This document shows, in pieces, positions 1 through 64,000 of a stretch of DNA of 64,000 bases. Position 1 is the stretch's first letter. Every line of letters begins with the position of its first letter. The DNA comes from Ophioderma brevispina (taxonomy: Eukaryota > Echinodermata > Ophiuroidea > Amphilepidida > Ophiodermatidae), in contig JAMKCH010002922.1 in NCBI GenBank assembly GCA_023653785.1, positions 1 through 64,000 on the forward strand. The letters are read 5' to 3'. The position numbers were made by a program, and so were the translations under genes. The notes below the pieces were generated by a model, which saw only the letters and a list, made by a program, of their open reading frames with translations, did not search any database and was not told where the DNA came from.

Positions 1-821
1 ACCCTATTACTGAAAGAGCCCTGCCTATAGTACCTGACCCTCGGTTTAGATTATGAGCCACTGCCGGATATACCTACATCGGCTCTAATTACCTTGACAC
101 TGTTGCTTACCCCTAATTTGGTTATACTGAATTACGTGACCTGAATTTGGCAAACAATCATTCTTTTTGCCCGTGATAGAATTTGTGGTACACATTCTAT
201 TTGTTCCCTTGGGATTCATATCTGCCTAGAAAGAGATATAACTATTAATTATAAGAGGGCCTTGGCCAAGACACGTAGTGTGACGCAAATAAGATGCTAA
301 CCTCTCGTCTTTACACGGGGGGGTGTGTGGTTCCCGATGAACTTTCGCTCCGGTGGCGCTAAAAGCTAAAAAGCTTTCGTAAAAAATCTTCCAGGTAATC
401 GTTCTCTCATCCTTTCCGTTCCATTTAGAGACCCAAAATTTGAAGGCAGCACCTTCACCGGGGTTAGGGTATGCCGGCAAAGTCCGAAGGGTAGGGCGGG
501 GGGGTTGCCACCCAAGGATTTTAGTGGTGGCATTTTTGAAAATACATTGGCCCATTAGGCTCTAAAACTCTAGTTATTAAACTAGCCAATTGCCATCCTT
601 TAGAACTGAAACCGCATGAAATCCGATACTTCTACGTTTTTTAGAGCAAAATTGAATTTTTCACCTATTTGTACTGTGGAAAATGCCAATTTTGCGCCAC
701 TCGCGGACTTCATGGCGTCATTGTGACACCATACGGATGCTAATCCTCTAGGAAAGCGAGAGGACAAACCTTTCGCAACCTAACACCTATAGATGATACT
801 CTATCGCTCTCTAACCAACCC
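1..821. other. No recognised gene; AT-rich flank
   Basis: I see no gene I can name here. A minus-strand open frame of 109 codons (555 to 226) exists, but its product has no motif I recognise, it is preceded by no promoter signal I can see, and its composition is that of the surrounding DNA. It is most likely chance or an old repeat. If kinase exon B belongs to a gene running right to left, this segment would be a downstream intron or 3' flank of that gene. Confidence 0.4.
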
Positions 822-925
822 TGCTTGATAGCTCAGTCTTTTTTTTAGAGCGTCGTGCATGTAATACGAAGGTCGCCGTTTCGAATCCGGCAGCGGCCAT
901 GGTTTTTTTTTTTTTTTTTTTTTCA
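822..925 (+). repeat. tRNA-derived SINE head with T-run
   Basis: The stretch from about 822 to 898 reads like a decayed tRNA. It has an A-box-like TAGCTCAGT near 829 and a B-box-like GTTTCGAATCC near 879, spaced as in a tRNA gene, with a pairing block GCCG...CGGC around the B box. A run of eight T within the D-loop position would stop RNA polymerase III, so this is not a working tRNA gene. A run of more than 20 T follows at 902. The closest reading is the 5' head of an old tRNA-derived SINE, or a tRNA pseudogene. The anticodon cannot be assigned safely. Confidence 0.5.
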
Positions 926-1944
926 ACAAACCCTGTCGTGCGCTGGCCATTCCAGAAAGAAATTTATAAATATATAACATTTAATATTACAATAAAATTT
1001 CTCCAAGTAGTTTTAAAATTTCATTTACCATCTAGGTATGTTTGGGTACTTATTTCCATGGAAAGTAGGGGGGACCCTACCTATCCATGTATCAAAATCA
1101 TAAGCATTGGGTGCTTTATAACAACTTCTCGAGGGGGGGTGGTCACCACCCCCCCCCCCCTTTTTAAACGTGTCACAAAAGGCTTGGTAACACATGGATA
1201 ACCCCAACTGTTATGAATGAGATATTGCATTAGTTCGTTAGTTGTATGGCCCTTTCTATATGTAGAGGTTACTAAACCAACTATTATAATAGATTGCATT
1301 TTTAGTTGTGGCAATTTCCTATATCCTACGTACTAAATATAATGGCAATTTCTAATGGTGTTTTCACCTTTCAGTAGCCTTAATTGAGCGGCCATTTTGA
1401 ATTTTCCAGCATTATTACACCATATTAAACTTTCAGAATCTAATTTTATGTGGTCAGTACTCTTAATTAATTAATTGATTGATACATTGGACTGCATGAA
1501 TTTTGATTTATGGCAATAAGAGTCAATAATAATTGGCCAATTTTTGTAGATTGGTGAAAAGTTGGGTTTTGGCGGCCATTTTGGCCGCCATCTTGGATTT
1601 GAACATGTTAACATATTGTAATACCATTTAATAATCTTGAGGTTGCTTTTTTTAACATGCCATTTTATTATCCAAAACGCGTATTATTTTGTTTGTTCCT
1701 ACGCGCCTTACGAAAAATCCTAATAGGCTGTTGTGAATAATGTGATTTTTGGCGCCATTTGAGAATTTGGCGAAAAAAACCAATCTCCAGGGGCCCTTCG
1801 ACCAGAAATACAATATTGGCCCATATCACAATTGTTCCTTGGGTTCATATTATTCTAAAACAGTTGAGCTACCCTCTCCTAAATTAAGTGCATACATTTC
1901 TTATCTAGCTCCCTACTAAAACAGTAAGCTCAAAATATTTTTCC
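926..1944. other. Unannotated spacer with G/C palindrome and YY1-like motifs
   Basis: No gene is recognised. Two structures stand out. At 1133-1155 a G7-TGGT arm runs straight into its complement ACCA-C7, giving a near-perfect GC palindrome. At 1391-1600 there are three blocks of GGCGGCCATTTTG and its reverse, including abutting copies near 1572-1596 (CCATTTTGG then CCGCCATCTTGG). The same motif recurs in the array at 7.1-8.2 kb, so both may derive from one repeat family. Confidence 0.4.
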
Positions 1945-3060
1945 TGTTTGCTTTTTGAAGAAATGGCATTATTGAGAAAATATAGACCGCCAGATGTTTC
2001 GGCTGAAGATACTGGAGATTTACATCAAATATTGGTACCCTTACCACCTCTAATTTATCAGAAAGAGGTAATCAGCTTGCACATGATAACCAATGGCTGG
2101 ACACTTGGTGGATTAGTAAGACTCATGATAGAAGTTTGAATCATTTTTTGGTGGCCCACACTCAGGAAAGATGTTACTGAATTTGCAAATCATGTCATAC
2201 ATGTCAGGTGGTAGGAAAGCCAAGAAAATCCCACCAGCTCCACTGAAACCAATTCCAGCATTTGAGGAGCATTCAGTAAATTACATTGGATTGGTAGGCC
2301 TTGGCCAAAAACCAGTCAGGAACCAGTTTGTTGACTATAATGTGTGCATCAACCAACCCGCCTCAGAAAGCCAACCATTAAAATATCAAAGCCCCCTATT
2401 GTTAAAGCACTAACTTAGTTCTTTACACTTGTTGGCCTACCCAAGTCAATCCAATCAGATCAAGGTTCTAATTTCGTGTCCGGACTATTTCAGCAACTTA
2501 TGCTGATTAGGGATTTCACAATTTAAAAAAAAAAAATAATCTTCGCATATCATGGCCAGTAACAATGGGCACTGAAAAGGGTTCCAGCAAACCCTCAAGA
2601 TATGATGAAAAACATTTTGTTCGAATATCCACGAGGATTGGGATGAGTGAGTACATCTCCTATTGTGTGCTGCTAGGGAAGCGGTCCAAGAATCACTAGG
2701 ATTCAGCCCGTTTGAATTAGTATTTGGACATCAAGTCCGAGTGCCGTTACAACTTCGCAAAGAAAAGTGTTACAACCCTGACAGTGAATTGAACCTCTTG
2801 ACTACTGTATCTGGATTCAATTCAGACTAACAAGGGGCAATGGTAAATTTTGCTAGGACAATTTGAAGTACAGTCAAGTCAAAATGAAACACTGTATGAT
2901 AAAAAGCCAGGGAGAGAGTGTTTGAAAAGTGGATAAAGTTTTTGTATTTTTCCAATCCTGGACTCCATTGCATCTAATACGTGGTCCGTATGAGGTTAAA
3001 TCCAAGGTCAGTGATGTAAACTATGTTGTCAAAAGCAAAGCTGATTAATTGTCCCCTACA
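1945..3060 (+). pseudogene. Ty3/gypsy-type integrase remnant
   Basis: This is a decayed integrase of a Ty3/gypsy LTR retrotransposon, the enzyme that inserts the cDNA copy into host DNA. Reading across frames, the zinc-binding N-terminus survives at about 2010-2210 (LHQILVP, HDN, then CKSCHTCQVVGK). The catalytic core follows, with LVGLPKSIQSDQGSNF (second catalytic Asp region) at about 2426-2475. AVQESLGFSPFELVFGHQ lies at about 2680-2730, and a GPY/F-type C-terminal module, RGPYEVKSKVSDVNYVV, at about 2980-3030. Stops (for example TAG after VKALT at 2416), an A-run at 2524 and several frameshifts make it dead. It lies upstream of, and on the same strand as, the RT/RNase H block at 8.2-11.2 kb, whose own 3' end has no integrase. 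It may be the same element with an integrase-first pol order. Confidence 0.8.
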
Positions 3061-3074
3061 TCTTCTTATTTAAC

Positions 3075-4472
3075 CATCGCCAACCAACTAAATTGTCCTT
3101 GTCGCCAACTCAATAGCTGAGCAACCTCCTCGCAAATGGTCGCTCCAAGGACATTGAAAAGGATCAAACGCTCTCTATTAAAAAAAGAGATCACAAACTT
3201 CGTTAAGCCCGTGGCGTGGACTTTCATTTCACACCCTTCTCACTAGAGGAGCTTACATCTGCTATCAGCCAACAACTAAAGAGTGGAAAGGCCCAGGGCC
3301 TTGATAATTAACCACCGGAGTTTGTGATGCACTGCGGCCCATGATGTCTTGAAAAAAAATTATGGCTCCAGGAGTTCTAAACATGTTTCTTACCAGACCC
3401 TCCTTACCAAAGCTGGAAGAGGTCTGCATCATCGTGCACGCCCCAAACCACCCCAGCTGTTGACAACCCAAGACTCTGCCCCATTCACTACTGCGTATTT
3501 TCTTCAAACTCCTTGACGAGGCTGATCCTGGCCCGGCTGGAGCATGTCGTCGAACCCCATCTTGGCCTGACGAACAAGAAGATTTCCGTCGTTGCTGCAA
3601 GCACGCAACGGTCCATCAGATTGTAAAACTCACAAATGATATTGATATAAGCTTTTGAAAACCTTCGTAAGCAGGCGTCATCTTGATGGACCATTACTGC
3701 AGCATATGACACTGTGTGTCACCAGGGATTGACACTCAAGCTTCTCAGGATCCATCCCATTTCATCACCTTGTACAATTCATAATATGCACCTGCTTGCA
3801 ACCGTAGCTTGGTTCTTAATACCAGTGATGGGCAGAGCAGTCGACTTCATCGTGTCCGTGAGGAACGTAGTCGTCCCCAGGATCAGTACTGGGCTCCCGA
3901 TTTTTTCACCACAACATCTAATACGATATGGCTTAGCGACGATCTTGCATTTCTTCACTCGGACAGAAGCTGGACTGAGTAGAAAGTACACTTACTTGCA
4001 GCATATTGCCGCTACTTGCCAGCATATCTCAAGACCTGAGACGCAGCTGATTAAGCCAAGACCACCGCTCTGCTTCCATCTCAACACAAAGAGGCTCCAT
4101 CGCCAGCTTCAATCACCCTCAATGAGCGCCTCTGCCCAACAATCCTACACCAACTATCTGGGCGGTTGAAGCTTGATCGGCAGGCCTTACTTTATCCTGG
4201 CAGCATCTCGAGTCATTTTGTACAAAGGTATCTTCGAGGAATAACCTCCTGTGCACTTGCTGGATCTCATGGGGTGGCTAGCCCATTCACTCTATACGCA
4301 CCACCCGGCCCTGGTTTCTGGTCTAACAGTGGCCCCCTGCTGAAATATGCCTGCCCATTGTGCAATAGCTGCATTCATTCACACAAGAAGCTGGACACAA
4401 TACTCACGAGACCATGAGAAACCATTACTGGCTGCCTTCGTCCCACTCCATCTGAGTTTCTACAGTGCTTTC
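3075..4472 (+). pseudogene. LINE reverse transcriptase remnant, copy 1, 5' part
   Basis: This is a 5'-truncated, frameshifted reverse transcriptase of a Jockey/CR1-type non-LTR retrotransposon. Recognisable pieces in order: LLANGRSKDIEKDQTLSIKK (about 3135-3190), PFSLEELTSA then SGKAQGLDN (3235-3310), SLTRLILARLEHVV (about 3510-3552), TAAYDTVCHQGLTLKLLR (about 3694-3747; the first catalytic Asp box), LSDDLAFLHSDRSWTE at about 3930-3980 (the YADD box, now LSDD), and GVKLDRQ near 4170. The thumb region continues to about 4470, where an insertion breaks the element. Its tail resumes at 5999. A second copy of the last third lies at 18.49-19.25 kb, which confirms that this is one family. The exact clade is not settled. 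Confidence 0.8.
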
Positions 4473-5998
4473 AGCTTGCAAGTTACCCAAACCCCCCGTC
4501 CCAGCGTCGCCCGATCGGGTGGAGTGTTGATCACACATTTGTTCCTTTACCCCTGTCCCTGGGTCCTAGGGGGCCTGTAAAAATAAATTTAAAAATACGG
4601 CCCCAGTGGGCTTACCTGGACTTTCTGGGCGCACGCCTTAATCTCCAACATAAAAAATGAGAAGAAAAAAAAACAGAAAGGAAGAAGAGAAAAACTAAGG
4701 AGGAACGAAAATGATCTCGGATGTGTGGTGGAAAATGACAATTTAGAGCTTAAAATTTAAAGGCCTTAGCTGAGATGGACTGTTGGACTACTTTTCAAGC
4801 GTTTGCCGTACCAGATGTTTTTAATTGTTGTTCAGTACTGTGTTTTAATGTGGATTATTTCAATAAATGTTCCCCTTGCGGTTGTGACCAAAGTCGTGAG
4901 GGAAGAAAAAGTGAGAGATGGGTGGAGAGAGCGGCAGAGATATCGAAGTGAGATGGAGCATTGGCGGATACAGGTGGCCCGTTTCCCCATCTCGACAACG
5001 AGACCTACTTACGTTGAGAAAATAATCCTGTAACCCATAAAATTTCCCATTTTTGTTAATACATTCAATGCAGGGCCTCTCTTGGTTTGATAAATTACAC
5101 AAAACCAATTAATATTTTTTTTTTTAAACTGTTGTCATGAATTATAATAAAGTGGCCTACGTACCAATTTCAAATTGTTTCTCAAATATACATGGACTCA
5201 GTAATGTTTTGGAAAGTGGAACATGCAAGGGTTTCGTGCTGCGTGCCTGCCCCACCCCCGCAGCTTCATATATGAACTCTCCATGAACACTAAGGTCTAT
5301 AAAGCACAACAAGTTAGACCAGTTTAATTAGACCTGGTTTAAGCAGTTCAAAATTAGTTTTGCTCAAATTGATAGTTATTCACACTTTCTTCATAAGTAA
5401 TTATCAAATTTGAAAGATTAAAATGCAAATTTAAAAAAATAAATACAAAATACCTTGTGTCGGTGTAAAGGAATGTCTTTTCTGTTGGAAAACAAAATTA
5501 ATCTTAGACCGGGTCTAAAGTTAAACCCGGTCTAACTCTTTTATGCATACGGAACTAAAGTCTTTATATGTTATTACTTCAAACAAAACTAAAACCATTA
5601 GCTATATTTTACTTTAAAAAACATGTTATCATACCTCTATCATTAAAAAGTGAAACACTTACAATTTTCTATTTGTTTCTATCAAATTTTAATGAGAAAA
5701 TGTACTTTGGAAAGGGAACATTGCAAGGGTTCCGTGCTTCGCGCCGTACCCACCCCCTGGGTAGTCTCCATGAACACTCTACAGAGGGATAATTCAAACA
5801 AAAACACACATTAAGTTGCATCAACACACATTATACAGCTCCCATTCACCCCGCGTCGCTGACGCGTTGCATGGCCGTTTTGCATCTTGTAACTTTAACA
5901 TCTTTCACCGGGTATGGGGTTCTGGAAAACGAAGTTGGTGAAAGGGGCCCGTAACTCCAAAATTCTCCCCGGGCCCGCAATTTCTCTGGGCGGCCCGT
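4473..5998. mobile_element. Insertion of about 1.5 kb that splits the LINE
   Basis: The LINE coding sequence stops after a CTTTCAG that is also present in copy 2, and resumes at GGCATTGCACC near 5998. The 1.5 kb between is therefore an insertion or replacement. It holds no gene I recognise. Inside, a segment at about 5205-5300 is repeated in diverged form at about 5700-5795 (TTTGGAAAG..GGAACAT.GCAAGGGTT, then CTCCATGAACACT). Between them lies a palindrome-rich stretch at 5505-5538 (TTAGACCGGGTCTAA, then AACCCGGTCTAA). No clear terminal repeats or target duplication were found, so the element class is unknown. Confidence 0.5.
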
Positions 5999-6590
5999 GG
6001 CATTGCACCTGCAGAAGTGCTTCGGAGAGAACATCACACACACAAACTGGTGAATAAGGCTCTGTTGGACAACAAGCACCTGCTGCATAACACTGTCAAA
6101 GAATCACACCAGCTCGGCAGACAGATACTGCGCTCTCGCCGACCCTTTTGTCGACACGCTGCTAAACTCTCCAGCTCCCTATTCAACATCTTACAGGCAT
6201 GGAACACTCCCTGGCTAGATACTCCAAGACCAGACCAATTATAATTCACTATCACACCTATGACAGAACACCCACCTGGTAGCAATCTTCCACGTAAGGA
6301 ATGGGTCACCTTTAACAGGAGTCGGCCGCTTTAACAGCAATATGCACCGATGGGGGCTGCGGTCATCTCTAACCTGCCAATGTGGCTCTCCATCACAGAC
6401 TGCGGATCTCATTCTCAACGAGTGCCCTACCTTTCGTCCACCGGTGGATATAGACTTCCCAAACCCCAACCAATCAACAGTGAGCTGGTTCCACCAACTA
6501 GCAACTTCAACATATTTGGCTGCTGTCTCATACGCAAGAAGAAGGTTAACTCAACTTTGACTGAGATTTTACTCACAAAAAGGGTTGCTA
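5999..6590 (+). pseudogene. LINE C-terminal remnant, copy 1, 3' part
   Basis: This is the continuation of the LINE broken at 4473. It reads REHHTHKLVNKALLDNKHLL (6029-6088), then LPRKEWVTF near 6290, then a cysteine/histidine-rich tail (CQCGSPSQTADLILNECP, about 6378-6430). It closes with LAAVSYARRRLTQL and a stop at about 6558. The C-x-C...C spacing is the zinc-knuckle-like end found on many Jockey/CR1-type LINE proteins. Frames change near 6240 and 6330. The 3' untranslated end was not defined. Confidence 0.8.
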
Positions 6591-7079
6591 CCTTTTAATT
6601 AACATTGTCTTGTCAGCTGGTGGAGAATGGATATTCTCTCATTGCATCAATCGCAGCTGTACTGGGAGTTTTCTTTATAACATCTGGCTACTGGCTAGAC
6701 CTACTCCAACACCTCAACAAAGATCCTTTTCAGGACCATATCCTATCTTCTTAAACTAGAGATTTGTGTCTGGGTGTGTCACCATATTTCACTTTTTGCT
6801 ATTAATGTGGTATTACATCTCTAAAGTTACATCTGACTCAAAATTTGCTTTAGAATGTCCACAACAATTCATTCTCTGGCTCGCTCCTATTAATCTGTAA
6901 TCGTTTCTTCGGTTACATTTTCTTTGAGTCAGACTCGCTGTAGAGGAGGTGCAGCGAATCTGGCCCAATATCATTTCAAAAGATAGATGGGCATTTCGTT
7001 CCTGTGTACACAGGTCTATCCCCTTTACCTATATGGTTACAATGCCTATCTAAACAAATGAGCTACAACTTAAAAGTGG
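6591..7079. other. No recognised feature
   Basis: I see no gene or clear repeat here. It probably includes the untranslated tail of the LINE that ends at 6558 and the junction to the tandem array that follows. Confidence 0.35.
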
Positions 7080-8165
7080 CAATTTTGAAAATGGTATCAC
7101 AAACATATGGGTATCGCCATATTTTGTGCTTTCTATGTAGCTCACAAGCCAAAATCCAAGGAAAAATATACTGAATGATAATGGCGACTATTTTGAAATT
7201 CAATATGGGGGTCTAACAAATAAGCCACAATCTTGAACATAATTGTTGGAACATTCTCGGAAAACGGTTGCCCGTCTTCCCACACCAATGTAGAAATTGG
7301 ATCCTCATCAGAAGTCTTCCCAATTTTCCCAACATTGATCGATGGGTGTTGGGGAAGGGTAAGTTGAAGTGGAAGATTGGCTCTTAACTCTGGCCCAGGT
7401 GAACAATGTAGCAAATTGTGGTGAGGGTTTTTTCCAAGATTGTAGAACCCAGATTGTAGCATCATTGAAAAAACATACGTTGGTATAACTACCCTTTTAG
7501 CTTCCTATGTAGCTCGGAAAGCCAAGATATTGGGAGAAATGTATTAAAAATAGCAGCCATTTTGAAAATTCAAGATGGCGGCCAAACAGCTGGTCGAAAA
7601 AAATGGGAACAGTCAAATTCAATTTTCTAGGTGTCAATACTACCCAAAAAGAAAAAAAACCCAAGTATTTTAGGCCTGTATGTTGTTTACATGTCAAGAT
7701 ACAGGGCGAAGTATATTAAACATGTCGGCCATATTGATTTCAAGATGGCCACCAAACGAAATTAGTTGCAACTTAAATTAGGGTTAATATGGAAACCTCA
7801 TTATCTCAAACATGGGTATTGCCAGCGTATTTAGCCCAGTATGTTATTCAAAAGTCAAGATACAGGTCAAAGTTTATTCAACATGTCGGCCATTTTGAAT
7901 TCAGATGGCCGCCAAACAAAATTAGTTGCAACTTAAATAATGTTTTCTATAGAAACCTTAGTATCACAAACATGGGTATAGAGACCGATTTTACCTTTCT
8001 ATGCCGCCCACAAACGAAGATATGAGGGAAAATATATTGAAAATAGCGGCCATTTTGAAATCCAAGATGGCTGCCAAACGGCTGGTCGAAAAAAAAAATG
8101 GGAACAACCAAATTTGAGTTCCTTGGTGTCAATACTACCCAAAAAAGACAAAATATCAAAATGTA
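7080..8165. repeat. Degenerate tandem array, about 150-bp monomer, with YY1-like motif pairs
   Basis: A monomer of roughly 150 bp recurs about five times. Its order is: a phrase like GAAACC..AGTATCACAAACATGGGTAT, then AAGATA..GGAAAA.TATATT, then GGCCATTTTGAA followed at once by TTCAAGATGGC.GCCAAAC. Clear copies of the last block sit near 7555-7590, 7725-7757, 7888-7917 and 8045-8080. A longer unit (7548-7665) recurs at 8039-8150 with an offset of about 491 bp, including GGTCGAAAAAAA, GGGAAC and GGTGTCAATACTACCCAAAAA. The stretch at about 7215-7480 fits the monomer poorly and may be an insertion. It lies between the LINE tail and the gypsy RT. Confidence 0.65.
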
Positions 8166-8214
8166 GCAAAATAGCCAACAAATCCCAAAACATAACGATA
8201 AGGCACCATACTAA

Positions 8215-8520
8215 AAACTGGTGATGACATGCCTACTGGTTGTCAACCCAAACTTACAAACTCTGAAGTGCTCACCAATTTGGAAAACAAAAATGGGTCA
8301 CCTGGACAAGTCAAAACAGGATGAACTTTTCAATTTGATTGACAAGTTTGGTCATTTGTTTTCAGATGTTCCTACCAAAACAAATGTGGTGCATCATGAC
8401 ATTGATGTGGGTGATGCAACTCCTATCAAACAACACCCATATAGGTTGAACCCTGAAAAAGCCAAAATCTTGAAAGAAGAGGTAGACTATATGTTACAGA
8501 ACAATATAATTGAGCCCAGC
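8215..8520 (+). pseudogene. Ty3/gypsy RT N-terminal part
   Basis: This is the linker and first part of a Ty3/gypsy reverse transcriptase. It reads on one strand as HLDKSKQDELFNLIDKFGH, then DIDVGDATPIKQHPYRLNP and a run ending NNIIEPS at 8519. These are the standard blocks just before the WSSP motif of gypsy RT. The reading breaks at 8521 because a 1.5 kb transposon is inserted between EPS and DWSSPC. The frame resumes at about 10029. Confidence 0.9.
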
Positions 8521-10022
8521 AGGGGTGCAATTTCGTTGTAACTTGCGGGAATCAGGTTTGATTCTCGCCAGGTAATTTTGCGAGAATCAATTGATTCAGA
8601 CCTACTTCGGTAAGATTATGAATATATTATAAGGATAAAATTTATCCCATGCTTAAATTATCTGTTGGCGAACGTATCAGTTATTACCACGTATTTTAAC
8701 TGTTAGAAATCTAACTACAGAAGGCAGAAGTAAATTCTTAACAATTGTTTTAAAAACCATATAATTTGGAGCTGGAAATTTTTTAATTAGGCCTCACTGT
8801 TGCTTCGAATTGTGACACTACTGAGGCATCAACGACCATACAAGTTAACTACTTGCCGCGAGCTAGACAACAATATTCCAACTACAAGTATGAGTCCACG
8901 TTTGAGTTCTTTTACTCACATAAATTAGTGATAAATTAACCAAAATTCCATCTCTTCAGATCTAGAGTACTCAGAGTTCTCATACATGCATCCAGCATAG
9001 ACTTTTAAAAGCAGACTGCAGAAGCGACTTTGGAAGACAAAAATCAATATTATAAGGCTTGGGATTCTGATTTCATTTTCTTAATGATTTTGTACTTAAT
9101 TAGAATGCACTCAGTTGAAAAAAAAAAAAATCAAGAATCGGATGCATTTAATTGCACAAAAATGCACAATTTCCGAATTCTGCAGCCTTGCAAGCCTGCC
9201 GAATTCGCAACAGGTGGCGAAATCTCTCTTTCTATTTGCGTCAAAAAACACAAAATTACAATGTTGAAGGCACCGTTAGCAATTCCCATCAGTATTGAAC
9301 AGTCTCACCTGCTAAAATTTAGCATTTCCTCAAGAAATTCCATAGCCGTTACAGAAACGTCGGACTAGTATACTTCCCGCATATCACTGTTTAATTTGCA
9401 GACTGAAAAGGTACTGAGGCAAAGCATTTACCACATACCTAGATATATTACCTTGGAATTGCGGATACAAATTTGTTTTATTTTGTGTACAAACTAATGG
9501 AAAATAGACAAGGGTTAGTTTCTAACTTAAGATTTTTATTATTGCATTAATGTTAGTACGTTTTTAGAATTATTTGCCGTTTTTAGAATTTTTTTGCCGT
9601 TTTAAATGAAAAACTGCATTTTATATGGTACACTACTAGGGCACATGGTAAACACATGGCTTTGATGCGCATGGTAATTGTATTGGGGTCAGTCAATTTT
9701 AATTGATTTTCGTAAACAGTACGTGTTGATCGACGATTGTACGGACTTCTGTCATTGTAAAGTAGAATTTCGCATAATATTTGTTTGGTTGACATATAAA
9801 ATCGAACGATATTCATGAGTTCTTTTGAAGAAAAAAAATTCATTGGTTGTGATTCTCCTATTTCTATATAATCGGTAGGCCAAAGCATTATTTTTTTTCT
9901 TGACTGATTTTTCTCTTGAACTGAATTTTCTTGACGCGAATCAACTCTGATTCGCGTGTGAACATACGGGCGCGAATCTTTACGTGAATCGATTCGCGGA
10001 TTTGCGTCGAAATTGCAGCCCT
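8521..10022. mobile_element. Non-autonomous TIR transposon (hAT-like?) nested in gypsy RT
   Basis: The ends are inverted: AGGGGTGCAATTTCG at 8521-8535 matches, in reverse complement, CGAAATTGCAGCCCT at 10008-10022 (14 of 15). The 7-bp direct repeat GCCCAGC flanks it (8514-8520 and 10023-10029), and removing the insert restores the gypsy reading frame. Length is 1502 bp. Next to the left end is a hairpin GATTCTCGC..GCGAGAATC (8560-8588), and the right end holds several GATTCGCG repeats. If the flanking C and G are counted, the ends are CAGGGGTG and CAGGGCTG, as in many hAT elements, but the duplication is then 5 bp rather than 8. Open frames of 112 (plus) and 149 (minus) codons show no transposase motif I recognise. 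Confidence 0.85.
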
Positions 10023-10028
10023 GCCCAG

Positions 10029-11175
10029 CCACAGCGATTGGTCGTCACCATGTGTAATGGTACCAAAACCTGATGGGTCATATCGAGTGTGCCAAGATTT
10101 TCGGGCAACAAATCTAAAATCCAAAACAGATTCGTACCCGATACCAAGAATTGATGATTGTATTGATAAGATGGACATGCCAAATTTGATTTATTAAAGG
10201 GATACTGGCAAGTTCCACTGACAGAAAGAGCAAAAGAAATTTCAGCGTTTGTAACACCAGATGGATTGTACCAGTACAAGGTGATGCCCTTTGGCTTGAA
10301 AAATGCTCCTGCTACGTTCCAAAGATTGCTAAACAAGGTAATTGCTGAGGTAGATGGTTGTGAAGGATATATAGATGATTTGGTATTGTACTCTGAGACA
10401 TGGGAAGACCACATGAAACAAATGCACAAATTGTTTGAACAACTGTCCAAAGCCAATTTAACTGTTAATTTAGCAAAGAGTGATTTTTGTTGTGCCATAG
10501 TCACATATCTAGGCCACATTGTGGGTCAAAGGCAGGTCAAGCCAATCCAAGCCAAAGTAGAGGCAATAGACAAGTTTCCATCACCTACCAACAGGAAAGA
10601 ACTGATGAGATTTCTGGGTATGGCAGGATATTATAGGAAATACTGTCCTAATTTTTCTGTTATTGCGCATCCAATGACCAACCTGCTCAAGAAGAATACC
10701 AAATTTGTTTGGTCTGATGCATGCCAAGAAGCATTTGACAAAATTAAGGCCATACTCATGAGCTCGCCAGTTCTAACAGCACCTGATTTTCAGACTCAGT
10801 TCAAGTTAATGGTAGATGCTAGTGATGTGGGATGCGGTGCAGTACTCGCACAAGAGGGTGAAGACAAGGTGGAGCATCCAATTTGCTACTTTTCGAAAAA
10901 GTTCAATAAGCATCAGCGAAATTACTCAACCATTGAAAAGGAGTGCTTAGCCTTGCTGCTAGCCTTACAACACTTTGAGGTGTACCTGAGCTCACCTAAA
11001 CACCCAATACTTGTGTATACTGACCACAATCCACTCACTTTTCTCCACAAAATGAGAAACAAGAATCAGAGACTGCTAAGATGAAGTTTAACCATGCAAG
11101 GGTACAACTTGGACATCAAACATATTAAAGGCAAGGACAATGTAATTGCCGATGCCCTTTCAAGAGTCAGCTAAA
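10029..11175 (+). pseudogene. Ty3/gypsy reverse transcriptase - RNase H
   Basis: This continues the RT begun at 8215. Order: DWSSPCVMVPKPDGSYRVCQ (10032-10091), PIPRIDD (about 10140), FDLLKGYWQVPLTERAKE (about 10184-10237; first catalytic Asp), MPFGLKNAPATFQRL (10284-10328), YIDDLVLYSE (10368-10397; catalytic YIDD), the connection domain with FLGMAGYYRKY, then RNase H with DASDVGCGAVLAQ (about 10813), the ECLALLLALQHFE box (about 10941) and YTDHNPLTFLH (about 11020). The end is IKGKDNVIADALSRVS with TAA at 11172-11174. Damage is light: a small deletion plus frameshift near 10170-10185, and a nonsense TGA at 11082-11084 where Trp is expected. This is much younger than the integrase block. The polypurine tract follows 83 bp later with no integrase in between. 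Confidence 0.92.
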
Positions 11176-11257
11176 TGCGAACTCTCACAGCTACATATGT
11201 AGTAGCCATACGTACAGACTAAGGAAAGTTTTCATTGTACTCAAACTTTCTTTCTTT

Positions 11258-11268
11258 AAGGGGGGAGG
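11258..11268 (+). promoter_or_regulatory. Polypurine tract of the gypsy element
   Basis: AAGGGGGGAGG is an all-purine run placed directly before TGTGACAG. In LTR retrotransposons this tract primes plus-strand DNA synthesis and marks the 5' edge of the 3' LTR. Its position soon after the RNase H stop is the basis for saying that the pol gene ended at RNase H. Confidence 0.75.
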
Positions 11269-11316
11269 TGTGACAGACTCTTGAATATTACATTATTTCT
11301 TGTATATTAAATCATG

Positions 11317-11671
11317 TTAAAGGGGGATGGCCCGATTTAAGGATATGAAGTTTTCATCTTGATAGATTGGCCTTCACCCAAAAAACCCACCTGTAAAGTT
11401 TCGCGCCGATATTTCAATGCGTTTTCATGTAAGAGCAGAAAAACGTGATTTCGTAAGCCCCATACAGTACTGTGTAAAATTAATATTGGTCGACCAAATT
11501 GGGGTACGTTTTCGCTCATTACTTCCAAACCAAACATCCTTTGGCCCTAAGATTTCACAGGGTAAATAAGAAAAATAGTATCTTTCTTTTGATACCAAAA
11601 TGTTGACCACTTCCGGTAAAATCTGGGCTTCTGGGGACGAGGCTATTAGCGATCGGGCCATGGACCTTTAA
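11317..11671 (+). mobile_element. TTAA-flanked MITE, family 1, copy 1
   Basis: The element is bounded by TTAA on both sides (11317-11320 and 11668-11671). The termini are inverted: TTAAAGGGGGATGGCCCGAT on the left against TTTAAAGGTCCATGGCCCGA read from the right end. It carries no coding capacity. A nearly full-length relative lies in the opposite orientation at 47666-48020, sharing GGCCTTCACCC, GCCGATATTTCAAT, CCAAACATCCTTT and GACCACTTCC.GTAAAATC. TTAA target sites are typical of piggyBac and Kolobok transposons, so one of these is the likely mobiliser. Confidence 0.85.
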
Positions 11672-12488
11672 ATTTAATCATACAAATTATGAGTGAGGAG
11701 AACTGGAAAATATTAATATGAAACTTGCAATGCGTTGTGCAATAAGCATGACTTATCTGATTGACCTAGTTCTAAATGGACTAGATTGTGAGAACTTCCT
11801 GAATACAAACATGTCAGAAGATGTTCGCAGTCTGAGAACAAAAGGAGCACAGTGTCTTATCATCGTCATTCTAAGAACTGTACAGAGGTTTTTTGTTTCC
11901 CTAGAGGAAGCAAGATTGCACACCTGTTGATGAACAATAGACTTTGTGTAATTGCTATGTCAAAACACTTTGAGCAAAGGATGTGGACTTCCTTTAAACA
12001 TGTTTCAGCGAACTGAAAACTGAAAAGATTGTGAAATTTTGACTTGTCTTCGCTTGTTTTGTGTTGCATCATGGGAAATTTGCTGTGGACAAATTCTGTT
12101 GCAAGTTATTTCTCTTTGCCAGTTGACAAGCGATTTCAGTGAGTGTAGACCTCTCAAACAGAAGGTGGAGAACTTTGCATAACATTTGATTTTATAAAAT
12201 GTTATGTTATCTTATTATAATTTGGCTAATGTTGGATGTGTGTATGTATGTTCGCAAAAGGCTCCGTCAGTTTCGATCCATATTGCGCCAAACTCGCATG
12301 AAAGATGTGTGAGGATACCGGACGGGTTCTACGCTATATTTGGACGAAATCTGTTCAGAAATGGCTGAAAAATCAGCAAAAATAAGGTTGGTTGCTAAGG
12401 TAAATTACCATTTGTTTGTACACGTTACTAAGCGGCGAGTACGCAAGGTGCGTTGCGACGGGTGGTTACGCGTGACAACGGCGATTAC

Positions 12489-12590
12489 GCGTAAGACGCT
12501 ATATGCGGTACGCAAAAACAGGCTCCTTATAGTGCACGCGTAAGATGCTATATGCGGTACGCAAAAACAGGCTCCTTATAGTGCAAATGG
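12489..12590 (+). repeat. 49-bp tandem duplication
   Basis: The block GCGTAAGACGCTATATGCGG, followed by TACGCAAAAACAGGCTCC and TTATAGTGCA, occurs twice in a row with an offset of 49 bp and one C-to-T difference. The neighbouring DNA is rich in TACGCG and GCGTAA words. No function is evident. Confidence 0.85.
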
Positions 12591-13160
12591 TGTAGGGAAA
12601 GAAAGAAATGGTCGAGAACACATCGTGTTATTTCGCTTTGATTGTCGTATATATGGATACTACAGGTTACCGTACCCCAAAGAGTTTTGAAAAGAGAAAA
12701 TTAAGTAATGAAATATTGCTGTTTAATATTTCGAAAATAGGAACTATATAGGCCTAAGCTACAGGATATGCTGCAAACTAGGAATAGAAAATACGATTAC
12801 GGGATTTTGTGACGGGGGGGTCAAACTAGTTGAACTGTACTAGCAAGAATTGTGTCGCGAAGATTTATGTGGATCTGATTCTACAAGAGACTGGTGCGCA
12901 CCCAACAGTGAACTTTGAACTTTAGTTTAATGATTAGGTAAGAAATATAATAATTTTGTGCATTGTTAATATTTTATGTCGCGTTTAATGATTGATCAGA
13001 ATTCATTTATGTATATATTAAAATCATTGTTTTGAATTTACATCTTGGTCAAGTCAATCTTCTTACAAATAGTCATTGTGAATTTTGTTTATGAACCACG
13101 GGAGGTTACTTTTCTGACCTTGAGTACGTCTCGTAACACTCATCTCAAATTTGTTTAAAT

Positions 13161-13560
13161 AACTTGCTAGCGCCGCAGGCCGCTAGCCCCTTAAAGAGGG
13201 CAGGGCTTGAAGAAGGAGGGAAATTATGGGGTAGAAGTATTAACTAGCTTGCGCCGCAGGCCTATAAAGTCGCTTAGCTAACTGTTTTGCGCCGCAGACC
13301 TATAAATTTACTAATTCTAATATTTTTTATATAATTCGCTAGCGCCGCAGGCCGATAGCCCCTTAAAGAGGGCAGGGCTTGAAGAAGGAGGGAAATTATG
13401 GGGTAGAAGTATTAACTAGCTTGCGCCGCAGGCCTATAAAGTCGCTTACGTAACTGTTTTGCGCCGCATGCCTATAAATTTACTTATCTAATAGTTTTCT
13501 TAGATAAGAGGGTTACGCCGCAGGCCTATAAATTTGGGTGACCAGCTGTTTTTACGGAAT
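13161..13560 (+). repeat. 172-bp tandem repeat, two units plus partials
   Basis: A unit containing GCTAGCGCCGCAGGCCG, CCCCTTAAAGAGGGCAGGGC and ATTATGGGGTAGAAGTATTA begins at about 13166 and again at 13338, an exact 172-bp step. Inside each unit the smaller phrase GCGCCGCAGGCCTATAAA recurs two or three times, and a last partial copy ends near 13540. So this is a repeat of repeats. It sits immediately left of the 44-bp telomere-bearing satellite. Confidence 0.85.
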
Positions 13561-13592
13561 AAATTGCTCAATTAAAGACAGCTCGTTGTCCC

Positions 13593-13836
13593 AGTGACTT
13601 AGGGTTAGGGCGAAAGCCGAGTGATCTACTCGCTATAGTGACTTAGGGTTATGGTGAAAGCCGAGTGATCTACTCGCTATAGTGATTTAGGGTTAGGGCG
13701 AAAGCCGAGTGATCTACTCGCTATAGTGATTTAGGGTTAGGGCGAAAGCCGAGTGATCTACTCGCTATAGTGACTTAGGGTTAGGGCGAAAGCCGAGTGA
13801 TCTATTCGCTACAGTGACTTAGGGTTAGGTTAGAGT
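13593..13836 (+). repeat. 44-bp satellite carrying a TTAGGGTTAGGG core
   Basis: Units start at 13593, 13637, 13681, 13725 and 13769, with a partial at 13813, an exact 44-bp period. Each has AGTGA(C/T)TTAGGGTTAGGGCG, AAAGCC and a small hairpin CGAGTGATCTACTCG. Differences between units are single bases. The last unit loses its right half and runs into degenerate telomeric repeats. Confidence 0.9.
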
Positions 13837-13980
13837 TAGGGTTAATTATAATGCTAATCCTAAACCCAAACTGTAACCCTAACTCTAAACCCTAACCCTA
13901 AACCCTAACTCTAAACCCTAACCCTAAACTGTAATCCTAATCCTAACCCTAAACTGTAATCCTAACCCTAAACCTAACAT
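13818..13980. repeat. Head-to-head degenerate telomeric repeats
   Basis: On the plus strand TTAGGG-type repeats run from 13818 to about 13851. After a short gap (ATTATAATGCTAAT) they flip to CCCTAA-type repeats from about 13857 to 13977, with variants such as CTAACTCTAAACCC and AACTGTAATCC. The animal telomere repeat is TTAGGG. The order TTAGGG then CCCTAA is that expected at a fused pair of chromosome ends, although satellite amplification of a telomeric seed gives the same picture. Confidence 0.8.
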
Positions 13981-14220
13981 GAGGACAAATGTGAGGACAT
14001 TTAAAATGTCCTCCAATGTATAGCATTTTCTTTACAGATGACCTTGAAATGCGAGGACATTTACAATGTCCTCCAATGTATAGCATTTTCTATACAGATA
14101 TCATCTAATAGGTCGAAAAATGTGAGAACACTAAAAGTGTCCTCACATTTCCAAGATGTCCTCTAATAGATAGGAATTTACATAAAAATGTCCTGTAATA
14201 AATAGGATTTTGCATACATA
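13978..14220 (+). repeat. Short tandem repeat with GAGGACATTT/AAATGTCCTC palindromes
   Basis: Three to four units of about 60-70 bp each carry a palindromic GAGGACATTTA.AATGTCCTC, followed by CAATGTATAGCATTTTCT and TACAGAT. Copies begin near 13980, 14050 and 14120. The last is weaker and fades into a (CATA)n tract that ends at the mariner insertion. Confidence 0.75.
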
Positions 14221-14236
14221 CATACATATATACATA

Positions 14237-15805
14237 CAGTGTGAGTCAAAATGATTGTTCCCCAAATATTCTGATTTTTTTCTTGTCAAACTGTGCAAGG
14301 TAGCTCTTAAAATTGTAAATAGTTCAAAAGTACATTCAAATAGCTTTCACAGGAATTTTGAATTATTCAATTTGGTTCAGGCAATCAATATCTGCATTCA
14401 TTTAAATAGACACCCTCAAATTTGCCTTTGTACAAGATTCTATTGATCTGGTTATCAAAGTGCAAATTTCAAGTGGGATACCTAAGCTTTACACACTGGT
14501 ATATAAATGGTAATAAATGCCCCAATGAGTATAACACACTGTCAGGCCAGGGTTTATGCAGAGGAGGGAACAAAGCAATGGCTCCCCAATATTCAGTAGC
14601 TCAAGGCACCTTCATGGCCCAGAAGTATCTGGAAACACGAAGCCCCCCATGAAGTTCAACAGCTGATTCGAATACGATTCCCTCGACTGCCAGAACCCCG
14701 TCTAAGAGATTGTTCTACCATCAAGTGACTAAGTTAACAATCATGGGGCAGTTCGAAACAGACATCCAGAAGGCTGTGAAAGACCACGCACCGCAAGATC
14801 CTTGGCCAACATAAACAGGGTTAGGAACGTTATCCAGATAAATCCAAGGAGCAGTAGTCGCCGTTACCCTCTGCACCTGAATCAGTCTGCATTCAACCGC
14901 ATTACCAGGTTGGACTTAAAGATGTACCCATACAGATTACAGTACCGCCATCAACTTCACCTTGGACTTTGGAGATGCTGCGCGCAGAACAGCTTTCTGC
15001 CAGTGGCTGTTAAATCAACCACAAAGGACAGATACTGGCAGTTGACAAGGCCACATTCCAGATGAATGGCACAGTATCTACGCACAATGTGATATCATAT
15101 GTTCAAAATGTCTTTATATGTTTTGTGTACTCTACAGCATCAAAGTTGCGATTGTTTTTCATTTGTTTCAATGCAGAGGAAAAGTGCAATTCTGTTATTT
15201 TCTGAAATATATTGGAAAAGTGCAATTCTGTTATCTTCTGAAAATTATTAAGTTATGATTAATGCAACAACAAGTGCAATTCTATTTTGACTGTTAGAAT
15301 TCTTCAAGGTTGGAATGAACTCGCGTTTAACTATTAACAAAGGCAAAACCAAAAGATATTGAAAAATACACACCAAAAACAGGTTTCAATTTAAGTGATA
15401 CACCTTAGTTGGCCAAAGGTCAAAGGTCAGACTTTTTTTGAACATATTTCTTTCATGATAAATATTATAATTTTGTGCTTCAATATCTCTATCATGAATA
15501 AATGTGACAAGCAAGAAAGTTTTTTGTCTATCTCGTTTTTCTGGATCCTGGTTTGTGAATTACACTGTTAACATGTTTACTGTACTAAATTGGGAATTTC
15601 CCTAAATTGGTACACACGGCAATTTGGGAGCCCTCTAAAAAGAGGCCATAACTTGAAAATAAATACATGAATCTCGGGATTTTTGACATGGTGATTGGGA
15701 AGTAAATATTTGTTAATATAAAGTATATAATAATATTCTAAAAAGGTCACAAATAGTTTTAATATTTTTTTCTTCATCGGGGAACAATCATTTTGACTCA
15801 CACTG
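14237..15805 (+). mobile_element. Mariner-like (IS630/Tc1-type) transposon, complete ends
   Basis: Perfect 27-bp inverted repeats (beginning CAGTGTGAGTCAAAATGATT) lie at 14237-14263 and 15779-15805, each flanked by TA (14235-14236 and 15806-15807), the standard target duplication of this superfamily. Total length is 1569 bp. Inside is a broken transposase N-terminus (see separate entry), and the right 650 bp carry no recognisable catalytic domain. Identical ends suggest recent mobilisation, yet the coding part is ruined, so it was probably moved by a transposase supplied from elsewhere. Confidence 0.93.
14560..15110 (+). pseudogene. Mariner-like transposase N-terminal remnant
   Basis: The reading begins near 14580 with PQYSVAQGTFMAQKYLETRS, the helix-turn-helix found at the N-terminus of a group of mariner-like transposases (DUF4817 type). 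A frame change follows into residues resembling the second DNA-binding helix (NINRVRNVIQINPRSSSRR, 14805-14861) and a linker, ITRLDLKMYPYRLQYRHQLH (14903-14962). A further shift gives DAARRTAFCQWLLNQPQR. The DDE/D catalytic residues expected next are absent. At least three frameshifts make it non-functional. Confidence 0.7.
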
Positions 15806-15807
15806 TA

Positions 15808-16559
15808 CACACATACAAGTAGATGCACACATGTACATGTATGTCCATCTGTACATGTACATACAAATTGATTTCTTGGTCTTGCTCTGAGCAAACAGAT
15901 TTGTTCAATTGTTAATGTCTATTTTTGACATTTGCTTACAGACACACACACGTATGTGTTACACACACCCACATGAAGACACCCTGAGAGACGGGCACAG
16001 TGGACAGGCATACGAACACACACAACACACCACCCACACACAGATGAACGGTTGTGGACCGGGAAATTCCCATACATTTTATTTTAAATTGAGAAAGAAA
16101 CCCTTTGGATTGTTTTACAGGGGTGAGGATATTATACTTCTTACTGACCAGAATAATTAAATGAGCAGTCACTTAGTATCAATTCTATTGATAGGGTGCA
16201 GCACTGGCCTTAATACATTCTGCAGAAAATATAAACCATTTTGTTTAAAAATTAATTTTTGGTTTTTTTAATTTTACATTATATTTATCTAGGTCCATGT
16301 AAACTACACTCGCATATTGCAAAATGTACATCTGACCAGAGGTACAGAGCCTGTTCACCAACAAATGGGATGTGTCCCTTGCTTAAGTCTGTGACCTAGC
16401 TAGTGTAAACAGGCGGTTCTCGACCACAAGGTCCCCCGCGCATTGCATTAGCGAAAGACAAGAAGCAACAATTTTAAGATCGCAGGGAAGATTGTGGATA
16501 GAAAAAGTGGTTCTTGATGACTGTGGCTCTTCCCTTGTACAGACCTTCAAACTTTTGCA
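15808..16559. other. CA-rich spacer, no gene
   Basis: The left part (15940-16050) is a degenerate CA/ACAC microsatellite with GTACATGTACAT palindromes at about 15834-15865. No coding sequence is recognised in the rest. Confidence 0.4.
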
Positions 16560-17740
16560 GCGGAACCTTGACCACACCCACCAGTTTCATCATCCTACCA
16601 CATGATTAGTGATTGACCTTGAAGGACCACCACATACCTTCAAAAATGGTTGGCATTGAATGTTGACCACAATTAACTCGGTTTTCATGACCATACAACC
16701 ATGTGCAAATATTCGACTTGAATGACTTTGAAGGACTACCAAACTTTTTGGCACTGATTGTTTGACCACACCCACCTGGTTTCATCCTCCTACCATATTT
16801 AATATTTTAACCTTGTATGCCCCCACATGACATTGAAATGACCTTCACAGTTTTCAACACTGAATGTTGACCACACCTCCACCATTTTCACCTCCTACCA
16901 CATGTTTAGTGATTTGACCGTGAATGCCTCGAGGACCTTGAAATGACCTTAAAATTTTTGGCACTGAATGTTGACCACACCCACAATTTTAATCCTCCTA
17001 CCACATGTGCAATGGATTTGACCTTGGATGACCTCGATGACCTTGAAATGACCTTCCAATTTTTTGGCACGAATGTTAGCACACCCTCCAATTTTTCCTC
17101 CTCCTACCACATTTTATGATTTGACCTGAATGACCTCGGATGACCTTGAAAGACCTTCAAAATTTTTGGCACTGAAGGGTTTGACCACAACCCACCAATT
17201 TTCATCCTCCTACCACATGGTTTAGTGGATTTTTGACCTTGGATGACCTCGAATACCTTGAAATGACCTTCACAATTTTTGGCACTGGGGGGGGGGGAAA
17301 TTTACCACACCCACCAATTTTCATCCCCCTACCACATGTTTGGTGAGTTGACCTTGAATGGACCCAGATGACCTTGCAATGACTTCAAAATTTTTGGCAC
17401 GAATTTGACCACACCCACCAATTTTCATATCCTACCACATGTTAAGTGATTTGACCTTGGATGACCTCGGATGACCTTGAATGACCCTTCAAAATTTTTG
17501 GCACTGAATGTTGACCACACCCCCCAATTCATCTCCTACCCATGTTAGTGATTTGACCTTGGATGGCCTCGGATGACCGTGAATGACCTGCAAAATTTTG
17601 CACTGAATTTACCCACCCACCAATTTTCATCCTCATCCACATGTTAAGTGATTTGACCTTGGATTGACCTTGAAAGTACCTTCAAATTTTCGGCACTGAA
17701 TGTGTGACCAACCCACCAAGTTTCACCATCCTACCACAAA
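16560..17740 (+). repeat. Minisatellite of about 105 bp, roughly 11 degenerate units
   Basis: A unit of about 100-115 bp repeats about eleven times with many small indels. Its phrases in order are GACCACACCCACCAATTTTC, ATCCTCCTACCACATG, TTTAGTGATTTGACCTTG, GATGACCTCGGATGACCTTG, AAATGACCTTCAAAATTTTT and GGCACTGAATGTT. Each unit carries three or four TGACCT half-sites in the same direction, with spacers mostly of 4 and 5 bases. The array lies in the intron or 3' flank downstream of kinase exon B. Confidence 0.85.
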
Positions 17741-18160
17741 TAAGGTTTATAGCTTTTTTGCGTATTTTTGACCCCATTTTGACCTTTGACCAATGCCACA
17801 TGACCCTCCTCCGAACTCATCCGCAGCTTTCTTGAGTGACATCTAATGTTGCAGACGACACCCATACTGCTCAATCAAACGATATCGTGTTGACAACGTT
17901 TATTATAGCGATTTAGCCCTATTTTTGCCCATATTTGACCCTATTTTTGACCACATTTGACCTTTGACCCATGTCACATGACCCACTTTGTATCCCACCC
18001 ACCGCCTACTTGAGATACATCTATGTTGCGAAGATGGACTTCCACACTTGCTTAGTTCCAAAGATATCGCGCGGGACGCACACACACACGGACGGCTACC
18101 ATTTCTATAGTCCCCCTTCGCCAACAACAGTTGGCGGGGGACCAATAAACATGTAATTGC
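17741..18160 (+). repeat. Two-unit repeat ending in an ACGGACGG / GGCGGGG-type terminus
   Basis: The phrase TTTGACC..ATTTTTGACC, TTGACCTTTGACC.ATG and CACATGACCC occurs at about 17757-17815 and again at 17920-17990 (offset about 165 bp). Each copy is followed by CTTGAG.GACATCTA.TGTTGC. The right end (18075-18150) has ACACACGGACGG, TATAGTCCCCCTTCGCC and GGCGGGGGACC, resembling the right ends of the C-rich repeats at 27.8 and 45.5 kb. Confidence 0.6.
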
Positions 18161-18489
18161 CTGCACACTGACTAACCCAACTAAGGTATAACATTAGACC
18201 GCAAATGCATCAAGGCTAGCATTATACAACATATCAGCTAGGACAAGTGATGCTGCGTGAAAAAATGCCTACTAATTGTCACCTTGGAAATCAGGGCCAA
18301 AATACAAAAAAAACCCAATTTGAACTCAAAATTTCAAAAATTTGTTGCATAGAAAGCACCAGCAATTTCTATTCTTAAATAACTGTGATTTTCACAAGAA
18401 TTGAACAAGATACAAAAGACTAGTTTCTATTTTAGTGGCCTTCTTTGACAGAAATCTTCTACTCAATAGCAAAAGCCTATTGATAGGCT
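18161..18489. other. No recognised feature
   Basis: AT-rich sequence with no gene or repeat that I can identify. Confidence 0.35.
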
Positions 18490-19250
18490 GACAATTTATC
18501 TGGGAGTGAAGCTTGATCAGCAGCTTACTTATCGGCAGCATCTCGAGTCAGTATGTGCAAAGGTATCTTTGAGGAATAACCTCCTGTGCTGGATCTTCAT
18601 GGGGTGCTAGCCCATCCACTCTACGGCACCACCGCCATGGCTCTGGTCTATAGTGCTGCTGAATATGAGAACCATTACTGGCTGCCTTTGCCTCATTCCA
18701 TCTGAGTTTCTACCAGTGCTTTCAGGCACTGCACGTGAACATCACACACACAAACTGGTGAATAAGGCGCTGTTGGACAACAAACACCTGCTGCATAACA
18801 CTGTCAAAGAATCACACCAGTTCGGCAGACAGAGACCTTTATGTCGACATGCTGCTAAACTCTCCAGCTCAACATCCCCATTCAACATCTTACAGACATG
18901 GAACAATGTCTGGCTAGATACTCCAAGACCAGACCAATTCACTACCACACCTGTGACAGAACTCCAACCTGGTAACAATCTTCCACGCAAGGAATGGGTC
19001 ACCTTTGAACAAGATTCGCACAGGAGTCGGTTGTTTCAACAGCAATATGCACCGATGGGGGCTGTGACCATCTCCAGCCTGCCAATGTGGCTCTCGATCT
19101 CCATCATAGACTGTGGATCACAATCTCAATGAGTGCCCTACCTTTCGTCCAACGGTGGATATAGATTCTCAAACCCCAACCAATCAACAGTGAGCTGGCT
19201 CCACCAACTTCAACACATTTAGCTGATGCCTCATAAGAAGAATGGTTATT
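18490..19250 (+). pseudogene. LINE C-terminal remnant, copy 2
   Basis: This is the same family as the LINE at 3.1-6.6 kb, strongly 5'-truncated. It reads YLGVKLDQQLTYRQHLES (18500-18553), then, after frameshifts, MRTITGCL (18665-18688) and EFLPVLSGT. From 18735 it holds a long open stretch (REHHTHKLVNKALLDNKHLL through LPRKEWVTFEQ) to about 19130. The cysteine-rich tail is damaged. Unlike copy 1, it has no insertion at LSG. It ends about 120 bp from the splice donor of kinase exon B and lies in the opposite orientation to the kinase. Confidence 0.85.
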
Positions 19251-19366
19251 TATTTTTTTGTCCTCTTTAACATCTTTCCCAACATTTCACCTTGATACTA
19301 TTTTTTCCAGTTATTGTTCTATCATTTTTAAATCACACTGTTTACTCATTTTTAAAATAAATCTTA

Positions 19367-19558
<192 letters not shown>

Positions 19559-19627
19559 CTATATAAAATGTAGCAGAATAAATATAGTTATGTTTAAGAG
19601 TGAATGGCTAATGGTGAATGGTAAATG

Positions 19628-19762
19628 TTTCATATAGAAGTCCCAAGTATGCAAATGAGGTATTACAATTAATTCTGTCATGCGCTGCATGAAATTGTGC
19701 AGTAGCGCTTGATGGAATAAATGGCAATAAATAATTTGCAAGCTTGGGACTTCTATATGAAA
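19628..19762. repeat. Small inverted-repeat element beside exon B
   Basis: TTTCATATAGAAGTCCCAAG (19628-19647) recurs as an exact inverted copy at 19743-19762, 95 bp away. It lies about 70 bp upstream of the acceptor of kinase exon B. It is most likely a very short MITE or the ends of one. In the pre-mRNA these arms could pair. Confidence 0.8.
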
Positions 19763-20420
19763 TGTCTACCACAAATTTAGCATTTTAAATTTCATTTTGT
19801 CAATCATGCATCCCAAATGGTACAAGTAAATTATCTTTGGCCAATCACAAATACTGGCTTTGCCAAGAGCACGATCATGACGAAACATACAACGTGACTT
19901 GCAAGTATAGTTCCCCTTCGTAACATATCATTCATGAAATTCACCTGAAATTTATTTTTCAGTAAACATGGGTTTTTTTAATTATGGACAAAATTAAGTC
20001 CATTTTGAACTTCGAGTTTTGCAATTTGATCTTGAAATTTAGGAACTGTGATAACTTCTTGTCATGTGTGCACATAAACAAGTTGAGGAAGATGTATAGA
20101 AAAGGAGATGTTTGTGTTATGTTAATGGTGGTTGTGGTGTATGCATGTGTTGTGTACAGATGTTTTGACGTGGGGATAAATTGCACATAACAATAGGCCT
20201 ACTCATTGTTCTGCCTGTGATGGGGGGGGGTCCAGGGTATTAATTTCTGTCTGGTCCTGAGGGAATTGGCATTGGTTACAATTAAATACTGCCAATTAGT
20301 AGCAGCACCACAGCTCATAGTGGAGGGGGGGAGGTAGGACACGACTTGCTTGATTTGGGCACTGGGGATTTCCAAACGGTAATTTGGGGAACTGCATTTA
20401 CTATAGCAGTCTCTGTGTCA
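19763..20420. other. Intronic sequence, nothing recognised
   Basis: No gene is seen. G runs occur at 20221-20230 and 20323-20331. The rest is AT-rich. Confidence 0.35.
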
Positions 20421-20694
20421 GTTATATATACTCCCCGCCTAAAAAATCCCAACGATATAAATTACTGTATTAAAAGGTATGTAGGTATGTAGGTGAATTA
20501 TAATAATAATAAATGCCAGGAGCGTTGTTCGCGTAATGTGTTTGCTTATTGACCTGTGTCCGTAATGCATTGATAACGAAGCATGATGTGGAAGTTTGAG
20601 AGATTTATCCAGCTGGCTTGGCGCGTTCATTTGAAAGCAAGTTTGAGCACGTTAATTTATATCGTTCGGATTTTTTAGGCGGGGAGTATATAAC
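20421..20694. mobile_element. MITE with about 43-bp inverted termini
   Basis: The left end, GTTATATATACTCCCCGCCT followed by AAAAAATCCCAACGATATAA, is matched in inverted orientation by the right end, ATCGTTCGGATTTTTTAGGC then GGGGAGTATATAAC. Only a few mismatches and one 2-bp indel occur over about 43 bp. The centre has no gene. TA-rich edges suggest a Tc1/mariner-type TA target, but this is not certain. Confidence 0.85.
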
Positions 20695-20776
20695 AAAATC
20701 TCCTTTTAAACCTTAGTTCGATACATCTAAGTAATTTTATGGTAATTTTGGAATAAATTATTGACTTCAAAATCTT

Positions 20777-20804
20777 TCGGGGTTAGTGGATTAACCCCGA
20801 AACT
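20777..20804. repeat. Hairpin TTTCGGGGTTA...TTAACCCCGAAA
   Basis: An 11-bp stem around a five-base loop (GTGGA) in otherwise unremarkable intron sequence. There is no T-run, so it is not a terminator-like structure, and no known element end is recognised. Confidence 0.7.
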
Positions 20805-21224
20805 CACATATGGGCAGTTTTCCACACATTGACAGTGTTCCCAAAAACTAGCACCCGGAAGTTGATGGCGTTTTGAATTCGCTGTTGCTGTTAGGTTGGC
20901 ATGTCCTACCCCCTTTGAGTCTATTCACATCAACGCAAAGGGGGCGCACCACTAAATAGTTCTGGCAAAAATAGCGTAATACTAAGTACTCCTTTTTAAG
21001 CTTTTTTAAAAACAATGCACCAACATGTTTTAGGCGATATCTTGTCAACTATTTGGAATTAGAAAGTAAAATTAGTGTCAATTGAAAGCTGTGAATTTCT
21101 GCATTGATATAATATAGGAAAAGCGGCAGATTTGGTTTTTTTAAAAACCAAAATCGTAGGGAACTACATGCCTTTCAGGGTGAGTATCATATAGTGTGCT
21201 TCATTGAGATTTTGGCCCGAAATT

Positions 21225-21685
21225 ATGCTCCAGAAGCATATGGTCCAGGAGCATAATTATACTCGGAGACAGAAACCCTTTGATGAGCGCGTACTTCCTG
21301 GTTGTAAAAGGGGCCGAGCTATCAGCGCATATGGCGTGTGGTCGGACGGGTGACCCAGCAACAGCAGATCACTTTTGGTGGCCAATCAGAGGCAAGTGCA
21401 TTTTTTTTCCGCAGTAAATACGCAGAGAACCAGGAAGTACGCGCCCGTCAAAGGGTTTCTGTCCCCGACTATAATGTTCCTGGAGCATAAATAATGTGGA
21501 AAAATATCCTGTCAAATATGCTCCTGGAGCATATTGTAATGTACAGTGCTCCAGAAGCAAATGGCAAATGTGGTCCTGTAGCAGTGGAGAACTGTTTTGT
21601 CAAGTACTGCATGCTCCCGGAGCATGCATGTGCATTCAAATTTGGCTTAGAATATTTCTCCAGATTATGTATGTTCCAGGACCCT
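21225..21685. repeat. Array of TGCTCC-N-GGAGCA palindromes, interrupted by a foldback
   Basis: Short palindromes of the type ATGCTCC(A/T/C)GGAGCAT recur near 21227, 21242, 21472, 21518, 21547, 21610 and 21668. Several are exact (for example ATGCTCCTGGAGCAT at 21518-21532) and some have one mismatched arm. Spacing between them is uneven. A separate element with about 45-bp inverted arms (21254-21300 and 21429-21473; core AGACAGAAACCCTTTGATG) is embedded between the second and third palindromes. Confidence 0.75.
21254..21473. mobile_element. Foldback/MITE with about 45-bp arms
   Basis: The left arm ACTCGGAGACAGAAACCCTT, TGATGAGCGCGTACTTCCTG, GTT is mirrored by the right arm AACCAGGAAGTACGCGCCCG, TCAAAGGGTTTCTGTCCCCG. 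The centre is about 130 bp and non-coding. It probably inserted into the surrounding palindrome array, because the palindromic units resume immediately outside both arms. Confidence 0.75.
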
Positions 21686-21699
21686 ATCGTCCTGTACCT

Positions 21700-24600
21700 T
21701 AATAATAATAATAATAATAATACGGATTTATAAAGCGCCTTTCCAAAGAAGACCAAAGCGCTGTACATAATGAAACATACAAATGAAGCGAGGTACATAA
21801 ATAAATAATACAATGATAAATATTACAATATAAAACACAAATTAATTATTAAACAAATTACTTAAAAATATTAATCCTTAGGGACAAGGTATGTTTTTAA
21901 AACCTTCTTAAAACATTGTACATTTGGGATATTACGAATATTTTTGGGAAGATTGTTCCATAATCTAGGACCAAGAACATTAAATGACCTGTCACCAAAA
22001 GACTTGTGCGTCTTGGGAATGGCAAGACGAGTGTGTCTTGGGTAGATCTAAGCCCAGGACGGCCACAACTATATCTATGAATAAGATTATTCAAGTAAAT
22101 TGGTGACAAGCCATGGTAACAATTGTACACATGCACCAAGATCTTAAACTCAATTCTCTGCTGGACTGGTAACCAATGCAATTCGCGAATAAGCGGGGAT
22201 GCACTATTACGTCTCCCGACCTGGTATATTAAGCGCGCCGCGCGATTCTGTAGTTTCTGAAGACGTTTCACATCAGAGAGGGACACACCAGCCGAGAAAG
22301 GATCAATGATCTCACTGCATGTGCACAAGTGGAACGGTCAATATAACGACTAATTCTATTAAGATTACGCAGATGGAAATTTACACTTTTGCATAAGGAG
22401 CTAACATGGTCTTTCATAGTTAATTGACTATCAAACATAATACCCAAATTTTTTATAGAGACAGACGGAGTTATTACAGATCCACCGATTTTTAAACTGA
22501 GGCCAGATATAGCATTTGCATGTCTGGGAGACGAAACCAGGAAGAGCTCGGTCTTAGAGTCATTAAGCTTTAACAAGCATCCATGATCTAATTTCTGCAA
22601 TGCAGTTGGAGAGTCTAAGTTTTAGCAGCAGCTATAGCCTCCTCAGATGTAGGGTCAAACCCAATATAACGTTGCGTATCATCTGCATATACATATTGGC
22701 AACCTGAAAACGTTTGATGATATTAGTTACAGGTTGTGAATATGCGGTAAAAATTATGGACCTTCGACTTGATCCTGGGGAACACCATAACGCAGATTGT
22801 TCATTAGAATATTCACCAAGAATACAAACTCTATTTTTGCGATCACTGAGGTAGCGAGCCCACCAATCTCTTGCAGAACCAGTGATACAATTCCATCTGC
22901 TTCGCTCGATAGATAATTGTGTGATCTATCGTGTCAAATTCAGAGGAAAGGTCCAAAGAAACGAGCATAACTGCTCTACCATTGTCAAGTTCCTTAATAT
23001 ATCTGTTTTCACTCTATGAAGAGCTGTTTCAGTGCTATGAGAAACCTTAGAGCCGACTGAAATATTTCCTGTAGATTATTATTTTGAAGATGACTAATTA
23101 AAGCGAGAAATTGCTGGGTATTCAATGATTTTACCTAACGTAGGAAGATTAGACACCGACGGTAAATTTTTAAATAAAATCCGGATTTAAGAAAGCTTCT
23201 TAATCATGGAGAGACAACAGCTTGGCGAAGAACAAGGAAATGTGCCGGCCCTAAGAGGTTGTTGATAATGATTTGATAACCGGCACAAGTTTTCTGTAAT
23301 GTTTTCAATAACCATGTTGGGATGGATCAAGAGGACTGGTTTTGTTAGGAAGTTTAGACATAAATTTTTCTAACCTCCCCTCTTGAACAGATGCAAACAC
23401 AATTCAGCTCTTGACATCGATTACCATGCCATCACTACCCAATTCTCGCACATAGCGCTAGTTACATCGCTAGCTGGGGAATCAATTGGAAGATAACCCT
23501 GATGTATTGTTTACATCACGCCTCATAAGACTCCTCATATCACTAGCACCACTCTGATGTTTAAACACTTTATCATTGAAGTATTGAGCAATTGATTACT
23601 GGGGCAAAATTTGTAGTACATGCTGGTAATTTATGAACAGACGATTTAAAGTGAGTTAAGAACCTGGTACATATTCTTTGCACTGGCATTAGTTAAGGTA
23701 TCGTTAAAATAACTGTCTTACTATCATCAATCAATCTGTTAACCTTATGTTTTTGTGATGAAGAAAATTATCACGATCAACACTAGAGTGAGTTTTTTTC
23801 TCCATATGCGCTCGAGCCTCCTGCGTTCACGTCGTGCATCTCTAACATCATCCGAATACAATTTAGGGTTTCTGATGAGGCTTGTGAGAGCGCTTTTCCT
23901 CAGGACAGTGACTATCCAGAACCCCACGAATAGACTTATAAATTTCTGCCTGCCTGTTAGGATCATCCTAGAAATAATAATTGAAATGGGCCTTGTCAGA
24001 TCGGATTTAAAAGTGACATATCTAAGTCTCTATATGACCTAGAGGTGACCATTCTCCTCTCAGGACGAGGTTTTAACCTATGATTTTTACATGGGTCCTA
24101 TGATGGTCAGATCCATATTAAATGGGACATGCATGCAGGAGCCTGAGCGCCAAAGAGATTTCCTCTGGACGACATATACAATGATCAAGATATTGCCCAC
24201 ATTTATTTTTGGGACCATTAACGTATTGCTTCAAACCATGTTTCTGCAAGTGATTTCAAATACTTGGAAACATCATCTTTAGTTGGTTTATTCACATGAA
24301 CATTTATATCACCCATTACAAGGGGTTTACCAGGAAGAGTAGACAAAACACCAAGGAACTCATCAAACTCTTCATAATTGAGGGAAAGTAAAACCATTCT
24401 CCCTTGTGGGCAGAGGACGTAGATTGCAATTAAACGGAAGGTCTTTGAATTTTCACACACAGAAACATGTTCAAAGAAACAGGACAAAACCAATAGTGGC
24501 AATGCGGGAGTTTTAGCTGGACTTGTCTAATGCGGCTATTCCGCATGCTTATCGCCTGGCCTTGGGAAGCATTCAAAAAGGAATAACCTGACGGTGTACA

Positions 24601-24720
24601 TTCCCGGGAAGGAGCCCAATAAAACAGGGTCTTCTTCACCAAGCACGTTTTCTGGTTGATAACTAAGACATCACATCTTTGTCTAATAGGTAGTCATGAA
24701 TCGAAGTTGAGCATAATTTT
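21700..24720 (-). pseudogene. L2-like LINE, near full-length pol remnant
   Basis: On the minus strand from 24.7 kb downward this shows the full order of a LINE pol protein. First is an APE-type endonuclease (FRLIAIYVLCPQGRM then LVMGDINVHVNKPTKDD, 24450-24270). Next is a basic linker (DVRDARRERRRLERIWRK, about 23880-23790). Then come the RT boxes RYGVPQDQVEGP (about 22790) and YVYADDTQRYIGFDP (about 22690-22650), SIKNLGIMFDSQLTMKDHV (22470-22410), and the thumb/C-terminus KRLQKLQNRAARLIYQVGRR and LHWLPVQQRIEFKILVHVYN. The 3' end carries AAAGGCGCTTTATAAA and an (ATT)n tail at 21700-21722, the hallmark of L2-type elements. Many frameshifts make it inactive. It has the same orientation as the host kinase gene. 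Confidence 0.85.
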
Positions 24721-25479
24721 CGGTCAATGCTCAGCTGGCAAACGTGTTGTCATGAACTGCAGCTTTGTCCACAAGCTGCCGATCTAATTTGAAAAGCATT
24801 TCACATTAAAGTGAATATTTTGAAAGGTAAACTAAACAGTCATTAAAAATGGCTGGGCAGCATTACTAAACACACCGTCCAATTGCAATTTGAATGAAAT
24901 CGCATGGACTTTGAAGCTGAGGCACACTAAGGCAGAGTAATTCTGCAAATCGTATCCCTGTGTTTATCCGTCAGGCTGCAATTCGTAGGGAGAGCCATAT
25001 TGCACTCTTTTCCGAATTAAAAAGGGATGCATGTAGGGAGGAGTTGGGCGTTCCTCATGATTTTGGCAATAATCCTTGTTTTGCCTGCCCGTGACGTCAC
25101 GGTTGACCAGCATACCTGTGTGCTTTATTCCGTTTTGCTTAGACGATCTTTATTCCTCAGTAAGTTAGGTGGTCAATGACGTCATGGGTGGCCAAACTAG
25201 ACATTCCCGTGATTTTGGGCCTTAGCACGCTCGGTAGGCCTATAGTCGTAGAGTCACTCGTGTTTGTTAAAATAGACTATAGCTTCTTAAAAAATTCAAT
25301 TTCTTCACTCATACACAAAGACCCCTATGCTTTTGCAAAAAAAAGAAATTTTACTGAGAAGACCTCTACTTTTATGACTTTTTAGAAGATTTGTAAATTG
25401 AGTTTCAAACAAGACCCCATTTTGGGTGAAAATTTTACAAATTGCTTGCCCAAATAATCCCTAGATGTTTTGTGGGAAT
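24721..25479. other. Intronic sequence with two CRE palindromes
   Basis: No gene is recognised. CGTGACGTCACG at 25090-25101 and ATGACGTCAT at 25178-25187 are full CRE-type palindromes 88 bp apart. Whether anything binds them is unknown. Confidence 0.4.
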
Positions 25480-25595
25480 TTGGAAAGAATTTAGTATTGT
25501 GCCACCACCATATGGTGAATTCGGCAGCCTCCACAGAATAAACTGCATGTTGGAAGGACAGGTGGCGGCAGAATACTGAATCATGCCGGTGCGAA
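25480..25595 (+). repeat. Dispersed palindromic repeat, copy 1
   Basis: GAATTTAGTATTGTGCCACC, GAATTCGGCAGC, AATAAACTGCATGTTGGAAGG and GCAGAATACTGAAT form an imperfect inverted repeat of about 105 bp. An inverted relative lies at 43527-43625, with ATTTAGTATTCTGACACCAC, CAACATGTAGTTTATTCCGT and GCTGCCGAATTC. It is probably a small non-autonomous element. Confidence 0.65.
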
Positions 25596-26475
25596 AGTAA
25601 TTATAGTAAGTAATTATAGTCCGGCGTAGTCATAGTCCGGCTAAGCTGTGGTAAAAGGAATAAGGCACTCATTTAGTTGATCTTCACGCAACATTGGTTT
25701 CACGCTCTTATTCCGTTATCGTTCTATGGAGCCCGGACCTATGACTCGCCGCGGGACTATAGTAGCTTAACACCTCTACACCCAAAGACCCTATTTTTGC
25801 ACCTTATCTGTCTCCAATACCCCATGGTTTGAAAAGGTCAGCCTTATACACCCATACGTCCGTTTCATACGCTAGTGTTGACGTCCCATGACTTTTGCCA
25901 GTTCTACCAGCTCCTAACCTCAAATTTGGGCCCAAAATAAGTTCCAGGCGTCCCTATTAATTCCGAAAACCCTTTTGCTAAACTTTCAATTCACACGCTC
26001 CCAAGTTGGCGGTTCACACCCCGTACCCCTACCCAAACCAAGTTGAGTGACCCCCACCAGGTGTGTGGCCCACACGTATTAGTGGCTGCTTTCAACTCTG
26101 AAGCGATGAAATTTTTTTTGAGATTTCAATATTCAGTATTTTTTATTGCCACATGAACTTGTCCAGATCTAAGTTATGCTAGCAATGGTGATTTCAAATG
26201 TCCGATCCATAAAATAAAGCACATTTCTAGGCAGGCAATTCACACTTCATTATAAATTGAAGTTGTTATATAATAGTCAAATCCATGGCACAGTTCAAAA
26301 GCTTAAACTCACTAATGTAATTTACTCTGCTGTCAGGTATGGTCATGATACCAGGAATGCAAAAGTCAGTTCATGGTTATCATAAGGTACAAAGGAGGTC
26401 GTTGAACAGTGACCCCTGGCAGATGCTATATTGTAGGTGTTATGCACACCAATTAGCAATCAAGGTTACAGATAA
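25596..26475. other. Intronic sequence, nothing recognised
   Basis: A short direct repeat AGTAATTATAGTAAGTAATT and CATAGTCCGGC words lie at 25597-25640. No gene is seen in the rest. Confidence 0.35.
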
Positions 26476-27812
26476 AACAAGGCGAACTCGTATTACGCGA
26501 TTGAGTAAAATATGGCCCGCCGAATATCGCGATCAATAACATGAGATAAATGTTACTACAACATCCAACACCATCCCAAAACCCCACCCCCGCTCCCTAC
26601 ACCCCGCACAACCCACCACTCCCAACATCCACAACTCCCCAACCCATCCCCACACCACACCCCACCCCCATCCCCACAACCCCACCTCCTCCCCAAAACT
26701 CTGCACAACACCCCCACCCCCTTCTTACCACCCAACCACCTGCAAACCCCCCACCCCATACCCCGCAACAGCCCTAACCCCCTCCCCACACCCCACAACA
26801 AACATCCCTACCCCCCCCCTCCCCAACACCCCGCAACACCCCCTCCAAGAGCATGCAAATGCCCCTCCCAACACAGGTATCCACCCCACTCTCTCCCCAA
26901 CACCCTGCAAACAAATCCCCCCAACACCTCAACCCTGCAACACAACCCCTGCAACACAACATTTCTCCCCCCACCATCCCTCAACACCCAATCCCTTCCA
27001 ATACACCCTGCAACACCCCACCCCCCCATCCCCTATGGCATAGTAGTGCTCATGTAGCAAAGGAAATTTTGCATGTCCGACCTACCATTTCAGAGATACA
27101 GCAATTATGCTATTAATTATCCTCATTTGCATAATACGCCCGCATATATCACAACTTTTCATATATTGCAAATCCCCATGGCATAGTAGTCTCATGTCGC
27201 GAAGGAAGTTTGCATATCTGACGTACTTTTCGAGTTACAGCAATTATTGCATATTGAATTAAGCTCATTTTCATACCTAAACGCCGCTATATACCTACTT
27301 TCAATTCAAAGATGTCCCCATATATCTTTCATGCAAGGGGCGCAGGAATTTTTGAGTATCTGAGTACCTTTTGAAAATATAGTCTACGCTGTTGTGTTGC
27401 ATATTAATTACTCCCTTTGCAACTCAATTTTCCCTAATACGCCCCAAATCTAATAAGGTTGAGAACTCTTCAGCCCGCTTCTTCTTACCAAGTTACATCA
27501 TTATACGCCTTACAGACTCCAGAAAACTTGTACAAAGGCTTGTCAGGAGAAATTTTTCATAAATTTGCTGCAAATTAGATACTTAATTTCGCATATGTTT
27601 GCCCACATCTACCAGGTCGAACACTCATCAACCCGCTTCTTTCCACCAAGTTGCATCATGGTCGGCCCTTACGAACTCCAGATAAATCGTGTACAACAAG
27701 GTTTACATTTTTTATCACAGACGGACGAACGGACGAACGGACGGACGGACGGACGCTGCTCATTTTATAGTACCCGTTTCGAACTGTTCCGGCGGGGAAC
27801 AACAACATTGTA
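26476..27812 (+). repeat. C-rich interspersed repeat, family A, copy 1
   Basis: The left edge has ACAAGGCGAA.TCGTATTACG and GGCCCGCCGAATATCGCGAT. Then come about 470 bp of almost pure C/A-rich minisatellite built on CCCCTCCCCAACACC (26560-27030), and a conserved body (CATGTAGCAAAGGAAATTTT, GAGATACAGCAATTATGC, CTCATTTGCATAAT). The right end has (GGACGGAC)n, GCTGCTCATTTTATAGT and GTTCCGGCGGGGAAC (27719-27800). The GC-rich ends are weakly inverted (CCGCCGAA against TTCCGGCGG). The proline-rich and glycine-rich open frames here are products of the low-complexity run, not genes. Copies 2 (44.26 kb) and 3 (38.8 kb) share the body. Confidence 0.8.
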
Positions 27813-29319
27813 TTCCATATGGAGGTGACCTCTGACAGGTTTGGCATTACAGAGTTCACATACATGTGGAATAGAGGAACATAATTGACAAATTTCAAAC
27901 TTGGCTATTTTTTTCGTCTTTTAGTATTATAATTGCTTGGTCCATCTTTTGGTATCAACACTGTCACTTCCTTAAACCAATAGAGGTATTATATAGAAGG
28001 AGGGTGGCACTACTAGCCTTTATTATTAATGTTCATTATAGCATTCCAATGAATGGGAAGATCGATCGCTGGCAAATTGATTTTCCCGGCCTATACTAGC
28101 GAAATTGGTTCCCACATGCAACACCCCCACCACCGCGATTTATAACAAACCATGGTGGTTCAAGGACGAGATTCATTACGGCAGTTGCAGTGTAGGAATT
28201 CTCATCGAATTTTCCGATTCGGATATGATTTTCAGCTTTAGACTTTTGAGTTATATCATGTCCTTAAGCTTTAAATTAAGCATACCTCGTGTCATGAATA
28301 ATGTGCATGTCAAAGACGCCGAATGCAAAACAATACGGCAGAAACATGTGCTTCCGGTCCTATTTTCTTGCCCTAAAAAATAATGGCCCAGCTGGGCCAG
28401 CGCTACCACTTAGTTCATTACATTTCTGAACTCTTTCTACAATCGTTTTAAAGTGTTAAAAACCCCCGGTTTGGCCCGCAAAAATAATTATGACTCTGTG
28501 AAAAATTGTCCTATTTTGTCACGTGCATGTAGATAGGGCGTGAAGATTTGTATTGTACAATGTTAACGGAAATTCCACAGAACGATCGGGTTTGCGGCAG
28601 ACGAAGCAACACAAGTGAAGAAATTTAAAGATTGCCGGCAAGAAACGTGCTGCCCTGGGAAGACCTGCAAAAATCGTCTCTTCTACAAGATTTCCGGCGT
28701 GGTCAACGCTGGGTCATTTCTCCGATATGATTTTTGATAAGCGATGAACTCGGCCGTGCAAGAGGGCGCATAACACAAATGACCTCAAGCCCTTTCAATC
28801 GCGTCTCAGTGGACAGTTTCGTTCACTGGACAATGCGTAGACGGCTTTAGCCCACGAACAGATTAGATTTCGGGCACCCCTCCTTCTCTATATACCTCTA
28901 AAGCTTAAACTCAACACATTTCCAGGCACAGAGAGCACATCCCCCAAATTTTTTTTAAAACATTCACAATGGCTACAAAGCCAGGGGAAGGAGGGGGTAG
29001 ATGGACCTAATGCCATCAGTGCAAACATATCACATAACATGGGTATAGACTTGTGGGCATATTCATTTGTTTTTCAGAAAAAAAATCTAGTGAAATTTTC
29101 AAACACAATCCTAACCACAACATAATACACTCTGCTTTTTTTAAACTCATAATTCATTCTTTACTCAATCTGGGTAGCATAAAATGGACAAAATTATGTC
29201 AATTTTTAAAAAAATCATGTTAGTAATGTTGTACATTAAGATTTCCATTAAAACATCTAGTTCGGCATTCCATGCAAATACCAGCTATACAATGGCTTCA
29301 TTTTCATGTAAAAAAAGAG
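27813..29319. other. Intronic sequence, nothing recognised
   Basis: No gene or repeat is recognised over about 1.5 kb. A plus-strand frame of 92 codons (28105-28383) has no motif known to me. Confidence 0.35.
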
Positions 29320-29600
29320 AAATATTCTGAAAATTGCTCAAAATTCAGACAATCGCCACATGCGCTTAGTTTAACATTCAGGTATAGTTTTAATAATTTG
29401 AATGAACTATTGATTCTATCCAAATTAGAATTGAACTCATTTTGGAGAGTAATGGATATCATTTGATTAAATAATAAGTCTGTGTCAGCAGCATCCAATG
29501 CAAGATACAGAATGAACGAATATAATAAATAATATGAGCCCCAAGATTGGTCCTTGAAAGATTCCAATATCAATATTCATGAGACCTGAAAGAGTTAGAA
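29320..29600 (-). pseudogene. LINE reverse transcriptase palm fragment
   Basis: On the minus strand IFQGPILGLILFIIFVHSV (29562-29506) corresponds to the conserved QGSILGPLLF box of LINE reverse transcriptases. After a frame change come ADTDLLFNQM (the position of the F-ADD box, damaged here) and NLDRINSSFKLLKLYLNVK, the helix and strand that normally follow. The piece is short and the clade is unclear. It is not obviously the same family as the other LINEs in this window. Confidence 0.65.
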
Positions 29601-31140
29601 TTAATACTAAAACATAGTGATCTACCACTACGGTAACAAAAATAGAGAGAAACGCAAAATACTGGGTTGTTTTTGCTTGCCTAACTTTACCAATATCCTT
29701 CCCCCAGCAAAAAAAGGCAAGCACATAAATAGGTAAGGACTCTAAATAGTCGGGCCAATTTAAAGAACTGTAGTGATAACCCACCAAAAGTGGTATAGAA
29801 CTAGATTTTACATAATGCAGTTTATGTGTGCTAGGTGCAGCCGACGTCAAACACATAGTTTTATCGAATGTTGGGCATCCTCATCTCCTAGCAATATGAT
29901 GCTGTCACATGTTGCCGCTCTGCCCATTCGGGTTTCACGGTCTTGCCAGTTTCTTTTGCGCACGTATGTCATCCGGTCATCATTCTGCCTCTTGTTTTCA
30001 TCCGAGATGGTCGGGTTTTGCGTATCGAAAAAATATTAATAGTGATATCACCAGTTATGCTGAGAGGGATAGTTTGCATAGCTGCTTTGTCATCGATAAA
30101 TTCCAGTGGATTTTATTAACATTGCCTCCCTGCTCTATGGATTTTATTATCGTCACATTCTTGCTTTGTTCTGTTCATCGAGTGAGTTGGCGTAGTCTAT
30201 GATTGTGTCTCTTCAGCCCAGTATTACTTACGGAATAATGGGAGGTTGCAAGGAATGGACTGGAATCATCGGAGTATAGTCAGGTTAGAGATACAGTAAC
30301 ACTTGGAAATGTGTTATTAAATCGTGACTATATTCTCATACGCTAACTAGATTTAGATTGATGAAAGGGAATTTACGTGAATATTCTCTAATGGTCCACA
30401 GAAACAGTTATTGAGCTAGTTTACCATATTTACACAGTTACGCTAACTAGGCGGAGACTAAGAATTGTGGTGTTTAGACTTGCTCTTTACTAAGCGTTAT
30501 CTTGCTTTTCCACTGGATGTACTGTGTTAAATTCGGATGTACTCGCATTATGGATCGTCAATGACTCTGTTGAAGTTGGATACGCATTTGTGTAACTACT
30601 GTTGGCAATGGTTTGTTGGATGTGATTATTGCATTATTTCCAAGTTCAGTCAGCCTTAGCTTGGTACATGACTTAACCATCATGAAGTGTCAGGACAGAG
30701 CATTCATTCCTCAGATTATAAAGATGGACTCTCTGTGGAAAGAAATCGCTCAATGCGGTGGAATTAGGCAGTCTTGTTTTGTGGATTTACGGCAGTCATG
30801 TACAAGGCTTCAAAGCGCATGGACATAAATCACTTGAGGATTTACCGAATATGGATTACCTTGCGGTGAATCAAGAGGAGCGTCGGACATGATTTTCATG
30901 TGTGGGAATCTTTCGCATCACTAGAAGCAAGTTTTATTTATTCATGAGTACTGTCATTGATTAAATGCAAGTTGTTTAGTCGCAATCAATACCTGCATAC
31001 TGTACATGTATATTCCAGATCCATGGTTGAGCAGTCAAGCTGACGAGACTGAATAAACTTTAATTTTGGTTTCAGGTATTAGCAATCAATTATATTTATG
31101 AAGTTCCTTTGTTAAGGAATAGTGATCCCTTGGCTCAATC
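29601..31140. other. Intronic sequence, nothing recognised
   Basis: No gene is seen. The longest frames (88-123 codons) have no motif I recognise. CGCTAACTAG words recur at 30342 and 30442, flanking a segment of about 100 bp. Confidence 0.35.
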
Positions 31141-31395
31141 ATTGCATTAAGGCAATGGGGGTGTGCCCCCCCCCCCCCCAAATTTAACAAAAGGGGCAAA
31201 AGGTCCACTTTTTGCTGATTTTTTGCATAAAAAGGTCCAAAGTTTAAAGAAATTTTGAGAAGTCAGTCCACATTTTGGTGATCAGATGTTCAAAGTCAAA
31301 TTTTAGGGGGTTAGGTCCATTTCTACCAAAAAAGGTCCACTTTTTCGAGGTTCTGCACCCCCCAAAAATAAATCCTGCGTACGGGCCTGGTTTGC
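31141..31395. repeat. Short interspersed element with C-run and GCGTACGGGCCTGG end
   Basis: The element starts with GGCAATGGGGGTGTGC and a run of about 15 C (31159-31174). It repeats the phrase AAAAGGTCCA(C/A)(T/A)TTTT three or four times and ends with CCCCCCAAAAATAAATCCTG followed by CGTACGGGCCTGG. That terminal phrase is common at the ends of non-autonomous elements in aquatic animals as far as I know. The G-rich left and C-rich right are roughly inverted. Confidence 0.55.
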
Positions 31396-31624
31396 GCTAT
31401 GTTTGTATGCATGTTTGTGTGTTTATGCGTGTGTGCTTACATTTGTATGTGCATATCTGTGTCTGTATTTGCTATATGTATATATATGTTGTTTATTGCT
31501 TTGAAGGGCATTGATTCATGGTTCGGAACTGCTTCGTTTTTTCACATGGATTCAAGGTAGGCCTTAAGTTCAGGTTTTTCTTTCTCCGCAGGGCTTCGGC
31601 TAGCGGCTGTGTTTTTTTCAAATC

Positions 31625-31660
31625 TACAGTGTGAGTCAATAAAAACCCTACATTCAGAAT
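31625..31660 (+). mobile_element. Single mariner-type terminus
   Basis: TACAGTGTGAGTCAATAAAA at 31626-31645 shares its first 14 bases with the inverted repeat of the mariner at 14237, then diverges. No partner end (ACTCACACTGTA) is present downstream in the window, so this is a truncated element or a solo end. Confidence 0.5.
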
Positions 31661-34600
31661 AAGAAATAATTAAAATAGTTAATTATTTTTGCTCAAATGT
31701 TTGCTTTGGTTATAAAGAGGGATAAACAGGCTTTCAGAAAATGTTTATTTGGTGTCATTTGGACTTTGGAGGAAGGAGTTATGCCTATTTTTCTGAGAGA
31801 CTTAAAAGACAAAAAAATCCTGTTTGGCCGATTTTGAGCCAAACAAAGATACATCGTTTACATAGAGTAACATGGTCTTCAGCAGTGATTTAAGTAAAAA
31901 CATTTAACACCAAAGTATTGTTAAACAATAGAAGGTGGGAGAATAATTAAAGGATTATAAAAATAATATCCCGGAGATTACAAAAGAAAATGAGTAAAAA
32001 AATGTTAAATTTCCCAAATAAAGTCAAGATAGCTGTGTAAGACCACAGTTTACTTTGGTTCAGCAAGATTCCATGGTTTTAACTTACGACGAAACTTGGG
32101 AGACAAAGTGAAACTTTAGGTTTTGTATTCCGCTTGAAAAAACAGTGCGATATTTAATTTTTAAGTTTTAATTCCAATTTATTTACAGAAAACTTCAGCT
32201 TTAGTTCTCACAATTTATGGATGCTGAGTATACTGTATTTGTGCAAAATAATTACCTTAGAGATGTAAAACAAAAATCTTTGAGCAGTTTCATTATGTTC
32301 ATGAACTGAGACATTGATAGGAGTGATTTTCAATAACTGACTTTCTATGATTGAACAATGGTAACTTAATTTGTTGAAGATATTTTACTTATAATTATGT
32401 TACACAATAGACTATTTTATTCAAGCTGATATGTTTTTGTTGAGAAGAAATCGATACCATCTGAAATTGCATGTGTCAGTCAAAGCGCAGGTCACACATA
32501 TACTGCTTATTTTCTTTTCAGCAACTCACCTGACTTCGAATGACCGCTATGAAAAAGTGTAAAATAGATTTGGTCAAGGTACATTTTTGTTGGATTATGC
32601 GTTGTTACCGTCTTTAAAATTGTTTGAAATAGGAGTAATTGGATAGATATGTCTAAACTAGCATGATAACGTCGGTGATGGTTGATATTAAATGTAAAAT
32701 TGCCATTTTTAAAACAAATCAAATGATACAGATTTTAGATGCAAAGTCGGGCTAAAAACCTGCCAAAAATAATGCTATTGGAAACGGACAACTCTGATTT
32801 TTTCAGTTTTCAAAATTTACAGCGTTTTCTTCCGCAATTCATCAAAATTAAATTACAGGAACATACGAAACGGTCAAATCCACGAAAATAACACAAAAAT
32901 ATAATTCAAATGTTTAGGCCCAATTTCTCTGTGTGATTGCTACGTTATCAATCAATATTGCCATTGTTATAGGCAAGGCCGTGGAACCAATCGTGCGTGT
33001 ATTTCCCAGCTCTTCCCACAGCGGGTGAAATGAACACATCAGATTGACTCGTGGTATATGGAAATACAATAAAACTTGATCTGGTAAAAGCCCGAAATAA
33101 CACTATATTTGGTATAGTTTTACATCATTTTGGTACAACGAGAAAGCGTTGGACACCAATTATTTTTGGCACATAGGAAGCCACATATCTTAACAGTTTG
33201 TCAACGTTCAGTGTGCCGAAATCTGTCGGAAACGGTCAGGTCCACGGTTTGTTTGGGGACACTATGCGACATATTAAAATTAAATACAGTTTTAAAACAA
33301 CTTATCACGTAATTATTTAAGGAATATAAATTTTCTGATATGCTAAGCAAAGAAAAAACTACAGATTATTTGTGGCCTCATTTAGCGCTTTTAATATTTG
33401 TACCAGGTCCACTTAAAATGGTTTAAATTTAAGCTTTCATTTCGGAAAGCTTCACAAAGATTCGGCACTGACAGATAGCTTGGGAATTGCGTGCTAAGAA
33501 ATCATGACCTTTGCAGGCACAAAGCGTGACCTGCTGTCTGACTGGTGTGAATTGTCTTTGCTATAATATGTTATGGTATACTGCTGTGCGAGGATTTATT
33601 GGAGCAAAAGATAATTGACCGGATGCCCTTCCTGACGTCAATCCACAGTTTTAGGCGGTGGGCCTAGCCTTTTGGGCAACCATACTCACCATGCAAGGCA
33701 GCATGTGCTGGATGGCCGCCATTAGCTCTCCAGAGCTGACGCCCTTGTGGGTAGATCTTCTTTTTCATTCTACCAGGGTAACCAGCTACCCTCCTCATCA
33801 GATTTCCTTTGAAAACCCAATGGGGTGCCGGTTTAGCCGCCAACAACTCGGCCCTGGGAGAGGTAGTACTGGTTACCAGGATACCAGTAGCAGGCCCACA
33901 TAGGAAACCTGGCCTGACACACTTTTTTCTTTCATGTATTTACTTTCCTTGGTCGATGTTTGGTGTATTATTTGGGATATTTGCTCAAATAGTCTCTCTG
34001 TCCTTAGAACTTAACAGCCAGCCTTTTCTGCGTTTTAACTTGGTATTGCTGGACCCCAAGTTAAGGTTTTTCAGCACGTCGGAAGTAAATGCCGGTTGAT
34101 CATGTGAAGTCAGTGTGTCAAGGTTCGGTCGGTTGGTTTTAATGAAAATAGTTTTGCTTATTTTTAGGCTCCTCTTTTTATATCGGTTTGCAATTTTGCC
34201 AGTCTTTAGGTAACAAGTTTAAGGTGTTTTTATAGTGCTCACGTTAATTGAGGCGAATTAAGTTTTTCAATACTTGTTTTTCTTTTTGTTAGTGATGGCA
34301 TGGTGTAAGTAGCTTAGTGTTAGTAGATTGATGCCAGAAGTCCTGCAACTGCTAAGTGAATCTCTTACCTAGTACTCTTTGCTTAATGGGTAGTGCGGTT
34401 AGTACCCCTTTTAAAGTTTCGGTGTTCCTTGTCGGAGGCGAGATGGGGTACATATAGACCAGTTAACAGCAATGTTTATAAACATGTTAGGGTCTAGTAT
34501 CTTGAAATAAGTCAGCCTGACTGTTACACACTGGGCAATTGTATCTGTTAGAGTTTTAATACTATGGGCCATAACGATTCGCAGGCATGGATTCGCAGGC

Positions 34601-34840
34601 AACAAAAGAAGTGACGTAGGATGTTAACTGGTCTATATATTGCATGTTAGCTCGCTATAGCCATCTGAATGCATCCGCTTCTGTAGTTTACCACTTGCGT
34701 TCTATACTAATCGCTGAGGTTTTTTCTTGATTTTTATAGCAGTCGCTTGTGTTTAATAGGCTTTCATTGTTAGGTAGATGCTGCATTTACATACAGGAAG
34801 TACTGTGAGATAATATGTGTAAAGGTGCTTCTCTAATTGT
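31661..34840. other. Intronic sequence, nothing recognised
   Basis: About 3.2 kb of AT-rich DNA without a gene that I can name. The segment 33620-33910 is more GC-rich and its minus strand has a few short open frames, but I recognise no domain in it. Confidence 0.35.
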
Positions 34841-34852
34841 TTCCGAATAGGA

Positions 34853-35058
34853 ATGATAGCTATCAGACACAGTCTTACAATTTCTCCTCTCCCAGACAAC
34901 TGTTTTGCAGGGGATGGCCTCCACCTTTCAGTTTTTTCAAAAGTCTTTGAGGTTACATTTTTTTCTTATGTAACTTTTGTTTTTCTACCTTTACAGCTGA
35001 GCCCCATTGCTTTCCACAAATTTAAGAAAGGGGGGAGGCAAGTTATGCCAATGTAATT
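34853..35058 (+). pseudogene. Possible SGNH-hydrolase-like tail of a retroelement ORF
   Basis: The frame includes LPDNCFAGDGLHLSVFSKVF. The D-G-x-H-L-S block resembles the catalytic Asp-x-x-His of SGNH hydrolases, a domain carried by some tyrosine-recombinase and LINE-type retroelements. A purine run and stop (AAGGGGGGAGG, ATGTAA) follow. Only this one motif supports the call, so treat it as a lead. Directly downstream is an 80-bp minisatellite. Confidence 0.3.
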
Positions 35059-35149
35059 TGTTTGGCGGCATATTTTTGTAAATTTGTTTTCTTCGCCATT
35101 TATGTTATTATATTTTTGTTGAGTCATTGATTTTATTGGATATTAATGC

Positions 35150-35935
35150 AAATTTAAAGGCAAACGCCAAAAGGTGGTAGAGCAAACATTCAGTAGAAAC
35201 TTGCTTTGTACTCAACCTGAATTATAACTGAAGGCAAATGCCAAAAGGGTGCTAGGGCAAACGCTCAGTAGGAATTTACTATTTATTCAGTCGTATTTTG
35301 TTGAACAAGTATGAAGGCAAACGCTAAGTGGCTAGAGCACACGCTCAGTAGATATTTTCTATTCATTCAATCATATTGTTGAACAGGCTTGAAGGCAAAC
35401 GCCAAAAGAGGCTAGAGCAAATGCTCAGTAGGTAATTTCTATTCATTCAATCATATTGTTGAACAGGCTTGAAGACAAATGCCAAAAGAGGCTAGAGCAA
35501 ACGCTCGGTAGATAATTTCTATTCATTCAATCATGTTGTTGAACAGGCTTGAAGGCAAATGCTAAAAGAGGCTAGAGCAAACGCTCAGTAGTTATTTGCT
35601 ATTCAATCTCATTTTGTTGAACATGCTTGAAGGCAAACGCTTAAAGAGGCTAGAGCAAACGCTCAGTAAGATTTGCTATATTGTATCCAATCTTATTTTG
35701 TTGAACATGCAAAAGGCAAACGCCAAAAAGGGAGCTAGAGCAAACGCTCAGTAGGAATTTGATATCAGTCAATTTAATTTGTTAAACAACTTGAAGGCAA
35801 ACACCAAAAAGCTAGTGCAAACTTTCAGTAATATTTGCTAGTATAGTCATTCAATTTCAACTGCTGATCGACTTGAAGGCAAACGCCAAACATTCAGTAG
35901 GATGTTAAAACTCTAAGGCAAACATCACGAGGAGC
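35150..35935 (+). repeat. Minisatellite of about 80 bp, about 10 units
   Basis: The unit is GAAGGCAAACGCCAAAAGAG, GCTAGAGCAAACGCTCAGTA, GGTAATTTCTATTCATTCAA and TCATATTGTTGAACAGGCTT. Copies start at about 35157, 35232, 35312, 35391, 35471, 35551, 35628, 35710, 35795 and 35875. The middle units (35391-35600) are the most alike and the outer ones the most decayed, which fits growth from the centre. GCAAACGC...GCGTTTGC-like words give each unit weak internal symmetry. Confidence 0.9.
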
Positions 35936-36119
35936 AATAAGGGAAAGTCACCCTTCAGTTTCGATTATGATATTTTCATTCAATTTCAATGCAATACTGC
36001 TCCCATCTCTATATATTGTATTTAATTCCTGGGAGTACTTCTTGTGTCCAAGGATGTGTCTAAGGATGTCTCCTTGGACATATCCTTTGTCTGCCAGAGG
36101 AAGAGCCTGCTAGAAGATA

Positions 36120-36320
36120 CGCTCTCTACATACCACCTCATGGCAAAAGGAGACCCGGACGTCCACCCACCTCTTATTTAGCCTACATCCAACGTGTGCT
36201 AGGGTATGATAAAGGCATGATACAAGCTGAGCAGATAGCCGCACTTGCCAAAGATAGATGTGCATGGAGAAATCTTGTAATCGCCTGCTCCGCAGCCGAA
36301 GGATGATGATGATGATGAGT
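36120..36320 (+). pseudogene. LINE 3' end (protein tail plus GAT microsatellite)
   Basis: The plus strand encodes YIPPHGKRRPGRPPTSYLAY followed by IQRVLGYDKGM and LAKDRCAWRNLVIACSAAEG, ending in a TGA at 36304. It runs straight into (GAT)n at 36303-36319. A basic GKRRPGRP block, a D-R-x-x-W-R motif, a stop, then a trinucleotide tail is the usual C-terminal signature of an RTE/CR1-like LINE. It is a 5'-truncated insertion of about 200 bp. Confidence 0.75.
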
Positions 36321-36424
36321 ACTTCTTACATCACGTTGATTATTTGATGAGAGGGCACATGTTTAATAAATGACCTCTCGGATGAAAACTAAGAGGCCAC
36401 AAATGCCAGCTTGCTTCCTTTTTT

Positions 36425-36712
36425 TGCAATTTGGGCGATTTGGGCCATTTGCGATTTGGGCGATTTGGGGGATTTGCGTGATTTGCGATTTGGGTGATTT
36501 GCGATGGGTGATTTGTGATTTGGGTAATTTGTGAATTGGGTAATTTGTGATTTGGGTAATTTGTGATTTGTGTAATTTGTGATTTGTGTAATTTGTGATT
36601 TGGGTAATTTTGGGGCAAACTAGGTGGGCAAGAAAAAAATTTGGGGGGGAAAATGCCCCCCCCCCCCCCCCCCCCGGTGGCGCCGCCACTTAAAAGAGCC
36701 TTATAAAAAGGC
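36425..36712. repeat. GATTTGGGTAATTTGT microsatellite next to a 20-base C-run
   Basis: About ten copies of a 16-18-bp unit, GATTTG(G/T)GTAATTTGT, run from 36430 to 36610. Then follow GGGGGGGAAAATG, a C-run at about 36656-36675, and a GGTGGCGCCGCCAC palindrome. The C-run plus TGGCG(G/C)CGCC signature recurs at 59.35 kb and is probably the end of a dispersed element. Confidence 0.75.
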
Positions 36713-36845
36713 CACCTATTGGGCGGAAAAACCTCACAATATAGTAATTATTCATGGTCAAGGACAAATCATTAAGGCACAAATTAATTTTTGTGACGTC
36801 ACCAATAGCTACGACTGAATATTCGGTCATTAGGCACTTTACGTG

Positions 36846-37000
36846 TTAAAGGTGCAATGAGAGATTTCACATATCAGGTGTACCTAAAAATATCAAAAGT
36901 AATGATTTTTGCCCTGATGGAAAGCTTTCTATCAAAATATCCCCCTCTGAAAGGATTAAGCTGAAAAATGTTTCTTTGGTACAATAATTGTGAAATTTCT
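36846..37000 (+). mobile_element. TTAA MITE, family 3, one-ended copy
   Basis: TTAAAGGTGCAATGAGAGAT and TTCACAT..CAGGTGT, followed by a body like that at 45.95 kb (TTTTTG, CTGAAA, GATTAAGCTGA), mark the left part of a family 3 element. The right inverted end is missing, so the copy is truncated near 37000. Confidence 0.65.
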
Positions 37001-37349
37001 AATTTTATTCTAGTTTTGTGGGTGGTTATAACTTTACAGTTGTATTCCATGACCTCCTTGTTTTGTAATATTTCTAATTCTTATTTGTTGAATTTGCTTT
37101 CACACAATTTAAACATTTTGTTTAATATACCATTTGTCAATATATTTTTACGTTATATATCTTATATATCATATGTTTTCAGAAGTCTGTTTAGGGTCCC
37201 CACTTCACCTTTTTGCACCACACTTCAGCTTTTTGATGTTATATTTGTGCAATAAAGATAATAAACTACACCATCTGTTATTGAGCTCAGTCAAAAATAT
37301 TAGTGGTAGAGTCAAATACTTGATATTGGGATACACTTCTATAGTGCAT

Positions 37350-37620
37350 CAGTGTATTGTTGATTATCCATTGTTGTTCAGTGCATTATATCCTACGAAT
37401 CAGTCTCCAGTAAGGTTATCTGAGGCAGAGAGCACAAATTATATAAACCTGCACGCCAAACAAAAGATTCTATATAAACTTGCACGCGAAACAAAAGAAT
37501 CTTGATAATTTGTGCACTCTGTCTTCTAGTGACTTCAGACAAACCTCTAGAAACACGGAGAATGATTCGTAAAATACAATGCTCTAAACAACAATGGATA
37601 ATCAATATACAACAGATTTA
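37350..37620. mobile_element. Foldback element with arms of about 100 bp
   Basis: The left arm includes TTGTTGATTATCCATTGTTG, TTCAGTGCATT, CCTACGAATC and GAGAGCACAAATTAT. It is mirrored by ATAATTTGTGCACTCTGTCT, GATTCGTAAAATACAATGCT and CAACAATGGATAATCAATAT. The centre is a short tandem pair (CTATATAAACTTGCACG..AAACAAAAGA twice). It is non-coding. Confidence 0.8.
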
Positions 37621-37661
37621 CCAACCATGTCCATCAAGCATCGTAAAGGCTCAGTCACACA

Positions 37662-38005
37662 GAAAACCACTTCCAGACTGCTCCAGACTGGTGCCGATTG
37701 GCCAATGTTCGAAAATCGTGAGCAGTTTTTCTTTTTCATGTGTAGTTTGGGCAAGGTCTGGGACTGTTCTGTACAGTCGTCTGTAGTCTTACCCATTATT
37801 TGCTAGAAAACCGCTTCCAGACTGCTCAAAACTGGTGCCGATTGAACATTTTTCAAAAATCATAATTTTCCTTTTTCAGGTGTAGTTTTGGCCAAGTCTG
37901 GGACTGTCCTGTACAGTCTTCTGTGGTCGAGAGCATGTGGCAAATTTGAAAAAACCCGCCACGATTTTTCTTGCAGCTTAAAAAAAATCGTGGCGGGTTT
38001 TGGAA
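37662..38005 (+). repeat. 146-bp tandem pair followed by a strong hairpin
   Basis: AAAACC(A/G)CTTCCAGACTGCTC, TGGTGCCGATTG, TTTTTC.TGTGTAGTTT and GTCTGGGACTGT(T/C)CTGTAC occur at 37660 and again at about 37808 (offset about 146 bp). Directly after comes an inverted pair, AAAACCCGCCACGATTTTT (37954-37972) and AAAAATCGTGGCGGGTTTT (37983-38001), with a 10-base loop. This 19-bp perfect stem is among the strongest short hairpins in the window. Confidence 0.85.
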
Positions 38006-38760
38006 TCGGTAAGGTCGGCTTGAACACATGAGCGGTTTGGAAGCGGTAGCCGATGAGTTGGGGCGCATCATGAGTGGTTGTGTGCAGTTGGAGAGTGGTC
38101 GGCAATGAGTCTGTTCCAAGCGGGAGAGAAAATGCAAGCCAACTGGACATGTTAAATCGGCGACTAAACTCGGCGACTACAGAAGTCGCGTCGCCGACTT
38201 GCAGTATTGACAGCAACTTGTGCTGTCGTGTTAAGGTCTGCGACTGATTGAGAACTGAACAAGTGACATGCTTGATCGCCTACTGCTTGGCCTTGTCTTG
38301 TAATTTGAACAAGACTGCAACCGATTTAGAAAGAAATGTGGTCTTGTGTAGTTGGGAAGAGGTTGGGTCGCATCGCATGTTGTCTTCATGTGATGGTACT
38401 TTTCTTGGCATCAACAACTCGACGACCAATCGACGAGCAGTCTTGACAGCGACATGTCACAACTTGTGCCGCTGTTTCAATTCGGCGACTAATCGTGGGA
38501 CTGATACAAGTGGCGTCGCCAATTAAAACAACATGGCGTGGATCTGTGTTGATTTCCTGATGCTGTCGCCTACTGATCGGCGTTTCAGCATCCCATGTCT
38601 CATTGACGACGGGGATACCCGCAGACTGTAATTGTTAGCCCATTTGGAAAACAAGTGGTTCTCAAACCATAAGTGTCGCCTGGTTGTGTGATCACTTGCT
38701 TTATCAGATGAGTTGCAATGTGTAAATTTAGAAAGAGAACAAATGCTTGGAGAGGGAACT
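38006..38760. other. Intronic sequence rich in CGGCGACT words
   Basis: Between 38155 and 38590 the words TCGGCGACTAA, GTCGCGTCGCCGACTTG and GTCGCCTACTGATCGGCG recur in both orientations about eight times. This gives local symmetry without a clean unit. No gene is seen. Confidence 0.4.
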
Positions 38761-41375
38761 TGTTATCTAGCGAGGTCACATGGGTCGACAGGGGGAAGGT
38801 GTCCAACCTGAGGTCACCAAGTCACATGAGGGCACCCCAGCCGCCCGCCCCACCCTTCCCCCCCCCGGATGCCCCCTGGCCCCCGACATAATCCTCCCCC
38901 TCCCTGACACACCCCCCTCCTCCCCTTCGCCAATCCCCACCCTCCTCCCCTCAGCCACACCCCGTCAACCCTCCGATTTTGTGAATGGGCCAAAGGTGAC
39001 TTGAGGTCACCAAGGTCACATGAGGTCACATGGTGTTACAAAGGGTCACCAAGTCACAACGTCCACACAAAGTCACAAGGTCACACAAAGTCACAAAGGT
39101 CCCACAAGGTCACTGATGTCATCAAGGTCATGAAGGTCACCAAGGTCACATTAGGTCAACCAAGGTCACATGAGGTTCCACCACGGTCACATGGGGTTCC
39201 AAAGGTCACATGAAGTCACCAAGGGTCACATGAGGTCACCCTTCCCTCCACGGGGCGAGCTTCACCCCGACCCTTCCCCGACGCAGGGCCCCTCTACCGC
39301 CAACGCAACACCGACCCCTCCCCAACCCATATATTCCCCAATCTCTCCCCCAAGAGTCCTTTATTTCACCCCCAGAAACTCGCTTCCCCATCCTCACCCC
39401 ACAGTAGGGAAGGGCCCCTCGCCCTGCACCCCTCCCCCCTTTCCCCTCCCCCCCCCCCCCCCGGGCTTCCTCTCCCCCTCTCCCAGGCCCTTCCTCCTCT
39501 CCCCCAGCCCCCACCCTTCCCCCAAAAAAATCAAAAAAAAAACCCCACGACCCCCCCATTCCCAAACCAAGAAGAAAAAGAAATCATAGAATCTCACAAC
39601 ACCCCAAAAAGATGTATGTTATAGTAGTTTTTCATGTAGCAAAGGAATTTTGCATATCCGATGTACCATTTTAAGAAGCGATTCATCAATTACGCATATT
39701 TAAATAAAATAGAAAAATTAAAAAAAAAAAAAAAAAACTTTCAAATGGCAAAAGAAGATGCGCACCAAATGGGTTTTCGTGCATTGAAGGAATTTGCAGT
39801 ACCGAAGTACGTTTTCAAAATATAGCGATTACACACTGATTTTTGCATTTTTAATTAGCCTCATTTGCATATGTAAATTTGCCCGAAATGATGCCCACAT
39901 CTACCAGTTTTGAGAACTCTTTAAACCCGCTTCCTTCCACCCAAGTACATCATTATACGCATTATGGACGTCCAGATAACTTGCACCACATCCTTGCGGG
40001 GAAAGGGTTCATTTGGACCGGCCACAATAAGCTAATTAAGTATCATGTGAATATGCAAATTATGCAGCCAAAAAAGATACCATAATTTCTGTCACCTCAA
40101 CTTCTATAAACCACTAACCAGGTGAAGTAAATAATACAGGGGACTGTAGTGTAGAGTGTGCGCTTTCCGGAAACATTGTGAAAACTTAATCTTTGCACAC
40201 AAGTACTTTATGCTTGAATAATATCCATCAAATTGATGGAAGCACTTGCCAACCCCCCTTATGGCCCCCAGCTTGGGTTTCAAGGTTATACAGGGGTCAA
40301 AAAGGAAAATTTAAAAATGTTTTCTGAATGTGTTAAAAAGCACACCATGGTTTGTGCGGTCACAGGATGATTCCAAAAAAGGTATAGTTTACACTATCTA
40401 TGGCTTTAGTTCCGGAGTTATGGGGTAAAAACAGTAAAAATGGTGAAAAGTCAATTTGGTGTGTACATGGAGTCCACAGTTAAAGTCGCTTTTGATTCAG
40501 TTATATGTGGTGCATATTGTATGTCCCTATCTTAAAGGATGAAATAGAATGTGTTTGCCTTATCTGTTTTGTGCTTATTTTTCGACGGTCTCCAACACAA
40601 TATGACACAGGTCAATAGAATTCCCCAATAGCTGCCAATAGCTTTGACTCTATTCGCCATTTTGGGTTATCCCAGACACGTAAGAAGTCAAAACTATTCC
40701 TATATTCATTCTATTAGGTAAACCAAGCAATTTGAAGAACCACATCTTTACAAAAATTTGGACAACTTTTTAATTTTTTGACACCCTGTACAACCAAAAT
40801 TGACTTTACCTCTTAAACCATTTTTCCCAGTGTTTTTATACCCCCTAAGTCCTAAACTATAATGCACAGGTAGTATAAACCTATAGCCTTTTGGAATCCT
40901 TGGGGAACCAGACAGATATCATTGTTTATGGCCAAGCTGGGGGGCCATGAAAGGGGTGTGCAAAGTGCTTCCATCATTTTTTTTGATATCAATTTAACGT
41001 ACTTGATACCAAAATCCACACATTTTTCTCAGATTTTGCACACTCACCTTCAGATCTGTTCACTACAGTCCCCCCACTATCCGGATTAGCAATTTAGTCA
41101 GCAGACATTTCAAAAAGTTAACCGAAAGTCTTAAAAAAATATGCAAATAAAGCTAATTAAATTCATGAATATGCACATAATGCCGCCAAAAGCACACATA
41201 ATATTGCGGCCCTCACTCTATCCAAGTTGAAGTAAATCGGGATCGCGTTTTATCCTTCAGAGCAGTTTTTAAAAAGGTTAACAACCGAGTCATACGGACA
41301 GGGAACTGACGGACGTACGGACACACAGAAATTGGACTATAATGTGCCTCCATGAACATTCTTCAGATCAGAGCG
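38761..41375 (+). repeat. C-rich interspersed repeat, family A, copy 3, interrupted
   Basis: The left part is an array of (A)GGTCAC words (38798-39240) flanking two C-rich runs (38835-38965 and 39241-39560). The shared body follows, with CATGTAGCAAAGGAATTTTG, CATATCCGATGTACCATTTT, CTCATTTGCATATG, ACCCGCTTCCTTCCACC and CATCATTATACGC. At about 40137 a foldback element breaks it. The body resumes at about 41080, with AAGCTAATTAAATTCATGAA, and ends near 41345 with GGACGTACGGAC and a TATAATG phrase. The C-rich open frames on either strand are artefacts. Confidence 0.7.
40137..41076. mobile_element. Foldback transposon of 940 bp nested in family A copy 3
   Basis: The outer ends GGGGACTGTAGTG (40138-40150) and CACTACAGTCCCCCC are inverted. 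The inner arms also match: TGGAAGCACTTGCCAACCCC then TTATGGCCCCCAGCTTGG (about 40218-40277), against CCAAGCTGGGGGGCCATGAA then GGGG.GTGCAAAGTGCTTCCA (about 40933-40977). Arms therefore extend about 140 bp with interruptions. The centre (40280-40930) has no gene. The target duplication was not resolved. Confidence 0.8.
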
Positions 41376-41865
41376 ACACAAAATTCGTTTCTTGTGTAGT
41401 GGGGAAGTGGTTGGGTTGGGAGCTGTCTTCTGTGTGCACTAACCTTTAAGGGTGGTTGACAAAGTGTTCCTAATGTGTGAAATGTCGTGCTTGAGTTACT
41501 TCAATACCCTCCAAGTTTCATCAACCGGACTCTATTGGCTATATATATATAGTTTTTTTTAAATTCAAATGAAAAACTATGATTTGATAAAGTTTTCTGA
41601 TCAAATTGAAACCCGAACTTTTAAACAATTGGGAATTGGAATCTGTACCGACCTTGAAAAACTATTTCTTTAAAAGAATTTTAACCAAAACATCTAATTT
41701 TAATCACGCTGACAAGGCTATTCTCTCATGAAAAACGTAGTTTTTCAAAACGTAGGTTTATTAGTCGATAATCTGTTGTTTTTTTTGTTTTTTTTTTTTC
41801 GAAACGTTTATTATCATTTGATTATAAACGACTAAATTTATTGTTGAAAACCATATTTCTCAAAA

Positions 41866-41901
<36 letters not shown>

Positions 41902-42145
41902 TTTAGTTTTTTAAAACTAAGTTTAAAGAATTGACAAACGGATTTTGTCACCGATAAACGTTTGTCAAATTAAAAGTTTTTTCAACTTGGATATGAAAAA
42001 AATGGTTTTAGTCCTCTCCCTGAATCAATATTATTGTGAGTTTTTGGTGACATTTTGGTGATTTAGATATAAGCGTTAAAAAATCTAAACCAACCAGACT
42101 TTTATCGGAAGTGTGACCTTTAACAATTTCATTTTGAAAACACAA
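41376..42145. other. Intronic sequence with T-runs
   Basis: No gene. A run of about 27 T at 41869-41896 and smaller T-runs at 41777-41800 are present, and the segment is rich in AAAACTA and AACGTTTATT words. Confidence 0.4.
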
Positions 42146-42511
42146 TTAAAGGCTGACTCAGAGATTTCCAGGAGGAGGATCGCCCTAAATTTTGAAACAA
42201 TCGTGTTTTTTTGCATGTACATAATGCCTGTCCTATACTAATCACTGTTTGAAATAGCTAACTCAAATCAATGTCCTCCTATAGAATCACAACTTTGTTA
42301 ATAAAATTCCGTCCGGAAATGTTGGTTTATACCAGTATCCTATCCACTTTATACTCACATAAATTGTTTACTGGCAGCAAAACGAAAAAAATCCATTCCA
42401 TCTCAAACTTTTGGAATTGAGCCTTTTAGGTGACTATCTTTAGTTCTAGTTGACTATTTTTAATTAATACACGAAAAAGGTATATTTCAAAATCTCTGAG
42501 TCAGACTTTAA
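42146..42511 (+). mobile_element. TTAA MITE, family 2, copy 1
   Basis: TTAA borders (42146-42149 and 42508-42511) enclose inverted ends: TTAAAGGCTGACTCAGAGAT on the left, and AATCTCTGAGTCAGACTTTA on the right. Length is 366 bp. A second copy follows 566 bp later in the same direction, and a truncated third copy lies at 61.7 kb. Shared inner phrases include CGTGTTTTTTTGCAT, ATACATAAT, AAATCCA.TTCATCTCA and GGAATTGAGC.TTTTAGG. Confidence 0.9.
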
Positions 42512-43076
42512 AAGATATCTATCATTTTAAAGATTAGCAAATATAAATTTCAAAAGTCTAGGAATAACTCAAAATGCCATTTAGAACCTTGTAATTCTCA
42601 GTTCAAAATGGTAATTGATAAACTCAGATTATAAACTCGAAGAACAGGGTTTTATGTAAGAAAAAAAATCAGTCAATATTCATAGCTTTTCCCGATAAAC
42701 TAAGTTTTCAGTCAAAAAAAAATTTTCAGCTAAAACTAAATTTTCAGTTGAAAACAAGTTTTCTGTTAAATACTAAGATCCTCCAAAAAAAATATTTAAC
42801 AAAATTACGACAAAAAAATAGTGTAACGAAGTATAAGGATCTGGCCTGCCATACAAGGCATAACTACCTACTGCTCCAACGTAGAGACCCGCACCCATTG
42901 AATGGGTCATCAGCTTTGGTCATTACAAACCCTCAAATGACAATGAAACGTGGGATTGCATAGTAGCATGAATATTTTGTTGACATTTTACTGTTTACTT
43001 TCATTTGACAGGAGTTCCACTACTCAAAAACAAAGACTAATTACTGGAAAATACTTAGGTAACATGATCAGGCCTC
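42512..43076. other. Intronic sequence between two MITE copies
   Basis: Contains TTTTCAG(C/T).AAAACTAA words repeated at about 42695-42770. No gene. Confidence 0.4.
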
Positions 43077-43426
43077 TTAAAGGCTGACTCAGATTTCCCG
43101 ATGAGGGCGCACTCATTTTTCAAACAAATTGTGTTTTTTTGCATATACATAATTTTCACTGTGTGAAAAGACTAAGCTCAAATCGAAGTCCTTCATATAG
43201 AAAATCCCAACTTTGTTATAAAATTCCGGATCCAGAATTTTTGTTATACACGGTATCTTATGGGACTGTTGTACTGTGCATAAATGTTACTGCATGAAAA
43301 CGAAAAATCCAATTCATCTCATACTTAGGAATTGAGCATTTTAGGTTACTATTTATAGTTCTATATGACTATTTTTAATTACTACACAAAAAAAGTATAT
43401 TTTGAAATCTCTGAATCAGCCTTTAA
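43077..43426 (+). mobile_element. TTAA MITE, family 2, copy 2
   Basis: TTAA borders at 43077-43080 and 43423-43426 enclose 350 bp with ends TTAAAGGCTGACTCAGATTT and AAATCTCTGAATCAGCCTTT. It aligns along its whole length with the copy at 42146, with scattered substitutions and small indels. Confidence 0.9.
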
Positions 43427-43526
43427 TTGAGAGGGAGTCCCTCTTGCACACCATGATAGCTTTGTCAATAACCCTCAATGACGTGATGGGCAGTGCAGTA
43501 CATTATCATATTTACAATAAACTGGA

Positions 43527-43625
43527 TGAATTTAGTATTCTGACACCACATCCTTCAACATGTAGTTTATTCCGTTGAAGCTGCCGAATTCATTGGGTTG
43601 TGGTACAATACAAAATTCTTTCCAA
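43527..43625 (-). repeat. Dispersed palindromic repeat, copy 2
   Basis: An inverted relative of 25480-25595, sharing GAATTTAGTATT, CAACATG(T)AGTTTATTC and GCTGCCGAATTC. Copy 2 is inverted relative to copy 1 over the middle block. Confidence 0.65.
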
Positions 43626-44132
43626 CAAACTTAATAGGCCATGTGGGACATGTGTGTAGTGATATTCAATACAATGTCTCCAGGGTGACAGTATGAACCT
43701 GGACCATGTCGTAAGGGCCACACTAGTACTAGGCCTAATCGTTTGAAAAGATTGGATCACATACTTTAATTGGAGACATCCAACTTCATACTATCCCCTA
43801 AGAGCAATATTTGGTGTTGGTCAGTCACCTATGTGTATATAATCCACAAGAATATGCAGGAGCTGAAATGACCTCTTAGCTGGTCAAACATCAGGGCTTT
43901 TAATTAAAAGCTATGGACCACCCCATCAACAAACCAAAATCCAACAACTGCGAATTGATCGATAAAGGGTGATGAGCAAGAAGGCAGTTGATGGACCGGT
44001 GTTTATTTCGGAAGTTGTTATTTATTTTCTACGGTGTATTTTCTTAATTTAACACTATCCAATATTATTACTTTATATGTGAACTGATGCACGCTAAGGG
44101 ATGACGGATATTTAACTGAGCTGCATGAATTA

Positions 44133-44241
44133 TGTTAGATAAGGGGGTCTAAGCATCAGTTTGTGCCAATGTTGGTTCTCGAGCCTTCGGCTCTCGACCA
44201 ACAGTTGCCCCAAACTGATGTCCAGACCCAATTATCTAAAA
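44133..44241. repeat. Long imperfect palindrome with CTTCGG tip
   Basis: TTAGATAAG..GGGTCT, GCATCAGTTTG, GTTGGTTCTCGAGCC and the loop TTC are followed by GGCTCTCGACCAAC, CAAACTGATG, AGACCCAATTATCTAA. The two 50-bp arms pair along nearly their whole length. As RNA the tip would close as C-UUCG-G, a very stable tetraloop. It may be a small foldback element immediately left of family A copy 2. Confidence 0.85.
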
Positions 44242-44261
44242 TAAACGCACTTAGCTACATC

Positions 44262-45575
44262 AACAAGGCGAAATCGTATTTACGCGATCGTAAAATAGTC
44301 CCCGCCGAATGTTGCGATCACTAACATGTTGATAAATGCAACTCAACACCCTCCCCCTCCCCAATACCCCGCAAACACTCCACCCCCTCCCCAACACCAA
44401 AAAAACAACCCACCCTCATCCCAACACCCCCCCGCAACCCCCCCGCACCACCCCACCCACTCCTTAACACCCCTCAACGCCCCAACCCTACCCCAATACC
44501 CTCTAAAACACGCCTCCCCTTAGGAACACCCCACCCCTCTTAACACACCCCTCAACACCCCAACCCTACCCCAATACCCTATAACACGCCTCCCTTTCCC
44601 CAACACCCCGCAACCCGCATTCCCTCCCCAACACCCGCAACACCCCAAAACAACCAAAAAACAAGCAACAAACCAAACAACAAACCACCCCAACACCCGC
44701 AACACGCCACCCCCTCCCCAACACCATGCAACACCCCTTCCCCAAAATCCAGCAACACTCCCACCCCTCCCCCACACCCCACCCCCTCCCCAACACCCCA
44801 CCCCCTCCCCAACACCCCACTCCCTCTCCAACACCAACCCCCTCTCCAACACCAAAAACCCCCTCCCCAACACCCACCCCCTCCCCAAACCCCCACCCCC
44901 TCCCCAACACCTTACCCCCCTCCCCCAGAGCATAGTATTCTCATGTAGCGAAGGAATTTTAACTATCCGATGGACCGTTTTCAGAGATACAGCAATTACG
45001 AATCTTTAATAGGCTTCATTTGCATGACCTAAGGCATATATCACATACTTCAAAATTGCAAAAAGATGTGCCCCATGATAGGCTATTATGCAATGCAGGA
45101 ATTTGGAGATCCAAGTTACCGTTTAAAAAATATAGCAATTAAGTGATTTTTGCATATTAATTAGCTCATTTGCATAATCAAATCTGCCCGAAATACGCCC
45201 AAAATAATCAGGTCAAGAACTCTAAAACCCACTTCCTTCCACCAACTTACAACATCATAGCCCTGACGGAAAACTACAGAACACCTTGTACACAGGCCTT
45301 GCAGCTCTCACCCTTTTCCTCTCACCCCCCCCTGGAAAATTCTCATAAATTATGCAAATAGTTTACTTAATTAGCATATTTTATCGGCCACAATCTATTT
45401 CAGGTCGAGAAACTCATCAACCCTTCTTCCACCAAGTACATCATTGTCGCCCTTACGGAACTCCAGTAATGGTATACAACATGGGTTACCATTTTTGTCA
45501 AAGCGGACGGACGGACGAACGGACGCTGCTCATTTCATAGTCCCGTCCGAACTCGTTCGGCGGGGCAATTTCCTT
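44262..45575 (+). repeat. C-rich interspersed repeat, family A, copy 2
   Basis: It aligns with copy 1 from ACAAGGCGAAATCGTATTTA onward. Copies then share CCCCGCCGAATGTTGCGATC and about 590 bp of CCCCTCCCCAACACC-like minisatellite (44342-44930). Next come CATGTAGCGAAGGAATTTTA, GAGATACAGCAATTACG, CCCACTTCCTTCCACCAA, GCGGACGGACGGACGAACGG, CTGCTCATTTCATAGTCCCG and finally CGTTCGGCGGGGC at 45555-45566. Left GTCCCCGCCGAA and right TTCGGCGGGGC are inverted. Frames of 100-137 codons here are low-complexity artefacts. Confidence 0.85.
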
Positions 45576-45941
45576 TACATAAGCATACAGGGGGCAGGTT
45601 GCAACCCCAGAGAATTTGACCAGGAAGAAAAAAAGCTTGAAAATCATGTAAAATCGTCCCTTTTGCCTGCTCACAGGAAATTGTACCTCAACCAGGAGAA
45701 TCTGCCCTCAAAACCACCTCTAACCAGGAAGATATGCCTCAAAAACAGTGAAATTAGCCTCTTCTGACAAGTGACCCCGGTTAGGCCCGGTTTGGCCTTT
45801 TGTAATTATGCTCATGAAAATGGATGTGGATTCAAATGAAATTCTCAAATTAAATATTGTTGGCAAATGGCCTTTCCTATGAACACATTTGGAATTGGGT
45901 GGGGCACCTTCAAGAAAAGTGGAAGAAAATGATACTTCATG
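45576..45941. other. Intronic sequence, nothing recognised
   Basis: Three loosely similar phrases (ACCAGGA.GAA, ACC.CTAACCAGGA) occur at 45618-45735. No gene. Confidence 0.35.
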
Positions 45942-46301
45942 ATAAGGTTGCAATGAGAGATTTCATATGAGGTGTCCCTTTAAAAAAAATTGAAAAGGGG
46001 CAAGGTTTTTGTACTGATAAATATCCCTATCTGAAGTATAACTGTCTAATAAGATTAAGCTGATAATTATTTTTTTTGAACAAAAAAAAAATCAAAATTT
46101 CGATTCTAATTTTCTATTGGCGCAAATATGAAATTCACCTGTTGTTTTATAAGCAAATCAAAATCACCTTCTGTTCTAATTTCTATGACATTTCTGTAGC
46201 CAAATACAAGGCAAGAAATCTATGAGTGTCTTATCTATTATGTGAAATCATTACATTAGATACAATATTGGATGCCCCGAAATCTCTCATTGCACCTTTA
46301 A
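45942..46301 (+). mobile_element. TTAA MITE, family 3, copy next to exon A
   Basis: The left end AAGGTTGCAATGAGAGATTT (45944-45963) and the right end GAAATCTCTCATTGCACCTT then TAA (46279-46301) are inverted; the right border is TTAA and the left border has mutated to ATAA. Length is about 360 bp. It ends 80 bp from the splice donor of kinase exon A, so it sits just inside the giant intron. A one-ended relative lies at 36846. Confidence 0.85.
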
Positions 46302-46351
46302 GAAATTATTTAATCAATACCAAGATATGGGAAAATTTACTACCTCTGTCA

Positions 46352-47665
<1,314 letters not shown>

Positions 47666-48020
47666 TTAAAGATCCATGGTCCGATCGCTAAAAGCCTCGT
47701 CCCCAGGGACCCAAGATTTTACTGGAAGTGGTCAACATTTTGGTATCTGATGAAAGCTACTATTTTTATCATTTACCCTGTGAAATCTTAGGGCTAAAGG
47801 ATGTTTGGTTTGGAAGTTTATGAGCGAAAATGTGCTCCATTTTGGTCGATCAATATTAATTTACACAGTAGTCTATGGGGCTTACAAAATCATGTTTTTA
47901 GCTTTCACATCAAAACGGATTGAAATATCGGCACAAAACTTTAAAGATGGGGTTTTGGGGTGAAGGCCATTCCAATGTTACAGAAACTTTATATACTTAA
48001 ATCGGGTCATCTCCCTTTAA
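47666..48020 (-). mobile_element. TTAA MITE, family 1, copy 2 (inverted relative to copy 1)
   Basis: Bordered by TTAA at 47666-47669 and 48017-48020, this 355-bp element reads on the minus strand as TTAAAGGGAGATGACCCGAT and so on, aligning end to end with 11317-11671. The two copies lie 36 kb apart in opposite orientations, one on either side of kinase exons A and B. Confidence 0.9.
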
Positions 48021-48056
48021 TCATTGTGATAGTAAATGGTTATTTCAGTGTCATAC

Positions 48057-48408
48057 TTAAAGGTGCGTGTTCCGATCGTCTTTGGGACCCCCCTGATTTA
48101 CCCGGAAGTAGTATCGATTTTGATATCAGATGAAAGGCCATATTTTTCTCATTGTTGTCCTGAAATTTGAGCCCTCGAATCCATTTCATTCCCAAGATAT
48201 AAACAAAAAAACCGCCGTTTTAGTGGTTAACCATCAATATTAGCACAGTATTGAATAGGGCTTTGCAAATTGCAACATGCATTATTGCATCTACCATCAA
48301 AACCGCAAGTTTGTTTCCCACGGTAATTGAAGGGGTGTATGTGCAAGTGCCAGGCTCTCATATCAAGTAGAGAACACAATACACATGAATCGGAACAAGC
48401 ACCTTTAA
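48057..48408 (+). mobile_element. TTAA MITE, family 1-related subfamily
   Basis: TTAA borders (48057-48060 and 48405-48408) enclose inverted ends TTAAAGGTGCGTGTTCCGAT and ATCGGAACAAGCACCTTTAA. The inner phrases ACCCGGAAGTAGTATCGATT, GATATCAGATGAAAGGCCAT and CCTGAAATTTGAGCCCTCGA resemble those of the neighbour at 47666 at a greater distance. Two related MITEs lie only 36 bp apart. Confidence 0.88.
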
Positions 48409-48935
48409 TTTAACTAATTTTAGAGAATAAAGGTATGATTTTGAGAACCAATTCTCTCTTTACGACGAATTGAAACCAAGGCGATACCATTATTTTAAGT
48501 GGAAGAACAAGGCCAGAGGACAAGTTCTTCCATGTATTGATTCCATGCGATTTTCAAATTGAACCTGGGCATCAGCCAATGAAATTGCTTACATTTTCAC
48601 AGCTGTTTAAGAATGAATGAAAATGATGTGAACTCTGCAAAAAAACAACTGAGTTTTAATATTTTAAGTTATTTTATTTATTTTTTTTGGAGGGATAAAA
48701 TAAGTTCATTTCATTCAAAAAGGAGTTCCAAGTGATTTAGGATTATAGATAACCAATTATGAAGTAGGCCTATGTAAACCTAACTGTGTATTAGAGTGTT
48801 TTTAATGTGTCATGTGTGCACTCACATGGGTTTGTAAATTTGTCTAAATAAAGATGAAAAATACACAGTCTCGCTTGAAACTCTCAAATAAAGACAAATA
48901 TATTAGAGCTCGTTTCTCCGGGGTCCACGTGGACA
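48409..48935. other. Intronic sequence, nothing recognised
   Basis: AT-rich, no gene. It may include the body of the SINE whose tRNA-like part follows. Confidence 0.35.
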
Positions 48936-49020
48936 CAATCTTCTGTGGTCCAGTGGTTAATCTCAAGCCTAGTAAGTGAGAGGACCGGGTTCGAGACCGT
49001 GTATTTTTCGTCTTTATTTA
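48936..49020 (+). repeat. tRNA-like SINE region
   Basis: TGTGGTCCAGTGGTTAA (an A-box-like TGGTCCAGTGG) is followed 25 bases later by GACCGGGTTCGAGACC, whose centre GGTTCGAGACC is a B box with one mismatch. A T-rich stretch (GTATTTTTCGTCTTTATTT) follows. The acceptor stem does not close, so this is not a functional tRNA gene but a tRNA-derived SINE or pseudogene. It is more complete than the one at 0.8 kb. Confidence 0.55.
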
Positions 49021-50880
49021 ATTCAATGCTCGCCAGTTTCTCCGAGCTTCTACATAATATTTATCTAATCACTTTCTCGGTTTGTATCATTTACTAGATC
49101 CTCGCGTGCATTAATTGAGTTTCTCTTCATCATAGGTTCTGCTAGAATCATGCATATAGGCCCACCCCTTCTAAAAATATTTTAATCTGTGTGAGAGCTA
49201 AAACATGATTTTATAAATTATAGAATCCTTTGTAAAATTAATTTTTGGATTTTTTTCGCTCGAAACCAATACCTTTTAGTAAATGAAAAAATAGCAGCTT
49301 TCTTCAGACAATTTCGTTTTTGAAACAGAAGTTATTCCCCAGAATCCTAGAGTGTGAAAAAACATTTGATTTGATTGCCATGTTCCCCAAATATGGCAGA
49401 TTAAAAGAGCTGGTGATCAATAACTTGCCGATTGCACCCCAGAAGGAATACAGACACAGGACAAAAAAAAGGTTCTAAGGCACATTTTTGTTTAGAGTGT
49501 ACGAGCTACATTAACATTTTTTTTTACTCGTTTGCTTGGTTTATTTGCCTTTGGTATATTATTTCCTATCATTCTTCATGATGACCCAATAAAAACTTTA
49601 CCCAAAATGAAAGTGCTATTTTTCCACTTTTTTAATTTGATATCTGTAGATTTTATTTAATCATTTAAGAATGGGCAATTGAGCATATTGCCTGAAAAAA
49701 AATGTTCATTTTGGTTGAGTGGTCTCAAGATATGGTCCCACTGAACAATAAAGTCAGCAAAACGTCTTGTCCACAGAGCTCCTTTTCTTAGGCTGGAAAT
49801 CCCCCAATTGCCCAAATCGAGCAGTTCATGTCCTCCCCCCCCCCCCCCCCCCCCCCCGCCCTGACACAAGACAGAAAAACTGGATTACCCTTTAGCACAG
49901 ATTCAGACTTGTCCATGGGTATTTCATGATTGAAAGTGATAAGTACACATTAAAATTGTTTGCACCGGGTTTTTCCAAATCTGAAATATAGCACGCCCAG
50001 GACACCCACCAGTGGAAAGTATGAGATCATTTGTTCCATGATATTGAGAGCTCTGTCCGAAAGCACTCAATATGATAAAACCTGAGAGCTTCCAGGGATC
50101 CGACCACTTGGACCTCCACAAGGCGCAGTATGTAATATGCTTCGAGGTACCACGTTAACAGCTTAGCGCAAGGGGCCAATCCACAAGCTACGCACTGTTT
50201 TCTGCAAAGTGCTATGCACATGCATCCAGCAAAACCACTCAACTGTTCAGGGGTCAAACATGCGGACCGATTCACTAAGGGCAACACATGCATGGTGGAC
50301 ACCTCACAGGGTGGTATTGGTAAAAATGTAGATTTTTGGGTTTCAAGCACTCTGAGAAACGAAAGCATTTTCGGCCGAAAGTTCAACCAAAACCACCTTA
50401 AAAATGCTCACAGTTTGAAAAAAATGTTAATAGGATACTTTTAAAAGAAAAACGTAGAGATATTGTAGTATAAAAGTTTAATACGTCAGATAGCATATAA
50501 AATCACAAAATATGTAAACATCTGAAAATATCGACCTGTTTCATACTTATATCAAAGAGATTATGTCAGTTTTCTTACTATTGTAGTTTAGTAGATTCAT
50601 TGGCTAAATTATTAAAAAGAAACAAAATCGATAGCTCAGATTTTTGCATTTCTGCAATAAGTACAGGTATCCTAACATACCATGCAAATGATTAGACCAG
50701 AAGAAACCTAATAATGACAAAATCAACTATTCTCTGGTGCTCCAGTCGCCAAGAGGGAATTCCATGAGATTGCACATATAGCACCACCGTCAATGCGTAA
50801 TCATCCACCGTTCAGTTCGGACGTATGTTGTTGTTGCGGCTTCATATTATTTTTGTTTCCTTCATTTATATTTCCATTAT
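49021..50880. other. Intronic sequence with a 27-base C-run
   Basis: No gene. An almost pure C-run at about 49833-49857 follows CATGTCCT and precedes GCCCTGACACAAG. The remaining sequence has no repeat that I recognise. Confidence 0.4.
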
Positions 50881-51235
50881 ATTCCTTCAATTACCTACAT
50901 TGCGATGTCTAATTCTACTATACCAAGATGTTGTACTCGTTCCGTTTGCGAAGGCATTTCGAAGGAAAAGTATGTCGCGGGACTTGCGTCTGTAGTGGTG
51001 AAGAATTCGGAAGCTTTGCCTATGACGCAACATAATTTTTCTGCGGCAAAAATGTAGCCGCTGTTTCATTGAGTTCGGGTGTCGTTGACGACCTGCAAGC
51101 TAGTGATATTAATGAGAAACTTGATGCTATGTATGCACTACTGGTAGATTTTACCGGAAAAGTTGATTATTTTCTCTTAAATGATTTATGAGCCATGCCA
51201 GCAGATAAAACAGACTACAGATTCTGTTGCCCCTA
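50881..51235 (+). other. Possible 5' coding remnant of a retroelement
   Basis: An ATG at 50905 opens about 50 codons (MSNSTIPRCCTRS, then KEKYVAGLASVVVKNSEALP), followed after a stop and shift by DDLQASDINEKLDAMYALLV and DFTGKVDYFLLN. The second part looks like a short coiled segment of the kind found in retroelement ORF1 proteins. I cannot assign a family, and chance is possible. Confidence 0.2.
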
Positions 51236-51769
51236 GCGCTGCTGGGGTATGTATATGACTATCATTATGATTTTGAGCATATTTTTCATGGCCAGGGCTC
51301 TTATTATGAATATAACATAGCATGTCAGATTTATGAGTATATAGAGTATGATTATTGTCCACCTGTGGGGTAGGAACACAATTGTGAATGTTTCTGATAA
51401 GGCTTATTTTCGGTCGAAATTCAAACCAAGGCTTGTGAAGTCAACCCGACTACTATCGATATCATTAAGAATTCTCATACTGTTGATGCTACCACTGCTT
51501 GTGGTAGTTTTGAGCCTACTCCAGTTAACATATCATTCTAATCTTTCAAATGTGATTTGAAATTCCGAGAGGTTCTAAATGAAGTATAAGCAAGATCAGC
51601 AATTTACAACTGATATTGATAAAGATGTAATTATAAGGCTGGTCAATCATTTCTTTAAAGGATCTCTGTCCATTGTCAGATTTGACAATTATTGTCAAAC
51701 CTTAACAGAGGTTTAGAGTTAATGAATAAGTCTGGAACAAACTAAATGAGAGCTATGTGACGATACAAT
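51236..51769. other. No recognised feature
   Basis: AT-rich with no gene. The frame 51348-51560 (70 codons) has a hydrophobic leucine-rich end but no recognisable family. Confidence 0.3.
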
Positions 51770-51965
51770 TATCGCCAAACGGACACTAGGGAATGGACGC
51801 GTCCATTCCACAAAAACAGACGCAAGAAATGGCCAAATAGACGTCAGAAAGGGCCAAACGGACGTGGCGTCCGTTTTCTGTCCTTGGCGTCCAATTCTAC
51901 AACAGACGCGCGTCCATTTAAGAAACGGACGTGCAAAAAAGGCCAAACGGACGTGAGGCTAATAA
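51770..51965. repeat. GGACGT satellite, block 1
   Basis: Tandem-like phrases AAATGGCCAAATAGACGTCA, GAAAGGGCCAAACGGACGTG and GCCAAACGGACGTGAGG recur, together with GGACGCGTCCATT palindromic words. The reverse complement (TGACGTC, ATTTGGCC) matches the units at 63.3-63.5 kb, so this is a second site of one satellite family in opposite orientation. Confidence 0.75.
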
Positions 51966-53999
51966 TCCCAGGTAATTCCACATAGAAGTTATTGTCAGTA
52001 TAGAAGGAATAGTACGAACCGGATGTGCAATCAATATGAGCCAAGCCTCTGAATGCGTCCTATTGTATACCAATTACAATGCCAATTGAGCGTAAAATAA
52101 ATCTACAGTATAGGCATTTTATTGATTATGCACACATCGTAACTGCTCAAATGTTGTACATCCAGCTAACTGCCCGGAAAATTGGCACTGATTGGGAAAA
52201 TAATAGTAATAATGAGTAATATTACAAATCTTCAAAATGATAAACCCTGCCGGATTCACAGTAGTCGTAATAAACATTTTAACTTGATTCTGGAACACTA
52301 GGCAGTGTAATCATGACATGAAGTTATTATTATTTGGTATAATCATACAGGTATGCCTCTATGGTATAACCATGGGGTTATTATAGTTTACTATAATAAC
52401 TCCATGGTATAACTGCATGCAGTTTATAAATACAACTCCTTGGAATTTTACCACGTAACTTGATCAGTGTACGGATTTTGGACAAAAATTTTGTCACGGA
52501 AGATTATAAAATAATACAAAATTTATTGACGAAAAAAGTCTGTCCAAGCCTATCAGCAGCGTGTTAACTATAATAGTATATAGTAGCATAGCATCTATTC
52601 ACAGATTTTGATAATGATGAACATTTCTTCTTTAAATACGAACTTTAAAATGTTTTAACGTCAATGTTATTATCAAGCACTTTGTTGTCAATTAGTTAAC
52701 AAAAAAGTTCGAAGTCGCGACTTTTTATTTCTAAAAATGTTGTTGGGTGTTATGGTAAGATCTATAAGCTTCAATCCACTCTTATTTTAAATTATTTTAC
52801 AACTGACATTAAAAACAAAATATGCTTTACACATTTTTATTCAATGATCATTTCAAAAAGAAAAGAATACATGGTTTCTTCATTTTTAGGATACAAATTT
52901 GTACTTGACAAGTTGTCGAACATTATGTTTTATGGGGGGAAAATAGGAAAAAATACCAACATCGTAAGTTTTGAACTTCGTGTCGTATAATCAGCCATAC
53001 GGAAGCATGACAGAAATAAAATATTAAAACATCTTATAAATGCGTTCTCGGTTTATTCACTTCAGGTGTGATTTACCACATTTGCGAACATGATAAATTT
53101 TCAACAAAAATCGGTCAAAAACGGGATGTGCTTTACATGAAAATTAAATGTCCTCACGTCTCTTTGCATATTCGAATATGGTTCTTAAAAAGAGCTTACA
53201 GTGTCTTTTTGATGTTTGTTATGACGTCTCAAAGGTCAGAAATACCTTTCAAACACAAATAAATGAGCCTTGTGCACAAGTGATCTGAATTTTATATAAC
53301 AGATTTTAATGATTTGTAATTGGTTTGGTTCAAGAATTTGGTATGTCCAAAAACAATATTACATATATCAAAATAACACAATTACACACAATTAGTTTAT
53401 ACTTATTGTCCACAAGAATGTCCACTAATGTCCACAAGAAGCGTTGCTGTTCAACGATATGTCCTCACAGCGAAGACTCCAAAATGACAGCATGCAAAGT
53501 CACACATAAATATCCATGGTATATTCCATAAGAATCTTCTCAGTCCTGAAGATAACTTTTGTCCAGCAGTTCAAGACGACAAGGTTAAATAAGTCCCTCG
53601 ACGACACTAATATTCCACAGTATATCAGTCCAGGATAATCACCAAGATTTCTATCTGTCCACAATTTGGAATCCTATTTTGATTCCCAGCACTTTCGGCT
53701 TCAAAGACGACAGTAGAATAATTATAGCACCTTGCTCACGAGGAATTGAAAATATAATAAATCCTGGCACTATGTGAAGCATAAAATCTACCATTATTGA
53801 AGATTAAAACTAGCTAGAACTTCAAACTACTTCTTACTGGTGGATGCTGGCAGCAAGATTTAACTCAAATCTCCATTATATACTGACTTCACAAAGTTCC
53901 CAAGTCTTAAAATAGACATTACCACAGCATCATGCATAACCATAACCTTGCACTAGCTGACCAATTGGAATTCACATAAATTACATAATCTGAATTACA
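51966..53999. other. Intronic or flanking sequence with a 20-bp-arm hairpin
   Basis: No gene. At 52365-52413 GTATAACCATGGGGTTATTA, TAGT, a TT loop and ACTATAATAACTCCATGGTA, TAAC form a long stem with two mismatches. TTATTCACTTCAGGTGTGAT at 53054 repeats the same 20-mer found at 46775. Confidence 0.4.
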
Positions 54000-54019
54000 T
54001 CACTTCACATATATAACTC

Positions 54020-54180
54020 CATGGGGGAATCCCCATATTTTGCAATGTTTTGATCTCAAAGCATAAACAAGTTGACTCAGTTTCTATATAAGTTTACATC
54101 TTGGGGAATCCCCATTCACCTCTTGTGCAATCTATCTAACAGGTACACCTTGCACAAACAACACTGGGGGGAATTCCACT
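54020..54180. promoter_or_regulatory. Cluster of three kappaB-like sites
   Basis: GGGGAATCCCC at 54024-54034 and at 54103-54113, and GGGGAATTCC at 54168-54177, all fit the kappaB consensus GGGRNWYYCC; the first two are perfect 11-bp palindromes. Three matches in 155 bp of AT-rich DNA are unlikely by chance, although a repeat could have spread them. They lie on the presumed promoter side of the kinase exons but with unknown distance to a transcription start, so a regulatory role is only a suggestion. Confidence 0.35.
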
Positions 54181-54545
54181 TTCTTCTCTTTAGAGTAAAC
54201 AAAGTACTTTTCCTGTGAGAAATCTTTTCTCAAATAAAATTGAGAAAATAAAATAAAATACTATTTTCAATCACAAAATGGAGGCTATATAACATGTTTT
54301 AGAGGGAAAGATGGATAAAAATGGCTGATGTAAGACAAAAATTGAGTCGGAACTTAAATTTCTAAGAATGTGAATTAGCGTTTGACTTATTTTTTAACTC
54401 ACTTTTAAAACATCCTACCAGACAATGTCCACATATCTCACATAAAATATTTAATGTTTATGATTTTGGTAAAATGTTTATTACTATGCTTTATGTTCAA
54501 GTCGTATGAAAATAACAGTTACTATAATGCACCCCAAAAGAAACA

Positions 54546-55507
54546 AATATTTGATTTTCACTCTTAGAAAAAAATGTGCAACTTGGAGCCGTTTTGTCCT
54601 AATATGTAACACCCAAGGTTATATATTTTCCTTAAAATAATTTCCACGCTGTTGTGTCAGGAGTTAAAGGTGGGTGACCCGATCATGATCCAAATTTTCA
54701 CATGTTTTATCCTTCACATGGAAGCATATCACCAAAAACATCTGATAACAAATCTTGAGTTAAATCGCCCCAACCGTCTGGATAGTAGAAGCAAAAATGT
54801 GTATTAAATTCATTTGGTCCCATTACAAACTATTGCAGGACATCTTCCATACAAGTGTGAGAGAGCATGCAAGAAGCACATTTTCGGGTATAGGGATTTT
54901 GTACACACTAGTGATTTCCTCAGCTCATAATTTTGCCGTGACATTAAACCTCACAAGATAAACAAGCTTATGTTAAAGTCTGATTCCTTAGCTTTCTTAA
55001 CATGCCAAATTCATAAAAAAAAAAAAAAAAAAAACAAATATTTAATTTTCACTCTTAGAAAAAAATGTGCAACTTGGAGCCGTTTTTGTCCTAACACCCA
55101 AGGTTATATATTTTCCTTAAAATAATTTCCACGCTGTTGTGTCAGGAGTTAAAGGTGGGTAACCCGATCATGATCCAAATTTTCACATGTTTTATCCTTC
55201 ACATGGAAGCATATCACCAAAAACATCTGATTACAAATTTTGAGTTAAATCGCCCCAACCGTCTGGATAGTAGAAGCAAAAATGTGTATTAAATTGGCCC
55301 ATAGACAGTGTGTTTTAATAAAATAATGTGGTACTACTTGTGAGACGTTTTTGTTCATAAAATCAAAAGGAAACATTTCCTGTGACTAATAAAATTCCAC
55401 TGGGGTAATGAGAAAAATATGAGCTTTCTTCTGATACGAAAATCTCCATTTTGATGGCGTAAAGTGGGGGAGGGGTGCGAAGTTGTCGATCGGGTCACCC
55501 ACCTTTA
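54546..55507 (+). mobile_element. MITE (family 1-like ends) with a 490-bp tandem duplication
   Basis: A block of about 265 bp (54540-54815) is repeated at about 55035-55297 with high identity. It includes AAAAAAATGTGCAACTTGGA, ATAATTTCCACGCTGTTGTG, AGTTAAAGGTGGGTGACCCG and CAAAAACATCTGAT. The second copy continues to a terminus at 55490-55507 that inverts the start: TTAAAGGTGGGTGACCCGATC against GATCGGGTCACCCACCTTTA. So a complete MITE runs from 55150 to 55507, with a partial duplicate of its left half plus flank before it. An A-run at 55015-55034 marks the duplication joint. Confidence 0.85.
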
Positions 55508-56579
55508 GGAATACACAACATTGTGTACTTGGACACAAATAAATGGTAAAATGTTACCAATTCACAATATTGTATACTTTGACCCAAATAATTGGTAAAA
55601 TTTTACCAATTTCGTGAGCTGAGAAGTTACAATGGTCTGACTGACATTTGTGTTGGTCATTTTGAATTATATCGCAATATTTACTGCGTATTATTTATAA
55701 ATTTCAGTAACGTTTCCATTTGTGCGTTGGCAGATTTAACACAAGAAGTTTAATGTTTTCATATTCAACAGACATACCGTAAGATATATTATGTCGGTTT
55801 ATAATACTGTGAATTTAGACACTCAATGGATTTTGTAGTTTTGTAACACACGCGTTTTGAATATGTTGAACAAAGCTTTTTGCCTTTGATGCGTAATATG
55901 TATATCGTATTTTTAGTGTAACGTTTCCATTTTTTGCGAGTAGAATTGACTCAAAATTTTCTTTTGATTTACAAATTGAGTACCAAATGCATTAAACCTT
56001 TATTTTGTTTTAGGAGCGTAATATATATCGCAAGATTTACTGTGTATTTCAGCAACGTTTCCATTTAATGTGTTAATATAATTTACGAGCAATATAATTT
56101 AGTGACTCCTTTTCGCTATTTTCATATTTCAACAAAAATCACGCGTCACGATAAGACTAAACCTGTGTTCGAAATTAATTAATATACCTGCATTCCTATT
56201 CGTATATTGCGTTTTGTTTGTCATCAGTACATCGATGAAACAATGCAATTAACATAGAACATACACAACCACACACCTCCACTGGTGTGTAATAATTACT
56301 AGTTCAACGTTTCCATTTGCTGTAATTTAATAACAAGTTTAATAAGTATGAGTACTAGAATTGACTCAATAACCACTGTTATTTTTCTTCAAAAATCACG
56401 AAAAGACTACAAGCCGAATGATAACCACAGAGATATAATCATCTTAAAAAATCGTACAACTTGAAGATTAAAGTGTTGTTTGAACTTTCAATAATAATCA
56501 GTTCATTTTACTATGCATGATTATGGGTTCCCTGTAGTAGTTAGTATGTTTTGTTCATATACAAAATAAAAATCTGTCA
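55508..56579. repeat. Degenerate repeats with AACGTTTCCATTT words
   Basis: (T/C)AACGTTTCCATTT occurs at about 55708, 55919, 56052 and 56307, each followed within 30-100 bases by TT(A/G)AC(A/T)(A/C)A-type words and a hint of GTAATAT.TATCGCAA. The spacing (about 130-255 bp) is irregular, so this is an old, eroded tandem array. No gene. Confidence 0.5.
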
Positions 56580-57000
56580 ATATGAAACATATCTAGACTA
56601 AAACGTTTCTTTATCTGTATCATTCGTAATTCCATTTGAGTAGACCAAGTTTAACACATCAAAATGTTGGTATACGTTTGCGGCAATCTCTGTCTTTTGG
56701 TTCCACATGAATTGACAAAATAGAAAACATTTCTTTTTAGAACTTGCTGAGTTTCGTGCATGAATTTGACATATTTTTAAAATCTTTCTTACACGCACAC
56801 ACGTACGACACAGCTTAGACAGTGGAACTACACGCGCAAATTGCATGTTGTACTCTTTGTGCGCGCGAGTAATCACTCAAATGAACTTGTAAATGGTTAT
56901 TTAGTTTATATAGTAATCATGATGACACTTGGTGTGGAGAACACTCCAATGTAAAGAATTATGTGAAAATTTAGTACTGTTGGTACACCATATCGGATAG
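56580..57000 (+). repeat. Dispersed block B, copy 1
   Basis: AAATCTGTCAATATGA, ACATATCTAG, AAACGTTT, GTTTAACACATCAA..ATGTTGGTA and CACATGAATTGACAAAA, then GATGACACTTGGTGTGGAGA and ACACTCCAATGTAAA. The first half reappears at 60940-61090 and the last part at 62009-62045. It is part of a larger eroded family with the array at 55.7-56.4 kb. No gene. Confidence 0.7.
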
Positions 57001-58430
57001 ATTCACCTCGTAAGTTGTGCGGAAGTTGGAAATTTCTTTACCCTATGTGCATACATTTTAATAAATAAAGCCGAAATAACATCAATCGTTCCCTAAACAC
57101 TTTCAACCAACGTTTTTAAGTATATAGCTACAAAGAGTAAATACGAAATTATTAAAATGAGGGTACCTTGTCCCGGGTACGTAGTTATTATTCATGTTCG
57201 TGGGCTTAATTATGACATGACTCCAGTGAGTTTGACCTTTGTGTTTCAATGTAAATATTATTTTCTTGCGGTGATGACAAGAGAAACAAGAAAGCATACT
57301 GCAAAGCAGTCAAGATGATTTAGATTACGGATTTTATTTATTTAGCTTTCCTAATGATCACCGCCAACGTATTATATTGGTGCAAAAATTCGTGACCTTT
57401 TGTTCCAGTCAAGAAATCGCGGCAGGACAGATCGCGTGGGGAGCTAATAAGTCAGTACATGTCCATGGTGTGGTACTGGTTGATGTAACTAATTCTTACA
57501 GCAAACATTGGGACTTCACGATTAACTGTGTTATGCAAATTCAATTCTTTGTGTCAATATCTGACATAAAGTCTGGATAAAATACAAAATCGATGCCACA
57601 AACAAAGAATAGGAGCTTATAAATGATCGTCATGAAGGCGACATGAAATTTTTCCCCCCAAAAAACCGGGGGGGGGGGGGCTTCAAAACCATGCAAAAAT
57701 GATAGAGTGTACGTAAACCTATCTTGTGCTGACTAAGGGGGCTGGTTTCATTTGGTCATATTTTACTTCACAAAAAGTTCTGCCAAAATAAAGACCCCAA
57801 AGCAAAAAACACCCAGCAGGAAAAAAAAAACATATTATGTTGTATATTTTTAAGATTTTATTTTGCAGGGTTCTTGCAACATGGCTGCAAAATTTTCTAC
57901 TCTGTGGGTTTTACACGGGTGAATAACGTGAAATGCGGTACATGTGTATAAAAATGGCCAATTAGTCATAATGTGGTCCTCTCACACACACTGTAAAATA
58001 TAAGGACCATTTTACAGCAAAATATGCTAGAATAATTAGAAAAACTACTGTATTTGGCTCTAATTTGGAAATAAAGCAAAATGACTGTACTATAGATATG
58101 AATAATAACATTATTTTCAATATACAGTACAGAGTATATGACAAAATATTGATATGCCTGGGATGAGTCAAAGTTGGTTTGGGTAGGGACGGACGCGTAG
58201 TACGTGCCTCCGAGAATCTGGAAGTAGGGGCCATATCTATAGGGATTTTGGCCCAAAAAAGGACCCATAATAGCCATATACCATGCAGAGAATTTACCGT
58301 GACAATTTTGCCATTTTTCTTCAAATTTTGCCTTTTACGCAAATTTAGAAAATTTTGGCCCTGAATTTCATCATAATCGTTATCATATATTTGATGCAAT
58401 AATTGGAGACCTTTAGTTTCAGTCATTATT
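57001..58430. other. No recognised gene
   Basis: A minus-strand frame of 154 codons (58426 to 57962) is the longest open frame in the right half, but its product has no motif known to me and lies in AT-rich DNA. A G-run at about 57667-57680 is present. Confidence 0.35.
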
Positions 58431-58619
58431 CAGGAGTTCTCAAATAGGCGACCCATGTGCAAAATTCCGGCCGGCTAACCATTGCTTTTTGGCGCACTTG
58501 CTCAAAACTATAAAAGGAAAACAAAAAATCAGGGTGTATGGCCCTAAAGTAGGGAACTTTCCAAAATGTATGTTCAAGATCATCTCTGGCCCTTCATCTA
58601 AAATAATTGAGAACTCCCG
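58431..58619. mobile_element. Short hAT-like MITE
   Basis: Ends CAGGAGTTCTCAAATA (58431-58446) and AATTGAGAACTCCCG (58605-58619) are inverted, and CAG plus TTCTCAA is typical of hAT termini. Flanks TCATTATT and CATTAATT are similar but not identical, so the usual 8-bp duplication is only partly preserved. Length is 189 bp with no coding content. Confidence 0.65.
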
Positions 58620-60580
58620 CATTAATTACTCTGTTGGTCGGGCGTTAAATTCATCACAAACCTATTAACATGGAATGCAAGAAAGACCAGACACTCCCGT
58701 CCGGGAAAAATGTTGTACTATATCGCGCAAGAAAGGCTGCGAGGTCGAATGATAAGGGACATCACATAATCATTTAGGCTTAAAATGTGGTATAGTCAGT
58801 TGTGAAGGCAATTCGGATGATGATGTACACTCAACAGGTTTTTGCAGAAAGAATCTGATAATTGTCTAGCTTAAAATTTTGTACAACCCATTAAGAAAAA
58901 TATGCATTTCTGAATATTTGCCGTTGTTTTTAAAATTGCGAAAAAAAACACATTCGACCGATAGGCCATACCAACAGTGGCGGCTCAAGAAAAGGGGCCA
59001 AATCCCCCCCCCGAGTCAAAGGGTAATTATTTTGGTCGCATTAAATACGAAAATAAAAAATCCAATCGATGACAGTCCTGCAGACTTATGATTGTAAGTG
59101 AAGTGGTTTGATGTTAATTGGTATGAAGACTTGCACTGTTTTAACTCTTAAATCGGCAAATGTTCAGCGGAACATGACAGAGTAAACTTTTTGGTAATTC
59201 AAAAGCCCGTTTAAAAGGTGTTTCAGTCCAGTGCCATACCCGTGCGTAATATGTTTGAATGATATGTCATCTTCGTACTATAACAATGGCAACCCCAAAC
59301 ATCTTTTTATTGAATCCGTTTCTCTTGAGATGAATAGCTCACAGGGGGGGGGGAACCCCATCCCAGTGGCGGCGCCAGGCGGAGCGTTAGGGGTCCCCCC
59401 CCCCCCCGACCAGAAGAAAAAATTACCATTTGTTTTGGCAAAAATCAGCGATTTGCGGCCAAAACTCAAACATTTTGGCAACAATTGGTGGCAAATCTGA
59501 AAATTTTGGATTGTTTTCTCCTAAAAATTTCAACTCTCCCCCACCCCGAACCTTTCAAATCAATAAAAAGACGTCTGGAGCCGCACTGCCAGGGGAACGG
59601 ATACCGAATGGCACCAGGAGGAAAGGTATATAAGATGCGGCACCATATCCAGGTCTCGAAAGCTATGTGCCCGGAAGGAGCAGAATTTGACAAATACTGT
59701 CATTGGTTATAATTTCAGTTTGAAAATTATTTCAAATAACTATTGTGTTTGATTTTGCACGAAGAGCATTAAAATTGAATAGCACATCCGATCGGGAACC
59801 ACCGTATGAAAGTGATATGAATGGGTTTGGCTGTGTTTTCAAGCTTATAGGGGCATCCAGCTGATAGAGAATGTGTAAAAGCAGGGGTGAAAGGCAGGGG
59901 CCAAATTGACCAAAATTTGTTACACTGTTAAAAAAAAGGGGGCTCTTTGGCGCGACAGTTTTTCAACATTTTCTAAAAAGTAAGGTCTGTTGGGTGAAAA
60001 GATTTCAAAAATTGTCAAAAAATGGGAATTTTTGATAGCGACAGTAAATTAAAAAACTAGAGGATCATTGGTGACAATGTGTTACAGCCTAATATACGCG
60101 GCGTCATCATCTAAATGGACACCCCCCCCCTTCAAACATGTTACATAAGGGAGTAGCGTAGAATATATCTATGGATGTGGTCCTTCGGCCGCCCTATAGA
60201 GAAGTACCCATGCAGGACACAGGGCCAGTGGCCGTATAGCAGCAGTTCTGAGGGGCAATGCAACAGCGCGTTCAGGGGGAAAGGTCAGCCCGGTCCCGGA
60301 AGAATTCGTACACGATCGGAGGGTATCGCCTCCAAAACGACTGATTTTTTCACTCACGGATTTCCCATCAAAATGTGACAAGTAACGATTTTACCTCAAC
60401 TTCTTTTTCCCAAGGAGGACCGTCACTGAGTGGTCTTTGGGAGTGCGTGCACGACATTTAGCAAATGTTCACCTGGCCGGCTTCATAGCTCATGTGAGAT
60501 AGGGGCCTAAATCTTGCCAGCTCTTGAACCTAACCACATTTGAGGAATACAAAAGGCAAAAAGGCCTAAAGGACGGCTAG
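58620..60580. other. No recognised gene; two C-run/TGGCGGC termini
   Basis: ACAGTGGCGGCTCAAG at 58973 with C-run 59003-59011, and CAGTGGCGGCGCCAGGCGG at 59364-59382 with a preceding G-run (59344-59353) and a following C-run (59396-59407), look like ends of small dispersed elements sharing an AGTGGCGGC start. The interval 59870-60580 has no gene that I can name. Confidence 0.4.
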
Positions 60581-60689
60581 GAGAACATAATGTCTATGAA
60601 GTTTTGCGTTAGGAAGGGGATCAACCCGTATGACAGCTCCCATTCAAATCAGCTAGCGGTTGGCCCGCGCGAAGCGCGGGCAAAAAAAC

Positions 60690-60778
60690 GTAGTATAGAA
60701 AGGCTGAATTTTCAGTCGGCAAACACCGTGCACACACTCAATAACACACACACACAAAACACACATAATTCACAAGCA

Positions 60779-60811
<33 letters not shown>

Positions 60812-62060
60812 GATATATATATCTATATCAGATATATATATATAATATTATTATATATATACACTCACTGCACTTAGAAATTAAAATACACGCCCAAATG
60901 TAATTATATAATGTTTGTGCCGCGATCACAACAAGACAAAAATCTGTCAATATGACACATATCTAGTATAAAACGTTTGTTTTCTTATTCAAATGTATTC
61001 CATTTGAAATAGACAAGTTTAACACATCAACACATGTTGGTAGGTTTTCGGGGTATGTGTCATTTTGGTCCACGTGAATTGACAAAAATCCTCCCTCACC
61101 TTGATACTAGTTTTTAGAAATTTTAAACTACAGCACAGGTGTATTTGGAATGTGTGCGTAAACACATTCAAGAACCTGAACTTAACTTTATGAGAGGCCG
61201 AAATATCAGTTTCAGAACGACTTAATACTTTTTTTCAAACGTTCAAGTGGCTATGACACTCTACGTCAAAGATTATTTAGGAATAATGGTAACACCTGGG
61301 GGAGGAGAAGGTCACCCCAATACTAATGGATACAGAAAAGGCTGAAACTTTCAAAGTCGGCACAAACCACAGTGTACAGTACACTACCCACACACAACCC
61401 TCCAGCTACACCCACAAACGCAAACACAAACACACACAACTGCACTTGGAAATTACACCCGCCAAATTCAATTTTGTACTGTTGGCATGTGCGTAACCAC
61501 ATCAAGAAAGAACTTACTTTAATATCAGTTTCAAACGACCTTAATCCCTTTTCACGTTCAGCGAATTGTCGTGACATACCTAAAATACTGAATTCCAAAG
61601 TGGATCCGGAAGTTCATTACAAAGTTGTTGATTTTGGATATGAAGGGCATATTTGAGCATGAGCTATTTCATTTTCGTTAATACCCGGACAGGCCTTAGG
61701 TACATGCAAAAAAAACGTGATTTGTTCGAAATTTTAGGCCGCTTTCTTCAAAAAAATAAAAAATCTCTGAATCAGCCGTTAATTAAGGCTGAACTTTCAC
61801 CAGTCGGCAAACACACATTATACTTACACACAATCGCGCGCACGCACACCACCACCACACAACACACACGCACATACACACACCACCACACACACCCACA
61901 ACACATATAACACACACACACACTTAGAATATAACAGCAGCAATTTAATTTGGTACTGTTTGTGCGTAATCATATCAAGAACGAAATCCTTGTTATTCGT
62001 TGTTAATCCCGATGACACATGGTGTGAGGAACACCCAATGTTAAATTGACTATAGAATGT
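60690..62060 (+). repeat. Tandem block of about 450-640 bp, three units, with CA runs
   Basis: Each unit starts with AGGCTGAA.TTTCA..GTCGGCA(A)A(C)C (60700, 61338 and 61787), passes through a CA microsatellite, and then CAC(T)TAGAA(A)TT..A and TTTG(T)(A/G)CTGTT.G..(T)GTGCGTAA. Unit 1 also contains block B (60940-61090) and an (AT)n run (60806-60860); unit 3 ends with GATGACACATGGTGTGAGGA. A truncated family 2 MITE (61700-61780; TCTCTGAATCAGCCGTTAA) sits between units 2 and 3. Confidence 0.7.
61700..61780 (-). mobile_element. TTAA MITE, family 2, truncated copy 3
   Basis: CATGCAAAAAAAACGTGATT, GAAATTTTAGGCCGC and AAATCTCTGAATCAGCCGTT then AA match the left third of the family 2 MITE in reverse, with an internal deletion joining it to the terminal repeat. 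It shows that family 2 also inserted in the right part of the window. Confidence 0.6.
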
Positions 62061-63079
62061 GATCTTTCACAGTTGGTTGCATACCGGTATATTCACCAAT
62101 TAAAGCACTGATAACTTGACAAAAATTACTAGATTCGTATATAGTTTAATGTAAAAGATCACTGGCCTGGTACAAAAGCAGATTCATTATAAAAAAAATC
62201 AGACGAAGTCCACGACATTCTCCATTTAGTTTTTAAAAACCGTGCTGATTTATTTACTGCTTTCTTTTCTCATAACGAGACAATAACAACACAAATAGTT
62301 GAAAGTAAACTTTTAGAGTTCTATAGAAAAGCCCGTAATTCGAAACACACTGCAGCTTCAAATTATACGACACACAGTACTAAATGCATTCCTCCCGATT
62401 GCACGCATCGTATGAAAGAGCCGCCTAATTTTAATCGGACAATAAGAAATATTTGGCGAAGATCGGTGTCAATCGACCTAATAATGATGCTGAAAACGTA
62501 AAAGAGTTGAGAGGGAATATGAAAACAATTTTGCAAGGGTTACGTTGGATGTCTTTTACAAAGTTAATCGTAATGTGTTATTTTATACTTTGTCTTACAG
62601 ATGATGAAGAATGATACATGTAACCAGTCGATTGACCACCACGTATATGTGCAGTCCCCACTGCTTTATTTTTCAACCTCAAATACCTGACCAGACGTCC
62701 CTCGATCTTATTTCAATTTATGCCCCCGCCTTCATGATTGTACATCATCGCATTATTGAGACCCCCCTTTTCCATGCAGTATTTGTATGATGTAATCAGG
62801 TCAGTCGACAAATTGATTACAAATGAAGAATGAAAAAATACGGTGGAAAAAGCGTTCACAAGAAATTACACAGAACGACTGCGGTTTATAATAATATTAG
62901 ATTTTAAATAACTTATCAACAAACCGTTAAACACACACAAAAACATTCCTGTTCTATTTTATTCGGCACTTTGAACATCATTAAAAATCGGAGAAAAGTT
63001 TAACAGTATAATACACATCACATGTAGAGGCCTACTACATCGTCTCAACCACACCGGTCACTTAAAAAAAGAAAACGGC
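62061..63079. other. No recognised feature
   Basis: About 1 kb without a gene or repeat that I can identify. Confidence 0.35.
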
Positions 63080-63540
63080 TGCAAAAAGAGATAGGCACCC
63101 ATGTCCGTTTTAAGAATGGACGCACGTCCGTTGTGCAAATGGACGCCGGCCTGACGTCCCGTTTTAAGAGAATGGGGACGAGCGTCGTGTGCAAATGGGA
63201 CCGCCGGTCCGGTAGAGGTCATTTGATAAGAAATATAATTTAAATCATTACAAAATACTTAAAATGGAAATTTTGACACAGCATTTGGAGGATCGAATTT
63301 TAATGATTTCACCCAAAATCAAACCGGACATATCGTCTCACGTCCGTTTCATACGTCCATTCGGCTATTTCTGACGTCCATTCCGGCGTCCATTCGGCTA
63401 TTACTGACGTCCATTCCGCCGTCCATTCGGCTATTTCTGACGTCCATTCCGGCGGTTTTGTCCATTCGGCTATTTCTGAGTCAAAAAAAGATGTTTATTC
63501 ACTGGCCGTCCATTGTCCTACGTCCGTTCCGTTGGTTTTG
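63080..63540. repeat. GGACGT satellite, block 2
   Basis: A 35-36-bp unit, GACGTCCATTC(C/G), GGCGTCCATTCGGCTATT(T/A), CTGACGTCC, repeats about three and a half times from 63355 to 63480. Looser relatives (ATGTCCGTTTTAAGAATGGA, CGTCCGTTGTGCAAATGGAC) lie at 63100-63210. Each unit contains a CRE-like TGACGTC. The family also occurs, inverted, at 51.77-51.97 kb. Confidence 0.8.
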
Positions 63541-64000
63541 TTGTTCTAGCTAACTGCTTTTTTGCATAAGCCCCCATCTAGCCAATCAGCTCACCTGGCT
63601 TTCTATTCCGTTGTCCAATGGGCTACCGTCCTTTTTACCCGACTTGCCTCGTCCGCCTTCATTCATCACATACATAGATCTGCGTAGGAGTAGGTCGTGG
63701 TTTTGATCATTTGGCGAATAATTGTGTTCTTACCCTCTCTCTCTCCCTTTCAGTCTCTCTCGTGGGAGTGGGTTGCAGAGGCAAAGTGTTTTTTCGTTTG
63801 GGTGCCAAGGTCAGGTCAATGATTTTATTGAACCACAATTTTGGCATCATCATCTCCTTGCAATATTTTATTTTTTCGATTTACTTTTTATGGCCAATTT
63901 TATTTTGGAGTGAACCAGAGGAAACTGTCTCAGCTCAGCAATTTTGCTCAATCCATTTACTTGTTTTGTCAAATGTTTTCATTGAGCATACTTTAAATTT
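63541..64000. other. No recognised feature
   Basis: A pyrimidine-rich run CTCTCTCTCTCCCTTTCAG at 63736-63754 resembles a plus-strand splice acceptor, but no recognisable exon follows. Confidence 0.35.

Follow-up and report, generated by a model that had tools for sequence, protein, structure and literature searches.

Canonical Ty3/gypsy retrotransposons encode reverse transcriptase (RT), RNase H (RH) and integrase (INT) in that order. The stretch of Ophioderma brevispina DNA analyzed here (64,000 nucleotides, starting at the first base of a contig of the 2.5-Gb assembly; hereafter the window) carries an integrase remnant upstream of an RT/RNase H region, which raises the question whether both belong to one element with a different pol order. 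The integrase remnant and the RT/RNase H of the window belong to a single LTR-retrotransposon family. This family is a new one within the known Gmr1-like group of Ty3/gypsy elements, a kind that has already been described. The element in the window is probably one broken copy with the pol order integrase, RT, RNase H, and both halves are likely to derive from one insertion.

The organization of the window copy is summarized in Table 1. The two coding regions lie on the same strand, as the preliminary description had it, and are 5.18 kb apart. The integrase remnant aligns over its full length with two copies elsewhere in the genome (L012 and L013), almost over its full length with L014, and partially with L009, L010, L016, L017, and L020. 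Its left edge is sharp (1919/1920) in the alignments with L009, L010, L012, L013, and L020, which extend further upstream. No match was found between positions 1–1918 and the 5′ parts of L009, L010, and L012, and no gag, pre-integrase region or 5′ LTR was found in the window, which begins at the contig edge. The window copy is without its 5′ part, so a two-LTR structure is not visible in this copy itself; among the hallmarks of LTR retrotransposons it has the polypurine tract and the 3′ LTR only.

Table 1. Features of the broken retrotransposon copy in the window.
Feature	Position	Strand	Basis or remark
Integrase remnant, frameshifted many times, covering zinc-binding part, catalytic core and C-terminal part	1919..3034	+	DNA alignment, Pfam
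Foreign sequence separating the halves (LINE-like pieces, intervening stretch, repeat array)	3035..8213	.	
LINE-like pieces	3116-4474 and 5999-6545		Related stretches at 18497-19209
Repeat array	about 7495-8153		
Linker end and N-terminal part of RT	8214..8519	+	Placed by DNA
TIR insert	8520..10023	.	17-nt arms, 94%; 5-bp target duplication CCCAG at 8515-8519 and 10024-10028
Remaining RT and RNase H	10024..11174	+	
Polypurine tract AAGGGGGGAGG	11258..11268	+	
3′ LTR, TGTGACAG...CGTAACA	11269..13138	+	
Short inverted-repeat element interrupting the 3′ LTR	11317-11671		

Because of the many frameshifts, the integrase frame pieces give weak Pfam matches (rve, E 0.005, 2419–2523; Integrase_p58_C, E 1e-4, 2926–3045), and five further frame pieces of this region have no integrase match in Pfam. 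The start of RT alone has no Pfam match either, and its position was set by DNA comparison, while a 304-aa open frame (10170–11081) contains RVT_1 (E 3e-26) and RT_RNaseH (E 1e-32). The RNase H frame is interrupted by an in-frame TGA (11082–11084). It ends with a TAA (11172–11174), followed by 83 bp, the polypurine tract and the LTR start TGTGACAG, as claimed before; no integrase is present there. The range first given stopped at 11276; the LTR reaches 13138. Within this LTR, 600 bp (12223–12822) have no match, and L009 and L010 have about 240–260 bp at this place. The gap between the halves had been described as mostly insertions, a LINE and a tandem array. The array stands, and both LINE-like pieces recur elsewhere; the LINE itself rests on the look of its frames, as none of six pieces of this region matched a LINE domain in Pfam. 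These six pieces and one minus-strand frame of the TIR insert gave two weak Pfam matches, to unrelated families (E 0.059 and 0.11), and no convincing one. The site of the TIR insert is empty in L012.

Both enzymes are of the Ty3/gypsy type. Of the solved relatives, a Ty3-type RT-RNase H matches the RT-RH frame best (E 4e-58), and the relatives carry Integrase_H2C2, RT_RNaseH, and Integrase_p58_C, as do this genome’s canonical gypsy elements. INT-RT-RH is the normal order of Ty1/copia elements, and the domain order is the one feature that the window shares with them; with a Ty3/gypsy-type RT and integrase and an RT that is not copia-type, a Ty1/copia origin can practically be dismissed. The window element has no relatives in the viral contigs or the phage records searched, and an Rfam scan of the window returned no match above the gathering score.

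Further copies of the family in the same genome reveal how its pol is organized. The integrase precedes the start of RT in L012, L013, L014, L016, L017, and L020 (spacing 0.16–0.45 kb), and in L009 and L010 it precedes the rest of RT-RH, following a deletion. The reading frame runs unbroken from INT into RT in L017 (9322–9909, 196 aa), within the window’s own family, and in L029 (456–2726, 756 aa), a sister family. The Gmr1-like order proposed for the window is thereby borne out. In the 37 contigs matched by both the RT search (best 130 of 8005 candidates scored) and the integrase search (best 136 of 9508), which include the query contig L012, the nearest integrase lies upstream on the same strand in 36 and on the opposite strand in one. 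The integrase search misses decayed copies and does not list the integrases of the window, L009, L013, L014, and L020 that are known by DNA.

These counts also bear on the reading that the window holds a canonical RT-RH-INT element that lost its 3′ integrase and came to lie beside an unrelated integrase fragment. Its integrase and RT-RH are indeed 5 kb apart, and canonical loci do exist in this genome, with the same protein domain families as the window family (PR-RT-RH-INT in L027 and L028, RT-RH-INT in L035–L037). However, the nearest integrase lies downstream, where the preliminary description would have counted it as a refutation, in 0 of the 37 contigs, and the RNase H stop, polypurine tract, and LTR are common to L009, L010, and L012. 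Moreover, the canonical loci are 38–40% identical to the window in RT (among the best 130 of 8005) and fall on the opposite side of a branch with 100/100 support, which makes this reading very improbable.

The LTR-retrotransposon structure that the window copy has lost is preserved in its relatives. L009, L010, and L012 have LTR pairs that are 98.5, 95.9, and 92.7% similar over the longest aligned stretch and 4-bp target duplications (CAGT, TTGC, and CTGT, respectively). The LTRs of L010 and L012 start with TGTGACAG, so that copies with two such LTRs and an integrase before RT, which the first description named as support, are available; the 5′ LTR of L009 starts with TGTGATAG. L013 has LTR stretches on either side (86.8% over 303 bp). 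Every retrieved copy is incomplete; in L012, for example, about 1.2 kb behind the 5′ LTR and some 110 bp of RNase H are missing. A PBS-like TGGGGGCTCGTCCGGGAA is found six bases past the LTR in L010 and L013, is altered in L009, and is absent from L012. The gag of L009 contains a SCAN domain (PF02023, E 1.5e-9) that exceeds the Pfam cut-off, and the match in the sister family L026 stays under it (E 0.001). Since the canonical locus L028 likewise has a sub-cut-off match, a SCAN-like gag may not be exclusive to Gmr1-like elements. The tested gag and pre-integrase frames of L009 and L010 have no Pfam protease match; a DTG-like motif is visible by eye in these frames, which we take to be a candidate protease.

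Phylogenetic analysis places the element consistently. Integrase-first and integrase-last elements are separated at 100/100 in the RT trees and likewise in the INT tree, and both RT and INT fall with integrase-first elements from fishes and other animals. A grouping of the halves with different families, which the preliminary description would have taken as a refutation, was seen neither by DNA comparison nor in the RT tree or the INT tree. The INT tree is without the broken integrase of the window, which was placed by DNA beside L012, L010, and others. We should note that the integrase-last group consists of five loci (four in the INT tree) from one genome, with the order of L036 and L037 verified after they had been labelled integrase-last in the first RT tree, and that five fish integrase-first proteins stand in for the cod Gmr1 reference, itself absent. 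From the later RT tree, six rows were removed (P0033, P0187, L025, L012, L023, and L030) and P0245 was dropped as too short; L034 has an RT too short for the RT trees. L022 and L024, unlabelled in or absent from the tree, have an integrase upstream. No integrase was found in the stretch examined of L023, nor in the 3.4–3.6 kb examined upstream of L031 and L032, which lie on the integrase-first side of the later RT tree and for which the downstream stretch covered was short.

Protein relatives from other animals have the same organization. INT precedes RT in all of the 120 top relatives listed for the L029 frame; the queries of both INT-RT listings (best 120 of 2370 and best 120 of 2923) run from INT to RT, which favors such matches. 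The frame ends just past the RNase H motif in 102 of the 120 close relatives listed in set 1, in 78/120 in set 2, and in 44/120 in set 3, and a longer tail follows the motif in one, four, and 15 proteins, respectively; in the remaining proteins, many of them incomplete, the end motif was not found. Full-length integrase-first relatives among the listed proteins come from fishes, echinoderms, hemichordates, molluscs, a crustacean, and a sponge, and the named integrase-first relatives listed include sponges, a coral, and molluscs. Passages in three papers place the order in crustaceans (PMC3587641), an annelid (PMC8220671), and “several phyla” (PMC8556966). Its attribution to deuterostomes was thus too narrow.

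The closest known elements are those of the Gmr1-like group (Gmr1 of Gadus morhua, Gmr1-4 of pufferfishes, GyRex4/Saugg1, and LGF3 of Lamellibrachia), which share with the window family the integrase upstream of RT, the terminal RNase H, and the SCAN-like gag; statements in PMC3424704 and PMC4592553 link SCAN to Gmr1-like gag. The nearest RT-RH proteins among the best 120 of 3862 are 80% (a JGI protein) and 72% (Apostichopus, the nearest organism-named one) identical in a listing of proteins up to 531 aa, which shuts out long ones, and the window family is therefore regarded as separate from the named elements. Its 5′ LTR (about 1.15–1.18 kb in L009, L010, and L012) is longer than those of four pufferfish families, given as 337–518 bp in a passage of PMC11117352. 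More distant integrase-first lineages (‘B’ lineages: L033, L034, and proteins of Branchiostoma, Holothuria, Diadema, Pecten, and Halichondria) form a grade around the clade holding the window element in the RT tree. Among best-scored candidates they are 45% (RT, L033) and 43% (integrase, L033 and L034) identical to window-family queries. As in the window family, the integrase precedes RT in 120/120 listed relatives of L034. Many of the listed proteins have precomputed SCAN and protease domains.

Whether the two halves entered together is a separate question. The integrase had been reported to look more decayed than RT, and this difference is real. Compared with L012 and L014, the window copy has 40 private substitutions over 1031 sites in the integrase and 22 over 1397 in RT (Fisher p 0.0006), with 12/305 in the LTR block as an intermediate value; over six reference pairs, the integrase block has 2–4 times the private substitutions of RT (p 0.005 to 1.5e-7). 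Compared with L012, there are 52 indels over 1076 integrase sites and six over 1116 sites of the main RT block, an about nine-fold density. As a single insertion should age evenly, this uneven decay counts against one insertion and raises the alternative that the family inserted twice at this place, the older insertion leaving the integrase piece and the younger one the RT-RH-LTR. About 160 bp of the INT-RT linker are missing at the junction, which also fits two insertions. Yet the halves are collinear, on the same strand, and only these 160 bp are missing from an element of several kb, and 29 of the 52 integrase indels are one base absent from the window, a pattern that we would expect of uncorrected long reads and not of age. 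Abrupt switches also occur in other copies: L016 has two indels over 10024–10635 and 29 over 10635–11318, beside an insert, and L014 has 7–8% private substitutions in the integrase and RT start and 1.9% in the rest of RT. Two insertions are therefore unlikely in our judgment; if they did occur, INT-RT-RH would remain the order of the family, but one could no longer speak of one disrupted element in the window. We retain a single disrupted insertion, which the collinear halves favor and the uneven decay does not. The excess decay of the integrase may reflect an uncorrected sequence patch or a second, older copy.

Some further observations may be added. The switches in L016 and L014 both fall at an insert, and the junction gap of about 160 bp differs from what a clean insertion leaves. 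Plain age as the source of the integrase decay is weakened by the indel make-up, largely single-base gaps. That the integrase comes from a different family was dismissed, as the copies nearest to it in DNA are the ones that carry RT.

The pol order, the LTRs, the polypurine tract, the target duplications, the continuous frames of relatives, and the SCAN-like gag are observed; a life cycle like that of other LTR retrotransposons can be proposed. The transcript would run from LTR to LTR, and Gag-Pol would be cut by a putative protease. Minus-strand synthesis would be primed by a host tRNA right after the 5′ LTR, presumably tRNA-Pro in the window family, and plus-strand synthesis at the polypurine tract adjoining the 3′ LTR. 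Integrase would be made ahead of RT/RNase H, so that RNase H ends the reading frame, and integration would give the 4-bp target duplication. The window copy was probably broken when LINE-like and repetitive DNA came to lie between its integrase and RT, at the cost of about 160 bp of linker; a TIR element would have entered RT and another element the LTR, and everything 5′ of the integrase would have been lost.

For the rare integrase-first order of gypsy elements there is now a tested case, which other copies in this genome prove and for which its canonical elements serve as a contrast. The tree of RT and that of integrase are in agreement, and a single change of pol order occurs on the former, which makes the origin of the swapped order testable by wider sampling. 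It is conceivable, though we lean against it, that integrase-first goes back to a single old change defining a major Ty3/gypsy branch present throughout animals, from sponge to chordate; the described Gmr1 group would then be a part of this branch, and RT and integrase would have stayed together since the change. L031 and L032, with no integrase found in the upstream stretch examined, lower our estimate. The SCAN-like gag domain is of wider interest, as such elements are the presumed source of SCAN in vertebrate transcription factors.

The RNase H frame ends where the preliminary description had placed it, 83 bp before a polypurine tract and an LTR start. The integrase piece is weak in Pfam alone (rve, E 0.005; Integrase_p58_C, E 1e-4). 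The insert that splits the RT, presumably a non-autonomous hAT-type element, matched nothing in Pfam in the single frame tried; a copy of the same family elsewhere in the genome (L012) has the same RT site without it (DNA comparison with window 1-13000). The inverted-repeat element in the LTR has a second copy at window 47666-48024, in opposite orientation and 85% alike. Downstream, at window 13593-13977, a 44-bp tandem array of GTTAGGG-like units adjoins a CCCTAA-rich array and is possibly an interstitial telomere-like stretch.

Parts of the gypsy copy and tandem arrays in the window
Feature	Position	Characteristics
Integrase piece	1919-3034	delimited by DNA comparison with same-genome copies
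RT start	8214-8519	placed apart from the main RT by the 1.5-kb insert
Insert between RT start and rest of RT	8520-10023	1.5 kb; inverted ends, 17-nt arms; 5-bp duplication CCCAG
RT/RNase H main part	10170-11081	open, 304 codons; Pfam RVT_1 and RT_RNaseH
RNase H stop	11172-11174	
Polypurine tract, then LTR start	83 bp past RNase H stop	AAGGGGGGAGG, then TGTGACAG
Inverted-repeat insert in LTR	11317-11671	short element, 20-nt arms
LTR	to 13138	traceable to CGTAACA; contains the inverted-repeat insert and a stretch without match
Tandem array	16740-17738	104-bp unit, 9.5 copies
Tandem array	35229-35840	80-bp unit, 7.7 copies

The window covers positions 1-64000 of contig C2921 (76,753 bases). The assembly (2.51 Gb, 65,844 contigs) was searched with the 304-aa RT/RNase H frame, giving at least 136 matches among the best candidates scored. 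The flanks of 18 of these were fetched and compared with window 1-13000; two more fetched pieces are canonical elements. In L012, the counterpart of the window's integrase piece lies at 6073-7196 and the RT starts at 7651, the linker being lengthened by an insert of about 285 bp. Five other copies (L013, L014, L016, L017, L020; DNA comparison) have a gap of 161-179 bp, and L009 and L010 have the integrase and then RT-RH past a deletion. LTRs flank L009, L010, and L012 on either side, with longest paired stretches 98.5%, 95.9%, and 92.7% alike and adjoining bases CAGT/CAGT, TTGC/TTGC, and CTGT/CTGT, respectively, a pattern as left by integrase. The proposed arrangement, integrase directly before RT between two LTRs, is seen in same-family copies, with no complete copy among those fetched of this family. 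L017 retains a 196-codon stop-free frame that begins in the integrase C-terminal domain, spans the linker and reaches the RT start; its remaining RT sits elsewhere and inverted. In a sister family (L029), 756 codons are free of stops, connecting the integrase zinc domain in one frame across RT to RNase H.

Querying the assembly with the L012 integrase frame as well gave at least 141 matches. Thirty-seven contigs carry both matches, which is not a total, as both searches score best candidates and the integrase search misses known decayed integrases, including that of the window. In 36 of the 37, the nearest integrase lies on the same strand and upstream (at 2 kb or less in 33, at 4 kb or less in 35, and at 10 kb in one); in one rearranged contig (C44460) it lies on the opposite strand. 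A nearest integrase downstream of RT, which would have spoken against the proposed order, was found in none of the 37; contig C52827 has a second, more distant integrase 4.6 kb downstream.

The two halves in the window probably belong to one element, which the preliminary description considered plausible: they are collinear and lack only about 160 bp of linker between them. That the integrase is instead an older second copy, separate from the RT-RH insertion, seems unlikely to us given this collinearity, even though its greater decay is real. Counting changes private to the window against L012 and L014, we found 40/1031 substitutions in the integrase block and 22/1397 in RT (p 0.0006; between 0.005 and 1.5e-7 over six reference pairs). 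Relative to L012, indels number 52 over 1076 integrase sites and 6 over 1116 sites in the main RT block. The LTR block is intermediate (12/305 private substitutions; median 3.1% private). Private divergence of integrase and RT is similar in L009, L010, L012, and L017, and uneven as in the window in L013 and L014.

Small indels reach about 4-6% in stretches of L013, L014, and L016 and in window 1919-3034, next to parts of the same element that have almost none. Against the L012 integrase, L009, L010, L016, L017, and L020 show 0-8 indels, L013 61, and L014 47; indel-rich patches also start abruptly within L016. Single missing bases make up 29 of the 52 indels in the window's integrase block, where indels are roughly as frequent as private substitutions. 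These patches suggest an unevenly corrected assembly, in which the indel-rich stretches are probably uncorrected sequence. Uneven correction would mislead dating by decay.

In the RT-RH tree (42 rows, 10 of them without order label), the window frame groups with L010, L009, and L012 at 100/98. The same tree, of the kind proposed earlier for comparison with Gmr1 elements, separates integrase-first (27 labelled rows) from integrase-last (five loci) at 100/100, the cod Gmr1 reference not being among its rows. The integrase tree gives the same split (24 versus 4, 100/100), the window's own integrase being left out as too broken. An enlarged RT tree with 12 named proteins added (48 rows) still needs one change of order. 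These trees have no outside root, and their integrase-last rows are few and from this one genome, verified by Pfam (L027, L028, L035) and tblastn (all five). The integrase-first side of the 48-row tree also holds L031 and L032; tblastn found no integrase upstream of their RT in the 3.4-3.6 kb fetched.

Among the 120 best relatives listed for the 304-aa frame, 102 terminate at most 18 residues from where the RNase H end motif starts. For the L029 frame, integrase precedes RT in all of the 120 best listed relatives, of which 116 extend no more than 60 residues past the RT-RH match (proteins cut short included). Named holders among them are Amphiura, Glandiceps, Ptychodera, Apostichopus, Lytechinus, Strongylocentrotus, Antedon, five fishes, Penaeus, Biomphalaria, Solemya, Paramuricea, and the sponge Dysidea; among the matches listed for this sister family, the full-length ones that rank best by name are from the brittle star Amphiura (73%) and the acorn worm Glandiceps (68%). 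Two integrase-first polyproteins (P0130, P0161) are filed under bacterial and archaeal metagenome-assembled genome names and likely represent animal contamination of those assemblies.

Two more distant families of the same genome (L033, L034), only about 43-45% identical to that of the window, also have integrase before RT, and such lineages form a grade around the clade with the window's element in the unrooted 48-row tree. L034 has a 933-codon frame that stays open up to the limit of the fetched sequence and contains a gag end (weak SCAN), zinc knuckle, integrase, and RT start. Integrase precedes RT in 120/120 of its listed relatives, with named holders among sea cucumbers, sea urchins, lancelets, acorn worm, bivalves, newt, and the sponge Halichondria. 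The accessible text of open-licence papers yielded no report of integrase-first elements in sponges, which does not show that such a finding is unpublished.

Gmr1 is described as comprising gypsy elements with copia-like order or integrase upstream of RT, with cod, the tunicate Ciona, crustaceans, and an annelid named as hosts (PMC2582038, PMC3587641, PMC6238403, PMC8220671, PMC2774666). Other papers count Gmr1 among the clades found in several phyla (PMC8556966), mention copies from frog and pufferfish (PMC4131045, PMC11117352), and relate the SCAN domain found in vertebrate transcription factors to the gag of Gmr1-like elements (PMC3424704, PMC4592553). The gag frame of L009 gives a SCAN match (Pfam, E 1.5e-9). 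The window's element therefore represents a new family within the Gmr1-like group already described, the cod reference lying outside the comparison. The gag of the canonical-order locus L028 (5999-7288) also gives a SCAN match, below the cut-off (E 0.0006), so SCAN-like capsids may extend beyond Gmr1 elements.
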